From NCBI RefSeq assembly GCF_006349365.1, contig NZ_CP040899.1:1736001-1800000 (forward strand): 64,000 nt of DNA. Reading direction: 5' to 3'. Position numbers and translations under genes: made by a program. Under the pieces are notes generated by a model. It ran no database searches. It saw nothing but the letters and a program-made list of their open reading frames with translations, and was not told where the DNA came from. Below are positions 1 to 64,000 of this stretch, piece by piece; the first letter of the stretch is position 1; each line of letters begins with the position of its first letter. This DNA is from Georgenia wutianyii (lineage in GTDB: Bacteria; Actinomycetota; Actinomycetes; Actinomycetales; Actinomycetaceae).

Positions 1-878
1 GCCGCGACCACGGGGTTGCCGGAGAGCCCCATCCTCGCCTCCGTGCGCAGCCGGAACTCCTCGAACTGCTCGGTGAGACGCGCGAGGTTGGGCTCCTTGG
101 TGGGGTCGCTGCCGGTGGGCAGGCCCCAGGTGAGGGCGCCGATGACGCCGGAGGTCATGGCCAGGGAGAAGGGCAGGGAGAACTGGTCGCGCCCGCTCTG
201 GAAGTAGTAGGCGGTGCCGTTCTGGGCGAGGCCGTCGGAGTAGGCGCCGAGGGAGTCGACGACAGCGCCGAGCTGTCCGTCCAGCCCCCGGGCCTCGCCG
301 TCGGGGAAGAACGGCTGGAGCGTGTCGACCGCGTCCCCGATGCCGTGCCCGACCTGGAAGAAGTTGGCCGACAGGGTGCGCAGCGACTCGATGACGCCGT
401 ACACGCTGCTGAGGAACGTGATGATGAAGGAGACGAGGGCGATGCTCAGCAGCGCCTCGCTCACGGTGAGCACGTTGAGCAGGAAGAACGCCGGGGAGAT
501 GTTGTCGACGCCGACGGTCGAGAACTGGCCGACCGCGAGGTAGAGCGCGCCCCCGAAGTCGGCCTCGACGCCGGCGGAGATCTGGAACGACGTGCTGGAC
601 TGCATCGCGCCGAGGTAGATGAGCGCGAAGCCGAGGATGATCCCGGTGAACCACAGGACGATCGTCGAGACGAGCAGGATGCCGGTGACCTGTCGCAGGA
701 GGACGGGACGCCACCGACGCCCTACCCGGCGGGTGATGCCGCGCAGGGCGAGCCACTCCCACCTCACGACCTTGTCGAGGACGAGGCCGTGCTCGTCGAA
801 GTTGAAGACCGTGAGGAAGGTGTCGAGCAGCGTGATGGTCAGGACGAGGACCCCGAGCACGATCCACACGGTCTCCAT
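1..878 (-). CDS. Ion-channel-like integral membrane protein (3' end beyond window)
   Basis: The reading frame starts at an ATG at 878 and is still open at base 1, so at least 292 residues are visible and the C-terminus is missing. It begins with a membrane segment (VWIVLGVLVLTITLLDTFL), followed by a basic stretch, a second segment near residue 65, and a pore-like loop QFSTVGVDNISP followed by another membrane helix. This order matches the two-TM potassium-channel fold, where the filter normally reads TVGYGD; here it reads TVGVDN, so ion selectivity is uncertain. The following soluble region is predicted cytosolic. It lies 27 bp from the crcB pair on the same strand. The family call is inference from topology and the pore motif, and transport has to be regarded as unproven. 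Confidence 0.55.
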   Translation of the reverse strand, partial: METVWIVLGVLVLTITLLDTFLTVFNFDEHGLVLDKVVRWEWLALRGITRRVGRRWRPVLLRQVTGILLVSTIVLWFTGIILGFALIYLGAMQSSTSFQISAGVEADFGGALYLAVGQFSTVGVDNISPAFFLLNVLTVSEALLSIALVSFIITFLSSVYGVIESLRTLSANFFQVGHGIGDAVDTLQPFFPDGEARGLDGQLGAVVDSLGAYSDGLAQNGTAYYFQSGRDQFSLPFSLAMTSGVIGALTWGLPTGSDPTKEPNLARLTEQFEEFRLRTEARMGLSGNPVVA

Positions 879-905
879 GTGGTTCCCCCTTGTGGTTGGT
901 GTCGG

Positions 906-1283
906 CTAGACCGACCGGCCGAGCACGAGGCCGAGCAGCGCGAGGAGCACCGTGACCACGATCATGCCGAAGGCGTTGAACAGCGCCCGCCCGTAGGTGC
1001 GGTGCTGGATCATGTGGACGGTGTCGACCATGGCCGTGCTGAACGTGGTGTAGCCGCCCATGACGCCGCCGCCGAGCACGGCGAGCCAGTCGGAGGACAG
1101 CACCGAGGAGTCCGCCAGCCCGGTGAGCAGCCCGAGCAGGAACGATCCGGTCGAGTTGATGACGAACGTTCCCCACGAGTAGCCGCTGGTGACGCGGCGC
1201 ATGATGAGCCCGTCGATGATGAAGCGCAGGGCGGCGCCGATGCCTCCGCCGAGCATGACCAGGAGGAACACGGAGCCGCTCAT
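906..1283 (-). CDS. crcB: Fluoride ion channel CrcB (copy 1 of tandem pair)
   Basis: A 125-residue protein with four predicted membrane helices, the normal size of CrcB/Fluc fluoride exporters. Diagnostic motifs are GGGIGAALRF at the N-terminus, GTFVINSTGSFLLG in helix 2 and GGVMGGYTTFST in helix 3, which carries the conserved TTFS pore element. Known CrcB proteins act as dual-topology dimers that export toxic fluoride from the cytoplasm. Its ATG overlaps the stop of the upstream paralogue by four bases (ATGA), so the two are almost certainly co-translated and may form a heterodimer, as in other Gram-positives with paired crcB genes. No fluoride riboswitch was seen upstream of the pair. Confidence 0.93.
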   Translation of the reverse strand: MSGSVFLLVMLGGGIGAALRFIIDGLIMRRVTSGYSWGTFVINSTGSFLLGLLTGLADSSVLSSDWLAVLGGGVMGGYTTFSTAMVDTVHMIQHRTYGRALFNAFGMIVVTVLLALLGLVLGRSV

Positions 1284-1786
1284 CGTCCCGTCCCCCGTCC
1301 CGGTGCGGACCCGTCCTTGGGGGTCCCGTCAGGGTGCCGGGGCGGTCCGACCGCTCCACCGGCGAGGACGCCGAGCCCTGCCGCGGTGACGCCGACGAGG
1401 ACGCTGCCCAGCCCGTAGACGACGGCGAGGCCGAGGTCTGACTCCGCAAGAGTCGCCGTGTCGGTGGCCAGCGAGCTGTATGTCGTGAAGCCGCCCATGA
1501 CGCCGGTGCCGACGCACAGCCGCACGTCACGGCGTGCCGGCGTCTCCGGCCGGCGGGCGGCGAGCGCGGTGAGGAGCAGCCCCAGGATGAAGGCGCCCGC
1601 GACGTTGACGATGAACACCGCCCACGGGACGGTGTCGCCGCTCCACGGCAGGGCGAGGGCGATGCCCTCGCGTCCGGCCGTGCCGATCGCCCCGCCGAGC
1701 AGGACGAGCAGGACGAGGCGGGGTTGCGCGTACGCCGGTCTGGGGACGTGGCGGGCGTTGTCCCTGTGGTGTTCGACGACGGTCAT
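1280..1786 (-). CDS. crcB: Fluoride ion channel CrcB (copy 2 of tandem pair)
   Basis: A 168-residue CrcB/Fluc family protein. It has GGAIGTAGREG, a second helix with FIVNVAGAFILG, and GTGVMGGFTTYSS, the conserved pore region. Both ends are longer than in the partner: about 25 polar residues before the first helix and a Gly/Pro-rich tail of about 30 residues. The start is an ATG at 1786 with a GAGAAGG ribosome-binding sequence five bases upstream. It is the first gene of the pair and ends inside the start codon of copy 1. The two paralogues differ strongly, so they are probably specialised subunits rather than a recent duplication. Confidence 0.92.
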   Translation of the reverse strand: MTVVEHHRDNARHVPRPAYAQPRLVLLVLLGGAIGTAGREGIALALPWSGDTVPWAVFIVNVAGAFILGLLLTALAARRPETPARRDVRLCVGTGVMGGFTTYSSLATDTATLAESDLGLAVVYGLGSVLVGVTAAGLGVLAGGAVGPPRHPDGTPKDGSAPGRGTGR

Positions 1787-1839
1787 GGTGACCTTCTCTC
1801 GTTGGGTCGGGGTCGGTGGTGGTCACTGGTCGGTGGTGG

Positions 1840-3648
1840 TCACTGGAGGATGCTCGGCTGGAGCTCGCGCAGGGTCAGCAAGCGCATCCGCGCGGTCCCC
1901 GCCGTGGCGATGAGCGCGGCGCCCAGGGCCCACGCGAGGAGCACGGCGATGTCGCCGCGCACCCTCGCCGGGTCCCCTCCGTACATGACCTGGCGCAGCG
2001 CGTCGACGACGTGCCCCATGGGCAGGACGCCGTGGAGCGCGGCGAGGGGCGTGGGTAGCGTCTGCCAGGGGAAGGTGCCGCCGGCCGTCACCAGCTGGAG
2101 GACCATGAGGACGAGCCCGAGGAACTGCCCGACGGCCCCCAGCCACACGTTCAGCGCGAGGATGATCCACGTGTAGGAGGCGGAGGCGAGGACGAGGAGC
2201 CCGAAGGTGGCCCACGGTTCGGCGAAGCGGAAGTCGAGCGCGAGGGCGAGGACGCCGAACAGCCCGGCCATCTGGACCGCGCCGAGGAGCGCCGGCGTGA
2301 GCCAGCCGGCAACGGAGATCCGGATGGGTTTGTACATCGCCGAGATGGCCCGGCGCGACACCGGCCGGACGATGAGGAACAGGGCGTAGATGCCGATCCA
2401 CGCCGCGAGCGCGGCGAAGAACGGGGCGAGCCCGGCGCCGTAGTTCTGCGCCGGTGCGATGGCGCTCGTGTCGATGCGCAGGGGGTCGGAGAGCATCCGG
2501 CTCTGCGCCTCGCGCACCGCGGTGTCGTCGTCGGGGATCTGGGAGACGCCGTCGGACAGGCCGGTGGAGAGCTCGTTCGCACCCGACTGCAGCTCACCGA
2601 TGCCGCTGCGCAGCTCACCCACGCCGCTGAGCAGCTCGCTCGCGCCGGAGGACGCCGAGCCCAGCCCGTCGCTCAGGGTCTGGGCGCCGGAGGCGACCTC
2701 GTCGGCTCCGGCGTCGAGCTCGTTGATGCGGGCGACGGTGGCCTGCGCGCGGTCGTCGAGCTGCTCGATCCGCTCCCCCACCGGGTTGAGGAGGGTGAGG
2801 ACCTGGGCCACCTCCGCCTGGGTGAGCCCGAGCGCGGTGAGGTTGTGGGCGAGGTCGGTCCGGGCCTGCGGGACGAGCGCGGCGGCCTCGGCGGCCACGG
2901 AGCCCACCTCCCGGGCGACGGCGTCGATCTGGTCGACGCCGCCGGCGACCTGGCGGCTGCCGGAGGCGAGCCGTTCGGCGCCGGCCTGGAGCTCGCCGAT
3001 GCCGTTCACGAGCTCCTGGGCCCCGGACTGCAGCCGCTCGCCGCCGCTCGCGGCGGACGACAGGCCCTCGGTGAGCCGGCTCGCGCCCCCCGCGGCGTCG
3101 GAGAGCTTCGAGCGGATCTCCGCCAGGCCGTCGAGGAGCGCCAGGGCGACCTCGTCGACCACCTTGCGCACGATGAGGGTCTCGACCCGCTGGACCGCCT
3201 CCGTGCCGATGGTCGTGCCCAGGTAGCTGTTCGCGTCGTTGGTCTGCAGCTCGATCGTGGCCTGCTGCGGGTCGGTGGAGTTGATCGAGGCGATCGAGGC
3301 CGAGAAGCCGGAGGGGATGACGACGGCGAAGTCGTAACGGCCCGACCGCAGGCCGGCGCTGACCTCGTCCGCGCTCCCCTCGGTCCAGTCGAACGTCCCG
3401 CTGCGCAGGAGCTCCTGGGCGATCTCGTCGCCGAGGTTGCGCTCCGAGCCCCGGATCTCCGCGCCCTCGTCCTCGACGACGACCGCAGCGGGGATCCGCC
3501 CGAGCTGACTGTAGGGGTCCTGGTTGGCCCAGAGGTACAGGCCGCCGTAGAGGATCGGCACAGCGAGCAGGGCGAGGAGCGCGACCGCCGAGAGAGGGGT
3601 GGACACGAGCCGGCGGAGCTCCGCGGCGATGAGGTGGGGGATCTTCAC
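1840..3648 (-). CDS. YhgE/Pip-type membrane protein, ABC-2 permease-like
   Basis: A 602-residue protein with the YhgE/Pip architecture. There is one N-terminal membrane segment (about residues 20-40, VALLALLAVPILYGGLYLW). A long extracellular region follows to about residue 385, rich in heptad-like coiled repeats (LxSGxxELxxGxxxL). Five to six C-terminal membrane segments (about 400-590) resemble ABC-2 permeases. Relatives include phage-infection protein Pip and ESAT-6 secretion accessory proteins such as EsaA; the exact role is not known for most members. The start is a GTG at 3648 overlapping the stop of the upstream ATPase-like gene, which implies translational coupling and a two-component membrane system. 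Confidence 0.85.
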   Translation of the reverse strand: MKIPHLIAAELRRLVSTPLSAVALLALLAVPILYGGLYLWANQDPYSQLGRIPAAVVVEDEGAEIRGSERNLGDEIAQELLRSGTFDWTEGSADEVSAGLRSGRYDFAVVIPSGFSASIASINSTDPQQATIELQTNDANSYLGTTIGTEAVQRVETLIVRKVVDEVALALLDGLAEIRSKLSDAAGGASRLTEGLSSAASGGERLQSGAQELVNGIGELQAGAERLASGSRQVAGGVDQIDAVAREVGSVAAEAAALVPQARTDLAHNLTALGLTQAEVAQVLTLLNPVGERIEQLDDRAQATVARINELDAGADEVASGAQTLSDGLGSASSGASELLSGVGELRSGIGELQSGANELSTGLSDGVSQIPDDDTAVREAQSRMLSDPLRIDTSAIAPAQNYGAGLAPFFAALAAWIGIYALFLIVRPVSRRAISAMYKPIRISVAGWLTPALLGAVQMAGLFGVLALALDFRFAEPWATFGLLVLASASYTWIILALNVWLGAVGQFLGLVLMVLQLVTAGGTFPWQTLPTPLAALHGVLPMGHVVDALRQVMYGGDPARVRGDIAVLLAWALGAALIATAGTARMRLLTLRELQPSILQ

Positions 3649-4496
3649 CGTTCACCGTCCGCGACGTCCGGCTCGCGGTCCGGGTCCGGCTCCGCGTCGC
3701 GGTCCGGCTCCGGCTGTACGTCTCGTTCCGGCCCCGCGTCGCGCTCCGGCTCCGGGTGCTGATCCGTCTCCGGCTCCGCGTCTCGGTCCGGCTGCGGCTC
3801 CGGCTCACCGTCCGGCGTCTGGAGCTGGGCTGTGGCGGCGTGGCGCCCCTCGTGGGACGTGGACCGGTCCGGTTCGGGCAACCGTGCCGCAGGCGGCCGG
3901 GGGGTGAACAGGACGGTGCGCGAGGCGATCCCGGCGAGGACGAGCACCGCGATGTCGCGCTCGGCGATCTCGATGGCGATGTCCCACCAGGCGTGGGGGT
4001 CGCCGCCGTGCCGGTCGGGTGAGACGAGGACGATGCCCTCGACGCCGTTGCGCAGGAGCGCGAGCTCGCACAGGATGCGCACGCGTGCGGCCGGCTCGAG
4101 GTTGCTCATCGGCAGCCGCACCGTGTCCCCCAGGCCCTGCTCCCGCAGCCACCGGCGGGCGCTGGCCGGACCGGAGCGCCACCGGGCGAACATGAGCTCC
4201 TCGGCGACGACGCCCGTCACCGAGACGTTCGGCTCCGGGGCCGAGACGTCGGGGGCGTCCACGAGCGCGACGCGGCGGCGCAGGGACCGTCTGTCCCGCT
4301 TCCCGTCGATGAGGACCGAGCCCGACTCCTGACGCATCCGCCCCGAGGCCAGCAGGCCCAGGACGGTGGGTCGCTGCTCGGTCTCGGCGATCTCGAGGGT
4401 GGCGTGCCCGGTCTCGAACGACAGGTCGGTGACCGGCAGCGCGTCCTGGCGTTGCCCCTTGGTCACCTGCTCCAGCTGGACGCGCACCGGGATCAC
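3645..4496 (-). CDS. Degenerate ABC-ATPase-like partner of the YhgE/Pip protein
   Basis: About 283 residues if the GTG at 4496 is the start; an ATG at 4583 and a GTG at 4592 are in-frame alternatives. The order of elements resembles an ABC ATPase: an N-terminal beta-rich region, then LGLLASGRMRQESGSVLIDG, which matches the segment after a Walker A loop, and GIVLVSPDRHGG where Walker B should be. The P-loop lysine, the LSGGQ signature and the Walker B glutamate are all missing, with ETEQRPT in the P-loop position, so ATP hydrolysis is unlikely. The last 55 residues are a low-complexity acidic tail of EPDRDAEP-like repeats. It overlaps the YhgE gene by four bases and probably serves as its cytosolic partner. 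Function is inferred from context. Confidence 0.6.
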   Translation of the reverse strand: MIPVRVQLEQVTKGQRQDALPVTDLSFETGHATLEIAETEQRPTVLGLLASGRMRQESGSVLIDGKRDRRSLRRRVALVDAPDVSAPEPNVSVTGVVAEELMFARWRSGPASARRWLREQGLGDTVRLPMSNLEPAARVRILCELALLRNGVEGIVLVSPDRHGGDPHAWWDIAIEIAERDIAVLVLAGIASRTVLFTPRPPAARLPEPDRSTSHEGRHAATAQLQTPDGEPEPQPDRDAEPETDQHPEPERDAGPERDVQPEPDRDAEPDPDREPDVADGER

Positions 4497-4709
4497 AGCA
4501 CCGACGAGTCGGGCGGGCGGCTGCTGCCGTGCGTGCGGGAGACCGCCCGGAGGCGCGGGAGAGGCACGACCGTCGCCGTGCATCTGTGCCACCGACCGTA
4601 GGTGCTCACGTGGCCCCCTCCCCCGAACGGCCCGTGCCGGACAGTATCAATCCGCCAGTTGTCGCCCGCAACAGGCGTGCTGCCCGGAGCAGGTCGCCCG
4701 CACCGGCGC

Positions 4710-5270
4710 CTACCCACGGGCGTCACCGGGGTGTGCGGAGAGGACGAAGCGCCGACCGTCGACGGCCGCCCTGACGACGGCGAGGGTCTCCTCGGGTCGC
4801 TGCGACGTGGTGTCGAGGACGTGCCGTTCGAGCGGGCCGAGGTCGGCCAGCTGGTCCCACATCGCGGTGACCGGCCCGGTCTCGACGAGCGCGTCGGGCG
4901 CCGACCGTGCCTGGGCCCGGCGCAGCGCCTCCGCGCGGCTCGGCCGCAGGACGACGTAGTGGACCCGCGGAGCGGAGGACGCCGGGTCAAGGACGTGCGG
5001 GAGCATCCACGGGCCGATGATCCCGTCGACCACCGTGGTGAAGCCCCCCTCGGCGTAGGTCCGGGCGGCTCGCCCGACCGCGGCCATCACCGTGCGGTTC
5101 TGCGGGTCCGACCCGGGCAGGTACGGGGCGATGCCGCCCGAGACGATGACGTGCCAGAAGTCGTCGGTGTGCAGGTGCACGGCCTTGGCGTAAGTGGCCG
5201 CGAGGCGCCGCGCGGTCGTGGTCTTCCCCGCCCCCGGCGGCCCGCTCAGGAGGACGACGTCGGCCTGCAC
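4710..5270 (-). CDS. AAA-family P-loop kinase-like protein
   Basis: About 186 residues from a GTG at 5270. This start is chosen because the P-loop strand begins at once (VVLLSGPPGAGKTTTARRL, Walker A at residues 10-17) and everything upstream is unrelated. Features after the P-loop are HTDDFWHVI, where the acidic pair is typical of small-molecule kinases of the chloramphenicol phosphotransferase/gluconate kinase type, and a C-terminal LID-like stretch RAEALRRAQAR. The substrate cannot be told from the sequence. It sits 46 bp downstream of the large surface protein on the same strand, but no functional link is evident. Confidence 0.8.
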   Translation of the reverse strand: MQADVVLLSGPPGAGKTTTARRLAATYAKAVHLHTDDFWHVIVSGGIAPYLPGSDPQNRTVMAAVGRAARTYAEGGFTTVVDGIIGPWMLPHVLDPASSAPRVHYVVLRPSRAEALRRAQARSAPDALVETGPVTAMWDQLADLGPLERHVLDTTSQRPEETLAVVRAAVDGRRFVLSAHPGDARG

Positions 5271-5316
5271 GCCCGCGTCCCGCCCCGACCACCGGAGGCC
5301 CGACCACGGCCGGGTG

Positions 5317-8300
5317 TCACGACCCGGCGCTGCCGTCGCGCCGGCGCCGGTCGCGCACCAGGAGAGCGCCCAGCATCGCCAGGAGCAGGGCCAGGGCGAG
5401 GAGGCCGAGGACGGCGGCACCCGTGGACGGCAGGTGCCAGCCCGGGGTCGTGTCGTCCGGCGGCACGGGCACGTCCGGGGCGTCCGGCGGCGGGGTCGGC
5501 TCGGGGCCGGGCGGGGGCGTGGGCTCCTCGTAGATGTTGGTGAACGGCACCAGCGGCCACGGCCCCGCCGGGTCGGCGTCGGACGAGTTCTCGGTCACCA
5601 CCTCGGTGCCGTCGCTCCCGGTCACGGTCGTCGTCACCGTGATGACGCCCCGGCCGTTGTCGGCGACCGCGAGGCAGACGTCGTAGGCGGTCGGGTCGTA
5701 GCGCACGTCCGGCAGGCTGCCGGCGCGCTCGGTCATCGCGTAGCAGTAGGTCTGCCCGGCGTCGGCCTGGGTGAGGAAGACGGCGGGCAGCACGTCGGTG
5801 ACCGAGGGCTCGCCGTCGGCCGCGCCCTCGGCGTTGACCAGGGACGAGCCTTCCTCGGGCAGGTCGGCGACCGCTGCGGCGCCCGAGTCCTGCGGGACGA
5901 CGTCGAAGGTGAACTCGCCGGCCTCGAGGTCGCGGCCGAGGAGCGTCTTGGCGAGCTCGACGGCGGCGGTGTACTGCGAGGAGTACATGTTGACGAAGTC
6001 CTCGTCCGTGTCGTAGGTGACCGCGGCGACGAGGCTGCCCTCGCCGTCGTCGGTGACGGTGACCGTGGCGAGGGACGGGTGACGGTCGTAGCTCAGGCCC
6101 TCGCCGTCGTCCGGCGCGAGCTCGGCGATGACGTACCGGAACTCGCCGGCCGTGTCGTAGGTGATCGGCTCGAACTCGAACGGGACGGCCTGCCCCGCGG
6201 CGGCGTCACCCGCGACGGTCACCGTGTCGTCCGCGGGCGCGGGGGCGTCGTCCTGCGGCGTGAGCTGGAACCGGAAGGTCTCCCCCTCCAGCCACCCGCG
6301 GCCGGTGATCGTCTTGCTCCCGCCGACGGTCGCCGTGGTCGGCTGCGCCGAGTAGGCGTTGGCGAAGGAGACGACCGGGACCTCGGACGTGCGCGAGTCG
6401 TACTGGGTCGCGCCGTCCGGGCCGGTGACGGTGGTGAGCACGTAGAGGCCGGCCGTCTCGGGGTCGTACTGGGCGGCACGCGTCACCGTCCAGGTCGCGT
6501 CGTCGTACTCGACCCCGCCCGTGGTCGTGCCCTGCCGCTCCGTGACGGTGTAGGTGTAGGTGCTGCCGAGGTCGGCCTGGGTGTACTGGACCGTTCCGAG
6601 GAGCTGCTGGCCGATCGTCTCACCGGGTCGAGCGTCGGACTGGGTCGCCAGCTCGGCACCCGTCAGCGGGATGCCCGCCTTGTCCGCCGCCGCCTGGTCG
6701 GCCGGGACGATGTCGAAGACGAACTCACCGGCCCTCTGGTCGCGCCCGGTCAGCGTCTTGTCGATCTCGACCCCGGCCACGGTCACCGCGCCGGCGTAGG
6801 TGTTGGTGAAGGTCTGCTGGCCCTGACCGCCGCGCGGGGTGGCCTGCACCTCGAGCTCGCCGTCGACGGTGACGTTCGTGACGCTGACGTCGTAGACGAG
6901 GGTGTGGGTGTCGTAGGTGATGCCGCGGGTGTCCGCCGGCACGGTCTCGGTGACGAGGAACTGGTAGCTGCCCTGCTGGCTGAAGGACAGGCCCGCGAAG
7001 GTCGCGGTGGGCTGTGCCGGGTCGCTCACCGTCACCGCCCACGGGTTGCCGCCGGGGAGGGTCACCGTCCCGGCCGCCACGGCGTCGCTGGTGGCCCCGG
7101 GAGCGGGCACGAGCTGGAACTCGAAGGAGTCCCCGTCGAGCCACGGGCGGCCCTGGAAGCTCTTGGTGGCGGTGAGGTCGGTCGTCCCGGCGGCGGGCTC
7201 GTAGACGTTGACGAAGTCCGCCGTCTGTCCCTCGGTGTAGGTGCCCGTCGTCGGGTCGCAGTCGCCGTAGGTGCTCTGCTCGAGCGCGGTGGCGGTCGTC
7301 TCGCAGGTGGCGAGGGTCGCGTCCACGACGGCGCCCTCGTCCGTGTCGACCGCCGTGACCGACACCCGGTAGACGTAGGCGGAGGTGTCGTAGTCGACGA
7401 AGGGTCGCGTCGGGTCGGCGACCTCACGGACCGAGTAGTAGAAGGTGTGGTTGACGTCGGTCTCCCCGAAGGTGATCTGCGGGGAGGAGAGGTCGGGCGA
7501 CCCCGGGGTGTTGGAGACCTGGCACGGCGAGGTGCACCCGGTCGGGGCCGGGACCGGGACGTCGTCCGGTGTGACCCCGAGAGCGGTGAACTCCGCCGTG
7601 TGCGACAGCGCGGGGAAGCGCATCTGCTCCGCCTCGCTGCCGGGCAGGGAGAGGTCGCGGACCATCTTGGCGGCCGGGAGCGAGATGCTGGTCTCGGTGG
7701 CGGAGAAGGAGTTGGTGAACGTGGCCGGTGACCCGCCCGCCACCGGCTCGCTCACCGCGACCCCGGCGTCGTCGGCGACCCGGACGAGCGCGACGGTCGC
7801 CGTGAGCTCGCCGGTCCCGTTGTCGGAGACCTGGACCGTCCACTGGTACTGGGCAGCGGAGGAGGTCACCCCGGCCGCGGTGCTGCGGGTCTCGGTGATG
7901 GCGTACTGGTACTGGCCGGGTGACTCGAAGACGATGTCCCCGAACGCGGCGGTGGGATCGGCGGCGGTGAGCTCGACGGTCACGCAGCCGTCGGCACCGG
8001 CTCCCTCCGGCAGCGGGACACCCGACCCGCAGAGCGTCGCGTCGAAGGTCAGGCCCGCCGGCCACGGCTCCAGGACCTTGGTCGCCGACGGCGTCGCGAG
8101 CGTCACCGCGGTGGCGGTGTAGGTGTTCTCGAACGTCGCGGTCGCCTCGGCAGCGGTCTCGATGGTGCCGGTGGCCGGCCCTGTGGGTGAGGTCTGGGTG
8201 AACCCGGACGCGGGCGGCGTCTCCGTGACGGTGTAGGTGGCGCCGGCAGGGAGGTTGCCGATCGTCACGTACTGGTCGACGGTGAGGGAGACCGTGCCCC

Positions 8301-11034
8301 CGGAGGCGATCCGGCCTGTCTCGACGGGGTCACTCACCCCGTCCTGGTAGAGCGTGTACGGGAAGTCGCCCTCGAGCGCCGCGCCGTCGGCCGTGAGGTC
8401 GACGGTGAACTCGAACGTCGCGTCCTGGTCGGGCTCGAGCGCGGGGTCGGCGACGACGGTCTTGTCGATCCTCAGTGTGCCGGGGGTCGCGAACGCCACG
8501 TACCCGTTGTTCCCGAGGTCCTGCTGCAGCGTCTGGCTCTCGGGGGCCAGCGGCGGGCTGAGGCGGACGTAGTCGGCGGTCTCGGTGTAGTTGCCGTCGA
8601 CCCCGGGGTTGGCGTCGTTGCAGACGGGGACGCTGGTGTCCCAGGCGCTGCCCGCCGGGGTGCACTTGACCTCGTCGAGGTTGTTCGTGCGCTCGGTCAG
8701 GGCGAACATCCCGGCGGGGGCGAACGCCGTCCCCGCGACGCCGGACACCTGGTGGGCCTCGTCCTCACTGTCGAGCAGCTGCTGCTTCGTGGTCGCGACC
8801 CAGAAGGTGCTCTTGGCCGGGCCGTCGACGTTGGAGTACTCGACCTGCGGGTAGTAGTACGTCGTGTCGGCCGGGTCGCTCTCGAAGTCGGCGAACGACA
8901 GCGGCGCGTCGGTCGACTGGGCGGTGTAGAGCGTCGTGTCCGCGGCGAACCGGTAGAACGCGTTGCGGTCCGCCGGCCGGAACTGGGCGTTGGTCTGGGC
9001 GGTGATCCCGTCCGTGCCGGTCTCGAAGGCGTTGGTGTAGAACCGCACGTTCCCGGCGTCGTCGGTGTTCTCGGCGACGTACTGGGCGAGCGCTGCTCCG
9101 TCGGAGGCGCCGAGGGACGCGGTGTCGCCGAGCGCGTCGGTGACACCGTCCTTGGGACCGACGGTGAACAGCAGGTGCACGGGGTGCGACGGGATGATCG
9201 ACACCGAGGTCGGGGTGCCGTCGGCGTCCTCGACGACGTTGGTGTCGCGCAACGGCAGGAGCGAGGCGGGCACCCGCCAGATGACCGTGTCGCCGACCGC
9301 GAGGGCGGGGTTGCGCACCACCTGGACGATGACGTCACCGACGTTCGCGGGGCCGGCGACGTCGTTGGCCTCGTAGGTCCCCTCGAAGGTGTAGGTGGTG
9401 ACGTCCCCCTCTGTCGTGGAGCCGGTGGCGACGAACGTCTGGGCGTCGCAGTCGTTGGGGTCGGGCTCGGACGTCGGGGACTCCCGGATCGAGGAGCAGA
9501 ACGCGATCCGGTCGAGGATCTTGACCTCCATGAACGGCCCGAGCTCGTCGGTCATCGTGAGGTAGCCCGAGGTCGCCGGGCTGTTGTTCTCGATGTCGAT
9601 CGGGAAGTTGGGCGGCGCCTCGGTGATCGAGGTGGCGATCTGGGTGAACGCCTCCTCCAGGTCCTCGGCGGTCACCGGGGAGTAGAAGGCGTCGTTGTAG
9701 GCGAGCGTCGTCGGGTCCGCGGCGGGGACGCCGCCCGTGGCGCTCGTCGGGTGCCCGACGTTCGTCAGGCACACGTCGGTGCTGCCGGTGCGGTTGACGA
9801 GGACGCACGGGATCGTGCCGGTCCCGCCGCCGGCCCGGTACTGCGCGAACCAGGTGCGGAAGTCTGCGGCGTAGGTGTTGGTCGTGGACCCGAGCTCGTC
9901 TGCCGGGTCGAGGGTGACGCGCGCGAGGGCCTGGCTCTCGGCGGACAACGAGTCCAGACCGAAGGCGACCGTGTAGACGCGGGCGTCGGTGCCGAGGTCT
10001 GCGGACGTGGCGTAGTTCTCGTTGACGATGTTCTTGAAGTACTGGGCGGTGAGCGCGGCCATGAAGCCGTTGCCGGAGTAGCCCGCGTTCCCGGGTCCGA
10101 CGTTGTCCCGGCCCGCGCCGTTGCTCGGGATGTTCCACCACTGCGGGGAGCTGGTGCCGCCCTGCGCGTTGGCCGCGACGGAGTAGGTGGGCTCGCCGTC
10201 CGACATGAGCAGGACGCTCGGGATGCGCTCACCGGCCACGCCGGTCTGCGTCGCGAGGATGTTCATCCCGCGGTAGATGCCGCGCTCGATGTTCGTGCCA
10301 CCGACGACCTCGGTACGGTTCGACGCCGGGCACCCGTTCGCGGCGAACGTGACGTAGAGGTTCCCGCCTGCGTTGCACAGCCGCATGTAGATGTCGTCGC
10401 CGGCGGCGTCCTGGCCGATCGGCTCGGGCCGACCGAGGCCGATGAGCGTGCCCGTGCTGTTGCCGAAGCTGGTGAGGGCGACGCGGTTGTCGGGGTCGGC
10501 ACCGAGGATGATGCGAAGTGCGCTGTTGGTGGCCTCGACGAGGGCCTCGGCCCGGGAACCGGCGCCGCTGTTCGTGATGCAGTTGGTGCTCGGGTTGTCG
10601 ATGCAGGACCGCATCGAGCCCGAGAGGTCGACGACGAGCGACGCGTCGATCGGGATGGGCTCCTCGCGCGAGACGTGGCGCGTGCTGCCGATGGCCGAGA
10701 GTGCCACGGCCGTCTCGTTCGTCCCGACCTCGAGCGGCGGGACCTCTCGTCCCGGGTCCTCGACCGTCGTGTCGAACACCGTCTTGTCCGTCCAGATGCG
10801 GCCCGGGCTCCGCGAGATGTTGTAGTACCCCTGCGTGGGGTCCGATCCCGGGAAGTCGTGCCACGTGGGCGGGTCGACGACGCGGTCGACGGCATCGGCG
10901 GCGGCGGCGGGTTCGGCCAGCGACAGGACGCCGGTCACCGCCCCGCCGACGACGAGTGTCGCCGCGACCACCGCGCCGGCAGCACGCCGACGCCATCCGC
11001 CAAGGACAGTTGTGCTCTTCCTCGAACCGTGCAT
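5317..11034 (-). CDS. Giant LPSTG-anchored VWA/pilin-repeat surface protein
   Basis: A 1905-residue cell-wall adhesin. The ATG at 11034 begins a signal peptide (basic GGWRRR, hydrophobic AVVAATLVVGGAVTGVLSLA, cut near AAAADA). A VWA domain follows, with the metal-binding motif DLSGS at about residue 136. After about residue 760 come a series of IDKT/KTLTGR-type pilin domains of the FctA/Spy0128 and CnaB class, each ending in a TYTVTE-like E-box, the signature of intramolecular isopeptide bonds. The C-terminus has LPSTG (residues 1868-1872), a hydrophobic helix and RDRRRR, the standard sortase signal. It resembles pilus-tip adhesins of actinobacteria. No sortase or other pilin lies in the window, so it probably uses a housekeeping sortase elsewhere. 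Confidence 0.9.
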   Translation of the reverse strand: MHGSRKSTTVLGGWRRRAAGAVVAATLVVGGAVTGVLSLAEPAAAADAVDRVVDPPTWHDFPGSDPTQGYYNISRSPGRIWTDKTVFDTTVEDPGREVPPLEVGTNETAVALSAIGSTRHVSREEPIPIDASLVVDLSGSMRSCIDNPSTNCITNSGAGSRAEALVEATNSALRIILGADPDNRVALTSFGNSTGTLIGLGRPEPIGQDAAGDDIYMRLCNAGGNLYVTFAANGCPASNRTEVVGGTNIERGIYRGMNILATQTGVAGERIPSVLLMSDGEPTYSVAANAQGGTSSPQWWNIPSNGAGRDNVGPGNAGYSGNGFMAALTAQYFKNIVNENYATSADLGTDARVYTVAFGLDSLSAESQALARVTLDPADELGSTTNTYAADFRTWFAQYRAGGGTGTIPCVLVNRTGSTDVCLTNVGHPTSATGGVPAADPTTLAYNDAFYSPVTAEDLEEAFTQIATSITEAPPNFPIDIENNSPATSGYLTMTDELGPFMEVKILDRIAFCSSIRESPTSEPDPNDCDAQTFVATGSTTEGDVTTYTFEGTYEANDVAGPANVGDVIVQVVRNPALAVGDTVIWRVPASLLPLRDTNVVEDADGTPTSVSIIPSHPVHLLFTVGPKDGVTDALGDTASLGASDGAALAQYVAENTDDAGNVRFYTNAFETGTDGITAQTNAQFRPADRNAFYRFAADTTLYTAQSTDAPLSFADFESDPADTTYYYPQVEYSNVDGPAKSTFWVATTKQQLLDSEDEAHQVSGVAGTAFAPAGMFALTERTNNLDEVKCTPAGSAWDTSVPVCNDANPGVDGNYTETADYVRLSPPLAPESQTLQQDLGNNGYVAFATPGTLRIDKTVVADPALEPDQDATFEFTVDLTADGAALEGDFPYTLYQDGVSDPVETGRIASGGTVSLTVDQYVTIGNLPAGATYTVTETPPASGFTQTSPTGPATGTIETAAEATATFENTYTATAVTLATPSATKVLEPWPAGLTFDATLCGSGVPLPEGAGADGCVTVELTAADPTAAFGDIVFESPGQYQYAITETRSTAAGVTSSAAQYQWTVQVSDNGTGELTATVALVRVADDAGVAVSEPVAGGSPATFTNSFSATETSISLPAAKMVRDLSLPGSEAEQMRFPALSHTAEFTALGVTPDDVPVPAPTGCTSPCQVSNTPGSPDLSSPQITFGETDVNHTFYYSVREVADPTRPFVDYDTSAYVYRVSVTAVDTDEGAVVDATLATCETTATALEQSTYGDCDPTTGTYTEGQTADFVNVYEPAAGTTDLTATKSFQGRPWLDGDSFEFQLVPAPGATSDAVAAGTVTLPGGNPWAVTVSDPAQPTATFAGLSFSQQGSYQFLVTETVPADTRGITYDTHTLVYDVSVTNVTVDGELEVQATPRGGQGQQTFTNTYAGAVTVAGVEIDKTLTGRDQRAGEFVFDIVPADQAAADKAGIPLTGAELATQSDARPGETIGQQLLGTVQYTQADLGSTYTYTVTERQGTTTGGVEYDDATWTVTRAAQYDPETAGLYVLTTVTGPDGATQYDSRTSEVPVVSFANAYSAQPTTATVGGSKTITGRGWLEGETFRFQLTPQDDAPAPADDTVTVAGDAAAGQAVPFEFEPITYDTAGEFRYVIAELAPDDGEGLSYDRHPSLATVTVTDDGEGSLVAAVTYDTDEDFVNMYSSQYTAAVELAKTLLGRDLEAGEFTFDVVPQDSGAAAVADLPEEGSSLVNAEGAADGEPSVTDVLPAVFLTQADAGQTYCYAMTERAGSLPDVRYDPTAYDVCLAVADNGRGVITVTTTVTGSDGTEVVTENSSDADPAGPWPLVPFTNIYEEPTPPPGPEPTPPPDAPDVPVPPDDTTPGWHLPSTGAAVLGLLALALLLAMLGALLVRDRRRRDGSAGS

Positions 11035-11301
11035 CCCGGACTCCCCCGACGTCGCCGGTGCATGTTCGGGGCAGCCTATGACACGGATCACATTCGTGCC
11101 CGCTCCGGGACACTCGTGCGGGGCTTCGGCTGACACGTCCCAGCGCGCCTCCCGGCATCCCACGCGGTGCGCGCCTTGGCCGACGTCGAGCCGCGTGCTG
11201 CCGGCCCTCCCCAGCAGTGGTGACACCAGCCAGCGGCTGGAAGTAGTCCGCGGAGCGGCACGCCAAAGCTGGCAGAGCCGCGACCCAATAGCCTGCAGTT
11301 T

Positions 11302-12135
11302 GTGAACGACGAAGTTGCCGATCAGTCGACCCGATCCACGGTCCGCTACAGCCATGGGCACGAGCTGCCTGTTCTCGCCTCGCATGCCGCGCGCACCGCC
11401 GTGAACTCGGCGGCATATCTGCTGCCGCATCTGCGTGGCGGCCAGAGCATCCTCGACGTCGGGTGCGGTCCCGGGACCATCACGCTGGACCTCGCCGAGC
11501 TCGTGGCTCCCGGCCAGGTGGTCGGTGTAGAGAACACCGAGGCGCCGCTGGCGGCAGCACGCGAGAACGCCGCCAGGCGCGGGGACTCCCGGACACGGTT
11601 CGAGCTTGCGGACGCAGTGGCGCTTGGCTACCCGGATGCAAGCTTCGACATCGTCCACGCTCACCAGGTGCTGCAGCACCTCGCGGACCCGGTGGCCGCG
11701 CTCCGTGAGATGGGTCGTGTCTGCCGACCGGGCGGATGGATCGCCGCCCGCGACGCCGATTACGCCGCCATGGCGTGGTACCCGGACTCACCCCATCTGG
11801 AACAGTGGCGTACGACCTACCGGCAGATCGCCCACCGCAACGGCGCGAATCCCGACGCCGGTCGGCGGCTGCGCTCCTGGGCACACCAGGCAGGCATCAC
11901 CGACGTCCAGGTCACCTCTTCCACGTGGACCTACGCCGACCCGGCGAGCTGTCGATGGTGGGGCAACGGACAAGCTGCGCGCGTCGAAGCGGGCGCGTTC
12001 TCCGCCCAGGCAGCGGAACTCGGACTCACGCGCGCCGACGTCGAGGCGATTGCCGACGGCTGGCGTACCTGGGGTGAGAGTCCTGATGCCTGGTTCGTCA
12101 TTCTCCACGGAGAACTACTCGCGCAGTGCCGGTGA
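11302..12135 (+). CDS. Class I SAM-dependent methyltransferase
   Basis: A 277-residue UbiE/Methyltransf_11-type protein starting at GTG 11302. The SAM-binding motif I is LDVGCGPGTITL (from residue 51); an acidic residue follows in VVGVEN (motif II), and AHQVLQHLADPVAALREMGR is the usual post-motif helix. The C-terminal third (WTYADPASCRWWG) is typical of small-molecule methyltransferases of this group. The substrate is unknown. It is divergent from the surface protein gene and starts the accessory island that runs to tRNA-Pro. No clear ribosome-binding site precedes the GTG, so either the mRNA is leaderless or the true start is slightly different. Confidence 0.85.
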   Translation: MNDEVADQSTRSTVRYSHGHELPVLASHAARTAVNSAAYLLPHLRGGQSILDVGCGPGTITLDLAELVAPGQVVGVENTEAPLAAARENAARRGDSRTRFELADAVALGYPDASFDIVHAHQVLQHLADPVAALREMGRVCRPGGWIAARDADYAAMAWYPDSPHLEQWRTTYRQIAHRNGANPDAGRRLRSWAHQAGITDVQVTSSTWTYADPASCRWWGNGQAARVEAGAFSAQAAELGLTRADVEAIADGWRTWGESPDAWFVILHGELLAQCR

Positions 12136-12184
12136 GCCGCTCCCTGGGGAGCGACCCGCACGACCTGCCCTCGCAAGCCGATCG

Positions 12185-12455
12185 TCACCTGGGATGCCGC
12201 GGACTCAGTCGGGCGGAAGCTTGCTCAGCCGACGGATCGACGCCGGCGAGGCGAATCAGGTCGACGTCGGCACAGGCGTAGAGGGTGTATGTCCGGTCCC
12301 CGCGCTGGCCTTCGGCCCACTGGATAGCTCCATGCACATCGGTTCCGCTGGGTTCGTACTCTTCGGAAGCCGTGCCGGTCCAAAAGTAGACCCTGAAAGC
12401 GCGGGCGCTCGATCTCCCAGGTCTCGTCGCGCGGGTCGATCGGTCGTACGCGCAT
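12185..12455 (-). pseudogene. Small conserved actinobacterial protein broken by a single-base frameshift
   Basis: From an ATG at 12455 the frame reads MRVRPIDPRDETWEIERPRF and then loses sense. One base further along, another frame continues with FRVYFWTGTASEEYEPSG and ends at 12185. Removing one base of the CGCTTT run near 12400 joins the two into a continuous protein of about 90 residues, ending with DRTYTLYACADVDLIRLAG. The joined product looks like the short proteins starting MRVRPIDPRD that occur in many actinobacteria, whose function is unknown to me. It is either a decayed gene or a sequencing error. Confidence 0.6.
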
Positions 12456-12626
12456 CGTTCCAGTCTCGCGCAGTTGTCGACGTCATCCGACAGACAGACG
12501 CAAACCCCGCGCGCGATGCGGCAACTCCGGCATCCGGCAGAGGATCGGCAATCGGCACCCATATCTCGTCCGTCCGATGGCTCACGGGAGGCAAGCGCCT
12601 CGAAGGCTCTGGCAGACTGCCGGACC

Positions 12627-13040
12627 ATGAGCGGTGAGACGAACCTGGCGAAGTTGCTGGCGGGGATGTCACCGCGATGCCGTCCAGGACGGTTCGTCTT
12701 CGTCACCGTGCAGAGCGGCACGGTCGACGCCGATGTCCTGGCAAGCGTTGTCGAGCCCGAGGGCCTCAGCGTGGTGATCGCCCAGGATGACGCTGATCGA
12801 CTGGGGCTCACCTACGACTACGTCGCCGGATGGATCACCTTGCAGGTCTACTCGGCACTTGAGGCAGTCGGGCTGACCGCAGCAGTAAGCGGTGCCCTCG
12901 CAGAGGCCGACATCAGCTGCAACGTGGTTGCCGGCTACAACCACGACCACTTACTGGTTCCTATCGACCGTCTCGACGACGAACTGGACGCTCTCCGCCG
13001 CCTCGCGGTTGACAGGACTGTCAGAAGCGCCGTCCCGTAG
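12627..13040 (+). CDS. ACT-domain-containing protein
   Basis: A 137-residue protein from ATG 12627; the frame is open further upstream, but that region lacks any conserved sequence. The N-terminal half (PGRFVFVTVQSGTVDADVL, EGLSVVIAQDDADRLGL) and the C-terminal half (ITLQVYSALEAVGLTAAVS, DISCNVVAGYNHDHLLVP) form the tandem ACT arrangement of the DUF2241/ACT_7 family. ACT domains bind small ligands, usually amino acids, but the ligand of this family is not established. It stands alone on its strand inside the accessory island and ends 20 bp before the IS21 remnant. Confidence 0.82.
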   Translation: MSGETNLAKLLAGMSPRCRPGRFVFVTVQSGTVDADVLASVVEPEGLSVVIAQDDADRLGLTYDYVAGWITLQVYSALEAVGLTAAVSGALAEADISCNVVAGYNHDHLLVPIDRLDDELDALRRLAVDRTVRSAVP

Positions 13041-13060
13041 ACCGAACCAGCAGCAGACAC

Positions 13061-13198
13061 GTCTTCGGCGATGACACCGTCGCCGCCGCGATGATCGACC
13101 GCCTCGTCCACCACGCCGACGTCATCGCCCCCAAAGGCGACTCCTACCGACTCAAGAACCGCGACCTCGGCCGCCCGCCAGCGGCCACAACCGACTGA
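13061..13198 (+). pseudogene. istB: 3' fragment of an IS21-family istB helper ATPase gene
   Basis: This frame gives VFGDDTVAAAMIDRLVHHAD and continues as IAPKGDSYRLKNRDLGR before a TGA at 13196-13198. This is the characteristic C-terminal end of IstB, the ATPase helper of IS21-family transposition. Only about 45 residues remain; the P-loop part and the whole istA gene are absent, so the element is dead. The terminal repeats of the IS follow directly. From 13041 to 13467 there is no intact gene: this fragment, the IS end, and about 200 bp in which I see nothing. Confidence 0.85.
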
Positions 13199-13210
13199 CC
13201 ACACCACGAG

Positions 13211-13263
13211 AGGGGTCCACTTTCACCCGTCGCAAAGGGGTCCACTTTCAGCCGTCGTTGACA
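13211..13263 (+). mobile_element. Right terminal repeats of the IS21-family remnant
   Basis: Two copies of AGGGGTCCACTTTCA lie at 13211-13225 and 13236-13250, followed by the terminal CGTTGACA ending at 13263. Read inward from the end this is TGTCAACGACGGCTG followed by AAAGTGGACCCC repeats, the multiple terminal repeats typical of IS21 elements, recognised by the IstA transposase. No matching left end was found in the window. The sequence next to the ACT-domain gene is therefore probably a deletion junction. Confidence 0.8.
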
Positions 13264-13467
13264 CTTGTGGGCGATCTTGCTCATGCAAATGGGTGCGCTT
13301 GACCCCGGCCGCCCACGATCGGCGTCGGTTAGTTGAGGCGATCATCCGTTGCATCCGGAGTCGTGAGCCGCAGGGCGGGAGCACGTGAATGCGCGGGATC
13401 CGTTGGCTGACTCCGCCGACTGCGACCGGTCGCTACTTCGCCGAGCTCTCTACCCACGTCAGGTCGG

Positions 13468-14505
13468 TCAGGCGGCGGCCGGGACGGGATCGGACCCGAA
13501 TCCGGGTCCGGAGTCGATGATCTGCCCGAGCAGCTTGAGGCCGGGGCGATCCACGGGTCGGTTGTTGGCGTTGAGGATCACGACTGCGGCGCCGTGTTCG
13601 GGGGCTATAGCCAGCAGGCTGCGATATCCACCCGTGCCGCCACTGTGGAACATGACTCGATGCTGGGTGCGGGGCAGGTTGGCTGCGATCCAGCCGGGAT
13701 GGATCGCAGCTCGTGCGTTGATGCGGTGCGCGGTCGTGCGGTTGAGAGCGATCGCTTCGGCGAGTTCTTCGGGGGCGGGGCCGAGGTGGGCCCGCGCGAG
13801 CCTGAGCAGGTCGGGAACCGTCGAGTGAAGGCCGCCGGCACCGGCGAGGGCGGCCAGGTGCCACGGTGGGCGTGGTCGTCCCGTGCGGGAGTGACCGGGG
13901 GCCAACCGGGCTGCGCCTTCGAGATCGAGGACCACGCGGGTGTCTGTCATGCCCAGATGCCGGCAGATCTCGGCCTGGACGAGCGAGTCGTAGTCGGTCT
14001 CGGTGTGGCGTGCCAGGACGAATCCGAGCAAGCCGGCGCCGAGGTTGGAGTAGCAGAAGCGGGTGCCGGGCACCGATCGCAAACGGGTGCGCCGCAACCC
14101 GTCCATCAGGAGCTCGCCGGTGCATCCGGCGTAGGGGTCTGCTCGCAACAGGCCCCGTGGCAGGGTCCCCTTGGGAAGCCTTGGTAACCCAGAAGTGTGG
14201 GAGGCCAGGTGCCTCAGCCTGATGACCTCGCCGCCGCGCTGGGGGGCCGTGATGTCACGAGGTAGGAGGTCGCTCAGGGGTTGGTCCAGCCCCACGACGC
14301 CGCGCACGGCGAGCTGGGCCAAGGCGAGCGCGGTGAACGTCTTGGTGATGGAACCGATCTCGAACTGCGTGCCGGGATCTGCGCCGTGCACTGCGGACTG
14401 CCTGCCGTGCAGCGCACCCACCACCACGACACCACGCTGTCCAGCGCCGAGTCGTTGCGCTGTTCGTCCTGACAGATCGTCAAGGAGCGAGTTGATCATC
14501 GTCAT
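13468..14505 (-). CDS. Serine hydrolase of the class C beta-lactamase/PBP4* fold
   Basis: A 345-residue protein from ATG 14505 (or 14499). It has all three active-site motifs of the AmpC/esterase EstB/DD-peptidase group: SITK at residues 52-55 with the nucleophilic serine, YSN at 152-154, and HSGG at 287-290 in the place of KTG. There is no signal peptide, so it is predicted to be cytoplasmic, which argues against a classical secreted beta-lactamase and for an esterase or peptidase. Its start overlaps the stop of the HTH gene by ATGA, making a two-gene operon under the double operator upstream. Confidence 0.88.
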   Translation of the reverse strand: MTMINSLLDDLSGRTAQRLGAGQRGVVVVGALHGRQSAVHGADPGTQFEIGSITKTFTALALAQLAVRGVVGLDQPLSDLLPRDITAPQRGGEVIRLRHLASHTSGLPRLPKGTLPRGLLRADPYAGCTGELLMDGLRRTRLRSVPGTRFCYSNLGAGLLGFVLARHTETDYDSLVQAEICRHLGMTDTRVVLDLEGAARLAPGHSRTGRPRPPWHLAALAGAGGLHSTVPDLLRLARAHLGPAPEELAEAIALNRTTAHRINARAAIHPGWIAANLPRTQHRVMFHSGGTGGYRSLLAIAPEHGAAVVILNANNRPVDRPGLKLLGQIIDSGPGFGSDPVPAAA

Positions 14506-14732
14506 GCCTCCGTGCGGCCGAACAGGTGCCGGCCCCCGTACTTCTTGTGGACGGCTTGCTTCGAGACGCCGAGCGCCTCGGCAATCTGCGCCCACGTGGT
14601 CCCTGACACGCGGGCACGGTGGACCAGGACCTCTTCGTGTCCTTCCAGTCGGCGGCGCAGCGCGGTCGCTTCGCGCAACGCTTGGAGGGGATCGGTGTGC
14701 TCGGTGATCCATGCAAGATCAACATCGGCCAT
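14502..14732 (-). CDS. Small helix-turn-helix DNA-binding regulator
   Basis: A 76-residue protein from ATG 14732. The first 40 residues are helical and charged (LQALREATALRRRLEGHEEV). A homeodomain-like HTH covers about residues 44-66 (TTWAQIAEALGVSKQAVHKK), with the recognition helix SKQAVHKKY. Extension to 14936 is possible, but that part is not conserved and crosses the operators. It is the first gene of the operon with the serine hydrolase. The two palindromes immediately upstream, overlapping the promoter, strongly suggest that this protein represses its own operon. Confidence 0.82.
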   Translation of the reverse strand: MADVDLAWITEHTDPLQALREATALRRRLEGHEEVLVHRARVSGTTWAQIAEALGVSKQAVHKKYGGRHLFGRTEA

Positions 14733-14735
14733 GCG

Positions 14736-14779
14736 GTCAACCCTAGTTGACTTCTCTATGGTCGTCAACTTACGTTGAC
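14736..14779 (-). promoter_or_regulatory. Autoregulated promoter with two identical-arm palindromic operators
   Basis: Two 16-bp palindromes with the same arms, GTCAAC-N4-GTTGAC, lie at 14764-14779 and 14736-14751, centres 28 bp apart. On the minus strand TTGACG (14768-14763) and TAGGGT (14745-14740) are separated by exactly 17 bp and form a sigma-70-type promoter. The -35 box coincides with the right arm of the distal operator, and the -10 box lies inside the proximal one. The -10 box ends seven bases before the ATG at 14732, so the transcript should be leaderless or nearly so. Binding at both palindromes would cover the promoter fully. Confidence 0.8.
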
Positions 14780-15146
14780 TGCCCGCAGCGGCACATCCTT
14801 CTACCGCGGTCAGGAACCATCCGACCAGTTGGGAGCCCATCGCCCGATTCGCTCGCCCCACGACACCGACGGGTTCGCTGACCGACTCGTTGCCTGAACG
14901 CACTCCACGGCCGCCATACGGGCTCTGCCCGACCATTCCGCCCAGCGGGCATCCGCCCGACCATTCCGCTCAGCGGGCATCCGCCCGACCATGCCGCCCA
15001 AGGTGCCGACCGTCGGCGCGCGACTGACCGATCATCGGACGGGTCGCGACCCTGGCAATCGTGTACGAGTCGCCAACATCGCCGTCCGCGCACGGCGACC
15101 GATTGTGGCCCCCGTCGGATCTCCACATACTCCTGGGCACGTCGCC
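14780..15146. other. Gene-free stretch between the HTH operon and the integrase, with a 28-bp tandem repeat
   Basis: No credible gene is visible in either strand of this 367-bp interval between the operators and the integrase start. It contains the 28-bp tandem repeat at 14927-15000, listed separately. The remainder shows no clear motif, although it must hold the integrase promoter and possibly recombinase arm sites. Confidence 0.6.
14927..15000. repeat. 28-bp tandem direct repeat, 2.6 copies
   Basis: Copies start at 14927, 14955 and 14983 with an exact 28-bp period. The unit begins GCCCGACCATTCCGCC and ends AGCGGGCATCC. Copies 1 and 2 differ at one base; copy 3 is truncated after 18 bases and carries one substitution. 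Each unit also has GCCCG at the start and CGGGC near the end, so it can form a small hairpin. The position about 150 bp before the integrase gene suits arm-type binding sites for a recombinase or excision factor, but that is inference. Confidence 0.8.
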
Positions 15147-16344
15147 ATGGGTAGAAGGGCCGGTCGCGGCGACGGGACCATCTACCGGCGCCACGACCAC
15201 CCGACCTGTCCGCCCCTGGGCTCTGATGGCACGCGGCCCGACCACCGTTGCCAGGGTCGATGGACCGCTTCGATCGAACTGCCGGCGCTCAACGGCAGGC
15301 GCCGGCGCGCAACCTTCTTCGGCACCTTCCACGCAGAAGTAAAGAAGAAGCTCCAGGCGGCTCGACAGCGGCTCGATGTCGGCGGCCCGGTCCGAGACTC
15401 CTCGGTGAAGCTCCACAAGGTCATCGACGAGTGGATGCGCACCACGCTTGAGGCGTCGGACCGCAAGCGGTCGACGAAGGACACGTACGAGGTCCTTCTC
15501 CGCACACACGCACTGTCGGACCAGATGGCCGCGCTCCCCAATCGGGAAGGTAGGTGCCGCGGACATCGAGGCATTCATCCTCCGGCTGCGCGCCAAAGGT
15601 CTCTCATCCTCGACGATCCGCCAGATCGACACCGTACTCAGGCAGGTATTGGATACCGCCGTACGTGATGGCCTCCTCGGCGCGAGCCCCGCGTCCAAGC
15701 TGAAGAGGCCAACCGTCACCAGCGCCGAAGCCCGCGCGCTGGCACCACACGAGGTCGACGCCTTACTCAGGGCAGCCGAGGGCACTCGTTACGAGCACCT
15801 GCTGCGAGTGCTCGCCGGTACGGGGTTGCGACGGGGTGAAGCCCTCGCGCTCCGGTGGTCCGAGGTTGACCTGACGCGCCGGCTCGTCACCGTGCGCGGA
15901 ACCCTTGCACGAACACGCGAGGGCCTCGAGGTTCAGCCGCCGAAGACAGAGCGCTCACGCCGTACGATCCCCGTCTCGACCGCGACCGCCGCTGTCCTTT
16001 CCGCCGTGCGCGCGTCTCAAGACGAGGCCCGCGCTCGAAGCGAAGGATCGTGGAGGGAGAGCGGGCTGGTCTTCACGACGGAGTTCGGCGGACCGATCGA
16101 TCCACGGAACGCGTCGCGAGCCATGTCCACCGCCGCCAAGAACGCCGGACTTCACGGCGTCGGTATCCATACGCTCCGGCACACGGCCGCCTCGACCATG
16201 CTCGAGGCAGGCGTCCCCCTGCGCACGGTCTCGGAGATTCTCGGCCACGCCTCGGTGCAAGTCACCGGCGACATCTACGGGCACGTCTCCACCGAGGGCG
16301 CACGAGCCGCCGTCGACCGCCTGGCCTCGTCCCTTGGGTGGTAG
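15147..16344 (+). pseudogene. Phage-type tyrosine integrase with a single-base frameshift
   Basis: From ATG 15147 the frame gives the AP2-like DNA-binding start of tyrosine integrases (GDGTIYRR, GRWTASIELPALNG) and the core-binding domain up to MAALP near 15540. There an extra A in CTCCCCAATCGGG shifts the frame. The continuation (IGKVGAADIEAFI) runs in another frame to the stop at 16344. All catalytic residues are present in the second part: R in GTGLRRGEAL, HTLRH, GH in LGHAS, and the nucleophile Y in GDIYGHVS. The full product would be about 398 residues. Either the gene is inactive or the base is a sequencing error. It lies 224 bp from the 3' end of tRNA-Pro. Confidence 0.88.
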
Positions 16345-16513
16345 CGGCCCGGCGGTGCCGCGGCACTCTTGCAACGATGCCTCGCAGGTTGCGCGTCGCA
16401 ACGACGCCTAACGCGCGGGCCTTCTCGGATCGCGGACCGACCACTAGCCAGAGCGTCTCGCCTGACCTCATGTGCGTTGGCTACATGGATGGCTACATCG
16501 CCCCATTCCAGAA

Positions 16514-16549
16514 CGGAAAAGGGCCATCCCGCATGTGCGAGATGGCCCC
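16514..16549 (-). terminator. Rho-independent terminator of tRNA-Pro
   Basis: The arms 16541-16548 and 16521-16528 (GGGCCATC with GATGGCCC) form an 8-bp stem with a 12-base loop. On the minus strand the stem is followed by TTTTCCGTT, a proper U-tract. It lies 19 bp beyond the 3' end of the tRNA, as expected for a monocistronic tRNA transcript. Confidence 0.8.
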
Positions 16550-16567
16550 TGACCTGCTGCTTCACGG

Positions 16568-16641
<74 letters not shown>

Positions 16642-16722
16642 TCCGGTTCGCGAACGAACCGAGAGCAGGTTACCGCAGGACTCGGCGGGAACTGAAACCG
16701 CAGGGCCCCCGTGTGGGCGGGG

Positions 16723-17775
16723 TCACTCCTGGGCGGTGGGGACCCGGGGTCCGCCCGCCCGGTCGATGTCCTCACCGGTCTGCGCGAGCCGGGCCCGCTC
16801 GGCGAGTGCCACGCCCAGTCCGAGGAGGGCGACGGCCATGACGGCCGTGGCCGGCCACGGGTCGATCCGGTACAGGGCGACGACCGTGACGAGCAGCTCG
16901 ACCGTGAACGCCCGACGCAGCCACTCCACCGCCCACCCCTGGTGACGCCCGGCCACGAGCATCCACGCGCGCAGGGCGCACGCGAGGACGACGGCGGTCG
17001 ACGCCACGACGAACCAGCCCGACCATGCCGGTGCGTCCGAGTCGGCCGTGACCACGATGACCACTCCCCCGCCGACGACGAGGACGAGGAGCGCGCCGGC
17101 CACCGCCAGCGACCACGAGGCGCGCACGACGCCGACGAGGAGCTCACGGAGGGCGCGGGTGGCGACCTCGAGCGGGTCCGGCAGCTCGCTGTGGTCCTCG
17201 GGCACGACCGCGAGGAGCGCCTCGACCTCCTCCGCCCCGCGGGCACCTCTCCCCTCCCGCAGGAGCGCCTCGGCGGCCACGCGGCGTTGCGGGCTGAGCC
17301 CTCCGGCAAGGCCCGCGACGGCGTGGTCGGCAGCGGCGGCGAGCCGCTCGCTCGCGTCGGCCGGGCGGCGACCGACGAGGGCGTCGGCGAGCAGCAGCAG
17401 CCCCACGCACGTGAGGTACATGATCATCGGCGCGGGCCGGAAGAAGTAGTCGTTGTCCTTCGTGAGGAACTTGCCCACCTCGTCGATGAACAGGCCGAAG
17501 CCGACCCCGCCGACGAACGCGATCGTCGGCCGCACCACGGGCCCGGCGAAGCACAGGGCCAGCAGGAGGGCCAGCGCCATGAGCAGCCCGCCCCACAGCA
17601 CGTGGGCGATGTGGAGGGAGGCCCCACCGATCTGCGGGAAGCCGGTGAGCTCGAGAATCCCGCGGGTGACGACGACGGTCACGACCGCGGTGAGCAGGAA
17701 GCCGAGCACGTGCTCCCCGGCGCGGGGGTCGCGGGGCAACCCCCACCGCAGGAGCACGTGCCGGCTTCCGGCCAT
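16723..17775 (-). CDS. Conserved integral membrane protein of unknown function
   Basis: A 350-residue protein from ATG 17775. An N-terminal block has four membrane helices (HVLGFLLTAVVTVVV, LWGGLLMALALLLALCF, TIAFVGGVGFGLFIDEVGKF, IMYLTCVGLLLLADAL). A soluble helical stretch covers about residues 145-220, and a C-terminal block has three or four more helices. The motif FGLFIDEVGKFLTKDNDYFF is conserved-looking, with acidic residues at a membrane edge. I cannot assign a function. Its start overlaps the stop of der by ATGA, so it is co-expressed with that GTPase. Confidence 0.8.
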   Translation of the reverse strand: MAGSRHVLLRWGLPRDPRAGEHVLGFLLTAVVTVVVTRGILELTGFPQIGGASLHIAHVLWGGLLMALALLLALCFAGPVVRPTIAFVGGVGFGLFIDEVGKFLTKDNDYFFRPAPMIMYLTCVGLLLLADALVGRRPADASERLAAAADHAVAGLAGGLSPQRRVAAEALLREGRGARGAEEVEALLAVVPEDHSELPDPLEVATRALRELLVGVVRASWSLAVAGALLVLVVGGGVVIVVTADSDAPAWSGWFVVASTAVVLACALRAWMLVAGRHQGWAVEWLRRAFTVELLVTVVALYRIDPWPATAVMAVALLGLGVALAERARLAQTGEDIDRAGGPRVPTAQE

Positions 17776-19256
17776 CAGCGGCGCCGCTTCTCCCGCACCC
17801 GCACGCTGATCTCGATGGGCGTGCCCTCGAAGCCGAAGTTCTCGCGCAGCTTGCGCTCGATGAAGCGGCGGTAGCCGTGCTCGATGAACCCGGTCGCGAA
17901 GATGACGAACCGCGGCGGGCGGTTGTCCGCCTGCGTGGCGAAGAGGATCCGCGGCTGCTTCCCGCCCCGGACCGGGTGCGGGTTGGCCGCGGTGAGCTCG
18001 CCGAGGAAGGCGTTGAGCCGGCCGGTGGGGATGCGGGTGTCCCAGCCCTCCAGCGCCGTGTCGAGCGCCTTGACCAGCTTGTCGACGTGCCAGCGGGTCT
18101 TGGCGGACAGGTTGACGCGCGGCGCCCACGGGAGCTGGACGAGGTCCTGGTCGATCGCCCGCTCGAGGAGGAAGCGCTTGTCCTCGTCCATGAGGTCCCA
18201 CTTGTTGTAGGCGATGACGAGCGCGCGCCCGGCGTCCACGACCTGCTGGATGACGCGGATGTCCTGCTCGGTCAGCGGGACCGAGGCGTCGACGAGCGCG
18301 ACGGCGACCTCCGCCTTCTCCAGCGCTGCCTGCGTGCGCAGCGAGGCGTAGAAGTCCGCGCCCTTCGTCTGGTGGACACGGCGGCGGATGCCGGCCGTGT
18401 CGACGAACCACCACGGCCGGTTCCCGAGCACGACGAGCTCGTCGACGGGGTCGCGGGTGGTGCCGGCGACGTCGTGGACGACGACGCGGTCCTGGCGGGC
18501 GAGCGCGTTGAGCAGGCTGGACTTGCCGACGTTCGGGCGACCGACGAGGGCCACCCGCCGGGGCCCTCCCTCGGGCAGCTCGGCCGCCACGGAGGAGACC
18601 TCGGGAAGGATCGCCATCGCGGCGTCGAGGAGGTCACCGGAGCCGCGGCCGTGCAGGGCCGAGACGGGCCACGGCTGCCCGAGACCGAGGGACCACAGGG
18701 CGGAGGCGTCGGCCTCCTGCATGGGCGAGTCGACCTTGTTGGCCACGAGCACCACCGGCTTGCCGGACTTGCGCAGCAGCCGGACGACCTGCTCGTCGGT
18801 GCTCGTCGGCCCGACGGTCGCGTCGACGATGAACATGACGGCGTCGGCGAGCTCGATAGCGACCTCGGCCTGGTCGGCGACGCGGGCGTGGAGGCCCGCG
18901 GCGTCGTGCTCCCACCCGCCGGTGTCGACGAGCGTGAAGCGGCGTCCGGCCCACTCGGCCGGGTAGCTCACGCGGTCTCGTGTGACGCCGGGGACGTCCT
19001 GCACCACGGCCTCGCGCCGTCCGAGGATGCGGTTGACGAGCGTCGACTTGCCGACGTTCGGGCGGCCGACGACGGCGAGCACGGGCAGGGGGGCGTCCGC
19101 GGGCTCCCGCTCGGAGCCGCCGTCGCCGGCGGCGAGCAGGGCGGCGTCCTCCTCGTCGAGCACGTAGTCGGCCAGCCCGGCGCGCAGGGCGGCGGCGCGC
19201 TGCTCGTCGTCGGCCGGGGTGGTCGGGAGGTCCTGGGTTTCACTCACGTCGCCCAT
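17775..19256 (-). CDS. der: Ribosome-assembly GTPase Der (EngA)
   Basis: A 493-residue protein with the defining double GTPase arrangement: two P-loops reading GRPNVGKST and GRPNVGKSS, each followed by DTGGW or DTAGI (G3) and NKVD or NKWD (G4), and a C-terminal KH-like domain. Der binds the 50S subunit during its maturation and is essential in most bacteria. An N-terminal acidic extension of about 60 residues precedes the first G domain, common in actinobacterial Der. In relatives der follows cmk directly; here it is separated from cmk by plsC and an unrelated two-component/ABC module. Confidence 0.96.
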
Positions 19257-19328
19257 TCTCCCCTGCCGCGCCGCCCGGATGCTAACGCCGCCCCGGGGCG
19301 GGGCCGGAACGGGGGCGGGCGGAGCGCG

Positions 19329-19988
19329 TCAGGTGAGCCCGGCGTCGTGGACGCACAGGGCGATCTGCACCCGGTTGGCGGCCTCGAGCTTGGTGAACAG
19401 GCGACCGATGTGCGTCTTGACCGTCGCCACGCCCATGTAGAGCTCGGCCGCGATCTCGGCGTTCGACAGCCCTCGGCCGATGGCGACGGCGACCTCCCGC
19501 TCCCGCTCGGTGAGCCGGGCGACCCGCTCGCGTGCCGCGCGCTCCCTGGAGTCGTCCTGGTTCTGCGTTGCGACCGAGATCACCTGGGCGGTGACGCTCG
19601 GGGAGAGCATCGGCTCCCCGCGGGCGGCCCTCAGCACGGCGTCGACGAGGTCGGCGGGCGGGGTGTCCTTGAGGAGGAACCCCGTCGCTCCCTGCCGCAG
19701 CGCGGTGAGCACCATCTCGTCGGTGTCGAAGGTCGTGAGGACGATGACGCGGGCGGTGGAGCCGCGCTCGGCGAGCCGGCGGAGGGCCGCCAACCCGTCG
19801 AGCCGGGGCATGCGGATGTCCATGAGGACGACGTCGGGGCGCTCCCGCTCGACGACGGCCACCCCCTCGTGCCCGTCGGGCGCCTCGCCCACGACCGTGA
19901 TCCCGGCGTGCCCGCCGAGGATGAGCCGCAGACCTGCCCGGACCAGGCCGTCGTCGTCGACGATGACCACCCGCACCGGCGTCGTCAT
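19329..19988 (-). CDS. LuxR-family response regulator
   Basis: A 219-residue NarL/FixJ-type regulator from ATG 19988. The receiver domain has the acidic pocket DDD (residues 11-13), the phosphoacceptor D57 in VLMDIRMP, T in LTTFD and K in LLKDTPP. A LuxR-type HTH occupies about residues 155-212 (LTEREREVAVAIGRGLSNAE). The start overlaps the stop of the sensor kinase gene by four bases. The divergent ABC transporter genes beyond the kinase are the likely target, as in many bacterial antibiotic- or envelope-stress modules. Confidence 0.93.
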   Translation of the reverse strand: MTTPVRVVIVDDDGLVRAGLRLILGGHAGITVVGEAPDGHEGVAVVERERPDVVLMDIRMPRLDGLAALRRLAERGSTARVIVLTTFDTDEMVLTALRQGATGFLLKDTPPADLVDAVLRAARGEPMLSPSVTAQVISVATQNQDDSRERAARERVARLTEREREVAVAIGRGLSNAEIAAELYMGVATVKTHIGRLFTKLEAANRVQIALCVHDAGLT

Positions 19989-21286
19989 GTGCTCTCCTCC
20001 CACGGCAACCAGGCTCGCACAGTGAACGAGCCGTCCGGACCGGCGTCGTGCTCCAGCGCCCCGCCGGCGAGCTCGACCCGTTCGCCGAGGCCGAGCAGCC
20101 CGAGTCCGGCACCGGGGGTGCCGGGGGCAGTGCGCGACGGCGGGCCGTTGACCACCTCGACGGTGAGGAGGCCACCGGGGGCGCCGGCGAGCCGGACGAC
20201 GACGGCGCTGCCCGGGGCGTGCTTGGACGCGTTCGTCAACGCCTCCTGGACCACGCGGTAGGCGGTGCGGGACGTCGTCGCAGGCAGCTCGCGCGCGGGC
20301 AGCCGGCCCTCGGGCAGCCCGGCGGCGTCGACCGTGACGTCGACGTGAGGGCTCGCGGCCGCGACGAGCTCGGTCACCTGGGCGAGCTCGGGCTGCGGCG
20401 GCTCGGGCGCCACGTGCTCCCCCGGGCTCCCGGCCCGCAGCACCCCGAGCACCTGCCGCAGCTCGCTGAGGGCGAGGTGCGCGTTGTGCTGGATGACACC
20501 GGCTGCCTCCGCGGTCTCCTCGCGGCTGAGGTCCGTGCGGTAGGCGAGGGCACCGGCGTGCATCGCGACGAGGGAGATCCGGTGGGCGAGCACGTCGTGC
20601 ATCTCGCGCGCGATCCGGGTGCGCTCCGCCTCGCGCGCGGCCTCGGCCTTGAGCGCCTGCTCCCGCTCCGCGGTCTCCGCGCGCTGGCGCAGCGTGGACA
20701 GCAGCTCGCGCCGGGCGCCGACGTAGAAGCCGGTGGCGATGCACGTCGCGACCACGCCCACGGCGATGCTGCTGGAGAGGATGACGAAGGCCGTGGTGCT
20801 CGTGTCCTCGAGGAGGCTCGGGCGCCACAGCCCTTCGTAGACGACGGTCGCCGCGACCCAGGCGAGGACCACCGGGAGGACGAGGCGCCACCGCCGCCAG
20901 GTCGCCGCCGAGACCGCGGCCACCGCGGCGGCCCCGAGCGCTGCGGCCGACACCCCGGTGAGCAGACCGGTCACGACGCCGATGACGGCCGGGTAGCGAC
21001 GACGCAGCGGCAGGAGGAGGAGGGCGAATATGCCGAGCAGCCCGTCGAGCAGGAGGGCGACCCCCATCCGGGCCTCCACCTCGGTGGGGACCGCGCCGTC
21101 CTGCGGGAGGAGGTCGACGGAGGTGAAGATCCACATGAGGAAGGCGATGCCGGCCGCCGCCAGGTACCGCCACGTCCTCGACCACGGGCGCAGGGCCGGC
21201 GGGCCGGGAGGGCTGAGGGCCGGCGACGCGCCGGCCGGGCCGGCCCCCCGGCGGGAGGCAGGCGGGGACGGGGCGGCGAGCTGCAT
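19985..21286 (-). CDS. Two-component sensor histidine kinase (HisKA_3 family)
   Basis: A 433-residue kinase from ATG 21286. The N-terminal third holds five or six membrane helices with very short loops, a form often associated with sensing in the membrane. The dimerisation/phosphoacceptor motif EMHDVLAHRISLV places the histidine at residue 230. The catalytic domain has VVQEALTNASKHA (N box) and GLGLLGLGERVELAGG (G box). It forms a pair with the downstream LuxR-type regulator and is divergent from the ABC genes starting at 21417. The 130-bp gap between must hold both promoters. Confidence 0.92.
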   Translation of the reverse strand: MQLAAPSPPASRRGAGPAGASPALSPPGPPALRPWSRTWRYLAAAGIAFLMWIFTSVDLLPQDGAVPTEVEARMGVALLLDGLLGIFALLLLPLRRRYPAVIGVVTGLLTGVSAAALGAAAVAAVSAATWRRWRLVLPVVLAWVAATVVYEGLWRPSLLEDTSTTAFVILSSSIAVGVVATCIATGFYVGARRELLSTLRQRAETAEREQALKAEAAREAERTRIAREMHDVLAHRISLVAMHAGALAYRTDLSREETAEAAGVIQHNAHLALSELRQVLGVLRAGSPGEHVAPEPPQPELAQVTELVAAASPHVDVTVDAAGLPEGRLPARELPATTSRTAYRVVQEALTNASKHAPGSAVVVRLAGAPGGLLTVEVVNGPPSRTAPGTPGAGLGLLGLGERVELAGGALEHDAGPDGSFTVRAWLPWEEST

Positions 21287-21416
21287 GACCGCCAGCCTAG
21301 GGACACACGGGGGCGCCTCCGTCCACCTCCCGGCCGGCGCGGGTCCGACCAAAGTCCGACCCGCGCGAGCCCCGGCTCCGATCCTCCGCGCCGCGCGGGC
21401 CGGGAGGGTGGTTCCC

Positions 21417-22313
21417 ATGATCACCGCAGAGAACCTCACCAAGCGGTACGCCGACCACCTCGTCGTCGACACCGTCTCCTTCACCGCCAGGCCCGGGCGC
21501 GTCACCGGCTTCCTCGGCCCCAACGGTGCCGGCAAGTCGACGACGATGCGGATGCTCACCGGCCTCACCCGCCCGACCGCCGGGCGCGCCACCGTCCTCG
21601 GCGTGCCGTTCACCTCCCTGGCCAACCCGGGCCGGCACGTCGGTGTGCTCCTCGACGCCGCCGCCCAGCACGCCGGGCGCACCGGGCGCGAGATCCTCAC
21701 CGTCTCCGCACAGCTCATGGGGCTGCCCTCGCGGCGCGTCGAGGAGGTCCTCACCCTCGTCGGGCTCACCCCGGCCGAGTCCAGGGCGCGCACCCGCACC
21801 TACTCCCTCGGCATGCGCCAGCGTCTCGGCCTGGCGCACGCCCTCCTCGGTGAGCCCGCGGTGCTCGTCCTCGACGAGCCGGCGAACGGTCTCGACCCGG
21901 CGGGCATACGTTGGCTGCGCACGCTCCTGCGCTCCTTCGCCGACTCCGGGGGAACCGTCCTGCTGTCCTCCCACCTCCTGCGCGAGGTCGAGGCGGTGGC
22001 CGACGACCTCGTCATCATCGGTGGTGGCCGGATCGTGGCCCAGGGCGCCGTCGCCGACCTCCTCGCAACCCCTGGGACGCAGGTCCACAGCACCGACGAC
22101 CTCACGCTCGCGGCCGTCCTCGCGGCGGACGGTCACGACGTGTCCCCCACCGGCCCGGGCCTCGCGACGTCCGCGACCACCGAGGAGGTCGGGCGCCTCG
22201 CCCTCACCGCCGGCGTCGTGCTCACCGAGCTGCGTCCCAGCTCCTCCACCGGCCTGGAGCAGCTGTTCTTCGACGCGACCGCCCAGCACGGGCGAGAGGA
22301 GATCCCCGCATGA
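21417..22313 (+). CDS. ABC transporter ATP-binding protein
   Basis: A 298-residue ATPase from ATG 21417 with a GGGAGGG sequence upstream. It has Walker A GPNGAGKST (residues 34-42), the signature YSLGMRQRLGLAHALL (S-L-G-M in place of LSGGQ, usual in this subfamily), Walker B AVLVLDEPANGLDP and the H-loop in LLSSHLL. The C-terminal 80 residues are the DUF4162-like extension of drug/lantibiotic exporters of the CcmA/DrrA type. It overlaps the permease start by ATGA. The neighbouring two-component system probably controls it. Confidence 0.94.
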   Translation: MITAENLTKRYADHLVVDTVSFTARPGRVTGFLGPNGAGKSTTMRMLTGLTRPTAGRATVLGVPFTSLANPGRHVGVLLDAAAQHAGRTGREILTVSAQLMGLPSRRVEEVLTLVGLTPAESRARTRTYSLGMRQRLGLAHALLGEPAVLVLDEPANGLDPAGIRWLRTLLRSFADSGGTVLLSSHLLREVEAVADDLVIIGGGRIVAQGAVADLLATPGTQVHSTDDLTLAAVLAADGHDVSPTGPGLATSATTEEVGRLALTAGVVLTELRPSSSTGLEQLFFDATAQHGREEIPA

Positions 22314-23098
22314 GCACCACCACGACCACCGTCCCCGCCCGCCCGCGCCAGGCGCGCGGCAGCGGCGTCCCGTTCACCCGCCTCCTGCTCGTCGAGCTGC
22401 GCAAGCAGGTCGACACCCGCGCGGGAGCCTGGCTGCTCGCCGTCATCGTCCTGCTCAACGCGGCCCTCATCGCCCTCGTCCTGTTCACCGGCGAGCCGCA
22501 GAGCAGGACGTGGCAGGAGCTCACCACCGCGTCGTCGTTGGGTCAGCTGATCCTCCTGCCCCTCATCGGCATCATGGCCGCGACCGGCGAGTGGTCCCAG
22601 CGCACCGCGCTCACCACCTTCACCCTCGAGCCGCGGCGCAGCCGGGTCAACCTCGCCAAGCTCGTCTCGGCCTGGGGGCTGGGCCTGGTCGTCATGGCGG
22701 CCGCGCTCGCCGTGGGCGCCGTGTCCAACGTCGTCGGGGCGGTCCTGCTCGACGGGGACGGCGCCTGGACCATGGAGTGGTCGGTGCTCGGCGGGATGCT
22801 CCTCGCGCTCGTCCTGCTCGTGAGCCAGGGGGTGGGCTTCGGGCTCGCGCTGCTGAGCACGCCGGTGGCGATCGTCGCCTACCTCGCCCTGCCCACCGCC
22901 TGGACCGTGCTCACCGCCCTCGTGTCGGGGCTCCGGGAGCCGGCGCAGTGGCTCAACCTCGACTCCGCGATGGGCCCGCTCATGGAGGGGACGATGACCG
23001 CGACCGGGTGGGCACAGCTCGCCACGTCGGCCGCGGTGTGGGTGGGCGTGCCGCTGGCCCTCGGCCTGTGGCGCACGGCGCGCCGCGACGTCTCCTGA
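22310..23098 (+). CDS. ABC-2 type permease subunit
   Basis: A 262-residue membrane protein with six predicted helices, the normal size for single-domain ABC-2 permeases. The N-terminal amphipathic stretch LLLVELRKQVDTRAG is characteristic: the helix running up to the first membrane segment contains the ExRK motif common in this family. It is translationally coupled to the ATPase gene, and the two should assemble as a 2+2 exporter. The substrate is unknown. A strong bidirectional hairpin follows the stop codon. Confidence 0.88.
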   Translation: MSTTTTTVPARPRQARGSGVPFTRLLLVELRKQVDTRAGAWLLAVIVLLNAALIALVLFTGEPQSRTWQELTTASSLGQLILLPLIGIMAATGEWSQRTALTTFTLEPRRSRVNLAKLVSAWGLGLVVMAAALAVGAVSNVVGAVLLDGDGAWTMEWSVLGGMLLALVLLVSQGVGFGLALLSTPVAIVAYLALPTAWTVLTALVSGLREPAQWLNLDSAMGPLMEGTMTATGWAQLATSAAVWVGVPLALGLWRTARRDVS

Positions 23099-23106
23099 CC
23101 TGCCTG

Positions 23107-23132
23107 CGGTCCCCGGCGCGTGCCGGGGACCG
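23107..23132. terminator. Bidirectional hairpin terminator
   Basis: A perfect 11-bp stem (CGGTCCCCGGC, loop GCGT) lies between the converging ends of the ABC permease gene and plsC. It has no U-tract on either side, as is common in high-GC actinobacteria. Confidence 0.75.
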
Positions 23133-23825
23133 TCAGTGCGTGGGCAGCGGGATGCCGGTGAGGGCGACGGCGTCCTCGACGTGCGCGGCCAGGCCCTGGT
23201 GGATCTGCTGCATCGCCCGCGTCATGACCTCGCGGTTGCCGCCCTCGCCGCGCTCGGTGTCCACGACGATCGGCTTGCCGAACACGACGTGGAGGCGCGA
23301 GCGCGGCGGCGGGACGTAGCCGACCTTCTTGCCCGTGGGCCGGGTCCCGAGGCAGGCGACCGGCACGACCGGCGCGTTGCCGTGGACGGCGAGCCACGCG
23401 ACGCCCGCACGGGTGGACTGGACGGTACCGCTCCCCCGGTTCCCCTCGGGGAAGATCCCGACGACGCGGCCCTCGCTGAGCATCTGCTGGGCGACGACGA
23501 GCGCGGCGCGCCCGTTCTTCCGGTCGACCGGGATCTGGCCGGCGAGCGTCATGAGGAAGCCGAGCGGGGAGTCCCAGAACTCCTGCTTGATGATGAAGTG
23601 GGAGCCACGCGGGACCGCACCGTGCAGGAGCGGACCGTCGATGACGCCGGTGTGGTTCGAGGCGATGATGACCGGGCCGTCCTTCGGGACGTGCTCGGCA
23701 CCGTGGACCTTCGTGTTCCACCACACGTGGTCGAGGAACTGGCCCACGCGCCGCGACCAGATCGGCCCCCAGCGGTAGATGTCCTCGGCCTTCGTGCGTG
23801 CCCCGCGCGAGAGCTCAGTGCTCAC
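23133..23825 (-). CDS. plsC: 1-acyl-sn-glycerol-3-phosphate acyltransferase (PlsC family)
   Basis: A 230-residue acyltransferase. It has the catalytic motif NHTGVID (HX4D, residues 58-63) and the glycerophosphate-binding motif FPEGNRG near residue 125. No membrane helix is strongly predicted, but amphipathic segments such as FLDHVWWN may bind the bilayer. The role is transfer of an acyl chain to lysophosphatidate in phospholipid synthesis at the membrane. It overlaps the stop of cmk by four bases, forming the end of the tyrA-cmk-plsC unit. Confidence 0.92.
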   Translation of the reverse strand: MSTELSRGARTKAEDIYRWGPIWSRRVGQFLDHVWWNTKVHGAEHVPKDGPVIIASNHTGVIDGPLLHGAVPRGSHFIIKQEFWDSPLGFLMTLAGQIPVDRKNGRAALVVAQQMLSEGRVVGIFPEGNRGSGTVQSTRAGVAWLAVHGNAPVVPVACLGTRPTGKKVGYVPPPRSRLHVVFGKPIVVDTERGEGGNREVMTRAMQQIHQGLAAHVEDAVALTGIPLPTH

Positions 23826-24532
23826 CGCTGCTCCTGCCGCACCTGCTCGACGACGCCGAGTGCCACCTCCAGGGTGCGCGCCGCGTCCATCCGCGAGGAG
23901 TCGATCGTCACGACGCCGTCCGCCGCGGTGAGGAACGTCGAGACGGTCGAGTCACGTGCGTCGCGGCCCACGACCTCGGCGTGCGTCGCGGCGAGCGAGT
24001 CCGGGTCGTCGCTGCCGTGCAGCTCGCGCGCACGCCGCGCGAGGCGTGCCTCCTCGTCCGCCGTGAGGAGGATGCGCACGTCGGCGTCGGGGGCGACGAC
24101 CGTCGTGATGTCGCGGCCCTCGGCGACGATGCCGCGACCCTCGCTGAAGCCGGCGGCGCGGCGCTCGGCGGCGATGATCGCCCGCTGCCGCTCACGCAGC
24201 TCGGCGCGCACGTCGAGGTTCGTCGCCACCACCGAGACGATGGAGGAGATGTCCGAGCCGCGGATCTCCGCGGTGATGTCGACGCCGTCGCACACGACCG
24301 CCGGGGCGGCCGGGTCGATGCCCATCTCGAGCGGCATGACCGCGACGGCGGCCGTCACGGCGTCCGCGGAGTCGAGGTCCACCCCCTGCCGACGGCACCA
24401 CCAGGTGGCCGCCCGGTACATCGCGCCGGTGTCGAGGTAGGCCAGGCCCAGCGCGGACGCCAGCCCCCTGCTCACCGTCGACTTGCCCGACCCGGAAGGT
24501 CCGTCGATCGCGACCGTCACCGGCGCTGTCAT
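23822..24532 (-). CDS. cmk: Cytidylate kinase
   Basis: A 236-residue enzyme from ATG 24532, a start chosen because ATGA overlaps the tyrA stop and the P-loop then lies at the proper distance (VAIDGPSGSGKSTVSRGLA). Other conserved elements are YLDTGAMYRA, which binds the CMP base, and GRDITTVVAPDADVR, GRD being the hallmark of CMP kinases. It phosphorylates CMP and dCMP for nucleotide recycling. Its place between tyrA and plsC/der is conserved in actinobacteria. Confidence 0.96.
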   Translation of the reverse strand: MTAPVTVAIDGPSGSGKSTVSRGLASALGLAYLDTGAMYRAATWWCRRQGVDLDSADAVTAAVAVMPLEMGIDPAAPAVVCDGVDITAEIRGSDISSIVSVVATNLDVRAELRERQRAIIAAERRAAGFSEGRGIVAEGRDITTVVAPDADVRILLTADEEARLARRARELHGSDDPDSLAATHAEVVGRDARDSTVSTFLTAADGVVTIDSSRMDAARTLEVALGVVEQVRQEQR

Positions 24533-25644
24533 TCCGCCACCACTCTCCACCCTCGGTTGGTCAGTCCGTCCTCCAGCGCCGCGGCGGCGGCCGGCACCAC
24601 CGACAGGTGCGCGATGCCGACCCTCGCCCCTGCGGAGTGCTCGAGCTGGAGGTCCTCGATGTTCACGCCGAGCTCCCCGACCTCGCCGAAGAGCCGGCCC
24701 AGCTCACCCGGCTCGTCCGGGATGAGCACCTGCACGGTCCTGTAGCGGCGCGGCGCGCCGCCGTGCTTGCCCGGGATCCGAGCGACCCCGGTGTTCCCCG
24801 CGTCGATGACGCGGCTGAGCGCGCCAACGGCGCCCGGTGCGAGCGGGCCGCTCGCCGCGGCCTTGTCCAGGCCCTCGATGAGCGAGTCGATGCCCGCGCG
24901 CAGCCGGCGCAGCCCCTCGCCCACCGGGGCGGCGTTCCCGACGAGGATCGCGGCCCACAGTCGCGGGTCGGACGCCGCGATGCGGGTGACGTCCCGCAGC
25001 CCCTGCCCCGCGAGGGACAGCGCCGACTCGGGCGCCTCGACGAGCAGGGACGCGACGAGCGAGGCCGCGAGCTGGGGGACGTGGGAGACGACGGCGACGG
25101 CGTCGTCGTGCTCCTGCGGGTCCAGCGACACCGGCAGCGCGCCGAGGTCGAGCGCGAGGCCGCGGACGGCGGCGACGGCGGCGGGGTCCGCGTCGCCGGT
25201 CGGCGCGATGACCCAGGGACGCCCGGCGAAGAGGTCGGCGTCGGCGGCGGCGGCGCCGGAGCGCTCACGGCCCGCCATCGGGTGGGAGCCGACGTAGCGG
25301 GCACCGTCCTGACCACCGGCGGCGACCTCCGCGGCGATGACCGCCTTGACGCTCGCGACGTCGGTGACGACGGCGCCGGGGTGGCGGCGGAGCATCTCGA
25401 GCACGACCGGTCCCGCGACGTCCGGGGGCGTCGCGACGACGACGAGCGCCGGCTCGGGGCTCGCCTCGCCGACCGGCTCGCCGGCGCCCATGTCGCGCGC
25501 GAGGGCGAGCGCGGAGGGCGAGGAGTCGGACAGCTGGACGGGGACGTCGAGGCCGCGCAGGCCCAGCGCGATGCTCGTGCCGAGGAGACCGGTGCCGACG
25601 ACCCTGACCGGACCTGCCGTCAGGGGGGCCGCCTGGGTCGTCAC
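24529..25644 (-). CDS. tyrA: Prephenate dehydrogenase (tyrosine biosynthesis)
   Basis: A 371-residue enzyme from GTG 25644, preceded by GGAGGAAG. The N-terminal Rossmann fold begins VRVVGTGLLGTSIALGLRG. The middle part carries the catalytic histidine regions GSHPMAGRE and VSHVPQL. The last 75 residues form an ACT domain (VLIPDEPGELGRLFGEVGEL), implying feedback by tyrosine. The reaction is NAD(P)-dependent oxidative decarboxylation of prephenate to 4-hydroxyphenylpyruvate. It sits 64 bp downstream of rluB and is coupled to cmk. Confidence 0.94.
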   Translation of the reverse strand: MTTQAAPLTAGPVRVVGTGLLGTSIALGLRGLDVPVQLSDSSPSALALARDMGAGEPVGEASPEPALVVVATPPDVAGPVVLEMLRRHPGAVVTDVASVKAVIAAEVAAGGQDGARYVGSHPMAGRERSGAAAADADLFAGRPWVIAPTGDADPAAVAAVRGLALDLGALPVSLDPQEHDDAVAVVSHVPQLAASLVASLLVEAPESALSLAGQGLRDVTRIAASDPRLWAAILVGNAAPVGEGLRRLRAGIDSLIEGLDKAAASGPLAPGAVGALSRVIDAGNTGVARIPGKHGGAPRRYRTVQVLIPDEPGELGRLFGEVGELGVNIEDLQLEHSAGARVGIAHLSVVPAAAAALEDGLTNRGWRVVAE

Positions 25645-25708
25645 GCTGCTGCTTCCTCCTTGCCCGCGGGCCGCCCGACGCGGCGCCCGGGACAGAGTAC
25701 CCCCCGGC

Positions 25709-26452
25709 TCACAGGTCGACGCTCGACATCAGCGTGCCGAGCTCGGTGCCCTCGACCACTCGTGTGTGGCCGGGCTTGAGCCGCCCGAGCCGCACGTTGC
25801 CGAAGCGGGTGCGCACGAGCCGGGTCACGGGGTGCCCGACGTGCTCGAGCATCCGGCGCACGATCCGGTTGCGGCCCTCGTGCAGCTCGATCTCCACGAC
25901 CGACTCCGTCGGCAGCGTCTCGAGCACGGTGAAGCGGTCGGCGCGCGCCGGCCCGTCCTCGAGCTCCACGCCGTCCAGCAGCGCCCGTCCGAGCGACCGG
26001 GGCACCTGGCCGCGGACGGTGGCGACGTAGGTCTTGGGGATCTCGTAGGACGGGTGGGTGAGCCGGTGGGCGAGCTCGCCGTCGTTGGTGAGGAGGAGCA
26101 GGCCCTCGGTCTGCTCGTCGAGCCGCCCGACGTGGAACAGCCGCTCGTCACGCTCGGCGGCGTACTGCGAGAGGTCGGGCCGGCCCTGCTCGTCGTGCAT
26201 CGAGGAGACGACGCCGGCCGGCTTGTGCAGCGCGATCGTCACCTTGGTGTCGTCGAGCTGGAGGCGCACGCCGTCGACGTGGACGACGGCGGTGGCCGGG
26301 TCCACCCGGGTGCCGAGCTCGACCCTCCGCCCGTCGACGGTCACCCGGCCGTCGACGATGAGCTGCTCGCAGGCACGGCGGGAGCCGTAGCCGGCGGCGG
26401 CCAGCACCTTCTGCAGGCGGACACCGTCGGGGGTGTGGGCATCGGGGTTCAT
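25709..26452 (-). CDS. rluB: 23S rRNA pseudouridine synthase, RluB/RsuA family
   Basis: A 247-residue protein with an N-terminal S4 RNA-binding domain (VRLQKVLAAAGYGSRRACEQ) and the pseudouridine synthase core, including the catalytic aspartate motif GRLDEQTEGLLLLTNDG. The C-terminal motif LHEGRNRIVRRMLEHVGHPV is typical of the RsuA/RluB/RluE/RluF branch. Assignment to RluB rests on the scpB-rluB gene order, which is widely conserved. The ATG overlaps the scpB stop. Confidence 0.93.
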   Translation of the reverse strand: MNPDAHTPDGVRLQKVLAAAGYGSRRACEQLIVDGRVTVDGRRVELGTRVDPATAVVHVDGVRLQLDDTKVTIALHKPAGVVSSMHDEQGRPDLSQYAAERDERLFHVGRLDEQTEGLLLLTNDGELAHRLTHPSYEIPKTYVATVRGQVPRSLGRALLDGVELEDGPARADRFTVLETLPTESVVEIELHEGRNRIVRRMLEHVGHPVTRLVRTRFGNVRLGRLKPGHTRVVEGTELGTLMSSVDL

Positions 26453-27060
26453 CGCAGCTCCTCGTCGAGGTCGTCCAGGGCGTCAAGGTCGGGCAGGTAG
26501 GGGGCGAGCGGGGGCAGGTCGGCGAGCGAGCCCAGGCCCATGCGCTCGAGGAAGTAGGCGCTCGTGCGGTAGAGGACGGCGCCGCTGTCCTCGTCGTGGC
26601 CCGCCTCCTCGATGAGACCGCGGGCGAGGAGCGTGCGCACGACGCCGTCGACGTTGACGCCGCGGATCGCCGCGACCCGGCTGCGCGAGACCGGCTGGCG
26701 GTAGGCGATGACGGCGAGCGTCTCGAGCGAGGCCTGGGTGAGCCGGGCGGTCTGCCCGTCGACGATGAAGCGGCCGACGACGTCCGCGTACGTCGGCGCC
26801 GAGTAGACCCGCCAGCCGCCGGCCACCTCGCGGAGCTCGAACCCGCGCGGGCGTCCGCCGCGCTCCCCCGCGTAGTCGGCGGCGAGCTCGGCGAGGAGCT
26901 CACGGACCTGGCCTGTGGGCAGGCCGAGCACCCCGGCGAGCTGCGCCGCGGGCACGGGCTCGTCGACGACCATGAGGATCGCCTCGAGCGCCGCGAGGTG
27001 CTCGCGCGGCATGACGTCGTCGGGCACCGGCTCGTACTGCGGCACCTCGGCCTCACTCAT
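26449..27060 (-). CDS. scpB: Segregation and condensation protein ScpB
   Basis: A 203-residue protein with two winged-helix domains (LAALEAILMVVDEPVPAAQL and ASLETLAVIAYRQPVSRSRV). The second sequence is the hallmark of ScpB. With ScpA it forms the kleisin subcomplex of the SMC condensin that compacts and segregates the chromosome. The C-terminal tail is acidic. The ATG at 27060 overlaps the end of scpA by eight bases, so expression of the two subunits is coupled. Confidence 0.94.
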   Translation of the reverse strand: MSEAEVPQYEPVPDDVMPREHLAALEAILMVVDEPVPAAQLAGVLGLPTGQVRELLAELAADYAGERGGRPRGFELREVAGGWRVYSAPTYADVVGRFIVDGQTARLTQASLETLAVIAYRQPVSRSRVAAIRGVNVDGVVRTLLARGLIEEAGHDEDSGAVLYRTSAYFLERMGLGSLADLPPLAPYLPDLDALDDLDEELR

Positions 27061-27928
27061 CGTCGGTCTCCTCCTCGCTCGTCGCGTCGTCGTACTCGTC
27101 GGCCACGTCGACGTCGCCGTCCTCGCTGCCCGCCCACCGCACGGTGAGCTCGCCGAGCGGACGAGCCTGGTCGAAGGCGATCGCCCCCTCGCGGAAGAGC
27201 TCGAGCAGCGCGAGGAACCGGGAGACGACGACGGCGGTCGAGGCGGCGTCGTCGGTGAGCGCGCGGAAGGTCGCGGAGCGCGTGCGGCGCAGCCGGTCGA
27301 CGAGGATCGCCGCCTGCTCGCGCACGGACACGACCGGCGCGTGCAGGTGGCCCAGGTCCACCTGCGGCGGGCCGGGGCGCGGGGCGAACGCAGCGGCGGC
27401 GAGCTCGGCGAGCCGCTCGGGTCCCACGCGCAGGACGAGCTCGGGCAGCAGGGCGGCGAAGTGCGGCTCGAGCCGGACCGAGCGCGGGTAGGACCGCGAG
27501 CCGGTGGCCCAGCGACGCTCGAGGTCGGCGGCCACCTGCTTGTAGGCGCGGTACTGGAGCAGCCGGGCGAAGAGGAGGTCGCGGGCCTCGAGGAGCTCGA
27601 GGTCCTCCTCGTCCTCCACCGAGCCACGCGGCAGCAGCCGGGCGGCCTTGAGGTCGAGGAGCGTCGCGGCGACGACGAGGAACTCGCTCGCCTGGCCGAG
27701 GTCCCAGTCCTCCTGACCGGACAGGTGGGCGATGAACTCGTCGGTGACCTGCGCGAGGGCCACCTCGGTGATGTCGAGCTTGTGCTTCGCGATGAGCGAG
27801 AGCAGCAGGTCGAAGGGTCCGGAGAAGTTCTCCAGCGTCACCGCGAACGGCGCGCGGCCGTGCCCGTCGGACGCCTCGGGTGGGACCGCCGCCGGGTCAG
27901 GCGACGTCACCGCGGGCGACGAGCTCAC
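27053..27928 (-). CDS. scpA: Segregation and condensation protein ScpA (kleisin)
   Basis: About 291 residues from GTG 27928; a second GTG at 27910 is an equally possible start. The N-terminal kleisin region FAVTLENFSGPFDLLLSLIA is unmistakable, followed by KLDITEVALAQVTDEFIAHL and the LLDLKAARLLP helix. The C-terminal winged helix (TAVVVSRFLALLELFREGAI) binds the SMC head. The extreme C-terminus is very acidic. It overlaps the 3' end of parA and the 5' end of scpB, so parA-scpA-scpB are one transcription unit. Confidence 0.94.
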   Translation of the reverse strand: MSSSPAVTSPDPAAVPPEASDGHGRAPFAVTLENFSGPFDLLLSLIAKHKLDITEVALAQVTDEFIAHLSGQEDWDLGQASEFLVVAATLLDLKAARLLPRGSVEDEEDLELLEARDLLFARLLQYRAYKQVAADLERRWATGSRSYPRSVRLEPHFAALLPELVLRVGPERLAELAAAAFAPRPGPPQVDLGHLHAPVVSVREQAAILVDRLRRTRSATFRALTDDAASTAVVVSRFLALLELFREGAIAFDQARPLGELTVRWAGSEDGDVDVADEYDDATSEEETDDE

Positions 27929-28763
27929 GGGCCAGCCTCCGGTAGGCCTCGGCGCCCGGGTGGCTCGGGGCGTAGGTCGTGATCGGCTCGGTGGCGATGG
28001 TGGCGTCGGGGAACTTGATCGTCCGGTTGATGACGGTGTCGAAGACGCGGTCGCCGAAGCCCTCACGGACGCGCTCGAGCACCTCGCGGGCGTGGAGGGT
28101 GCGCCCGTCGTACATGGTGACGAGGATGCCGTCGAGCTGGAGGCGCGGGTTGATCCGCTCGCTCACCTTGTCGATCGTCTCCATGAGGAGCGCGACGCCG
28201 CGCAGCGCGAAGAACTCCGCCTCGAGCGGGATGACGACGCCGTGCGCGGCCGTGAGCGCGTTGACGGCGAGCAGGCCGAGGGAGGGCTGGCAGTCGACGA
28301 GGACGACGTCGTAGTCGTCGGCCACGGGGCGCAGCACCCGCGTGAGGGCGTGCTCCCGGGCGACCTCGGTGACGAGGGTGACCTCGGCGGCGGACAGGTC
28401 GATGTTCGCCGGGACGATGTCCAGGCCCTCGACGGACGTCTCGCAGATGATCTCCCGGACGTCCGAGCGGGGCTCCATGAGCACCGAGTAGATCGTGCGG
28501 TCGAGCTCGTTGGCGTTGATCCCGAGCCCGGCCGAGGCCGCGCCCTGGGGGTCGAAGTCGACGATGAGGACCCGCCGGCCGTACTCCGCCAGCGCAGCGC
28601 CGAGGTTGATGGTCGTCGTCGTCTTGCCGACGCCGCCCTTCTGGTTGCACATGGCGATGATGCGGGCCGGCCCGTGGCCGCTGAGCGGCGCAGGCACGGG
28701 GAAGTCGGCGGCCTGCCCGGACGTCTGGGCGTCGATCAGGGTCGGCTGCTTGGGGTCGGTCAC
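27897..28763 (-). CDS. parA: ParA/Soj-family chromosome-partitioning ATPase
   Basis: A 288-residue protein with the deviant Walker A motif CNQKGGVGKTTTTINLG (signature lysine KGG plus K-T-T), Walker A' LIVDFDPQGAAS and Walker B VVLVDCQPSLG. This copy precedes scpA, the standard place of the second actinobacterial ParA-like ATPase, distinct from the parAB pair near oriC. There is no parB next to it. The ATPase probably assists chromosome organisation with the SMC-ScpAB complex, an inference from context. The 149-bp gap to the divergent small gene must hold its promoter. Confidence 0.92.
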   Translation of the reverse strand: MTDPKQPTLIDAQTSGQAADFPVPAPLSGHGPARIIAMCNQKGGVGKTTTTINLGAALAEYGRRVLIVDFDPQGAASAGLGINANELDRTIYSVLMEPRSDVREIICETSVEGLDIVPANIDLSAAEVTLVTEVAREHALTRVLRPVADDYDVVLVDCQPSLGLLAVNALTAAHGVVIPLEAEFFALRGVALLMETIDKVSERINPRLQLDGILVTMYDGRTLHAREVLERVREGFGDRVFDTVINRTIKFPDATIATEPITTYAPSHPGAEAYRRLARELVARGDVA

Positions 28764-28912
28764 GGTGCCACGTTAGTTGCCCGTCGCCACCTGAGGCGAG
28801 CAGGCGCGCGGAGGTTCGGGCATTCGGCACGCGACGGCGGACGGTCGCCCGGGATGCGGCGGGCGGGCCACGCCCCCATTCTTGGCCTCACGAACCACCT
28901 CGAGGAGGAGTC

Positions 28913-29137
28913 ATGGGACTCGGAGACATGGCACGCAAGGCCAAGGACGCGCTCAGCGGCGAGCAGGACGAGCAGACCGGCGTCGACGGCGTCAACGCGG
29001 TCGGCACCGCCGGGGGCAGCGGGAAGACCTCGGGCAACACGACGGCCGGGGCCACGGAGCCGGGCCCGGCCGCGACCACCGGCCGCCACCGCGCCGACGG
29101 CGAGCCCGACGCCGGCACCGGCGACCACCGCGCCTGA
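28913..29137 (+). CDS. Small hydrophilic protein, possible MT0933-like antitoxin relative
   Basis: A 74-residue protein from ATG 28913 with a strong ribosome-binding site (CGAGGAGGAG, five bases of spacing), which makes expression credible. The N-terminus MGLGDMARKAKDALSGEQDE is an amphipathic helix resembling the start of MT0933-like antitoxins and related small stress proteins. The rest is a disordered Gly/Thr/Glu-rich tail. No toxin gene is next to it, so the antitoxin link is weak. It lies alone between parA (divergent) and xerD (convergent). Confidence 0.65.
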   Translation: MGLGDMARKAKDALSGEQDEQTGVDGVNAVGTAGGSGKTSGNTTAGATEPGPAATTGRHRADGEPDAGTGDHRA

Positions 29138-29147
29138 CCCCTGCCCG

Positions 29148-29180
29148 CCCGCGCCCGTGGCGGTCAGCCGCGGGCGCGGG
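29148..29180. terminator. Bidirectional hairpin overlapping the xerD stop codon
   Basis: A 10-bp perfect stem (CCCGCGCCCG with CGGGCGCGGG) encloses a 13-base loop containing the xerD stop codon. It lies between convergent genes, so it could end both transcripts. No U-tract is seen. Confidence 0.6.
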
Positions 29181-30126
29181 GGTGGGCGGTCGCGTAGACC
29201 TCGCGCATCGCCTGGACGGTGACCTGGGTGTAGATCTGCGTCGTCGTCACCGACGCGTGCCCGAGCAGCTCCTGGACCACGCGCACGTCGGCGCCGCCCG
29301 CGAGCAGGTGGGTGGCGAAGGAGTGGCGCAGGGTGTGCGGGGAGACGCGGTCGCCCAGCCCCGCGCGGGCCCCGGCGGTCTGCAGCACCGCCCAGGCGCT
29401 CTGCCGGCTCAGCGGGTTGCCCCGCTGGTTGAGGAAGAGGGCCGAGGTGCCCCGGCCGGCGTGCGCGAGCACCGGGCGGGCACGCACGAGATAGGCCTCC
29501 ACCGCCTCCACGGCGAAGCGGCCGACCGGCACCACCCGCTCGCGGCGTCCCTTGCCGAAGAGGCGCACGGTCCCGCCGTCGAGGTCGAGGTCGTCGGCCG
29601 AGAGCCCCACCGCCTCGCTGATCCGCGCGCCGGTGCCGTAGAGCACCTCGAGCAACGCCCGGTCACGCAGCGGGACCGGGCCGTCCCCCAGCGACGCGGC
29701 CTCGAGCAGCCGCTCCACGTCGTCGGTGCTCAGCGCCTTGGGCAGGCGCCGTGCCGTCGCCGGGGCGCGGACCTCGGCGCTCGGGTCCTGCGGCGCGTGC
29801 CCCTCGAGCACGGCGAAGCGGTGCCAGCCGCGCACGGCGACCACCGCTCGCCCGGCGGAGGAGACGGCCAGGGCCCGGCCGCCGTCGGACCCGGCGCGCA
29901 GCACCTCGACGTACTCCGCGACGTCGGTCTCCACCACGTCCGACAAACGCCGCCGCCCGCGGCCGCCGAGGTAGGCGGTGTACCGCTCGAGATCGCGCCG
30001 GTAGGCGGCGAGCGTGTGCTCGCTGAGCCCGCGCTCGACGGCGAGGTGGGCGAGGTACTCCTCCAGCGCCCGCGCCAGGGCAGGCGCGACGGACCGCGCA
30101 GACGGTGTCGTCGTGCGGGTCGTCAC
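29164..30126 (-). CDS. xerD: Site-specific tyrosine recombinase XerD
   Basis: A 320-residue recombinase with the SAM-like N-terminal domain ([20 protein letters not shown]) and a full catalytic set: R in [13 protein letters not shown] in [24 protein letters not shown] in LLGHASV and the nucleophile Y in TTQIYTQV. XerD with XerC resolves chromosome dimers at dif. The position beside parA-scpAB is the standard actinobacterial one, separating it from the mobile integrase at 15147. Start GTG 30126. Confidence 0.93.
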
Positions 30127-30130
30127 CGGT

Positions 30131-31069
30131 CTAGAGGGGCAGGAAGGGGTCGACCGCGACGGCGACGAAGACGACCGTGAGGTAGGTGATCGAGGCGTGG
30201 AACACCTTCATCGCCGCGAGCTTGCCGCGCTCGGGGTTCCGGGCGCGCACGAGCAGCCGGACGCAGCCGTAGAGGAACCACGCCCCGGCCAGGCCGGCGA
30301 CGACGGCGTACACCCACGTCATCCCCGCGACGGGCACGAGGAGGAGCGAGCAGGCGACCATCGCGGCGCCGTAGGCGAGGATCTGCACGCTCACCTGGGA
30401 GCTCGAGGCGACGACGGGGAGCATCGGCACCTCGGCGCGGGCGTAGTCCTTGCGGAAGCGCATGGACAGCGGCCAGTAGTGCGGCGGCGTCCAGAAGAAG
30501 ATGATCCCGAAGAGGACGACGGCGGGCCACTGCACCGTCCCGGTGACGGCCGACCAGCCGATGAGCACCGGCATGCAGCCCGCGGCCCCGCCCCAGACGA
30601 TGTTCTGGCTCGTGCGCCGCTTGAGCAGCATCGTGTAGCCGACGACGTAGATGGCGATCGCGCCGAGGGCCAGCCAGGCCGAGGCCCAGTTGACGAGCAG
30701 GCCGAACCAGAGGAAGGCGAGGACGCCGAGGACGATCGCGAAGACCGTCGCCTGGCGCACCGACAGCACGCCGGTGACGAGCGGGCGCTGCTTCGTCCGG
30801 TTCATCAGCCGGTCGATGTCCCGGTCCAGGATCATGTTCCACGTGTTGGCCGAGCCGGCCGCCGCGTACCCGCCGACGACGGTCGCGACGGTGAGCCACA
30901 GCCCGGGCCAGCCGTCAGCGGCGAGGAAGAGCGTGGGGATCGTCGTGATGAGCAGGAGCTCGACGATCCGGGGCTTGGTGAGGGCGACGTAGGCCCTCAG
31001 CCGGTCACCCCTCGTGCTCGACGGACCGGCAGGTCCGGGGCTTGACCGGAGGGTCGAACGGTCGGACAC
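30131..31069 (-). CDS. ctaB: Protoheme IX farnesyltransferase (heme O synthase)
   Basis: A 312-residue membrane enzyme from GTG 31069, chosen because GAGGAAGG lies ten bases upstream and the first helix begins soon after; the frame is open to 31147. It has nine predicted helices and both UbiA-type motifs, [19 protein letters not shown] and [20 protein letters not shown], which bind the prenyl diphosphate through magnesium. It farnesylates heme B to heme O for cytochrome oxidase. The ctaB-tkt divergent pair is conserved in actinobacteria. Confidence 0.94.
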
Positions 31070-31376
31070 GGCGGGTGCACCTTCCTCGGTCTGGCGTCCG
31101 GGCGCCGGCTCCACACTTCGCACGCGTCGTTCCACTTCCCATCTCACGGTCCGGCCGTCAGGGACAGCGCAGGTCCCGTCATCCTACGGTCCAGGGAGCG
31201 CGTCCTGGCCCAGCGCGCACCGCCGCGTCGCTGCCGAGTTGCTCACACCCGGGTGCGGCCCGGGCACCAACTGGCAACAATCCCGGCGTGGCGGAGAGCG
31301 GCGATAGGGTCCAAGCATCCGTTGTTCTCCCGGCCGCTCGTCGGCCGGCCTGTGACACACACCCGAGGGAGACCTA
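31070..31376. other. Divergent ctaB/tkt intergenic region
   Basis: This 307-bp interval separates two divergent genes and must hold both promoters. I see the ctaB ribosome-binding site near 31080 and the tkt site GAGGGAGA just before 31377. No promoter pair with good spacing, no operator palindrome and no small gene could be supported. Confidence 0.5.
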
Positions 31377-33548
31377 GTGAGCGACACCAGCAGCCGGACC
31401 GGCTGGACCGATCTCGACCACCGGGCGGTCGACACCGCCCGCGTGCTCGCCGCAGACGCCGTCCAGAAGGTCGGCAGTGGGCACCCCGGCACGGCGATGA
31501 GCCTCGCGCCGGCCGCCTACCTGCTCTACCAGAACGTCATGCGTCACGACCCGGCGGACCCGCACTGGCTCGGCCGCGACCGCTTCGTCCTGTCCGCCGG
31601 CCACTCGGCCCTCACCCAGTACATCCAGCTGTACTTCTCCGGGTACGGGCTCGAGCTCGAGGACCTGCAGGCGCTGCGCACGTGGGGCTCCCGCACCCCG
31701 GGTCACCCGGAGTACCGCCACACCGACGGCGTCGAGGTGACCACCGGCCCGCTCGGCCAGGGCCTGGCCAACGCGGTCGGCATGGCCATGGCCGCCCGTC
31801 GCGAGCGGGGTCTGCTCGATCCCGACGCCGCCCCGGGCACCAGCCCCTTCGACCACAACATCTACGTCATCGCCTCCGACGGCGACCTCCAGGAGGGTGT
31901 GACCTCCGAGGCGAGCTCCATCGCCGGCACCCAGGAGCTGGGCAACCTCATCGTCATCTGGGACGACAACCGGATCTCGATCGAGGACGACACGAACATC
32001 GCCTTCACCGAGGACGTCCTCGCCCGCTACGCCGCCTACGGCTGGCACACCGAGCGGGTCGACTGGACCCAGGGCGACACCACCTACGCCGAGGACACCG
32101 ACGCGCTCCTCGCCGCGGTCCGCGCCGGCCAGGCCGAGACGCGCCGCCCGACGATGATCGCGCTGCGCACGATCATCGGCTGGCCCTCCCCCACGAAGCA
32201 GAACACCGGCGCGATCCACGGCTCCGCGCTGGGCGCCGAGGAGATCAAGGGCCTCAAGGAGGTCCTCGGCTTCGACCCCGAGCGCACCTTCGAGGTCGCC
32301 GACGACGTCATCGCCCACGTCCGCAAGGTCCGTGACCGGGGCGCCGCCGCCCGCGAGGAGTGGGACCGCCACTACCAGGCGTGGCGCACCGCCAACGCCG
32401 AGGGCGCCGCCCTGCTGGACCGCCTGCGCACGCGCGAGCTGCCCGAGGGCTGGGCCGACGCGCTGCCCACGTTCGAGGAGGGCAAGGCGGTGTCCACCCG
32501 CGCGGCCTCCGGTGAGGTCCTCAGCGCGCTGGCCCCGGTGCTGCCCGAGCTCTGGGGCGGCTCCGCCGACCTCGCCGGCTCGAACAACACGACGATGAAG
32601 GGCGAGCCGTCCTTCCTGCCGGTCGAGCGCTCCACCAAGATGTTCCCCGGCAACCCCTACGGCCGCACCCTCCACTTCGGCATCCGTGAGCACGCGATGG
32701 GCTCGATCCTCAACGGGATCACCATCCACGGCCTCACCCGCCCCTACGGCGGCACGTTCCTCACCTTCTCCGACTACATGCGCCCGGCCGTGCGCCTCGC
32801 CGCGCTCATGGGCGTGCCGAGCACGTTCGTGTGGAGCCACGACTCCATCGGCCTCGGTGAGGACGGCCCGACGCACCAGCCGATCGAGCACCTCGCCGCG
32901 CTCCGCGCCATCCCGGGCCTCGACGTCGTCCGTCCCGCGGACGCCGCGGAGACCGCCGTCGCGTGGCGCACGATCCTGGAGAACACCGAGCGGCCCGTCG
33001 GCCTCATCCTCACCCGCCAGAACGTGCCCAACCCGGCGCGCGGCTCCGGTGCGGCCGAGGGCGACACGCTGGCCAGCGCCGAGGGCACGGCCCGCGGTGG
33101 CTACGTCCTGGCCGAGGCCGCCGGCGGCACGCCGCAGGTCATCCTCATCGCCACCGGCTCCGAGGTGCAGATCGCGCTCGAGGCCCGCGAGATGCTCCAG
33201 GCGCAGGGTGTGGCCACGCGCGTCGTGTCGATGCCCTCGCGCGAGTGGTTCGCGCTGCAGGACGACGCCTACCAGGAGGAGGTCCTGCCCGGCTCGGTCA
33301 AGGCGCGCGTGTCGATCGAGGCGGCCATCGCCCAGGGCTGGCACGAGCTCGTCGGCGACGCCGGCCGCTGCGTGAGCCTCGAGCACTACGGCGCCTCCGC
33401 CGACTACCAGCGCCTCTACGAGGAGTTCGGCATCACGGCCGAGGCGACCGTCGCCAAGGCTCACGAGTCGCTGGCCGCCGCGGGGACCGACTCCCCCGGC
33501 GCCGACCAGGAGCCCTCCCGCGGGGGTACGGGCGACCTGCCCAAGTAG
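31377..33548 (+). CDS. tkt: Transketolase
   Basis: A 723-residue thiamine diphosphate enzyme, slightly longer than the usual 660-700, with a C-terminal tail of about 25 extra residues. Conserved features are GSGHPGTAMSLAP (with the phosphate-binding His), TTGPLGQGLANAVGMA, the TPP motif ASDGDLQEGV ending in WDDNRIS, and the pyrimidine domain GIREHAMGSI. It moves two-carbon units between sugar phosphates in the non-oxidative pentose phosphate pathway. The GTG start at 31377 heads the tkt-tal-pgi-zwf-opcA-pgl operon. Confidence 0.97.
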   Translation: MSDTSSRTGWTDLDHRAVDTARVLAADAVQKVGSGHPGTAMSLAPAAYLLYQNVMRHDPADPHWLGRDRFVLSAGHSALTQYIQLYFSGYGLELEDLQALRTWGSRTPGHPEYRHTDGVEVTTGPLGQGLANAVGMAMAARRERGLLDPDAAPGTSPFDHNIYVIASDGDLQEGVTSEASSIAGTQELGNLIVIWDDNRISIEDDTNIAFTEDVLARYAAYGWHTERVDWTQGDTTYAEDTDALLAAVRAGQAETRRPTMIALRTIIGWPSPTKQNTGAIHGSALGAEEIKGLKEVLGFDPERTFEVADDVIAHVRKVRDRGAAAREEWDRHYQAWRTANAEGAALLDRLRTRELPEGWADALPTFEEGKAVSTRAASGEVLSALAPVLPELWGGSADLAGSNNTTMKGEPSFLPVERSTKMFPGNPYGRTLHFGIREHAMGSILNGITIHGLTRPYGGTFLTFSDYMRPAVRLAALMGVPSTFVWSHDSIGLGEDGPTHQPIEHLAALRAIPGLDVVRPADAAETAVAWRTILENTERPVGLILTRQNVPNPARGSGAAEGDTLASAEGTARGGYVLAEAAGGTPQVILIATGSEVQIALEAREMLQAQGVATRVVSMPSREWFALQDDAYQEEVLPGSVKARVSIEAAIAQGWHELVGDAGRCVSLEHYGASADYQRLYEEFGITAEATVAKAHESLAAAGTDSPGADQEPSRGGTGDLPK

Positions 33549-33554
33549 CGGCAC

Positions 33555-33589
33555 CGGTCCGGCGGCGGCAGACTGCCGCCGCCGGACCG
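33555..33589 (+). terminator. Strong hairpin between tkt and tal
   Basis: Two 17-bp arms, complementary throughout and separated by a single base, lie between the tkt stop and the tal ribosome-binding site (central part GGCGGCGGCAG A CTGCCGCCGCC). It may act as a partial terminator that sets the tkt:tal ratio, or as a 3' stabilising structure. The tal ribosome-binding site is outside the stem. Confidence 0.6.
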
Positions 33590-33605
33590 CACCGAAGGAG
33601 GAGCA

Positions 33606-34727
33606 ATGACGAACCACCTCGCTGAGCTCAGCGACCTCGGGGTCTCTGTCTGGCTGGACGACCTGTCGCGCGAGCGTCTCGAGGGTGGTGGCGCGCAGTC
33701 CCTGTCCTCCCTCATCGCCGACGACCACGTCGTCGGCGTGACGACCAACCCGTCGATCTTCGCCTCCGCGATGTCCGAGGGGACGCGCTATGACGCGGAC
33801 CTCGCGCGGCTCGCCGGCGAGGGCGCCGACGTCCCCACCGCGATCACCTCCCTCACCACGGCCGACGTCCGCGCCGCCTGCGACTGCTTCGCCGAGGTGA
33901 GCGAGCGGTCCGACGGCGTCGACGGCCGGGTCTCCATCGAGGTCGACCCGTACCTCGCCCACGACACCGACGCCACCCTCGCCCAGGCGCGCGAGCTGTG
34001 GCGGCTCGTCGACCGCCGCAACCTCCTCGTCAAGGTCCCGGCGACGCTCGAGGGGCTGCCGGCGATCACCGCGGCCACCGCGGAGGGCATCAGCGTCAAC
34101 GTCACCCTCATCTTCTCCCTCGACCGCTACCGCGCCGTCGCCCTCGCCTACGTCGACGGCCTCGAGCGGGCGCACGAGGCCGGCGTCGACCTCTCGACCA
34201 TCCACTCGGTCGCCTCGTTCTTCGTCTCGCGCATCGACACGGCGATCGACGCCCGGCTCGACGAGCTCGACTCCGAGGACGCCCGCGCGCTGCGCGGGAA
34301 GGTGGCCGTCGCCAACGCCCGGCTCGCCCACGAGGCCTACGAGGAGATCTTCGGGACCGAGCGCTGGGCCGATCTCGCAGCGGCCGGGGCCCGGCCGCAA
34401 CGCCTCCTGTGGGCCTCCACCGGCGTCAAGGACCCGGCCTACCCCGACACGAAGTACGTCGAGGAGCTCGTGGTCCCCGGCGTCGTCAACACGATGCCCG
34501 AGTCCACCCTCCGTGCGGTGGCCGACCACGCCCGGCTGAGCGGGGACACCGTCCACGGGCGCGAGGACGAGGCGCGCGAGGTGCTCGCCTCCCTCGAGCG
34601 GTACGGCATCTCCTACCGCGACGTCATGGAGGCCCTCGAGGCCGAGGGGGTGGCCAAGTTCCAGCAGAGCTGGGACGAGCTGGGCGAGCGGGTCCGGACC
34701 GGGCTCGAGGCTCCGGGCCGGCAGTGA
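33606..34727 (+). CDS. tal: Transaldolase
   Basis: A 373-residue protein of the long actinobacterial transaldolase class. It has the N-terminal [31 protein letters not shown], and [16 protein letters not shown], where the lysine of KVPAT forms the Schiff base. It transfers a dihydroxyacetone unit between sedoheptulose-7-phosphate and glyceraldehyde-3-phosphate. The ATG has an excellent AAGGAGGAG site. Its stop overlaps the GTG start of pgi, so the two are translated together. Confidence 0.96.
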
Positions 34728-36475
34728 GCCCCGTCGACGCGGTCGTCACCTGGGCCGGCGACGAGGGCGCCGCCGTCGTCGAGGTGAGCGCCACGGGCGA
34801 CGCGGCAAAGGCCGTCCACGCCGTCGTGCCCGACCTGCTCGCCGACCGCGTCGCCTCCCGGGTCACCGCCCAGGACACGACCGTGTGGGGCGAGGAGCTC
34901 GCCGAGCACGTCGCGGACCGGCTGGGCTGGACCGACCTGCACCAGACCTCCCGGGGACTCGTCGATCGGCTGGCCACGCTGCGCGCCGAGCTGCGTGCGG
35001 AGGGACTGGACCGGGTCGTCCTCGCCGGGATGGGGGGCTCCTCGCTCGCCGCCGAGGTCATCGCCGGCACGCTCGGCGTCCCGCTCACCGTCCTCGACTC
35101 GACGGCGCCCGCCGCCGTCGAACGTGCCCTCGGCGGCGACCTGCGCCACACGGTCCTCGTCGTGTCCTCGCGCTCGGGCACGACCGTGGAGACCGACTCG
35201 CACCGTCGCGCGTTCGTCGCGGCCCTGCGGGCCGAGGGGCTGGATCCCGGTCCCCACGTCGTCGTCGTCACCAAGCCGGGCTCCCCGCTCGAGGAGCTCG
35301 CCCGCACCGAGGGCTACCGCGAGGTGTTCGCCGCCGACCCGCGGGTCGGCGGGCGATACTCCGCCCTGTCCGCCTACGGGCTCGTGCCCAGCGCCCTGGC
35401 CGGCGTCGACGTCGGCCGGCTGCTCGACGAGGCGGCCGAGGTCGCGCCCTTCCTCGCCGAGGACACCGAGGCCAACCCCGCCCTCGTCCTCGCCGCCGCG
35501 CTCGTCGGCACCCGCCCGCTGCGCGGGACCGTCGCCCTCGTCGACGCCGGCAGCGGCCTGTACCACTTCGGTGACTGGGCCGAGGAGCTGCTCGCCGAGT
35601 CGCTCGGCAAGGACGGCCACGGGCTCGTCCCTGTCGTCGTCGACGCGACCGCGCCCGAGGCCACCGACCACGCCCCCGGCACGCTCCCCGTGCTCCTGAA
35701 CCCGCTCCTCGACGACGACGACGCCGCGACCGCCGTCGAGGAGGTCGCCGACCCGTCGGTGCCCACCCGGCACGTCGCCGTCAGCGGCGAGTTCGAGACC
35801 GGCGCCCCGGTCGCGCCCACCGAGGTCACCGTCGCAGGCTCCCTCGGCGGGATGTTCCTCCTGTGGCAGTACGCCGTGTCGATCGCCGGACGCGTGGTCG
35901 GGGTCAACCCCTTCGACCAGCCGGACGTCGAGTCCACCAAGGCGGCCACCCGGGAGTTCCTCGGCGGCATGCCCTCCCTCGAGCCGCCCGCGTTCACCGA
36001 CTCCGGCGTCGAGGTCCGGGCCACGCGCGCGCTGCTCGACGGCGCCCGGACCGTGCCCGACGCCGTCACCGCCCTGCTCGAGCGGCTCGACCCCGAGCAC
36101 GGCTACCTCGCCGTCCTCGCCTACCTCGACCGGGAGGGGCGCGCCGCCGAGATGCTGCGCGGCGTGCGCGACCTCCTGGCCCGGCGCACCGGGCGCCCGG
36201 TCACCTTCGGCTGGGGCCCGCGTTACCTGCACTCCACGGGCCAGCTGCACAAGGGCGGCCCGCCCCACGGCGTCTTCCTCATGGTCACCGGCGGACCGGC
36301 CTCCCACCTGGCCGTCCCGGGCCGTGACTTCGACTTCGCCGAGCTCGTCACCGCCCAGGCCGACGCCGATGCGCGGGTGCTCACCGGCCTCGGACGGCCG
36401 GTCCTGCGCCTGCGCGTGGACACCCCGGACGCTCTCGCCTGGCTCACCGGTAGTGTGTCGCGCCGTACCCCCTGA
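34724..36475 (+). CDS. pgi: Glucose-6-phosphate isomerase (long actinobacterial type)
   Basis: A 583-residue protein from GTG 34724 overlapping the tal stop. It has two SIS-type sugar-isomerase lobes: [17 protein letters not shown] and [16 protein letters not shown], where SRSGTT is the phosphate-binding loop. The later region has [16 protein letters not shown] and [14 protein letters not shown], the Pgi C-terminal motif. The protein differs from canonical Pgi and resembles the Pgi half of the fused transaldolase/Pgi proteins of other bacteria. It connects glycolysis and the pentose phosphate pathway. Confidence 0.88.
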
Positions 36476-36493
36476 CAGGGCCGTGAGGAGACC

Positions 36494-38032
36494 ATGAGCA
36501 CCGCACCGACCCCGCCCGGCAACCGCCTGCGCGATCCCCGAGACCGCCGTCTACCGCGCATCGCCGGGCCGGCCGGCCTGGTGATCTTCGGTGTGACCGG
36601 GGATCTGGCCAAGCGCAAGCTGCTGCCGGCCATCTACGACCTCGCGAACCGCGGGCTGCTCCCGCCGTCCTTCGCCCTCACCGGGTTCGCCCGGCGCGAC
36701 TGGTCGACCGAGGACTTCGCCCAGATCGTCCACGACGCCGTGAGCGAGCACGCCCGCACGGAGTTCTCCGAGCGCACGTGGGAGCAGCTCGCCTCGGGCT
36801 TCCGCTTCGTCCAGGGCGAGTTCGACGACGACGCCGCCTTCGACGAGCTGGCCCGGACGGTCGCCGCGCTCGACGCAGAGCGGGGCACCGGCGGCAACCA
36901 CGCCTTCTACCTCTCCGTGCCGCCGCGGTCCTTCCCGCTCGTGCTCAACCAGCTCAAGCGCTCCGGGCTGTCCCAGCCGAGCGCCGACACCTGGCGCCGC
37001 GTGGTCATCGAGAAGCCCTTCGGCCACAACCTCGAGTCCGCCCGCGAGCTCGACGCCGTCGTCTCCGAGGTCTTCCCGGAGGACTCCGTCTTCCGCATCG
37101 ACCACTACCTGGGCAAGGAGACGGTCCAGAACATCCTCGCGATGCGGTTCGCCAACCAGCTCTTCGAGCCGGTGTGGAACAACCACTACGTCGACCACGT
37201 GCAGATCACGATGGCCGAGGACATCGGCATCGGCAGCCGCGCCGGGTACTACGACGGCATCGGCGCGGCCCGCGACGTCATCCAGAACCACCTCCTGCAG
37301 CTCCTCGCGCTCACCGCGATGGAGGAGCCCTTCTCCTTCGACGCCAACTCCCTGCGCCGCGAGAAGGAGAAGGTGCTCTCCGCCGTCCGGCTCGGGGACG
37401 ACCTCGCGACCTCCACCGCCCGCGGGCAGTACGCCGCGGGGTGGCAGGGCGGGGAGCACGTGCGCGGCTACCTGGAGGAGAACGGCATCGGGTCGGACTC
37501 CATCACCGAGACCTACGCGGCCATGCGCCTGGAGGTCGACTCCCGACGCTGGGCGGGCGTCCCGTTCTACCTCCGCGCCGGCAAGCGGCTCGGACGACGC
37601 GTCACCGAGATCGCCGTCGTCTTCAAGCGGGCCCCGCACCTGCCCTTCGACCTCGGCGACTCCGGGGCGCTGGGCCAGAACGCGATCGTCTTCCGCGTCC
37701 AGCCGGACGAGGGCGTGACCATCCGGTTCGGGGCCAAGGTGCCGGGCACGGCGATGGAGGTGCGCGACGTGTCGATGGACTTCGGCTACGGCAACGCCTT
37801 CACCGAGAACTCCCCCGAGGCCTACGAGCGCCTCATCCTCGACGTCCTCCTCGGCGACCCGCCGCTCTTCCCCCACCAGCGCGAGGTCGAGCTCTCCTGG
37901 CAGATCCTCGACCCGATCACCGAGTACTGGGAGTCCGCCGGGCAGCCGGAGGCGTACGCGCCCGGCTCATGGGGCCCCGCCGGTTCCGACGAGATGCTGG
38001 CCCGCGACGGTCGTCGCTGGCGGATGCCGTAG
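36494..38032 (+). CDS. zwf: Glucose-6-phosphate 1-dehydrogenase
   Basis: A 512-residue enzyme with the NADP-binding N-terminus VIFGVTGDLAKRKLLPAIYD and the active-site motif RIDHYLGKETVQN, which carries the catalytic histidine. EKPFGHNLESAREL contains the conserved substrate-binding lysine. It catalyses the first step of the oxidative pentose phosphate pathway. The ATG has GAGGAG six bases upstream. The next gene encodes its activator OpcA 12 bp downstream. Confidence 0.97.
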   Translation: MSTAPTPPGNRLRDPRDRRLPRIAGPAGLVIFGVTGDLAKRKLLPAIYDLANRGLLPPSFALTGFARRDWSTEDFAQIVHDAVSEHARTEFSERTWEQLASGFRFVQGEFDDDAAFDELARTVAALDAERGTGGNHAFYLSVPPRSFPLVLNQLKRSGLSQPSADTWRRVVIEKPFGHNLESARELDAVVSEVFPEDSVFRIDHYLGKETVQNILAMRFANQLFEPVWNNHYVDHVQITMAEDIGIGSRAGYYDGIGAARDVIQNHLLQLLALTAMEEPFSFDANSLRREKEKVLSAVRLGDDLATSTARGQYAAGWQGGEHVRGYLEENGIGSDSITETYAAMRLEVDSRRWAGVPFYLRAGKRLGRRVTEIAVVFKRAPHLPFDLGDSGALGQNAIVFRVQPDEGVTIRFGAKVPGTAMEVRDVSMDFGYGNAFTENSPEAYERLILDVLLGDPPLFPHQREVELSWQILDPITEYWESAGQPEAYAPGSWGPAGSDEMLARDGRRWRMP

Positions 38033-38044
38033 GGAGACGACGAC

Positions 38045-38977
38045 ATGATCACCACGATGCGCGCCACCACCGCCGCGGCCGTGAGCGCCCGGCTGTCCGC
38101 GATGCGCCGCTCCAGCGGAGCCCACACCTTCACCCGGGTGCTCACCCTCATCATCGTCGCCGACGACCTCGACGGCGCCGAGCGCGGGATCAAGGCAGCC
38201 AACGGCGCCTCCCGTGAGCACCCGTGCCGGATCATCGCCGTCGTCGCCGGCTCCGGGGACCGCCCGGCGACCATCGACGCGCAGATCCGGGTCGGCGGGG
38301 ACGCCGGCCTCAGCGAGGTCGTCATCCTCCAGCCGAGCGGCGAGCCGGCCGGCGCGATCGACACGCTCGTCATGCCGCTGCTCCTGCCCGACGCCCCGAT
38401 CGTCGTGTGGTGGACCGGCCAGCCGCCCGCCGAGCCGAGCAAGGACCCGCTCGGGGCGATGGCCCAGCGGCGGATCACCGACGTCACCGCCTGCACCGAC
38501 CCGCTCGCCACGCTGCGCTCCCTCGCCCCCGGCTACGCGCCGGGCGACACGGACCTCGCCTGGGCACGCGTCACGCTGTGGCGCGGCCTGCTCGCCGCGA
38601 CCCTCGACGAGCCGCCGCACGAGCCGATCACCGGGGTGCGCGTCGTCGGGGCCCACCGCCGCCCCTCGGTGTACATCCTCGCCGCGTGGCTCGCCGAGTC
38701 GCTCGGCGTGCCGGTGGAGATCGGCATCGAGGAGTCCAGTGCCGTCACCCGCGTCGAGCTCGACCGCGACCGCGGGCCGATCACACTGAGCCGTCGTCCC
38801 GGCGGCAACGTCGCCGTCCTCACCCGTCCCGGGCGCATCGACCAGCGCATCAACCTGCCCGAGCGCACGCTGGCCGACTGCCTCACCGAGGAGCTGCGCC
38901 GGCTCGACGCCGACGAGACCTACGGCCGTGTCCTCACCCAGGGCCTGGCCCTCGTCCAGGAGGCGGAGCAGCAGTGA
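38045..38977 (+). CDS. opcA: OpcA, glucose-6-phosphate dehydrogenase assembly protein
   Basis: A 310-residue protein of the OpcA family, with the N-terminal segment RVLTLIIVADDLDGAERGIK, the central PLLLPDAPIVVWWTGQPP and the C-terminal RKP-free repeat-like helices typical of actinobacterial members. OpcA binds and activates Zwf, in cyanobacteria by redox control. Its place between zwf and pgl is conserved across actinobacteria. The stop overlaps the GTG of pgl. Confidence 0.94.
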   Translation: MITTMRATTAAAVSARLSAMRRSSGAHTFTRVLTLIIVADDLDGAERGIKAANGASREHPCRIIAVVAGSGDRPATIDAQIRVGGDAGLSEVVILQPSGEPAGAIDTLVMPLLLPDAPIVVWWTGQPPAEPSKDPLGAMAQRRITDVTACTDPLATLRSLAPGYAPGDTDLAWARVTLWRGLLAATLDEPPHEPITGVRVVGAHRRPSVYILAAWLAESLGVPVEIGIEESSAVTRVELDRDRGPITLSRRPGGNVAVLTRPGRIDQRINLPERTLADCLTEELRRLDADETYGRVLTQGLALVQEAEQQ

Positions 38978-39762
38978 CGGCCACCGACCACACGCACGTC
39001 GTCGTCCACCCGGACGCCGACCTCCTCGCCCGTGCGACCGCGTCACGGTTCCTCCTCGCGCTGATCGACGCGCAGTCGGTGACGAGCCCGGTGCACGTCG
39101 CCCTCACGGGCGGCAGCATCCTCGTCGACACGCTGCGTGCGGTCGCCGCCGACCCGCTGCGCGACGCGGTGGACTGGACCTCGGTGCACGTGTGGTGGGG
39201 CGACGAACGGTTCGCGCCGCAGGGCCACCCCGACCGCAACGACGGCGACGCCCATGCCGCCCTGTTCTCCGCGGTCCCGCTGCCGCCCGAGAACATCCAC
39301 GCCGTCCCCGGTCCCGACCGGGTGGCCGACGTCGCCGCGGCCGCACGGGCCTACAGCGAGGAGCTGGAGCGCTACGCCCCGGAGGGGGCGCGGGTGCCCG
39401 AGCTCGCCGTCGTCCTCCTCGGGATGGGGCCGGACGGCCACGTCGCCTCCCTGTTCCCGGGCCGCCCGAGCCTCGACGTCGACGCGCTGGGCGCGCTGGC
39501 GGAGACGGACTCCCCCAAGCCGCCGCCCGAGCGCGTGAGCCTCACCCTGCCGACACTGTGCTCGGCCGACCAGGTGTGGCTCGTCGTGTCCGGCGAGGGC
39601 AAGGCGCCCGCCGTGGCCGCCGCGCTGGCCGGCACGTCGCTCCCGGAGTCCCAGGGAGGCACTGACGACGGCTCGAGCGTCCCCGCCGGCCGCGTCCACG
39701 CCCGCGGCCGCACCCTCTGGCTCCTCGACCTCCCGGCGACCACAGCCCTCCCCACCGCCTGA
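38974..39762 (+). CDS. pgl: 6-phosphogluconolactonase
   Basis: A 262-residue protein from GTG 38974, four bases into the opcA stop. The family motifs are VALTGGSILVDTLRAV, VHVWWGDERFAP and LLGMGPDGHVASLFPG, with the catalytic histidine in GHVASLFPG. It hydrolyses 6-phosphogluconolactone, the product of Zwf. It ends the operon; 15 bp after its stop the first 18-bp repeat array begins, and no conventional terminator is seen. Confidence 0.95.
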   Translation: MTATDHTHVVVHPDADLLARATASRFLLALIDAQSVTSPVHVALTGGSILVDTLRAVAADPLRDAVDWTSVHVWWGDERFAPQGHPDRNDGDAHAALFSAVPLPPENIHAVPGPDRVADVAAAARAYSEELERYAPEGARVPELAVVLLGMGPDGHVASLFPGRPSLDVDALGALAETDSPKPPPERVSLTLPTLCSADQVWLVVSGEGKAPAVAAALAGTSLPESQGGTDDGSSVPAGRVHARGRTLWLLDLPATTALPTA

Positions 39763-39776
39763 CTCTCCCTCCCCGC

Positions 39777-39920
39777 CGACAGCCGACTTCCGCCCGACAG
39801 CCGAGTTCCGCCCGACAGCGGGATTGCGCGCGACAGCCGACTTCCGCGCGACAGCGGGATTCCGCGCGACAGCGGACTTCCGCCCGACAGCGGGATTGCG
39901 CGCGACAGCGGACTTCCGCA
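39777..39920 (-). repeat. 18-bp tandem array, 8 units (locus A, left arm)
   Basis: Eight exact 18-bp units without spacers, 144 bp in total. On the plus strand the unit is CGACAGCCGACTTCCGCC with variants CGACAGCGGGATTGCGCG and CGACAGCGGACTTCCGCC. CGACAGC is unchanged in all eight. It lies just after pgl. The array reads open in several frames on both strands because 18 is a multiple of three, but no start, ribosome-binding site or conserved product supports translation. The right arm at 40032-40319 has the reverse-complement orientation. Confidence 0.95.
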
Positions 39921-40031
39921 CAGACTCCGACGTGTGCAGTGTCCGCTGCTAGGACTGAACGAGAAGTCGCCGCCACTATCTGCGAGACCAATGCAGATCC
40001 TGGGCATCAAGCGGCACAAGCGGCATCCCAG

Positions 40032-40319
40032 CCGGTAACTCCGCTTTCGCGAGAAACTCGGCCGTCGCGAGGAAGTCGGCTCTCGCGCACAAGTCGACTG
40101 TCGGGAGAAAGTCAGCTGTCGCGAGGAAGTCGGCTCTCGCGCACAAGTCGACTGTCGGGAGAAAGTCAGCTGTCGCGAGGAAGTCGGCTCTCGCGCACAA
40201 GTCGACTGTCGGGAGAAACTCGGCTGTCGCGAGGAAGTCGGCTCTCGCGCACAATCCCGCTGTCGGGAGAAACTCGGCTGTCGCGAGGAAGTCGGCTCTC
40301 GCGCACAAGTCGGCTGTCG
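40032..40319 (+). repeat. 18-bp tandem array, 16 units (locus A, right arm)
   Basis: Sixteen 18-bp units, 288 bp, the first degenerate. Types alternate in threes (CGAGGAAGTCGGCTCTCG, CGCACAAGTCGACTGTCG, GGAGAAAGTCAGCTGTCG), giving a higher-order 54-bp period that shows expansion by three-unit steps. The unit is the reverse complement of the left arm unit. The rare variant CGCACAATCCCGCTGTCG at 40248-40265 matches, in reverse complement, the left-arm variant at 17 of 18 bases. The 111-bp core between the arms (39921-40031) contains no gene or recognisable motif. Confidence 0.95.
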
Positions 40320-40426
40320 GCGGAGCTGGGGCGCGCGCGGGGTGGGCACTGGCCGGCAGCGGCGTTGCTGGCCGGGCAGGTGCTGCTGCGGGCGCGGGGT
40401 GGTTCCGCGCCCGCGGGCGTCGTGCT

Positions 40427-40792
40427 CTAGCGGTCGCGGGTGGAGACGCCGCTGCGGCGGGCGCGGAGGGCGGTGAGCGCCTCCTCCAGCAGGGCCTCGC
40501 CGTCGGCGTCGGTGCGCCGCTCCTTCACGTAGGCCAGGTGGGTCTTGTAGGGCTCGTTCTTCGGCGCCTCGGGCGGCGCCTCACGGTCCTGCCCGGCGGG
40601 CAGCCCGCAGCGCGGGCAGTCCCAGGTCTCCGGGATGACGATCTCCGGCTCCTTGGCGAAGCTCGGACGCGTCTCGTGCGCGTTCGCGCACCAGTAGGAC
40701 ACCCGGACCCGCGGCGCCGCCTCACCGCGCTCCGTCTCGCCCATGGGCCCTGCCCCGACCCGCGAGCCGCGGATCGCGCTACCTCCAGCCAT
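40427..40792 (-). CDS. rbpA: RNA polymerase-binding protein RbpA
   Basis: A 121-residue protein matching the actinobacterial RbpA pattern. The N-terminal tail has AIRGSRVGAGPMGETERGEAA (the sigma/promoter-contacting stretch has SRVG), followed by the core domain CANAHETRPSFAKEPEIVIP, a CPRCG zinc-ribbon-like pair, and the sigma-interaction helix EALLEEALTALRARR. RbpA stabilises the open complex of housekeeping RNA polymerase and is unique to actinobacteria. It is next to secG and is convergent with pgl across the repeat locus. Confidence 0.93.
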   Translation of the reverse strand: MAGGSAIRGSRVGAGPMGETERGEAAPRVRVSYWCANAHETRPSFAKEPEIVIPETWDCPRCGLPAGQDREAPPEAPKNEPYKTHLAYVKERRTDADGEALLEEALTALRARRSGVSTRDR

Positions 40793-40807
40793 GTCCCTCT
40801 CCCCCGC

Positions 40808-41050
40808 TCAGACGAACCGCTGCATCAGGCCGAGCAGCACGATGACCGTCGCCCAGATGACCGAGATGCCGATGGTGATGCGGTTGAGGTTCCGCTCAGC
40901 CACACCCGAGGAGCCGATCGAGGAGCTGATGCCACCACCGAACATGTCCGACAGGCCACCGCCCTTCCCCTTGTGCATGAGAATGGACAGGATGAGGAAG
41001 ATGCTGGTGAGAACCAGCACCACCTGCAGGGCGATCCGGAGTGCATCCAC
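40808..41050 (-). CDS. secG: Preprotein translocase subunit SecG
   Basis: An 80-residue membrane protein from GTG 41050, preceded by AAAGGAG at ten bases; a longer ATG start at 41098 would add an unlikely basic extension. Two helices (LRIALQVVLVLTSIFLILSI and ITIGISVIWATVIVLLGLM) flank the conserved cytosolic loop HKGKGGGLSDMFGGG, the SecG signature. SecG aids SecYE during protein export. The position after tpiA is conserved in many Gram-positives. Confidence 0.95.
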   Translation of the reverse strand: MDALRIALQVVLVLTSIFLILSILMHKGKGGGLSDMFGGGISSSIGSSGVAERNLNRITIGISVIWATVIVLLGLMQRFV

Positions 41051-41158
41051 GAGCCTGCGGCTCCTTTCGAAGGTCGGGCGGGCGCGGCTCAGCCGCAACC
41101 CGTCAAGGATAGGTGATCCGGGCGACGTCCGGGACCACCTTCCGCCCGGGACACGCCA

Positions 41159-41188
41159 GGTCCCCGGCCGGTGACCCGGCCGGGGACC
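41159..41188 (-). terminator. Hairpin terminator of the gap-pgk-tpiA operon
   Basis: A perfect 13-bp stem (GGTCCCCGGCCGG, loop of four bases) begins 14 bp beyond the tpiA stop. There is no U-tract, typical of intrinsic terminators in high-GC actinobacteria. It separates the glycolytic operon from secG. Confidence 0.75.
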
Positions 41189-41202
41189 ATGTCGGTGTCT
41201 CG

Positions 41203-41988
41203 TCAGGCGTGCTGCTGGTAGCGCGCGATCGCCGCGAACTCCTCGGCCTGGAGGCTCGCGCCGCCCACGAGGGCGCCGTCGACGTCCTCCTTGGCCATGA
41301 TCGAGGCGACGTTCCCGGACTTCACAGAGCCGCCGTACAGGACGCGCACGGTGTCGGCGACGTCCTGGTCGTACAGCTCGGCGAGACGGGTGCGGATCGC
41401 GCCGCAGACCTCCTGCGCGTCCTCCGGGGTCGCGACCTCACCGGTCCCGATCGCCCAGACGGGCTCGTAGGCGATGACGGTCTTCTTCGCGGCGTCGGCG
41501 TCGAGGCCGGCGTACGCGCCGTCGACCTGCGCCAGGGTGTAGGAGACCTGGTCGCCCGCCTTGCGGACGTCCAGCCCCTCCCCGACGCAGATGATCGGGG
41601 TGATGCCGTGGCCGAGTGCCGCCTTCGCCTTGGCGCCGACGAGGGCGTCGTCCTCGGCGTGGTACTGCCGGCGCTCGGAGTGCCCGACGACGACGTAACT
41701 CGCGCCCAGCTTGGCGAGCATCGTGCCGGAGATCTCACCGGTGTAGGCACCCTTCTCCTGGGCGGAGACGTCCTGGGCGCCGTAGCGGATCTGCAGCTTG
41801 TCGCCGTCCACGAGGGTCTGCACGGAGCGCAGGTCGGTGAACGGGGGCAGGACGACGACCTCGACGGCGTCGTAGTCGTGGCCCTTGTCCTTGAGCTCCC
41901 ACGCGAGCTTCTGCACCAGGTGCGTGGCCTCGTGGTGGTCGAGGTTCATCTTCCAGTTGCCCGCCATGAGCGGGGTGCGGTTCGCCAT
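41203..41988 (-). CDS. tpiA: Triosephosphate isomerase
   Basis: A 261-residue TIM-barrel enzyme from ATG 41988. It has the substrate lysine in AGNWKMNLD, the electrophile histidine in [13 protein letters not shown], the catalytic glutamate in [11 protein letters not shown] and the phosphate loop VLYGGSVK. It interconverts dihydroxyacetone phosphate and glyceraldehyde-3-phosphate. It follows pgk by four bases and ends the gap-pgk-tpiA unit. Confidence 0.97.
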
Positions 41989-41992
41989 GAGG

Positions 41993-43183
41993 TCAGTCTC
42001 CCAGAACCGCGACGCCCGGGAGCTCCTTGCCCTCGAGGAACTCGAGGCTGGCGCCGCCACCCGTGGAGATGTGGTCGAACTTCGACTCGTCGAAGCCGAG
42101 GATGCGCACGGCAGCGGCGGAGTCGCCACCGCCGACGATCGTGAAGCCGGCCGCGTCCTGCATCGCCTGGGCGACGGCCTTGGTGCCGTTGGCGAAGGCG
42201 TCGAACTCGAAGACGCCCATCGGGCCGTTCCAGACGATGGTCCTCGCCTGGGCGATCTTGTCGGCGAACAGCTTGGCGGACTCGGGGCCGATGTCCAGGC
42301 CCATCTGGTCGGCCGGGATCGCGTCGGCCGGCACGACGGTCGCGGGGGCGTCGGCCTTGAACTCGGGTGCCACGACGATGTCGACGGGCAGGACGATCTC
42401 GACGCCGTTGGCCTCCGCGTCACGCAGGTAGCCCTTGACGGCCTCGATCTGGTCCTCCTCGAGGAGCGAGGTGCCCACCGAGTAGCCCTTGGCCGCGAGG
42501 AAGGTGAAGACCATGCCGCCACCGATGAGGAGCTCGTCGGCCTTGGTGAGCAGGTTGCCGATGACGCCGAGCTTGTCGGACACCTTCGAGCCACCGAGGA
42601 CGACGGCGTAGGGACGCTCGGGGTTGCCGGTCGCCTTGCTCAGGGAGTCGATCTCCTTGAAGACGAGCTTGCCGGCCGCGTGCGGCAGGCGCTTGGCGAC
42701 GTCGTAGACGCTGGCCTGCTTGCGGTGCACGACGCCGAAGCCGTCGGAGACGAAGGCGTCGGCGAGGGAGGCGAGCTCGTCGGCCAGGGCGCCGCGCTCG
42801 GCGTCGTCCTTGGACGTCTCGCGGGGGTCGAACCGGATGTTCTCCAGGAGCAGCACCTCGCCCTCGCCGAGGGCATCGGCCTTGGCCTTGGCGTCCTCGC
42901 CGACGGTGTCGGCGGCCAGGGTCACGGGCTTGCCGAGGAGCTCGCCCAGCCGCTGCGCGACGGGGGCGAGGGAGTACTTCGGGTCAGGGCTGCCCTTGGG
43001 GCGGCCGAGGTGAGCGGTGATGATGACCTTCGCGCCGGCGTCGAGCAGCTCGGTCAGCGTCGGCAGCGCGGCGCGGATGCGCCCGTCGTCGGTGATGGTC
43101 GTCCCGTCGAGGGGGACGTTGAAGTCGGAGCGGACGAGCACGCGCTTGCCGCGCAGGTCGCCCAAGGTGTCGATGGTCTTCAT
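41993..43183 (-). CDS. pgk: Phosphoglycerate kinase
   Basis: A 396-residue two-lobed kinase from ATG 43183, with GGAG five bases upstream; the frame is open further, but the enzyme's N-terminus ([20 protein letters not shown]) begins here. The substrate-binding motif is VRSDFNVPL, the hinge is [15 protein letters not shown] and the nucleotide loop GGGDSAAAV. It makes ATP from 1,3-bisphosphoglycerate in glycolysis. It lies between gap and tpiA. Confidence 0.97.
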
Positions 43184-43210
43184 GGCTCTCCAGGTGCTGG
43201 GTGCGGACAG

Positions 43211-43257
43211 ACGAACGTCCGCGTGCGCCGGGCGTTCGGCGGCACGCGGACGTCCGT
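43211..43257 (-). terminator. Long hairpin between gap and pgk
   Basis: Two 16-base arms pair at 15 positions (GTCCGCGTGC with GCACGCGGAC at the core) around a 15-base loop. Lying inside the operon between gap and pgk, it may partly end transcription or set mRNA stability so that gap mRNA exceeds pgk mRNA. This is an inference from structure and place. Confidence 0.6.
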
Positions 43258-43283
43258 TCACTGCAGGGTGAGGACGGGGAGCC

Positions 43284-44510
<1,227 letters not shown>

Positions 44511-44544
44511 TCACGCGCAGGAACGGCGTGGCGCCCTGGACGTC

Positions 44545-45525
44545 TCAGAGGTCGAGCATGTCCGGGGTGAGAACGGCCTCGGTGTCGACGATCCCGAGCT
44601 CGTGGGCGCGCTTGTCGGCCATGGCGAGCAGCCGCCGGATGCGCCCGGCGATCGCGTCCTTCGTCAGCGGCGGGTCGGACAGCGCACCGAGCTCCTCGAG
44701 GCTGGCCTGCTTGTGCGCCAGGCGCAGCTGCCCGGCCTGGTAGAGGTGGTCGGGGACACCGTCGCCGAGGATCTCGAACGCGCGCTCGACGCGGGCCCCG
44801 GCGGCGACGGCCGCGCGGGCGGAGCGGCGCAGGTTCGCGTCGTCGAAGTTCGCCAGCCGGTTGGCCGTCCCACGAACCTCGCGGCGGGTACGCCGCTCCT
44901 CCCAGGTGAGGACGGCGTCGTGGGCGCCCATCCGGGCGAGCATGGCGCTGATGTCGTCGCCGTCGCGGATGACGACGCGATCGACCCCGCGGACCTCGCG
45001 GGCCTTGGCGCTGATGCCGAGCCGGCGGGCGGCGCCGACGAGCGCGAGAGCCGCCTCGGGGCCCGGGCAGGTGATCTCCAGGGCGGAGGAGCGTCCGGGC
45101 TCGGTGAGCGAGCCGCGGGCGAGGAACGCGCCGCGCCAGGCGGCGACGGACTCCCCCACCCCGGCGGAGACGACGGCGGGCGGCAGGCCGCGCACGGGGC
45201 GGCCGCGGCCGTCGAGCAGGCCGGTCTGGCGCGCGAGGGACTCCCCGTCCTTGACGACGCGGACGACGTAGCGGTTGCCGCGCTTGAGGCCACCGCCGGA
45301 GACGACGACCACGTCGCTCGTGTGGCCGTACAGCTCGGCCATGGCCTGGCGCAGCCGACGGGCCGCGACGCCGAGGTCGAGCTCGGCCTCGATGACGATC
45401 CGGCCCGAGATGATGTGGAGCCCGCCGGCGAAGCGCAGCGTCGCGGCGACCTCGGCCTTGCGTGCCGACACCTTGTCCACCTGCAGCCGGGCAAGCTCGT
45501 CCTTGACGGACGCCGTCAGCGACAT
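44545..45525 (-). CDS. whiA: Sporulation/cell-division regulator WhiA
   Basis: A 326-residue protein from ATG 45525. The N-terminal part is a LAGLIDADG-homing-endonuclease-like fold without catalytic residues ([39 protein letters not shown]). The C-terminal HTH reads [20 protein letters not shown]. It is a DNA-binding regulator of division genes in Streptomyces, and conserved in non-sporulating actinobacteria too. The rapZ-yvcK-whiA order is one of the most conserved gene clusters in Gram-positives. Confidence 0.96.
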
Positions 45526-45613
45526 GGCCGACTTCCTCCCACTCACTGTGCCCCCTGGTTCCTGCGCCGCGGGTCGTGGCGCACCCTGCACGATCTCACG
45601 ACCCACGGCGTGC

Positions 45614-46624
45614 TCAGCCCTGCTCGGCGGTGGTCTCCCCCACATCACCGAGTACGTCGTCGAAGGCATCACGGTACGCCGCGGCGAGCCGCAGCGGGTC
45701 GTGTCGCGGGGTCCCGTCCCCGGCGGCGACCTGGCGTAGCAGCACCTGCGCGCCGAGGGTGCGGGCGGCTTCCAGCAGCTCGTCGAGGTCGTCCCCGACG
45801 GCGGCCGGGTCGGCGATGACGACGTCGAGCCGCATGTCGGGCGCGTGCTCGAGGAACGTGCGCAGGTGGTCGGCCGCGGACATGCCCTCGGTCTCCCCCG
45901 GCTGGGCGGAGAGGTTGAGGGTGAGCGCCCGGCGCGCGTCCGTCTCCTCCAGGGCGCGGGCGAGCTCGGGCACGAGGAGGTGCGGGATGACCGAGGTGTA
46001 CCAGGAGCCCGGCCCGAGGACGACCCACTCGGCGTCGCGCACGGCGCGCACCGCCTCGGGGTGCGCCGGCGGGTCGTCGGGGATGAGGCGGACGGACTCG
46101 ATGCCCCCGCTCGTCACCGCCACGCGGGACTGGCCGCGCACGGTGTGCAGGTGGTCCGAGCCGGCGAGGTGCACCTGCGCCTCGATGTCGAGCGGCACGG
46201 AGGCCATCGGCAGGACACGCCCGCGCACGCCGAGCAGCCGTCCGACCCAGGCGAGGCCGTCGGCCTCGTCACCGAGCAGCTCCCACAGGGCGATGATGAG
46301 CAGGTTGCCCACCGCGTGGCCGTCGAGCGGGCCACCGGAACGGAAGCGGTGCTGCAGGACGTCGCGCCAGGTGAGACCCCACTCCGACTCGTCGCACAGG
46401 GCGGCCAGAGCCATGCGCAGGTCACCCGGCGGCAGCTTGCCGAGCTCGACCCGCAGCCGCCCGGAGGAGCCCCCGTCGTCGGCGACCGTGACGACGGCGG
46501 TGATGTCGCTCGACACGTGCCGCAGGGCGCCGAGCGTCGCCGCCAGGCCGTGGCCGCCACCCAGCGCCACGACACGTGGCCCCCGGCCGGCCCCCCCGAG
46601 GGCGGGCCACGGATCGGTCGTCAC
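45614..46624 (-). CDS. yvcK: YvcK/CofD-like gluconeogenesis factor
   Basis: A 336-residue protein with the phosphosugar/nucleotide-binding start [20 protein letters not shown] and [23 protein letters not shown], then [12 protein letters not shown], the hallmark of the CofD-like YvcK family. YvcK binds UDP-sugars and controls cell-wall precursor use and growth on gluconeogenic carbon. The GTG start at 46624 overlaps the rapZ stop (GTGA). Confidence 0.94.
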
Positions 46625-47595
46625 TCGCGCCCCACGTCGCGGTGCAGCGTGCGGACCCGCAGCCCGTTGGAGCGCAGCCCCTCGGCGATGGCCTCGGAGA
46701 TGGCGACCGACCGGTGGCGTCCGCCGGTGCAGCCGACCGCGATCGTCACGTAGTGCTTGAGCTCGCGCTCGTACCCGGCGATCGCCGGCAGGAGCGTCTT
46801 CACGTAGTTGTCGACGAACTCCTCCGCGCCCGGCTGGTCGAGGACGTAGCGGTTGACCGCCTCGTCCTTGCCGGACAGGTGGCGCAGCTCGGTGACCCAG
46901 TACGGGTTGGACAGGAAGCGCACGTCGACGACGTGGTCGGCGTCCAGCGGCAGCCCGTGCTTGAAGCCGAAGGACACGAGGGTGATCTGGACGGGCTGGG
47001 CGGCGTCCTCACCGAGCCGCTGGCGGATGTGGCGCGCGAGGTCGTACGGGCTGAAGCTCGTCGTGTCGATGATCGTGTCGGCGCGGCGCCGCAGCTCGGC
47101 GAGCAGCTCGCGCTCCCGGGCGATCCCGTCGAGGATGCGCCCGTCGCCCTGGAGCGGGTGGGCGCGGCGGACCTGCTCGTAGCGCCGGACGAGCTCGGCG
47201 TCGTCGGCCTCGAGGAAGAGGATCCGGTAGTCCGTGCCGTGCCGGCGCAGCTCGTCGAGGATGTTGACGAGCTCGGCGAAGAACTCCCCGCTGCGGACGT
47301 CGACGACGGCGGCCAGGCGCTTCACGCCGCTGTCGGAGGCCGACATCATGCGGGCGAGCGGCTCGAGCATCCGCGGGGGCAGGTTGTCGACGACGAACCA
47401 GTCCATGTCCTCGAGCGTGTTCGCCACCCGGGTGCGGCCCGCGCCGGACATGCCGGTGATGATGAGCAGCTCGCGGCGGTCCACCTCGGGGGGCGGTGTG
47501 CTCTCGTCGAGGGCGGGGATGCCCTCCGGCACGGTGGGCGGTCCTTGGTCCTCGGGCAGCCCACGGGCCACCGCGTCTGCTCCTGCGCTCGTCAT
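46621..47595 (-). CDS. rapZ: RNase adapter/nucleotide-binding protein RapZ
   Basis: A 324-residue protein. It has the P-loop ITGMSGAGRTRVANTLEDM with R in place of the Walker K, usual for this family, the internal DNLPPRMLEPLA and the C-terminal GCTGGRHRSVAISEAIA, the RapZ signature. In E. coli RapZ controls glmS mRNA through small RNAs; the role in actinobacteria is not settled. It follows uvrC by four bases and overlaps yvcK. Confidence 0.95.
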   Translation of the reverse strand: MTSAGADAVARGLPEDQGPPTVPEGIPALDESTPPPEVDRRELLIITGMSGAGRTRVANTLEDMDWFVVDNLPPRMLEPLARMMSASDSGVKRLAAVVDVRSGEFFAELVNILDELRRHGTDYRILFLEADDAELVRRYEQVRRAHPLQGDGRILDGIARERELLAELRRRADTIIDTTSFSPYDLARHIRQRLGEDAAQPVQITLVSFGFKHGLPLDADHVVDVRFLSNPYWVTELRHLSGKDEAVNRYVLDQPGAEEFVDNYVKTLLPAIAGYERELKHYVTIAVGCTGGRHRSVAISEAIAEGLRSNGLRVRTLHRDVGRE

Positions 47596-47599
47596 GTTC

Positions 47600-49681
47600 C
47601 TAGGATGCCAGGCCGGGCCCGGGGCCGTCGGCGGAGCCGGACGCGGCCCCGGCCGGCTCGGGCGTGGGCGCGGAGCCGGCGACGTCCGGGGAGGCGCCGT
47701 CGGCCGGACTGGCGGCGGTCGGGGCGGTGGGGGTCGTGCGCAGCGCGTCGACGACGGCCTGCGCGGTCCGCAGCCCGACGCCCTTGACCGCGGCGATCTC
47801 CTCCGGCGTCGCCCGGCGCAGGTTGGCCACCGAGCCGAAGTGCGCGAGCAGCGCCTTCTGCCGCGTGGGGCCCAGGCCGGGGACGTCGTCGAGCACAGAA
47901 CGGGTCATCGCCTTGCTGCGCCGGCCACGGTGCGCGGTGATCGCGAAGCGGTGGGCCTCGTCGCGCAGCCGCTGGAGCAGGTAGAGGCCGGCGCTCGTCC
48001 GTGGCAGGACGATGGGGAAGTCCTCCCCGGGCAGCCACACCTCCTCCAGCCGCTTGGCGAGGCCGACGAGTGCGACGTCCTCGACGCCGAGCTCGTCGAA
48101 CACCCGCTGGGCCGCGTTCACCTGGGGCTGGCCGCCGTCGACGACGACGAGGTTGGGCGGGTAGGCGAAGCGCGACGGGCGACCGGTCTCGGGGTCGACG
48201 GGGCCCGAGACGAGGGGCTTGCCGTCGTCGTCGGTGGCTTCCTCGCGCGCGGTGCGGTAGTTGCGGAAGCGGCGCGAGAGGACCTCGGCGATGGCCTCGG
48301 TGTCGTCCCGGGCGCCGCTGCCGTCGGCACCGCGCACGATGAACCGGCGGTAGGCGCTCTTGCGGGGCAGGCCGTCCTCGAAGACGACCATCGAGCCCAC
48401 CTGGTGCGTGCCCTGGGTGTGGGAGATGTCGTAGCACTCGATGCGCAGCGGCGCCTCCGGCAGGTCGAGCGCCTCGGTGAGGTCCGACAGCGCCTGGGAC
48501 CGGCTGGTGAGGTCCCCCGCACGCCGGGTCTTGTGGAGGACGAGGGCGTGCTCGGCGTTGCGCCGGACGGTCTGCGCGAGCGCGCGCTTGTCGCCGCGTT
48601 GCGGGACGCGGACGTCGACGTTCGCGCCCCGCAGGCCGCGCAGCCAGGTCGTCACCTGGTCGACGTCCGGCGGGAGGACGGGGACGAGGACCTCGCGCGG
48701 GACGGCGGTGCTGCGGGTCGCGGTCCGTTCCTCGGCGTCGGGGTCGATGTCGCCGTAGACCTGCTGGAGCAGGCGCTCGACGAGCTCGCCGTCGTCGAGC
48801 TCCTCGACCTTCTCCACCACCCAGCCCCGCTGGCCGCGCACCCGTCCGTCGCGCACGTGGAAGACCTGGACGGAGGCCTCGAGCTCGTCGGAGGCCATGG
48901 CGAAGACGTCGGCGTCCGTGCCGTCGGGCAGGACGACCTCGTTCTTCTCCACGACCCGCTGCATCGCGCCGAGGTCGTCGCGCAGCCGTGCGGCGCGCTC
49001 GAAGTCGAGGGCGGCGGCGGCGGAGCGCATCTCCTGCTCGAGACGACGGACGAACGGCCGCGTCTGGCCGCCCATGAACGTGCAGAAGTCCTCGGCGAGG
49101 GCGCGGTGGTCCTCCGGGGAGATGCGCCCGACGCACGGCGCGGAGCACTTGTCGATGTAGCCGAGGAGGCACGGGCGCCCGGCCCGCTCGGCGCGCCGGT
49201 AGACCCCGGCGGAGCACGTGCGGATGGGGAAGACACGGAGCATGAGGTCGACGGTCTCCCGGATCGCCCAGGCGTGGCCGTAGGGGCCGAAGTACCGGTT
49301 GCCCTTGCGCTTGGCGCCGCGCATGACCATGGCGCGCGGGATCTCCTCCGACATCGTCACCGCGAGGTACGGGTAGGACTTGTCGTCGCGGTACTTGACG
49401 TTGAACCGCGGGTCGTACTCCTTGATCCAGGAGTACTCGAGCGCGAGGGAGGCCACCTCGGTCTCGACGACGGTCCACTCCACCGACGCCGCCGTCGTCA
49501 CCATCTGGCGGGTGCGCGGGTGCAGGCCGGCGACGTCCTGGAAGTAGCTGTTCAGCCGGTTGCGGAGGTTCTTCGCCTTGCCGACGTAGATGACCCGGCC
49601 GTGCGCGTCGCGGAAGCGGTAGACCCCCGGTGAGGTGGGGATCTCCGACGGACGCGGGCGGTAGGTGGAAGGGTCGGCCAT
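47600..49681 (-). CDS. uvrC: UvrABC excinuclease subunit C
   Basis: A 693-residue nuclease. The N-terminal GIY-YIG domain reads [20 protein letters not shown], followed by a UVR region ([21 protein letters not shown]), the RNase H-like nuclease ([20 protein letters not shown]) and C-terminal HhH repeats ([20 protein letters not shown]). The final 40 residues are low-complexity Ala/Pro/Gly. It incises damaged DNA on both sides of a lesion after UvrAB loading. uvrA and uvrB lie within 8 kb, both on the same strand, but as separate units. Confidence 0.96.
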
Positions 49682-49686
49682 GCCCC

Positions 49687-50172
49687 TCAGCCTACGTTCG
49701 GCTCCACCGCGGGAGGTGCGGGCTGCACCCGGACGGGGCAGGCGAGAGAGCGGACGATGTGGTTCTGCGCCCGGGCGTCCTCGTGCAGCCGCGCCGCGGC
49801 CTCGTCGCTGATCGGCTGGGCGTAGGTCACCCGCGGACGCAGCACGATGTCGGAGAACGGGCCGGAGTTCGAGCCCTCGACCCGCTCGGTCGCCGTCGCG
49901 ACGTCCGTGTAGCCGACGACGACGACGCCGTGCGCCGCCGCCGTGCGCAGGAACCAGAGCATCTGTGCCTGGGAGACGGCGCCGACGAAGAGCTCCTCGG
50001 CCTTGTACCGGGCGACGTCGGAGGCGACCTTGCGGTCGGACGTCGCGAGGAGGGTCGGCTTGCCCTCGACACGGACCTCGTGGTCCCGCGAGTAGGACGT
50101 GTAGCTCCTGGTGCCGACCTCGTCCGCGCCGGTCCAGTCGACGGTCACCGTGTAGGTGTGCAGTGCTCCCAT
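49687..50172 (-). CDS. OsmC-family protein lacking the usual peroxidatic cysteine
   Basis: A 161-residue OsmC/Ohr-fold protein ([40 protein letters not shown]). In active peroxide reductases the segment after ELF contains a cysteine (SSCHM); here it reads VSQAQM, so the peroxidatic cysteine is replaced. A cysteine remains in [10 protein letters not shown], close to the resolving position. The protein is therefore unlikely to be a classical organic hydroperoxide reductase. It lies five bases upstream of uvrC and may be co-transcribed with it. Confidence 0.83.
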
Positions 50173-50222
50173 GACCTCACCCTAGCCGGGCGTGGCGCAC
50201 GTCACGCCGCGATACGCCGGGG

Positions 50223-53096
<2,874 letters not shown>

Positions 53097-53102
53097 CCGG
53101 AG

Positions 53103-53140
53103 ATGATACGAGGCACACCTGGACCTGTACATGTGTTCGA
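53103..53140 (-). promoter_or_regulatory. uvrA promoter with LexA-like SOS box
   Basis: On the minus strand TCGAACACATGTACAG (53140-53125) agrees at 13 of 16 bases with the actinobacterial LexA box TCGAAC-N4-GTTCGA. The -10 box TATCAT (53108-53103) is 17 bp from TGTACA (53131-53126), which lies inside the box, so repressor binding would block the -35 region. The -10 box ends six bases before the uvrA GTG, predicting a leaderless transcript. uvrA is LexA-controlled in many bacteria. The box also lies 36 bp from the start of the divergent MBL gene. Confidence 0.75.
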
Positions 53141-53175
53141 CGTCACCGGCGCGGCGCACCTGGGAGGATCGGGCC

Positions 53176-53808
53176 ATGGACCTGGGAACCGCACGCCTCG
53201 ACCACATCGCCGTCTCGCCGATGGACAACGACGTCTACCTGCTCACCGCCCCGTCGGGCGAGCAGCTCCTCATCGACGCCGCCGACGACGCCGACGCGAT
53301 CCTCGCCCTCCTCGCCGGCGGCGGGCCGCTGCGCACCGTCGTCACGACGCACGGCCACTGGGACCACCACCGGGCCCTGCCCGCCATCGTCGCCGCGACC
53401 GGCGCACGCACGGCGGCCGGTGCCGCGGACGCGGCCGACCTCCCGGTGCCGGTCGACGTCCCTCTGGAGCACGGGGACAGCCTGGCGGTGGACGCCGCCG
53501 GGGAGGTCGTCCTCGACGTCATCGCCCTGCACGGGCACACGCCCGGGTCGGTCGCCCTCGCCCTCACCGAGGGCGAGGGCGGGGAGAGCCCCGGGCGTGT
53601 GCACCTGTTCACCGGCGACAGCCTGTTCCCCGGCGGCGTCGGCCGGACGACCAGCCCCGAGGCCTTCACCAGCCTCCTCGACGACGTCGAGGAGCGGCTG
53701 TTCGCCGTGTACCCGGACGACACGGTCGTCTGGCCGGGCCACGGCGAACCGACCACCCTCGGGGCCGAGCGTCCCCAGCTCGCGCAGTGGCGTGCCCGCG
53801 GCTGGTGA
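53176..53808 (+). CDS. MBL-fold metallo-hydrolase (glyoxalase II-like)
   Basis: A 210-residue hydrolase from ATG 53176 with GGGAGG eight bases upstream. It has all dinuclear-metal motifs: [24 protein letters not shown] with the bridging aspartate, and [11 protein letters not shown]. Length and motif spacing fit the small glyoxalase II-like/persulfide hydrolase group, but the substrate is unknown. It is divergent from uvrA, and the SOS box region between may influence both genes. Confidence 0.9.
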
Positions 53809-53826
53809 GCACCCCGGGGCGAGCCG

Positions 53827-54834
53827 TCAGCGGTCGGCGTTGCCCTCCGCCGCGCGGACGTCCTTCTTGTTCTTGGCGATGCTCGCGAGGACGGTGACGG
53901 TGAGGACGCCGACGATCCACAGCAGGGACACCACGATGCCCGGCTCGGGCAGCGCGTGCCACTCCTCGCCGCCGTTGATGAACGGGAGCTCGTTGGTGTG
54001 CAGCGCGTGGATGACGAGCTTGATGCCGATGAAGCCGAGGATCGCCGCCAGGCCGTAGTGGAGGTAGACGAGCTTCTCGAGCAGCCCGTCGATGAGGAAG
54101 TAGAGCTGGCGCAGGCCGAGGAGCGAGAACGCGTTCGCCGCGAAGACGAGGTAGGGCTCCTGGGTGAGACCGAAGATCGCCGGGATGGAGTCGACCGCGA
54201 AGAGGATGTCGGCGCTGCCGATGGCGACGATGGCGAGCAGCATCGGCGTGATCATCCGCTTGCCGTTCTGCTTCGTCACGAGCTTGCCGCCGACGTAGTC
54301 GTCGGTCACCGGGAAGAAGCGCCGGACCAGACGGACGAAGGCGGTCTCCTGGTACTCGTCGTCGTGGTCACCGGTCTCCACGCCCTGCCGCGCCTGGGAG
54401 ATGGCCGTCCACACGAGGAACGCCCCGAAGAGGTAGAAGACCCAGGAGAAGTTGTCGATCGCCGCGGAGCCGGCCGCGATGAACGCACCGCGCAGCACGA
54501 TGGCGATGACGATGCCCGCCAGCAGGACCTCCTGCTGGTAGTTCCGGGGCACCCGGAACGCGGCGATGATGATGACGAAGACGAAGAGGTTGTCGACCGA
54601 CAGGCTCTTCTCCGTCACGTAACCGGAGAAGTACTCCAGTCCGTACGTGGGGCCCCACACGAGGAGCACGATGACGCCGAAGACGAGTGCCATCGCCACG
54701 TAGGCGACCGACCACCACGCCGCTTCCTTGAGGGTGGGCGCGTGCGGTGTGCGCACGTGACCGACGATGTCGACGGTGATCATCGTGATGATGACTGCGA
54801 AGAGGATGATCCACGCGAGGGCATGTACTTCCAC
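53827..54834 (-). CDS. TerC-family membrane protein, probable manganese exporter
   Basis: A 335-residue protein from GTG 54834 with GGAGG four bases upstream. It has eight to nine membrane helices and the two family motifs: EKSLSVDNLFVFVIIIAAF (with the metal-ligand aspartate and asparagine) and SADILFAVDSIPAIFGLT. TerC/Alx/MeeF proteins export manganese, often charging exported enzymes, and some give tellurite resistance. The yybP-ykoY riboswitch immediately upstream supports manganese as the controlling ion. Confidence 0.93.
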   Translation of the reverse strand: MEVHALAWIILFAVIITMITVDIVGHVRTPHAPTLKEAAWWSVAYVAMALVFGVIVLLVWGPTYGLEYFSGYVTEKSLSVDNLFVFVIIIAAFRVPRNYQQEVLLAGIVIAIVLRGAFIAAGSAAIDNFSWVFYLFGAFLVWTAISQARQGVETGDHDDEYQETAFVRLVRRFFPVTDDYVGGKLVTKQNGKRMITPMLLAIVAIGSADILFAVDSIPAIFGLTQEPYLVFAANAFSLLGLRQLYFLIDGLLEKLVYLHYGLAAILGFIGIKLVIHALHTNELPFINGGEEWHALPEPGIVVSLLWIVGVLTVTVLASIAKNKKDVRAAEGNADR

Positions 54835-54838
54835 GGTG

Positions 54839-54982
54839 CCTCCGGTACGTAGGGCCAGGTACCGGAGGTCTCTTCCGCGTCCGCCGCGGTCGAACCCTCC
54901 CGCACCTCGTACGCCGATGGCACCGAGCGGGCACTGACCCGCCGTACTGACGACACCACCGTTGGGGAATACTCCCCTCCGG
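54839..54982 (-). promoter_or_regulatory. yybP-ykoY-type manganese riboswitch with translational switch
   Basis: On the minus strand P1 is formed by CCGGAGG (54982-54976) with CCTCCGG (54868-54862). Directly inside P1 are the family's two conserved segments, GGGGAGTA at the 5' side and GGAAGAGACC at the 3' side. A second hairpin, CCGGTAC/GTACCGG (54865-54859 with 54848-54842), uses four bases of the P1 3' strand and reaches the ribosome-binding GGAGG (54843-54839). P1 and this hairpin exclude each other. So a bound aptamer would free the ribosome-binding site of terC, the known ON logic of this class. Confidence 0.85.
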
Positions 54983-55024
54983 CGCAGAACGTTACGGCAA
55001 TTCCCGCGAGCGGGCACGCACCGT

Positions 55025-55046
55025 CCCGGTGAGCGACATCACCGGG
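55025..55046 (-). terminator. Hairpin terminator of uvrB
   Basis: An 8-bp stem (CCCGGTGA with TCACCGGG, loop of six) lies 16 bp after the uvrB stop on the minus strand, before the terC leader. No U-tract. Confidence 0.6.
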
Positions 55047-55061
55047 CCCCGGGACACTGCC

Positions 55062-57155
<2,094 letters not shown>

Positions 57156-57246
57156 GCGTCCACGGTACGTCGGGCCCCCGACATCGGTGGTGCCACTTCG
57201 CGAGGAGCGGACGGTGGCGGGTCGATGTCCGCGCCCCGCCGCCTGT

Positions 57247-57837
57247 TCAGCGCGCGAGCCGCTCCCGCCACAGCTCGCGGACCCTCTCGAGGAGCTCCTC
57301 CCGGGTGCCGGAGTTGTCGAGCCAGACGTCGGCGACCGCCCGCCGCTGGGCGTCGGTGGCCTGGGCCCGGACCCTCGCCAGCGCCTCCTCCCGGGTCATG
57401 CCGCGGTCCCTGACGAGGCGGTCGATCCGGACCTCCTCGTCCGCCCCGACGACGACGACGAGGTCGTACTGCGCCGCGAGGCCGCGTTCGACGATGAGCG
57501 GGACGTCGTGGACGACGACGGTTCCCGGGGGCGCGGCCGCCGTGCGCCGCGCGCTCTCCGCGCCGATGAGCGGGTGGGTGATCGCCTCGAGGCGCGCCCG
57601 GGCTGCGGGATCGGCGAACACGACCCGGCCGAGCGCTGCCCGGTCCAGCGCGCCGTCCGGTGCGAGGACGGAGTCCCCGAACTCCGCGACGACCGCGGCG
57701 AGACCCGGCGTACCCGGCGCGACGACCTCGCGCGCGATGGCGTCGGCGTCGACGACGAGCGCGCCGAGCCGGGCCAGCTCCCGGGCGACGGTGGACTTGC
57801 CGGCCCCGATGCCGCCGGTCAGACCGATGCGTGTCAC
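57247..57837 (-). CDS. coaE: Dephospho-CoA kinase
   Basis: A 196-residue kinase from GTG 57837, with Walker [32 protein letters not shown] and [14 protein letters not shown]. It catalyses the last step of coenzyme A synthesis. In other actinobacteria coaE sits between rpsA and uvrB; here it is separated from rpsA by pcp and the flavoprotein gene, which appear to be a local insertion. Confidence 0.96.
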
Positions 57838-57847
57838 GGCGCCGACC

Positions 57848-58462
57848 CTAGTGCTCGCGCCCGCCGGGCACGACCACGTCGGTGGTCGAGGCGAGCACCG
57901 TGGTGAGGACGACGCTCACTGCCCGGGCGGTCTCGGCGACGGGCAGGACGTCGACGTCGGGGACGTGGAGGAACCCGGCCACGGCGTCGTCCGAGGCGTA
58001 GGTGAGTCCGGCGAACATCACCGCGTTGCACACGTAGGTGCCGGCCGACAGGGACAGCTCGGCGGGCAGGCCGGCGTCCTGGAGCGCGAGGAGGGCGGAC
58101 TTCACCGGGAGGGTGGTCAGCCGTGCCGTCGGCTCACCGGGCAGGACGGGGACGTCGACCGGCTGGGCGCCGTCGACGTCGGGGATCCGGGCGTCGACGA
58201 GGTTGAGCGCCACGCGCTCCAGACCGAGGCGCCTCCGGCCGGCGGCGAGCCCGACACCGAGGACGACCGCGGGCGCGTGCTCCTCGACGAGAGCACGGAG
58301 CTGCGCGGTGGCGCGGGCGAAGGAGACGGGGAGCACCGCGGTGACGAGGCGGGAGCCGGCGGGGGGCGCCCACTCGCGGGCGAGCAGCTCGACGGCCCGC
58401 GCGGCGGGGTTGTCGGTGTGCCCGCCGAACGGGCCGAACCCGGTGACGAGGACGGTGCTCAC
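57848..58462 (-). CDS. pcp: Pyroglutamyl-peptidase I
   Basis: A 204-residue cysteine peptidase (family C15) from GTG 58462. It starts with [17 protein letters not shown] and has the catalytic cysteine in [14 protein letters not shown] and the histidine in [11 protein letters not shown]. It removes N-terminal pyroglutamate from peptides. The GTG start overlaps the stop of the flavoprotein gene (GTGA), a neighbour with no obvious metabolic link. Confidence 0.92.
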
Positions 58463-59286
58463 TGGTCCCCCGGGTCCACGGGAGCGTGGTGGTCGTGGTC
58501 CGCAGCGCCGCGCCGCCAGTAGCCGCTGCAGTCGACCGCGGACGGGTCGAGCCCGAGCTCACGACGCAGGTAGCGGCGGGCCGGGACGAGGGACTGTGCC
58601 TCGCCCGCCAGCCACCAGAAGCCCGCGCCCGGCCGCTGCGGCAGTGCCTGCACGGCCTGCGCGAGCAGCGTCGTCGTCCCCGGCGCGGCGTCGCCGCGGC
58701 GGAGGTAGGTGACCGCGCGGCCGGCGGCGAGCCCACCGAGGTAGGCCTCGTCCTCGGCGTCCTGGACCTCCGCGAGGACCGTGACGTCGGCGTCGGCCGG
58801 GAGCAGCCGCAGCCAGCGGGAGATGGCGGGCAGCGCGGTCTCGTCGCCCGCGAGGACGTACCAGTCCGGGCCCTGCGGCGGGAGCAGGGAGCCGCGCGGG
58901 CCGGCGACGACGAGCTCCTCACCGTGCTGTACCCGGGCGGCCCAGCGGGAGGCGGGGCCGTCGTCGCCGTGGAGGACGAAGTCCAGCTCGAGCTCCCCGC
59001 TGTCGGACAGGAGCGGGGTGTAGTCGCGGGCGGTGACCTCGCCGGCGGGCCGGACGAGCTGCCCGTCGACGACGCGGGGCGCGTTGAGCACCCCGGTGAG
59101 CGGGTCGGGGAAGAAGACCTTGACGTGGTCGCCGGGGCCGGGGCTGACGAGGTCCTCCAGCGGACCGGCCAGGGTCACCCGGCGCATACGGGGCGTGAGG
59201 TCGCGCCACGCGGTCACCCGCAGGGTCCGGGTGCCCAGGACGTGACGCACGCGCTCCTGGCGGAAAGTGGAGGCGATGGCACTCAT
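58459..59286 (-). CDS. Siderophore-interacting protein (ferric-siderophore reductase)
   Basis: A 275-residue flavoprotein of the ViuB/SIP family. An FAD-binding barrel (LTPRMRRVTLAGPLEDLVSP, then ARDYTPLL with the flavin-contacting RxYT pattern) is followed by the NAD(P)-binding fold (DWYVLAGDETALPAISRWLR). The C-terminal part has GFWWLAGEAQSL and RRYLRRELGLD. It reduces iron in imported siderophores in the cytoplasm. No siderophore transporter lies in the window. It starts at ATG 59286 upstream of pcp. Confidence 0.93.
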   Translation of the reverse strand: MSAIASTFRQERVRHVLGTRTLRVTAWRDLTPRMRRVTLAGPLEDLVSPGPGDHVKVFFPDPLTGVLNAPRVVDGQLVRPAGEVTARDYTPLLSDSGELELDFVLHGDDGPASRWAARVQHGEELVVAGPRGSLLPPQGPDWYVLAGDETALPAISRWLRLLPADADVTVLAEVQDAEDEAYLGGLAAGRAVTYLRRGDAAPGTTTLLAQAVQALPQRPGAGFWWLAGEAQSLVPARRYLRRELGLDPSAVDCSGYWRRGAADHDHHAPVDPGDQ

Positions 59287-59349
59287 GAGGCGAGCCTAAC
59301 CCGCCGCCGGCAGGGACCTCCCGGCGCCCCGGAGCCGGGCCGGGACACA

Positions 59350-59393
59350 ACGACGGCGGCCCGCCACCCTCTCGGGTGACGGGCCGCCGTCGT
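59350..59393 (-). terminator. Strong hairpin terminator of rpsA
   Basis: A 14-bp perfect stem (GACGGCGGCCCG core) closed by an inner CACCC/GGGTG stem begins 12 bp after the rpsA stop. On the minus strand it is followed by TTGTGTCCC. It separates rpsA from the flavoprotein gene. Confidence 0.8.
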
Positions 59394-59404
59394 GGTTCAG
59401 CCGG

Positions 59405-60892
59405 TCAGTTGCCGGTCAGCTTCTCACGCAGCGCGGCGAGCGCCTCGTCGGAAGCAAGGGTGCCGCCCACCTCGGCCGGGGCCGAGGTGTAGGTGGTGGG
59501 AGCGCCACCACCGGAGCTGCTGCTGGTGCTGCTGCTCGTGGTGGTCGACGCCTCGACGTCGGCCTCCATCGCGGCCGCAACCTGCTTCTTGTGGGCCTCC
59601 CAGCGAGCGTGGGCCTCGGCGTACTGCGCCTCCCAGGCCTCGCGCTGGGCGTCGTAACCCTCGAGCCACTCGTTGGTCTCCGGGTCGAAGCCCTCGGGGT
59701 ACTTGTAGTTGCCCTGCTCGTCGTACTCCGCGGCCATGCCGTAGAGCGACGGGTCGAAGTCGTCGCTGCTCGGGTCGACGCCCTCGTTGGCCTGCTTGAG
59801 GGACAGCGAGATCCGGCGACGGTCGAGGTCGATGTCGATGACCTTGACGAACACCTCGTCGCCGACCTTCGCGACCTGCTCGGGGACCTCGACGTGGCGC
59901 ACGGCCAGCTCGGAGATGTGGACGAGGCCCTCGATGCCGTCCTCGACGCGGACGAACGCACCGAAGGGGACGAGCTTGGTGACCTTACCCGGCACGACCT
60001 GACCGATGGCGTGCGTGCGGGCGAAGGCCTGCCACGGGTCCTCCTGCGTCGCCTTGAGCGACAGGGAGACGCGCTCGCGGTCCATGTCGACGTCGAGAAC
60101 CTCGACGGTGACCTCCTGGCCGACCTCGACGATCTCGCTCGGGTGGTCGATGTGCTTCCAGGACAGCTCGGAGACGTGGACGAGACCGTCGACGCCGCCG
60201 AGGTCCACGAACGCACCGAAGTTGACGATCGAGGAGACGACGCCCTGGCGGACCTGGCCCTTCTGCAGGGTCTGCAGGAAGGTCGAGCGGACCTCGGACT
60301 GCGTCTGCTCGAGCCAGGCGCGGCGCGAGAGCACGACGTTGTTGCGGTTCTTGTCGAGCTCGATGATCTTGGCCTCGAGCTCCTTGCCCACGTACGGCTG
60401 GAGGTCGCGGACGCGACGCATCTCCACCAGGGAGGCCGGCAGGAAGCCGCGGAGTCCGATGTCGAGGATGAGGCCGCCCTTGACGACCTCGATGACGGTG
60501 CCGGTGACGACGCCGTCCTCCTCCTTGATCTTCTCGATGGTGCCCCAGGCCCGCTCGTACTGCGCGCGCTTCTTGGACAGGAGCAGGCGACCCTCCTTGT
60601 CCTCCTTCTGGAGGACCAGGGCCTCGATCTTGTCACCGACGGAGACGACCTCGTCGGGGTCGACGTCGTGCTTGATCGACAGCTCGCGGGAGAGGATGAC
60701 GCCCTCGGTCTTGTAACCGATGTCGAGGAGAACCTCGTCCCGGTCGACCTTGACGACGGTGCCCTCGACGATGTCACCATCGTTGAAGTACTTGATGGTC
60801 TCGTCGATAGCGGCGAGGAGCTCCTCGGCCGACCCGATGTCGTTGATGGCGACCTGCGGGGCAGTCGGCTGAGTGGGCGTGGTGATGGTCAT
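59405..60892 (-). CDS. rpsA: 30S ribosomal protein S1
   Basis: A 495-residue protein from ATG 60892 with four S1 domains, the normal number for actinobacteria. Examples are GTVVKVDRDEVLLDIGYKTE, GLILDIGLRGFLPASLVEM, NFGAFVDLGGVDGLVHVSE and PFGAFVRVEDGIEGLVHISE. The C-terminal 120 residues are acidic and then Ser/Thr/Gly-rich. It brings mRNA to the small subunit, although many genes here are leaderless. The promoter identified upstream implies a 5' leader of about 130 bases. Confidence 0.97.
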   Translation of the reverse strand: MTITTPTQPTAPQVAINDIGSAEELLAAIDETIKYFNDGDIVEGTVVKVDRDEVLLDIGYKTEGVILSRELSIKHDVDPDEVVSVGDKIEALVLQKEDKEGRLLLSKKRAQYERAWGTIEKIKEEDGVVTGTVIEVVKGGLILDIGLRGFLPASLVEMRRVRDLQPYVGKELEAKIIELDKNRNNVVLSRRAWLEQTQSEVRSTFLQTLQKGQVRQGVVSSIVNFGAFVDLGGVDGLVHVSELSWKHIDHPSEIVEVGQEVTVEVLDVDMDRERVSLSLKATQEDPWQAFARTHAIGQVVPGKVTKLVPFGAFVRVEDGIEGLVHISELAVRHVEVPEQVAKVGDEVFVKVIDIDLDRRRISLSLKQANEGVDPSSDDFDPSLYGMAAEYDEQGNYKYPEGFDPETNEWLEGYDAQREAWEAQYAEAHARWEAHKKQVAAAMEADVEASTTTSSSTSSSSGGGAPTTYTSAPAEVGGTLASDEALAALREKLTGN

Positions 60893-61024
60893 TGAGTTAC
60901 GGACTCCGATGCGGACAGGGAATAGTGCGGATACTGGTTGTCGGTACGCGCACCGCGACCCACAGGCCTGGCGGAGCTGATCCACCAGAGTGTCGCCGGC
61001 CGCGAGCACACGTCACCGGCAAAT

Positions 61025-61053
61025 ATTCTAACCATCGTCGACCGTGGGGACAA
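61025..61053 (-). promoter_or_regulatory. Predicted rpsA promoter
   Basis: On the minus strand TTGTCC (61053-61048) and TAGAAT (61030-61025) are separated by exactly 17 bp, a good housekeeping sigma-factor promoter. The expected start of transcription is near 61018, giving an rpsA leader of about 125 bases, long enough for autoregulation by S1 as known in E. coli. The leader structure was not resolved. Confidence 0.7.
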
Positions 61054-61069
61054 GCACGCCACTCCCCCG

Positions 61070-62095
61070 TCAGGAAAGCGCGTTGGCCGTCCTGATGAGC
61101 TCGGGCGGGACGGGCTTGGCCTTGCCGGCGACCTCCTCGAGCGGGACCAGGATGACCTCCTCCCCTCGCAGTGCCGTCATCACCGAGGTGCGGCCCTGCT
61201 GGAGCGCGTCGACGGCGGCCACGCCGAAGCGCGAGCCGAGGATGCGGTCCGAGGGCAGCGGCGTGCCGCCGCGCTGGACGTGCCCGAGGACCGTCACTCG
61301 CGTGTCGAACCCGGTGCGCTCCTGGATCTCCGCGGCGACGCGCTCGCTGATGGCCCCGGAGACGATCTCGCCGAACCTGCCGTACTTCGTCTGCCACTCC
61401 ATCGAGGTGCCCTCCGCCGGCACGGCGCCCTCGGCGACCACGACGATGGAGAACGACGCGTGGGCACGGTGCCGGTGCCGGAGGTAGCGGGCGATCCTGT
61501 CGATGTCGAAGGGCGCCTCCGGGGTGAGGACCAACTCCGCGCCACCGGCGATACCGGCCTGGACGGCGATCCAGCCCGCGGACCGGCCCATGACCTCGAC
61601 GACCATGACCCGGTTGTGGCTCTCCGCCGTCGTGTGGATGCGGTCGATCGCGTCCGTGGCGACGTGGACCGCCGTGTCGAAGCCGATCGAGCGGTCGGTC
61701 CCGGCCACGTCGTTGTCGATGGTCTTCGGGATCGCGACGATCTTCACGCCCGTCTCGGCGACCTTGCTCGCCGCGTGGAGCGTGCCGTCCCCACCGATGC
61801 AGATGAGGGCCTCGATCCGCTCGTTCTCCAGCGTGCTGCGGACGGCGTCGAGGCCGCCGTCGGCGCTGTGCGGGTGGTAGCGGGCCGTCCCGAGCAGGGT
61901 GCCGCCGGTGTCGAGGACCCCGCGGATGTCGCTGCGGGTCAGCGGACGGACGTCCCCCTCGGCCACGCCCTTCCAGCCGTTGCGGAACCCGATGATGGAG
62001 TGCCCGTACTCACCGATGCCGTGCTTGACGACGGCACGGATGGCGGCGTTGAGTCCGGAGCAGTCGCCGCCGCCGGTGAGGAGGCCGATTCGCAC
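61070..62095 (-). CDS. pfkA: 6-phosphofructokinase (group III type)
   Basis: A 341-residue kinase from GTG 62095 with GGGAG seven bases upstream. The N-terminus is RIGLLTGGGDCSGLNAAIRA. GGDGTLHAA carries glycine at the position that separates ATP-type (G) from pyrophosphate-type (D) enzymes. PKTIDNDVAGTD carries the lysine usually seen in pyrophosphate-dependent and mixed-substrate enzymes. This combination is the mark of group III actinobacterial enzymes, which mostly use ATP. It phosphorylates fructose-6-phosphate. An 18-bp repeat array lies 124 bp upstream of the start. Confidence 0.94.
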   Translation of the reverse strand: MRIGLLTGGGDCSGLNAAIRAVVKHGIGEYGHSIIGFRNGWKGVAEGDVRPLTRSDIRGVLDTGGTLLGTARYHPHSADGGLDAVRSTLENERIEALICIGGDGTLHAASKVAETGVKIVAIPKTIDNDVAGTDRSIGFDTAVHVATDAIDRIHTTAESHNRVMVVEVMGRSAGWIAVQAGIAGGAELVLTPEAPFDIDRIARYLRHRHRAHASFSIVVVAEGAVPAEGTSMEWQTKYGRFGEIVSGAISERVAAEIQERTGFDTRVTVLGHVQRGGTPLPSDRILGSRFGVAAVDALQQGRTSVMTALRGEEVILVPLEEVAGKAKPVPPELIRTANALS

Positions 62096-62218
62096 GAGGT
62101 ACTCCCTGGGTCTGTGGGGAAAGGACGAGTGTGATTCCGACGACAACACTATCCATGCACATCACACACCTCACCCACCCGAGGTCCCAGACCGCTTCTC
62201 CCCGTCCCCCTTCACCCG

Positions 62219-62343
62219 CGACAGCCGACTTCTGCGCGAGAGCCGAGTTGCTCGCGACAGCCGACTTCTGCGCGAGAGCCGACTTCTGCGCGAGAGCCGA
62301 GTTGCTCGCGACAGCGACTTCTGCGCGAGAGCCGACTTCTGGA
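62219..62343 (-). repeat. 18-bp tandem array, 7 units (locus B, left arm)
   Basis: Seven units of the same family as locus A: CGACAGCCGACTTCTGCG, CGAGAGCCGAGTTGCTCG and CGAGAGCCGACTTCTGCG. Unit 6 is one base short and unit 7 ends in GGA. The orientation is the same as the locus A left arm. The array lies between the 3' end of the methyltransferase gene and the upstream region of pfkA. CGAGAG and CTTCTGCG variants are shared with the right arm at 63244 but not with locus A left. Confidence 0.93.
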
Positions 62344-62367
62344 CGTCGAGGCTCCCGCGACGCGCCG

Positions 62368-63162
62368 TCAGCGGGGAAGGTGCGTGACGAAGATGGCGGT
62401 GCCGGGCACGTACCGGCCGCGGTGAGGTCCCCACCCGCCCCAGACCTGGAGGTTCCCCTCCTGCCACTCCGGCTCGACGACGTCGTCGATCACCAGGCCG
62501 GCCGCCGCCACCTCGCGGACGTGGTCTCCGAACGTGCGGTGGTACTCCGCGTACAGCGGTGCGCCGGCGTCGTCGGTCTCGACGTAGGGCGTGCGGTCGA
62601 AGTACGAGCGCAGGACCCGCATCCCCTCGGGGGACGGATCGTCGGGGAAGATCCACCGCACGGGGTGGACGACGGCGAAGACCCAGCGCCCGCCGGGCCG
62701 CAGGACCCGGGCAACCTCGGCGTGCACCCGCTGGGCGTCAGGCACGAAGGGAATCGCGCCGAACGCCGTGAAGGCGACGTCGAAGGAGTCGTCGGCGAGC
62801 GGGAGGGCCCGGGCGTCCGCCACGACGGCGGGCACTCGCCGGCCGGTGCGCCGGTCCAGCTCGGCCGACTGTGCCACCATCCCGGGCGCGATGTCCGTGG
62901 CGAGGACATCAGCGCCGCGCCCCGCCAGCCAACGTGAGCACTGCCCAGCGCCCGCGCCGACCTCGAGCACGCGCAGGCCCTCGACGTCGCCGAGGAGCCG
63001 CGCGTCCTCCTCGCGCAGGCCCTCGGGACACCAGCGGAAGTCCGCGTCCCCGAGGAACGCCCCGTGCTCGTCGATGTACTCGCCCGCGTTCTCGCTCCAC
63101 CACCTGCCGTTCGCCCGCGCCGCCGCTGCAGCATCGACGTCGTAGAACCCCACGCGACTCAT
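62368..63162 (-). CDS. Class I SAM-dependent methyltransferase enclosed by inverted repeat arrays
   Basis: A 264-residue Methyltransf_11-type enzyme from ATG 63162. It has motif I LRVLEVGAGAGQCSRWLAG, motif II VLATDIAPGM, motif III VVADARALPLADDSFDVAFT and the post-motif VARVLRPGGRWVFAV. The N-terminal GRWWSENAGEYIDEHG and the C-terminal WGGWGPHRGRYVPGT are recognisable in an actinobacterial family of unknown substrate. It stands alone between pfkA and polA, with an 18-bp repeat array on each side in opposite orientation, which suggests that the gene and arrays form one unit. Confidence 0.9.
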   Translation of the reverse strand: MSRVGFYDVDAAAAARANGRWWSENAGEYIDEHGAFLGDADFRWCPEGLREEDARLLGDVEGLRVLEVGAGAGQCSRWLAGRGADVLATDIAPGMVAQSAELDRRTGRRVPAVVADARALPLADDSFDVAFTAFGAIPFVPDAQRVHAEVARVLRPGGRWVFAVVHPVRWIFPDDPSPEGMRVLRSYFDRTPYVETDDAGAPLYAEYHRTFGDHVREVAAAGLVIDDVVEPEWQEGNLQVWGGWGPHRGRYVPGTAIFVTHLPR

Positions 63163-63243
63163 GGGTCCATCCTCTCCCCTCGGTCGCAGGTCGCCGACCG
63201 GGCGACTCGCGTCAGCCGCGGGCACACCGGGACAGCGATCCCG

Positions 63244-63405
63244 TGCAGAAGTCGGCTGTCGCGCGGAAGTCCGCTCTCGCGCAGAACTCGGCTGTCGTGC
63301 GGAAGTCCGCTCTCGCGCGGAAGTCCGCTCTCGCGCGGAAGTCGGCTCTCGCGCGGAAGTCCGCTCTCGCGCAGAAGTCCGCTCTCGCGCGGAACTCGGC
63401 TGTCG
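63244..63405 (+). repeat. 18-bp tandem array, 9 units (locus B, right arm)
   Basis: Nine exact 18-bp units, 162 bp: CGCGGAAGTCCGCTCTCG, CGCAGAAGTCCGCTCTCG, CGCGGAACTCGGCTGTCG and close variants. All have GAASTCSGCTSTCG in common. The orientation matches the locus A right arm and is opposite to the locus B left arm. It lies between the methyltransferase start and the polA stop, 61 bp from the latter. The frame encoding KSALAR repeats is open but has no start signal. Confidence 0.95.
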
Positions 63406-63465
63406 GCGCGGGGAACCCAGACCGCCCCCGTGTGGATGGGGGCGGGTGTGGGCGGCGGCGGGTGG

Positions 63466-64000
63466 TCAGTGGGCGGCGTCGTGCCAGGAGCGGCCGAGGC
63501 CGACGGAGACGTCGAGCGGGACGAGGAGGTCCGCGGCGCCGGCCATGTGCGTGCGGACGAGGGACTCGACGGTCTCCTCCTCCCCCGCCGCGACCTCCAG
63601 GACGAGCTCGTCGTGCACCTGGAGCAGCAGGCGCGAGCGGAGCCCCGCCTCGGTGAGCGCCTGCTCGACCTGGACCATCGCCACCTTGATGATGTCCGCC
63701 GCGCTGCCCTGGATCGGGGCGTTGAGCGCCATCCGCTCGGCCATGTCGCGCCGTTGGCGGTTGTCGCTCGTGAGGTCGGGCAGGTAGCGCCGGCGGCCCA
63801 TGATCGTCTCGGTGTAGCCGGTGCGACGCGCCTCGTCCACGACGCCGGACAGGTAGTCGCGCACGCCCCCGAACCTCTCGAAGTAGTCGTCCATGAGGTT
63901 GCGGGCCTCGGAGACCTCGATGCGCAGCTGACGGGAGAGCCCGAACGCCGAGAGCCCGTAGGCCAGGCCGTAGCTCATCGCCTTGATCTTCGCCCGCATC
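63466..64000 (-). CDS. polA: DNA polymerase I (C-terminal part; 5' end beyond window)
   Basis: The visible 177 residues are the C-terminal end of the polymerase domain of family A enzymes. The frame runs off the window at base 64000. It shows KAMSYGLAYGLSAFGLSRQL (O-helix end/motif B region), GRRRYLPDLTSDNRQRRDMAE, NAPIQGSAADIIKVAM and motif C in LLLQVHDELVLEV, with the catalytic aspartate in HDE. The protein ends 10 residues after the conserved LDVSVGLGRSWHDA. It functions in Okazaki-fragment processing and repair. polA near rpsA and uvrB is a conserved actinobacterial arrangement. Confidence 0.97.
   Translation of the reverse strand, partial: MRAKIKAMSYGLAYGLSAFGLSRQLRIEVSEARNLMDDYFERFGGVRDYLSGVVDEARRTGYTETIMGRRRYLPDLTSDNRQRRDMAERMALNAPIQGSAADIIKVAMVQVEQALTEAGLRSRLLLQVHDELVLEVAAGEEETVESLVRTHMAGAADLLVPLDVSVGLGRSWHDAAH

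Follow-up and report, generated by a model that had tools for sequence, protein, structure and literature searches.

A genus-specific family of extragenic palindromic repeats in Georgenia and its possible role as a two-way transcription block

Dispersed intergenic tandem repeats of variable copy number are familiar from an actinobacterium as MIRU-VNTR loci, and a C-rich, G-poor tract 3' of stop codons is characteristic of Rho utilisation (rut) sites. Closer in form are the REP, REPIN and BIME elements, which PMC8049555 describes as short extragenic palindromic repeats that are present in many copies, form inverted pairs capable of folding into hairpins and are amplified locally in tandem; REPINs are there called the only stably maintained intragenomic sequence population in prokaryotes known to its authors. 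In addition, I-shaped hairpins have been described in Mycobacterium, where their action as terminators is contested (PMC5335608).

Here an 18-bp repeat family of Georgenia wutianyii is described, together with one of its members, locus A, which lies between two converging genes. The family is real, specific to the genus and of the extragenic palindromic repeat kind, and a search of the open-access literature found no paper on it. MIRU-VNTR loci differ from it, when compared by description and not by sequence, in their longer units and in having no inverted partner arms. As at rut sites, a C-rich, G-poor tract follows stop codons; however, the Georgenia tract is attached to a conserved repeat and is antisense nearly as often as sense. 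With the REP/REPIN/BIME elements, as PMC8049555 portrays them, the family shares short extragenic palindromic repeats, inverted hairpin pairs and tandem amplification. It differs from them in that the Georgenia arrays are tandem half-palindromes with an 18-bp step, that the halves face each other around whole genes with the C-rich tract on the outer side, and that the Y1 transposase, a defining feature of REPINs, was found in none of six genus genomes. An I-shaped (U-less) terminator, in the account of PMC5335608, is also a 3'-end hairpin without a U-tract, whereas the Georgenia sequence is fixed across about a hundred loci, has arms built of tandem units and includes many unpartnered halves.

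Anatomy of locus A and of the repeat family

Locus A was found in the window, by which is meant the whole 64,000-nucleotide stretch of chromosome that was analysed. From the left it is approached by pgl (6-phosphogluconolactonase; 38971-39762, plus strand, with PF01182 on the longer frame 38224-39762) and from the right by rbpA (RNA polymerase-binding protein; 40427-40792, minus strand, PF13397). A C-rich, G-poor tract (39763-39775, plus strand), of a type that is general for the family, separates the left array from the stop codon of pgl. The left array (L; 39776-39919, plus strand) holds eight units of 18 bp according to both TRF (8.0 copies) and unit chaining, and is followed by a 111-bp core without a called gene (39921-40031) and by the right array (R; 40032-40319, minus strand), which consists of inverse units. 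The extent of the right array depends on the method (40043-40319 and 15.4 copies by TRF, 40036-40319 and 16 units by unit chaining), and the tract on its outer side is poor. The sequence-only reading from which this work started had described eight left and sixteen right units around the core, oppositely oriented, with a 54-bp higher-order period in the right arm, and all of this was borne out: the arms are inverse repeats, with a complementarity of 72-84% in the long pairs listed, and the 54-bp period spans 40047-40320 with 5.1 copies and 94% match. In the interval 39000-41000 no Rfam family was found above its gathering score (MIR8622 scored 36.5 bits vs 197). Two other tandem repeats of the window, at 14919-15000 and 3666-3816, have unrelated units with periods of 28 bp and 42 bp.

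Locus A is a member of a dispersed repeat family. The 16-mer GAASTCSGCTSTCGCG occurs 279 times without mismatch in the 3,454,625-base chromosome (130 forward and 149 reverse copies), whereas the reversed control of the degenerate 16-mer has no copy in the whole genome; a two-unit pattern with at most two mismatches has 303 and 292 overlapping places on the two strands. The stretches around the listed matches, 716,953 bases including the window, were read, having been chosen for holding matches; within 2.49-3.02 Mb, a blind sample of 300 kb was read. Unit chaining in the stretches gave 108 arrays, ten of which were dropped before counting, so that each of the 98 that were kept either includes an exact unit or is four or more units long. 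These hold 1 to 16 units each (mean 6.8), and at least 76 intergenic gaps of the genome carry arrays of the 18-bp repeat.

Among the 592 units of arrays with at least four units, positions 1-3, 5-7, 9, 10, 12 and 13 are 95-100% constant, figures that are inflated because the acceptance rule allowed each unit as many as three mismatches to the pattern, and variation at positions 4, 8 and 11 is almost only between C and G. Units of the same array differ by 1.13 mismatches per pair and units of different arrays by 2.44, which indicates that arrays expand locally and upholds the stepwise expansion that had been read from the 54-bp period. It had also been proposed that the two arms of locus A exchanged sequence or had one origin. 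The rare GGGATT variant is indeed present in both, three times on the left (39818, 39854, 39890) and once on the right (40253), and this unit type was met in only 5 of 644 sampled units, four of the five being at locus A. When all units are compared, however, the arms differ by 2.44 mismatches, at the 53rd percentile of random arrays, and their overall likeness is thus at random level. The rare variant, as the sole support, is suggestive of exchange that may have taken place between the arms.

In the 20 nt before an array (read in the L direction) C makes up 66% and G 13.5%, as against 36% C and 38% G in the 20 nt after it (98 arrays). Tracts with at most one G precede 35 of the 98 arrays, compared with 0.14% of 85,710 control 20-mers, and before 22 arrays of the sister genome G002 the composition is similar (61% C, 17.5% G). 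Sister species whose gaps are empty at the truB and methyltransferase sites show, as read by eye, no such tract there, which suggests that it is part of the element. A half-element is made up of the C-rich, G-poor tract and, after it, an 18-bp half-palindrome repeated in tandem. At chromosome positions 3098393 and 3098569 (L077) two short R arrays have a common inner flank, a 40-bp stretch with TCGTCTGGGACGCAC; a stretch resembling it occurs in a gap of G003, and a second dispersed repeat may therefore exist.

Gene context and orientation of the arrays

When placed against genes called by a home-made codon-usage caller, 93 of the 98 arrays lie in gaps, one has no called neighbour and four lie inside called genes; being extragenic in many copies is likewise a trait of the REPIN/RAYT system. 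The four in-gene arrays (L038, L045, L055 and L073, at chromosome positions 336435, 693052, 1239765 and 2465031) have 2 to 10 units and their C-rich tract, and would encode a repeated hexapeptide. In G002 eleven arrays fall within called ORFs, perhaps frames through the repeats, and were left out of the position table of that genome. An RbpA-like frame with one TGA stop (L090, chromosome 1646758-1647111) adjoins an L array at 1646596.

The 93 arrays are distributed over 76 gaps, comprising 39 co-directional, 32 convergent and 5 divergent ones. Background gaps of at least 20 bp, from the blind 300 kb and the window, number 129, 28 and 41, respectively, and for convergent against divergent gaps the odds ratio is 9.4 (P = 4e-6). 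In this background sample 10 of 198 gaps bear arrays, namely 9 of the 129 co-directional gaps, one of the 28 convergent and none of the 41 divergent ones; within its blind 300 kb, each of the seven gaps with arrays is co-directional and none convergent. Avoidance of promoter-bearing (divergent) gaps is hence consistent across the samples, whereas the preference for convergent gaps comes from the set chosen by matches. A stop codon lies within 60 nt of 66 of the 93 arrays and, in co-directional gaps, the stop is nearer than the following start for 36 of 44 arrays (median distances 29 nt and 112.5 nt, respectively). Array orientation does not follow the direction of transcription: the co-directional gaps contain 19 sense arrays, 15 antisense arrays, 3 LR pairs and 2 RL pairs. 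On inspection of the chromosome by tenths, no bias of orientation was evident.

Neighbouring kept arrays up to 6 kb apart form 29 LR, 5 RL, 1 LL and 2 RR pairs, and where exactly one gene lies between two arrays the arrangement is L-gene-R in 12 of 13 cases; the remaining R-gene-R case adjoins a compact LR pair, and the outermost arms there are also facing. G002 has seven LR pairs, one LL pair and one RL pair, the latter with arms 26 bp apart. Of the five RL pairs in this genome, four have arms that lie 24-31 bp apart. These compact R-L pairs (chromosome 74772, 870826, 1971007 and 2101139; L032, L049, L064 and L067) have a geometry opposite to that of locus A, and their centre is itself a G-rich / C-rich inverted repeat.

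The sequence-only reading had treated the paired arms as one symmetrical element, to be abandoned if arrays proved to be single and randomly oriented. The first half of this applies, in that 60 of the 93 arrays are unpartnered within their gap and a single array is present in 21 of 32 convergent and 34 of 39 co-directional gaps, so that the symmetrical element is not obligatory. The second half does not: since 12 of the 13 single-gene pairs face, orientation is not random. This facing rule is the family's most surprising feature.

Partner arms were no more alike than random arrays among 11 close pairs (p = 0.96) or the four RL pairs (p = 0.94), nor were they so among 16 pairs around genes (p = 0.08), and partner tracts were no more alike than expected (p = 0.28). 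Copying of arms from each other as a rule is therefore unsupported. Fold-back copying as the origin of the brackets would explain the outer position of the tract but is countered by the unlike partner arms.

Dialects, sites and bracketed genes in sister species

None of 58 relatives, five of them genus genomes, has the exact 16-mer, and the two-unit pattern is likewise missing from the named genome collection, from which the window's own genome may be left out. With a relaxed motif, CGACAGCYSRVTTS, 238 matches were obtained in this genome, 176 in G002, 107 in G004 and 59 in G001, as against at most six in every other of 297 genomes of the order, a draw that did not include G003 and G005; the reversed control gave up to seven. 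By this search of the order the family appears to be confined to the genus, and it was found in all six genus genomes examined. Species-specific sequence dialects are clear: for an 18-bp two-unit motif, G002 gave 293 places, G005 112, G001 49, G003 2 and G004 1, and the dialect of G003 and G004 is CGACAGCCGGATTCCTCC, often in compact palindromes or with longer periods. Some of the elements of sister species are compact palindromes that are nearly perfect. The search for the latter motif gave one further match, in a Bryobacterales MAG.

Some sites are shared and others are not. Each of the five species examined has inverted arms on the 3' side of rbpA, with pgl as the other neighbour in four of them; the G002 contig starts there with other sequence. 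The gene for an MgsA/RarA-type ATPase (Pfam) lies between an L array and an R array. The strict motif shows this for G001, G002 and this genome, and a relaxed motif, here used without a control, together with reading by eye shows it for all five species. Conversely, element sites differ between sister species, some being filled here and empty in sisters, as in the gap between the methyltransferase gene and polA, which is 303 bp and filled here but 19-29 bp and empty in four sisters. Concerted evolution at common sites was no more than a trend (p = 0.08, with rows that are not independent); mismatches were 3.92 for different sites of the same species vs 4.96 for the same site in other species.

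These data bear on the idea that the arrays are selfish repeats without a host role, spread by an enzyme or through slippage and fold-back during replication, and tolerated only 3' of stop codons, where the damage would be smallest. An exact unit present 279 times here and absent from five genus genomes, sites that vary between sisters, the avoidance of divergent gaps and local expansion within arrays would all be in keeping with it. A means of spreading was looked for in the genus: RAYT (Y1_Tnp, PF01797) was found in none of the six genomes, one of which is 57% complete, whereas the PF01797 control was positive in 5 of 14 genomes, E. coli included, and the only reverse transcriptase match among the six is G004:C109:188320-188709. 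RAYT and reverse transcriptase as spreaders are thus unsupported. Moreover, a bracket seen in five species, facing pairs and fitting arms (see below) are not expected from neglect, and we regard a purely selfish family as possible but rather unlikely.

A second pair in the window shows a gene between facing arms. Between pfkA and polA, an L array (62217-62341, plus strand) and an R array (63248-63411, minus strand), both detected by TRF and unit chaining, enclose a methyltransferase gene (62368-63162, minus strand, PF08241). Like truB and mgsA/rarA, this gene has the same place and gene order in sisters, and a mobile cassette that carries cargo is accordingly rejected where it was checked. As to the suggestion that locus A is the remnant of a mobile element, no Y1 transposase was found in the genus genomes, and the checked genes between arms are native, their order being kept in relatives.

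In G005, however, the methyltransferase gene is inverted between polA and pfkA. A second flip concerns a small gene at window positions 28913-29137 (about 75 codons here, about 113 in sisters), which is on the strand opposite to that in G001, G003 and G004 between identical neighbours; its counterpart is bracketed by L and R halves in G001 and lies beside L halves in G003 and G004. It could be supposed that facing arms are recombination substrates and the bracketed single genes invertible cassettes. Strand was kept in 265 unbracketed gene triples compared with sisters (2 unclear, none flipped) and changed in 1 of 12 comparisons of four bracketed genes, numbers that are small and partly selected, and bracketed genes occupy either strand (six plus, six minus), all of which inversion would accommodate. 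Against it, neither flipped copy, the methyltransferase gene in G005 or the small gene here, has arms at the site now, so that the arms may be bystanders; the methyltransferase gene was chosen for inspection because it is bracketed, the small gene is below the size filter of the triple comparison, and G005 is a draft that is 57% complete. R-gene-L pairs could invert too, yet none was seen, which leaves the facing unexplained. We consider inversion an improbable account of the brackets.

RNA folding and a candidate two-way transcription block

The RNA of locus A is predicted to fold with -340.9 kcal/mol, compared with a mean of -247.6 for 100 shuffled sequences (z -13.0). Four arrays folded singly gave z-scores of -2.2, -1.4, -0.1 and -0.7, and two sister palindromes gave -9.1 and -8.0; in the predicted folds of the latter the C-rich tract is paired with a G-rich tract on the far side. 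In these models single arms fold weakly and both arms together very strongly. In total 31 compact palindromes were collected (16 in G003, 9 in G004, 4 in G000 and 2 in G001, hence 27 in sisters), the G003 and G004 loci being partly chosen by exact motif match. Each consists of two inverted halves with a short spacer and can form a hairpin, as is typical of the REPIN/RAYT system; in this genome such compact pairs are a minority of the arrays. Their arms match their own partners at 18.7 of 21 positions, against 17.2 of 21 when swapped within species (p = 0.0002), and their outer tracts have no partner-specific fit (p = 0.22).

No U-tract terminator (a GC-rich hairpin followed by a run of T) was predicted in 39500-40900, with 0.4 in shuffled sequences. 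Stems of 10 bp or longer were counted in the gaps of five species. Without the element, 13 of 29 convergent and 3 of 49 divergent gaps have such a stem; with it, 6 of the 8 convergent gaps do, and 5 of the 15 co-directional ones. The convergent gap at 1759099 has a plain GC hairpin in this genome and the element in three sisters. The stem counts and this gap suggest that the element occupies sites where terminator hairpins stand, without a U-tract.

Locus A had been compared with a cruciform-forming or hairpin end structure between converging genes. Its 3'-end position, its arms that fold together and the compact palindromes of sister species fit such a structure, although for the family at large the symmetrical pair is not obligatory. 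Our best explanation is that locus A is a paired, genus-specific extragenic palindromic repeat whose facing halves would act as a two-way transcription block, a reading to which we give slightly less than even confidence. The family as a whole would then consist of RAYT-less extragenic palindromic repeats that stop transcription in either direction. A polymerase arriving from the left or from the right would transcribe one arm and then the other, and the two arms of the transcript could pair into an I-shaped hairpin, with a stem of great length and no U-tract; alternatively, the unstructured C-rich tract might recruit Rho. In both cases transcription would end before it reached the next gene, and any gene enclosed by facing halves would be protected on each side. 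The compact palindrome is possibly ancestral, and the halves may have expanded locally in this lineage by 18 bp at a time and here and there by 54 bp.

A two-way block agrees with the position of the arrays at 3' ends, close to stops, and with their excess in convergent over divergent gaps. It is further favoured by the strong predicted folds of locus A and of the sister palindromes, whose arms fit their own partners, and probably by the plain GC hairpin that stands in for the element at gap 1759099, the stems of element-free convergent gaps and the C-rich tract before arrays, similar in G002. Several observations argue against it. Array orientation is not tied to transcription, most arrays are unpartnered in their gap, and the array gaps of the blind sample are all co-directional. 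A U-tract terminator is not predicted at locus A, and the action of U-less hairpins as terminators is contested (PMC5335608). Partner tracts appear to lack a specific fit, and a terminator would need no fixed unit, yet the units seem strongly conserved, even if the acceptance rule inflates their constancy.

Such a strict unit with a fixed 18-bp step, and with variation almost only between C and G at three positions, might instead point to putative binding sites of a sequence-specific protein that loops or marks gene ends, the facing pairs, which are spaced by about 0.5-2.7 kb, being loop anchors. No protein is known for this, dialects differ between sisters so that the protein would have to change too, and the fitting arms of the compact palindromes are indicative of a hairpin; we hold protein binding to be improbable.

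A wider view would see in the half-palindromes a second kind of long-lived repeat population in prokaryotic genomes, RAYT-independent and made of growing 18-bp arrays with drifting dialects, whose facing turns native genes into insulated, flippable cassettes. We think this unlikely as a whole. Overall, the family lacks a detectable Y1 transposase, and at some of its loci place and orientation persist despite sequence change; the small clade makes the copying and upkeep of such repeats a testable question. If facing pairs do insulate, they would be a natural two-sided transcription barrier; if they flip genes, they would be an unexpected source of gene inversions.
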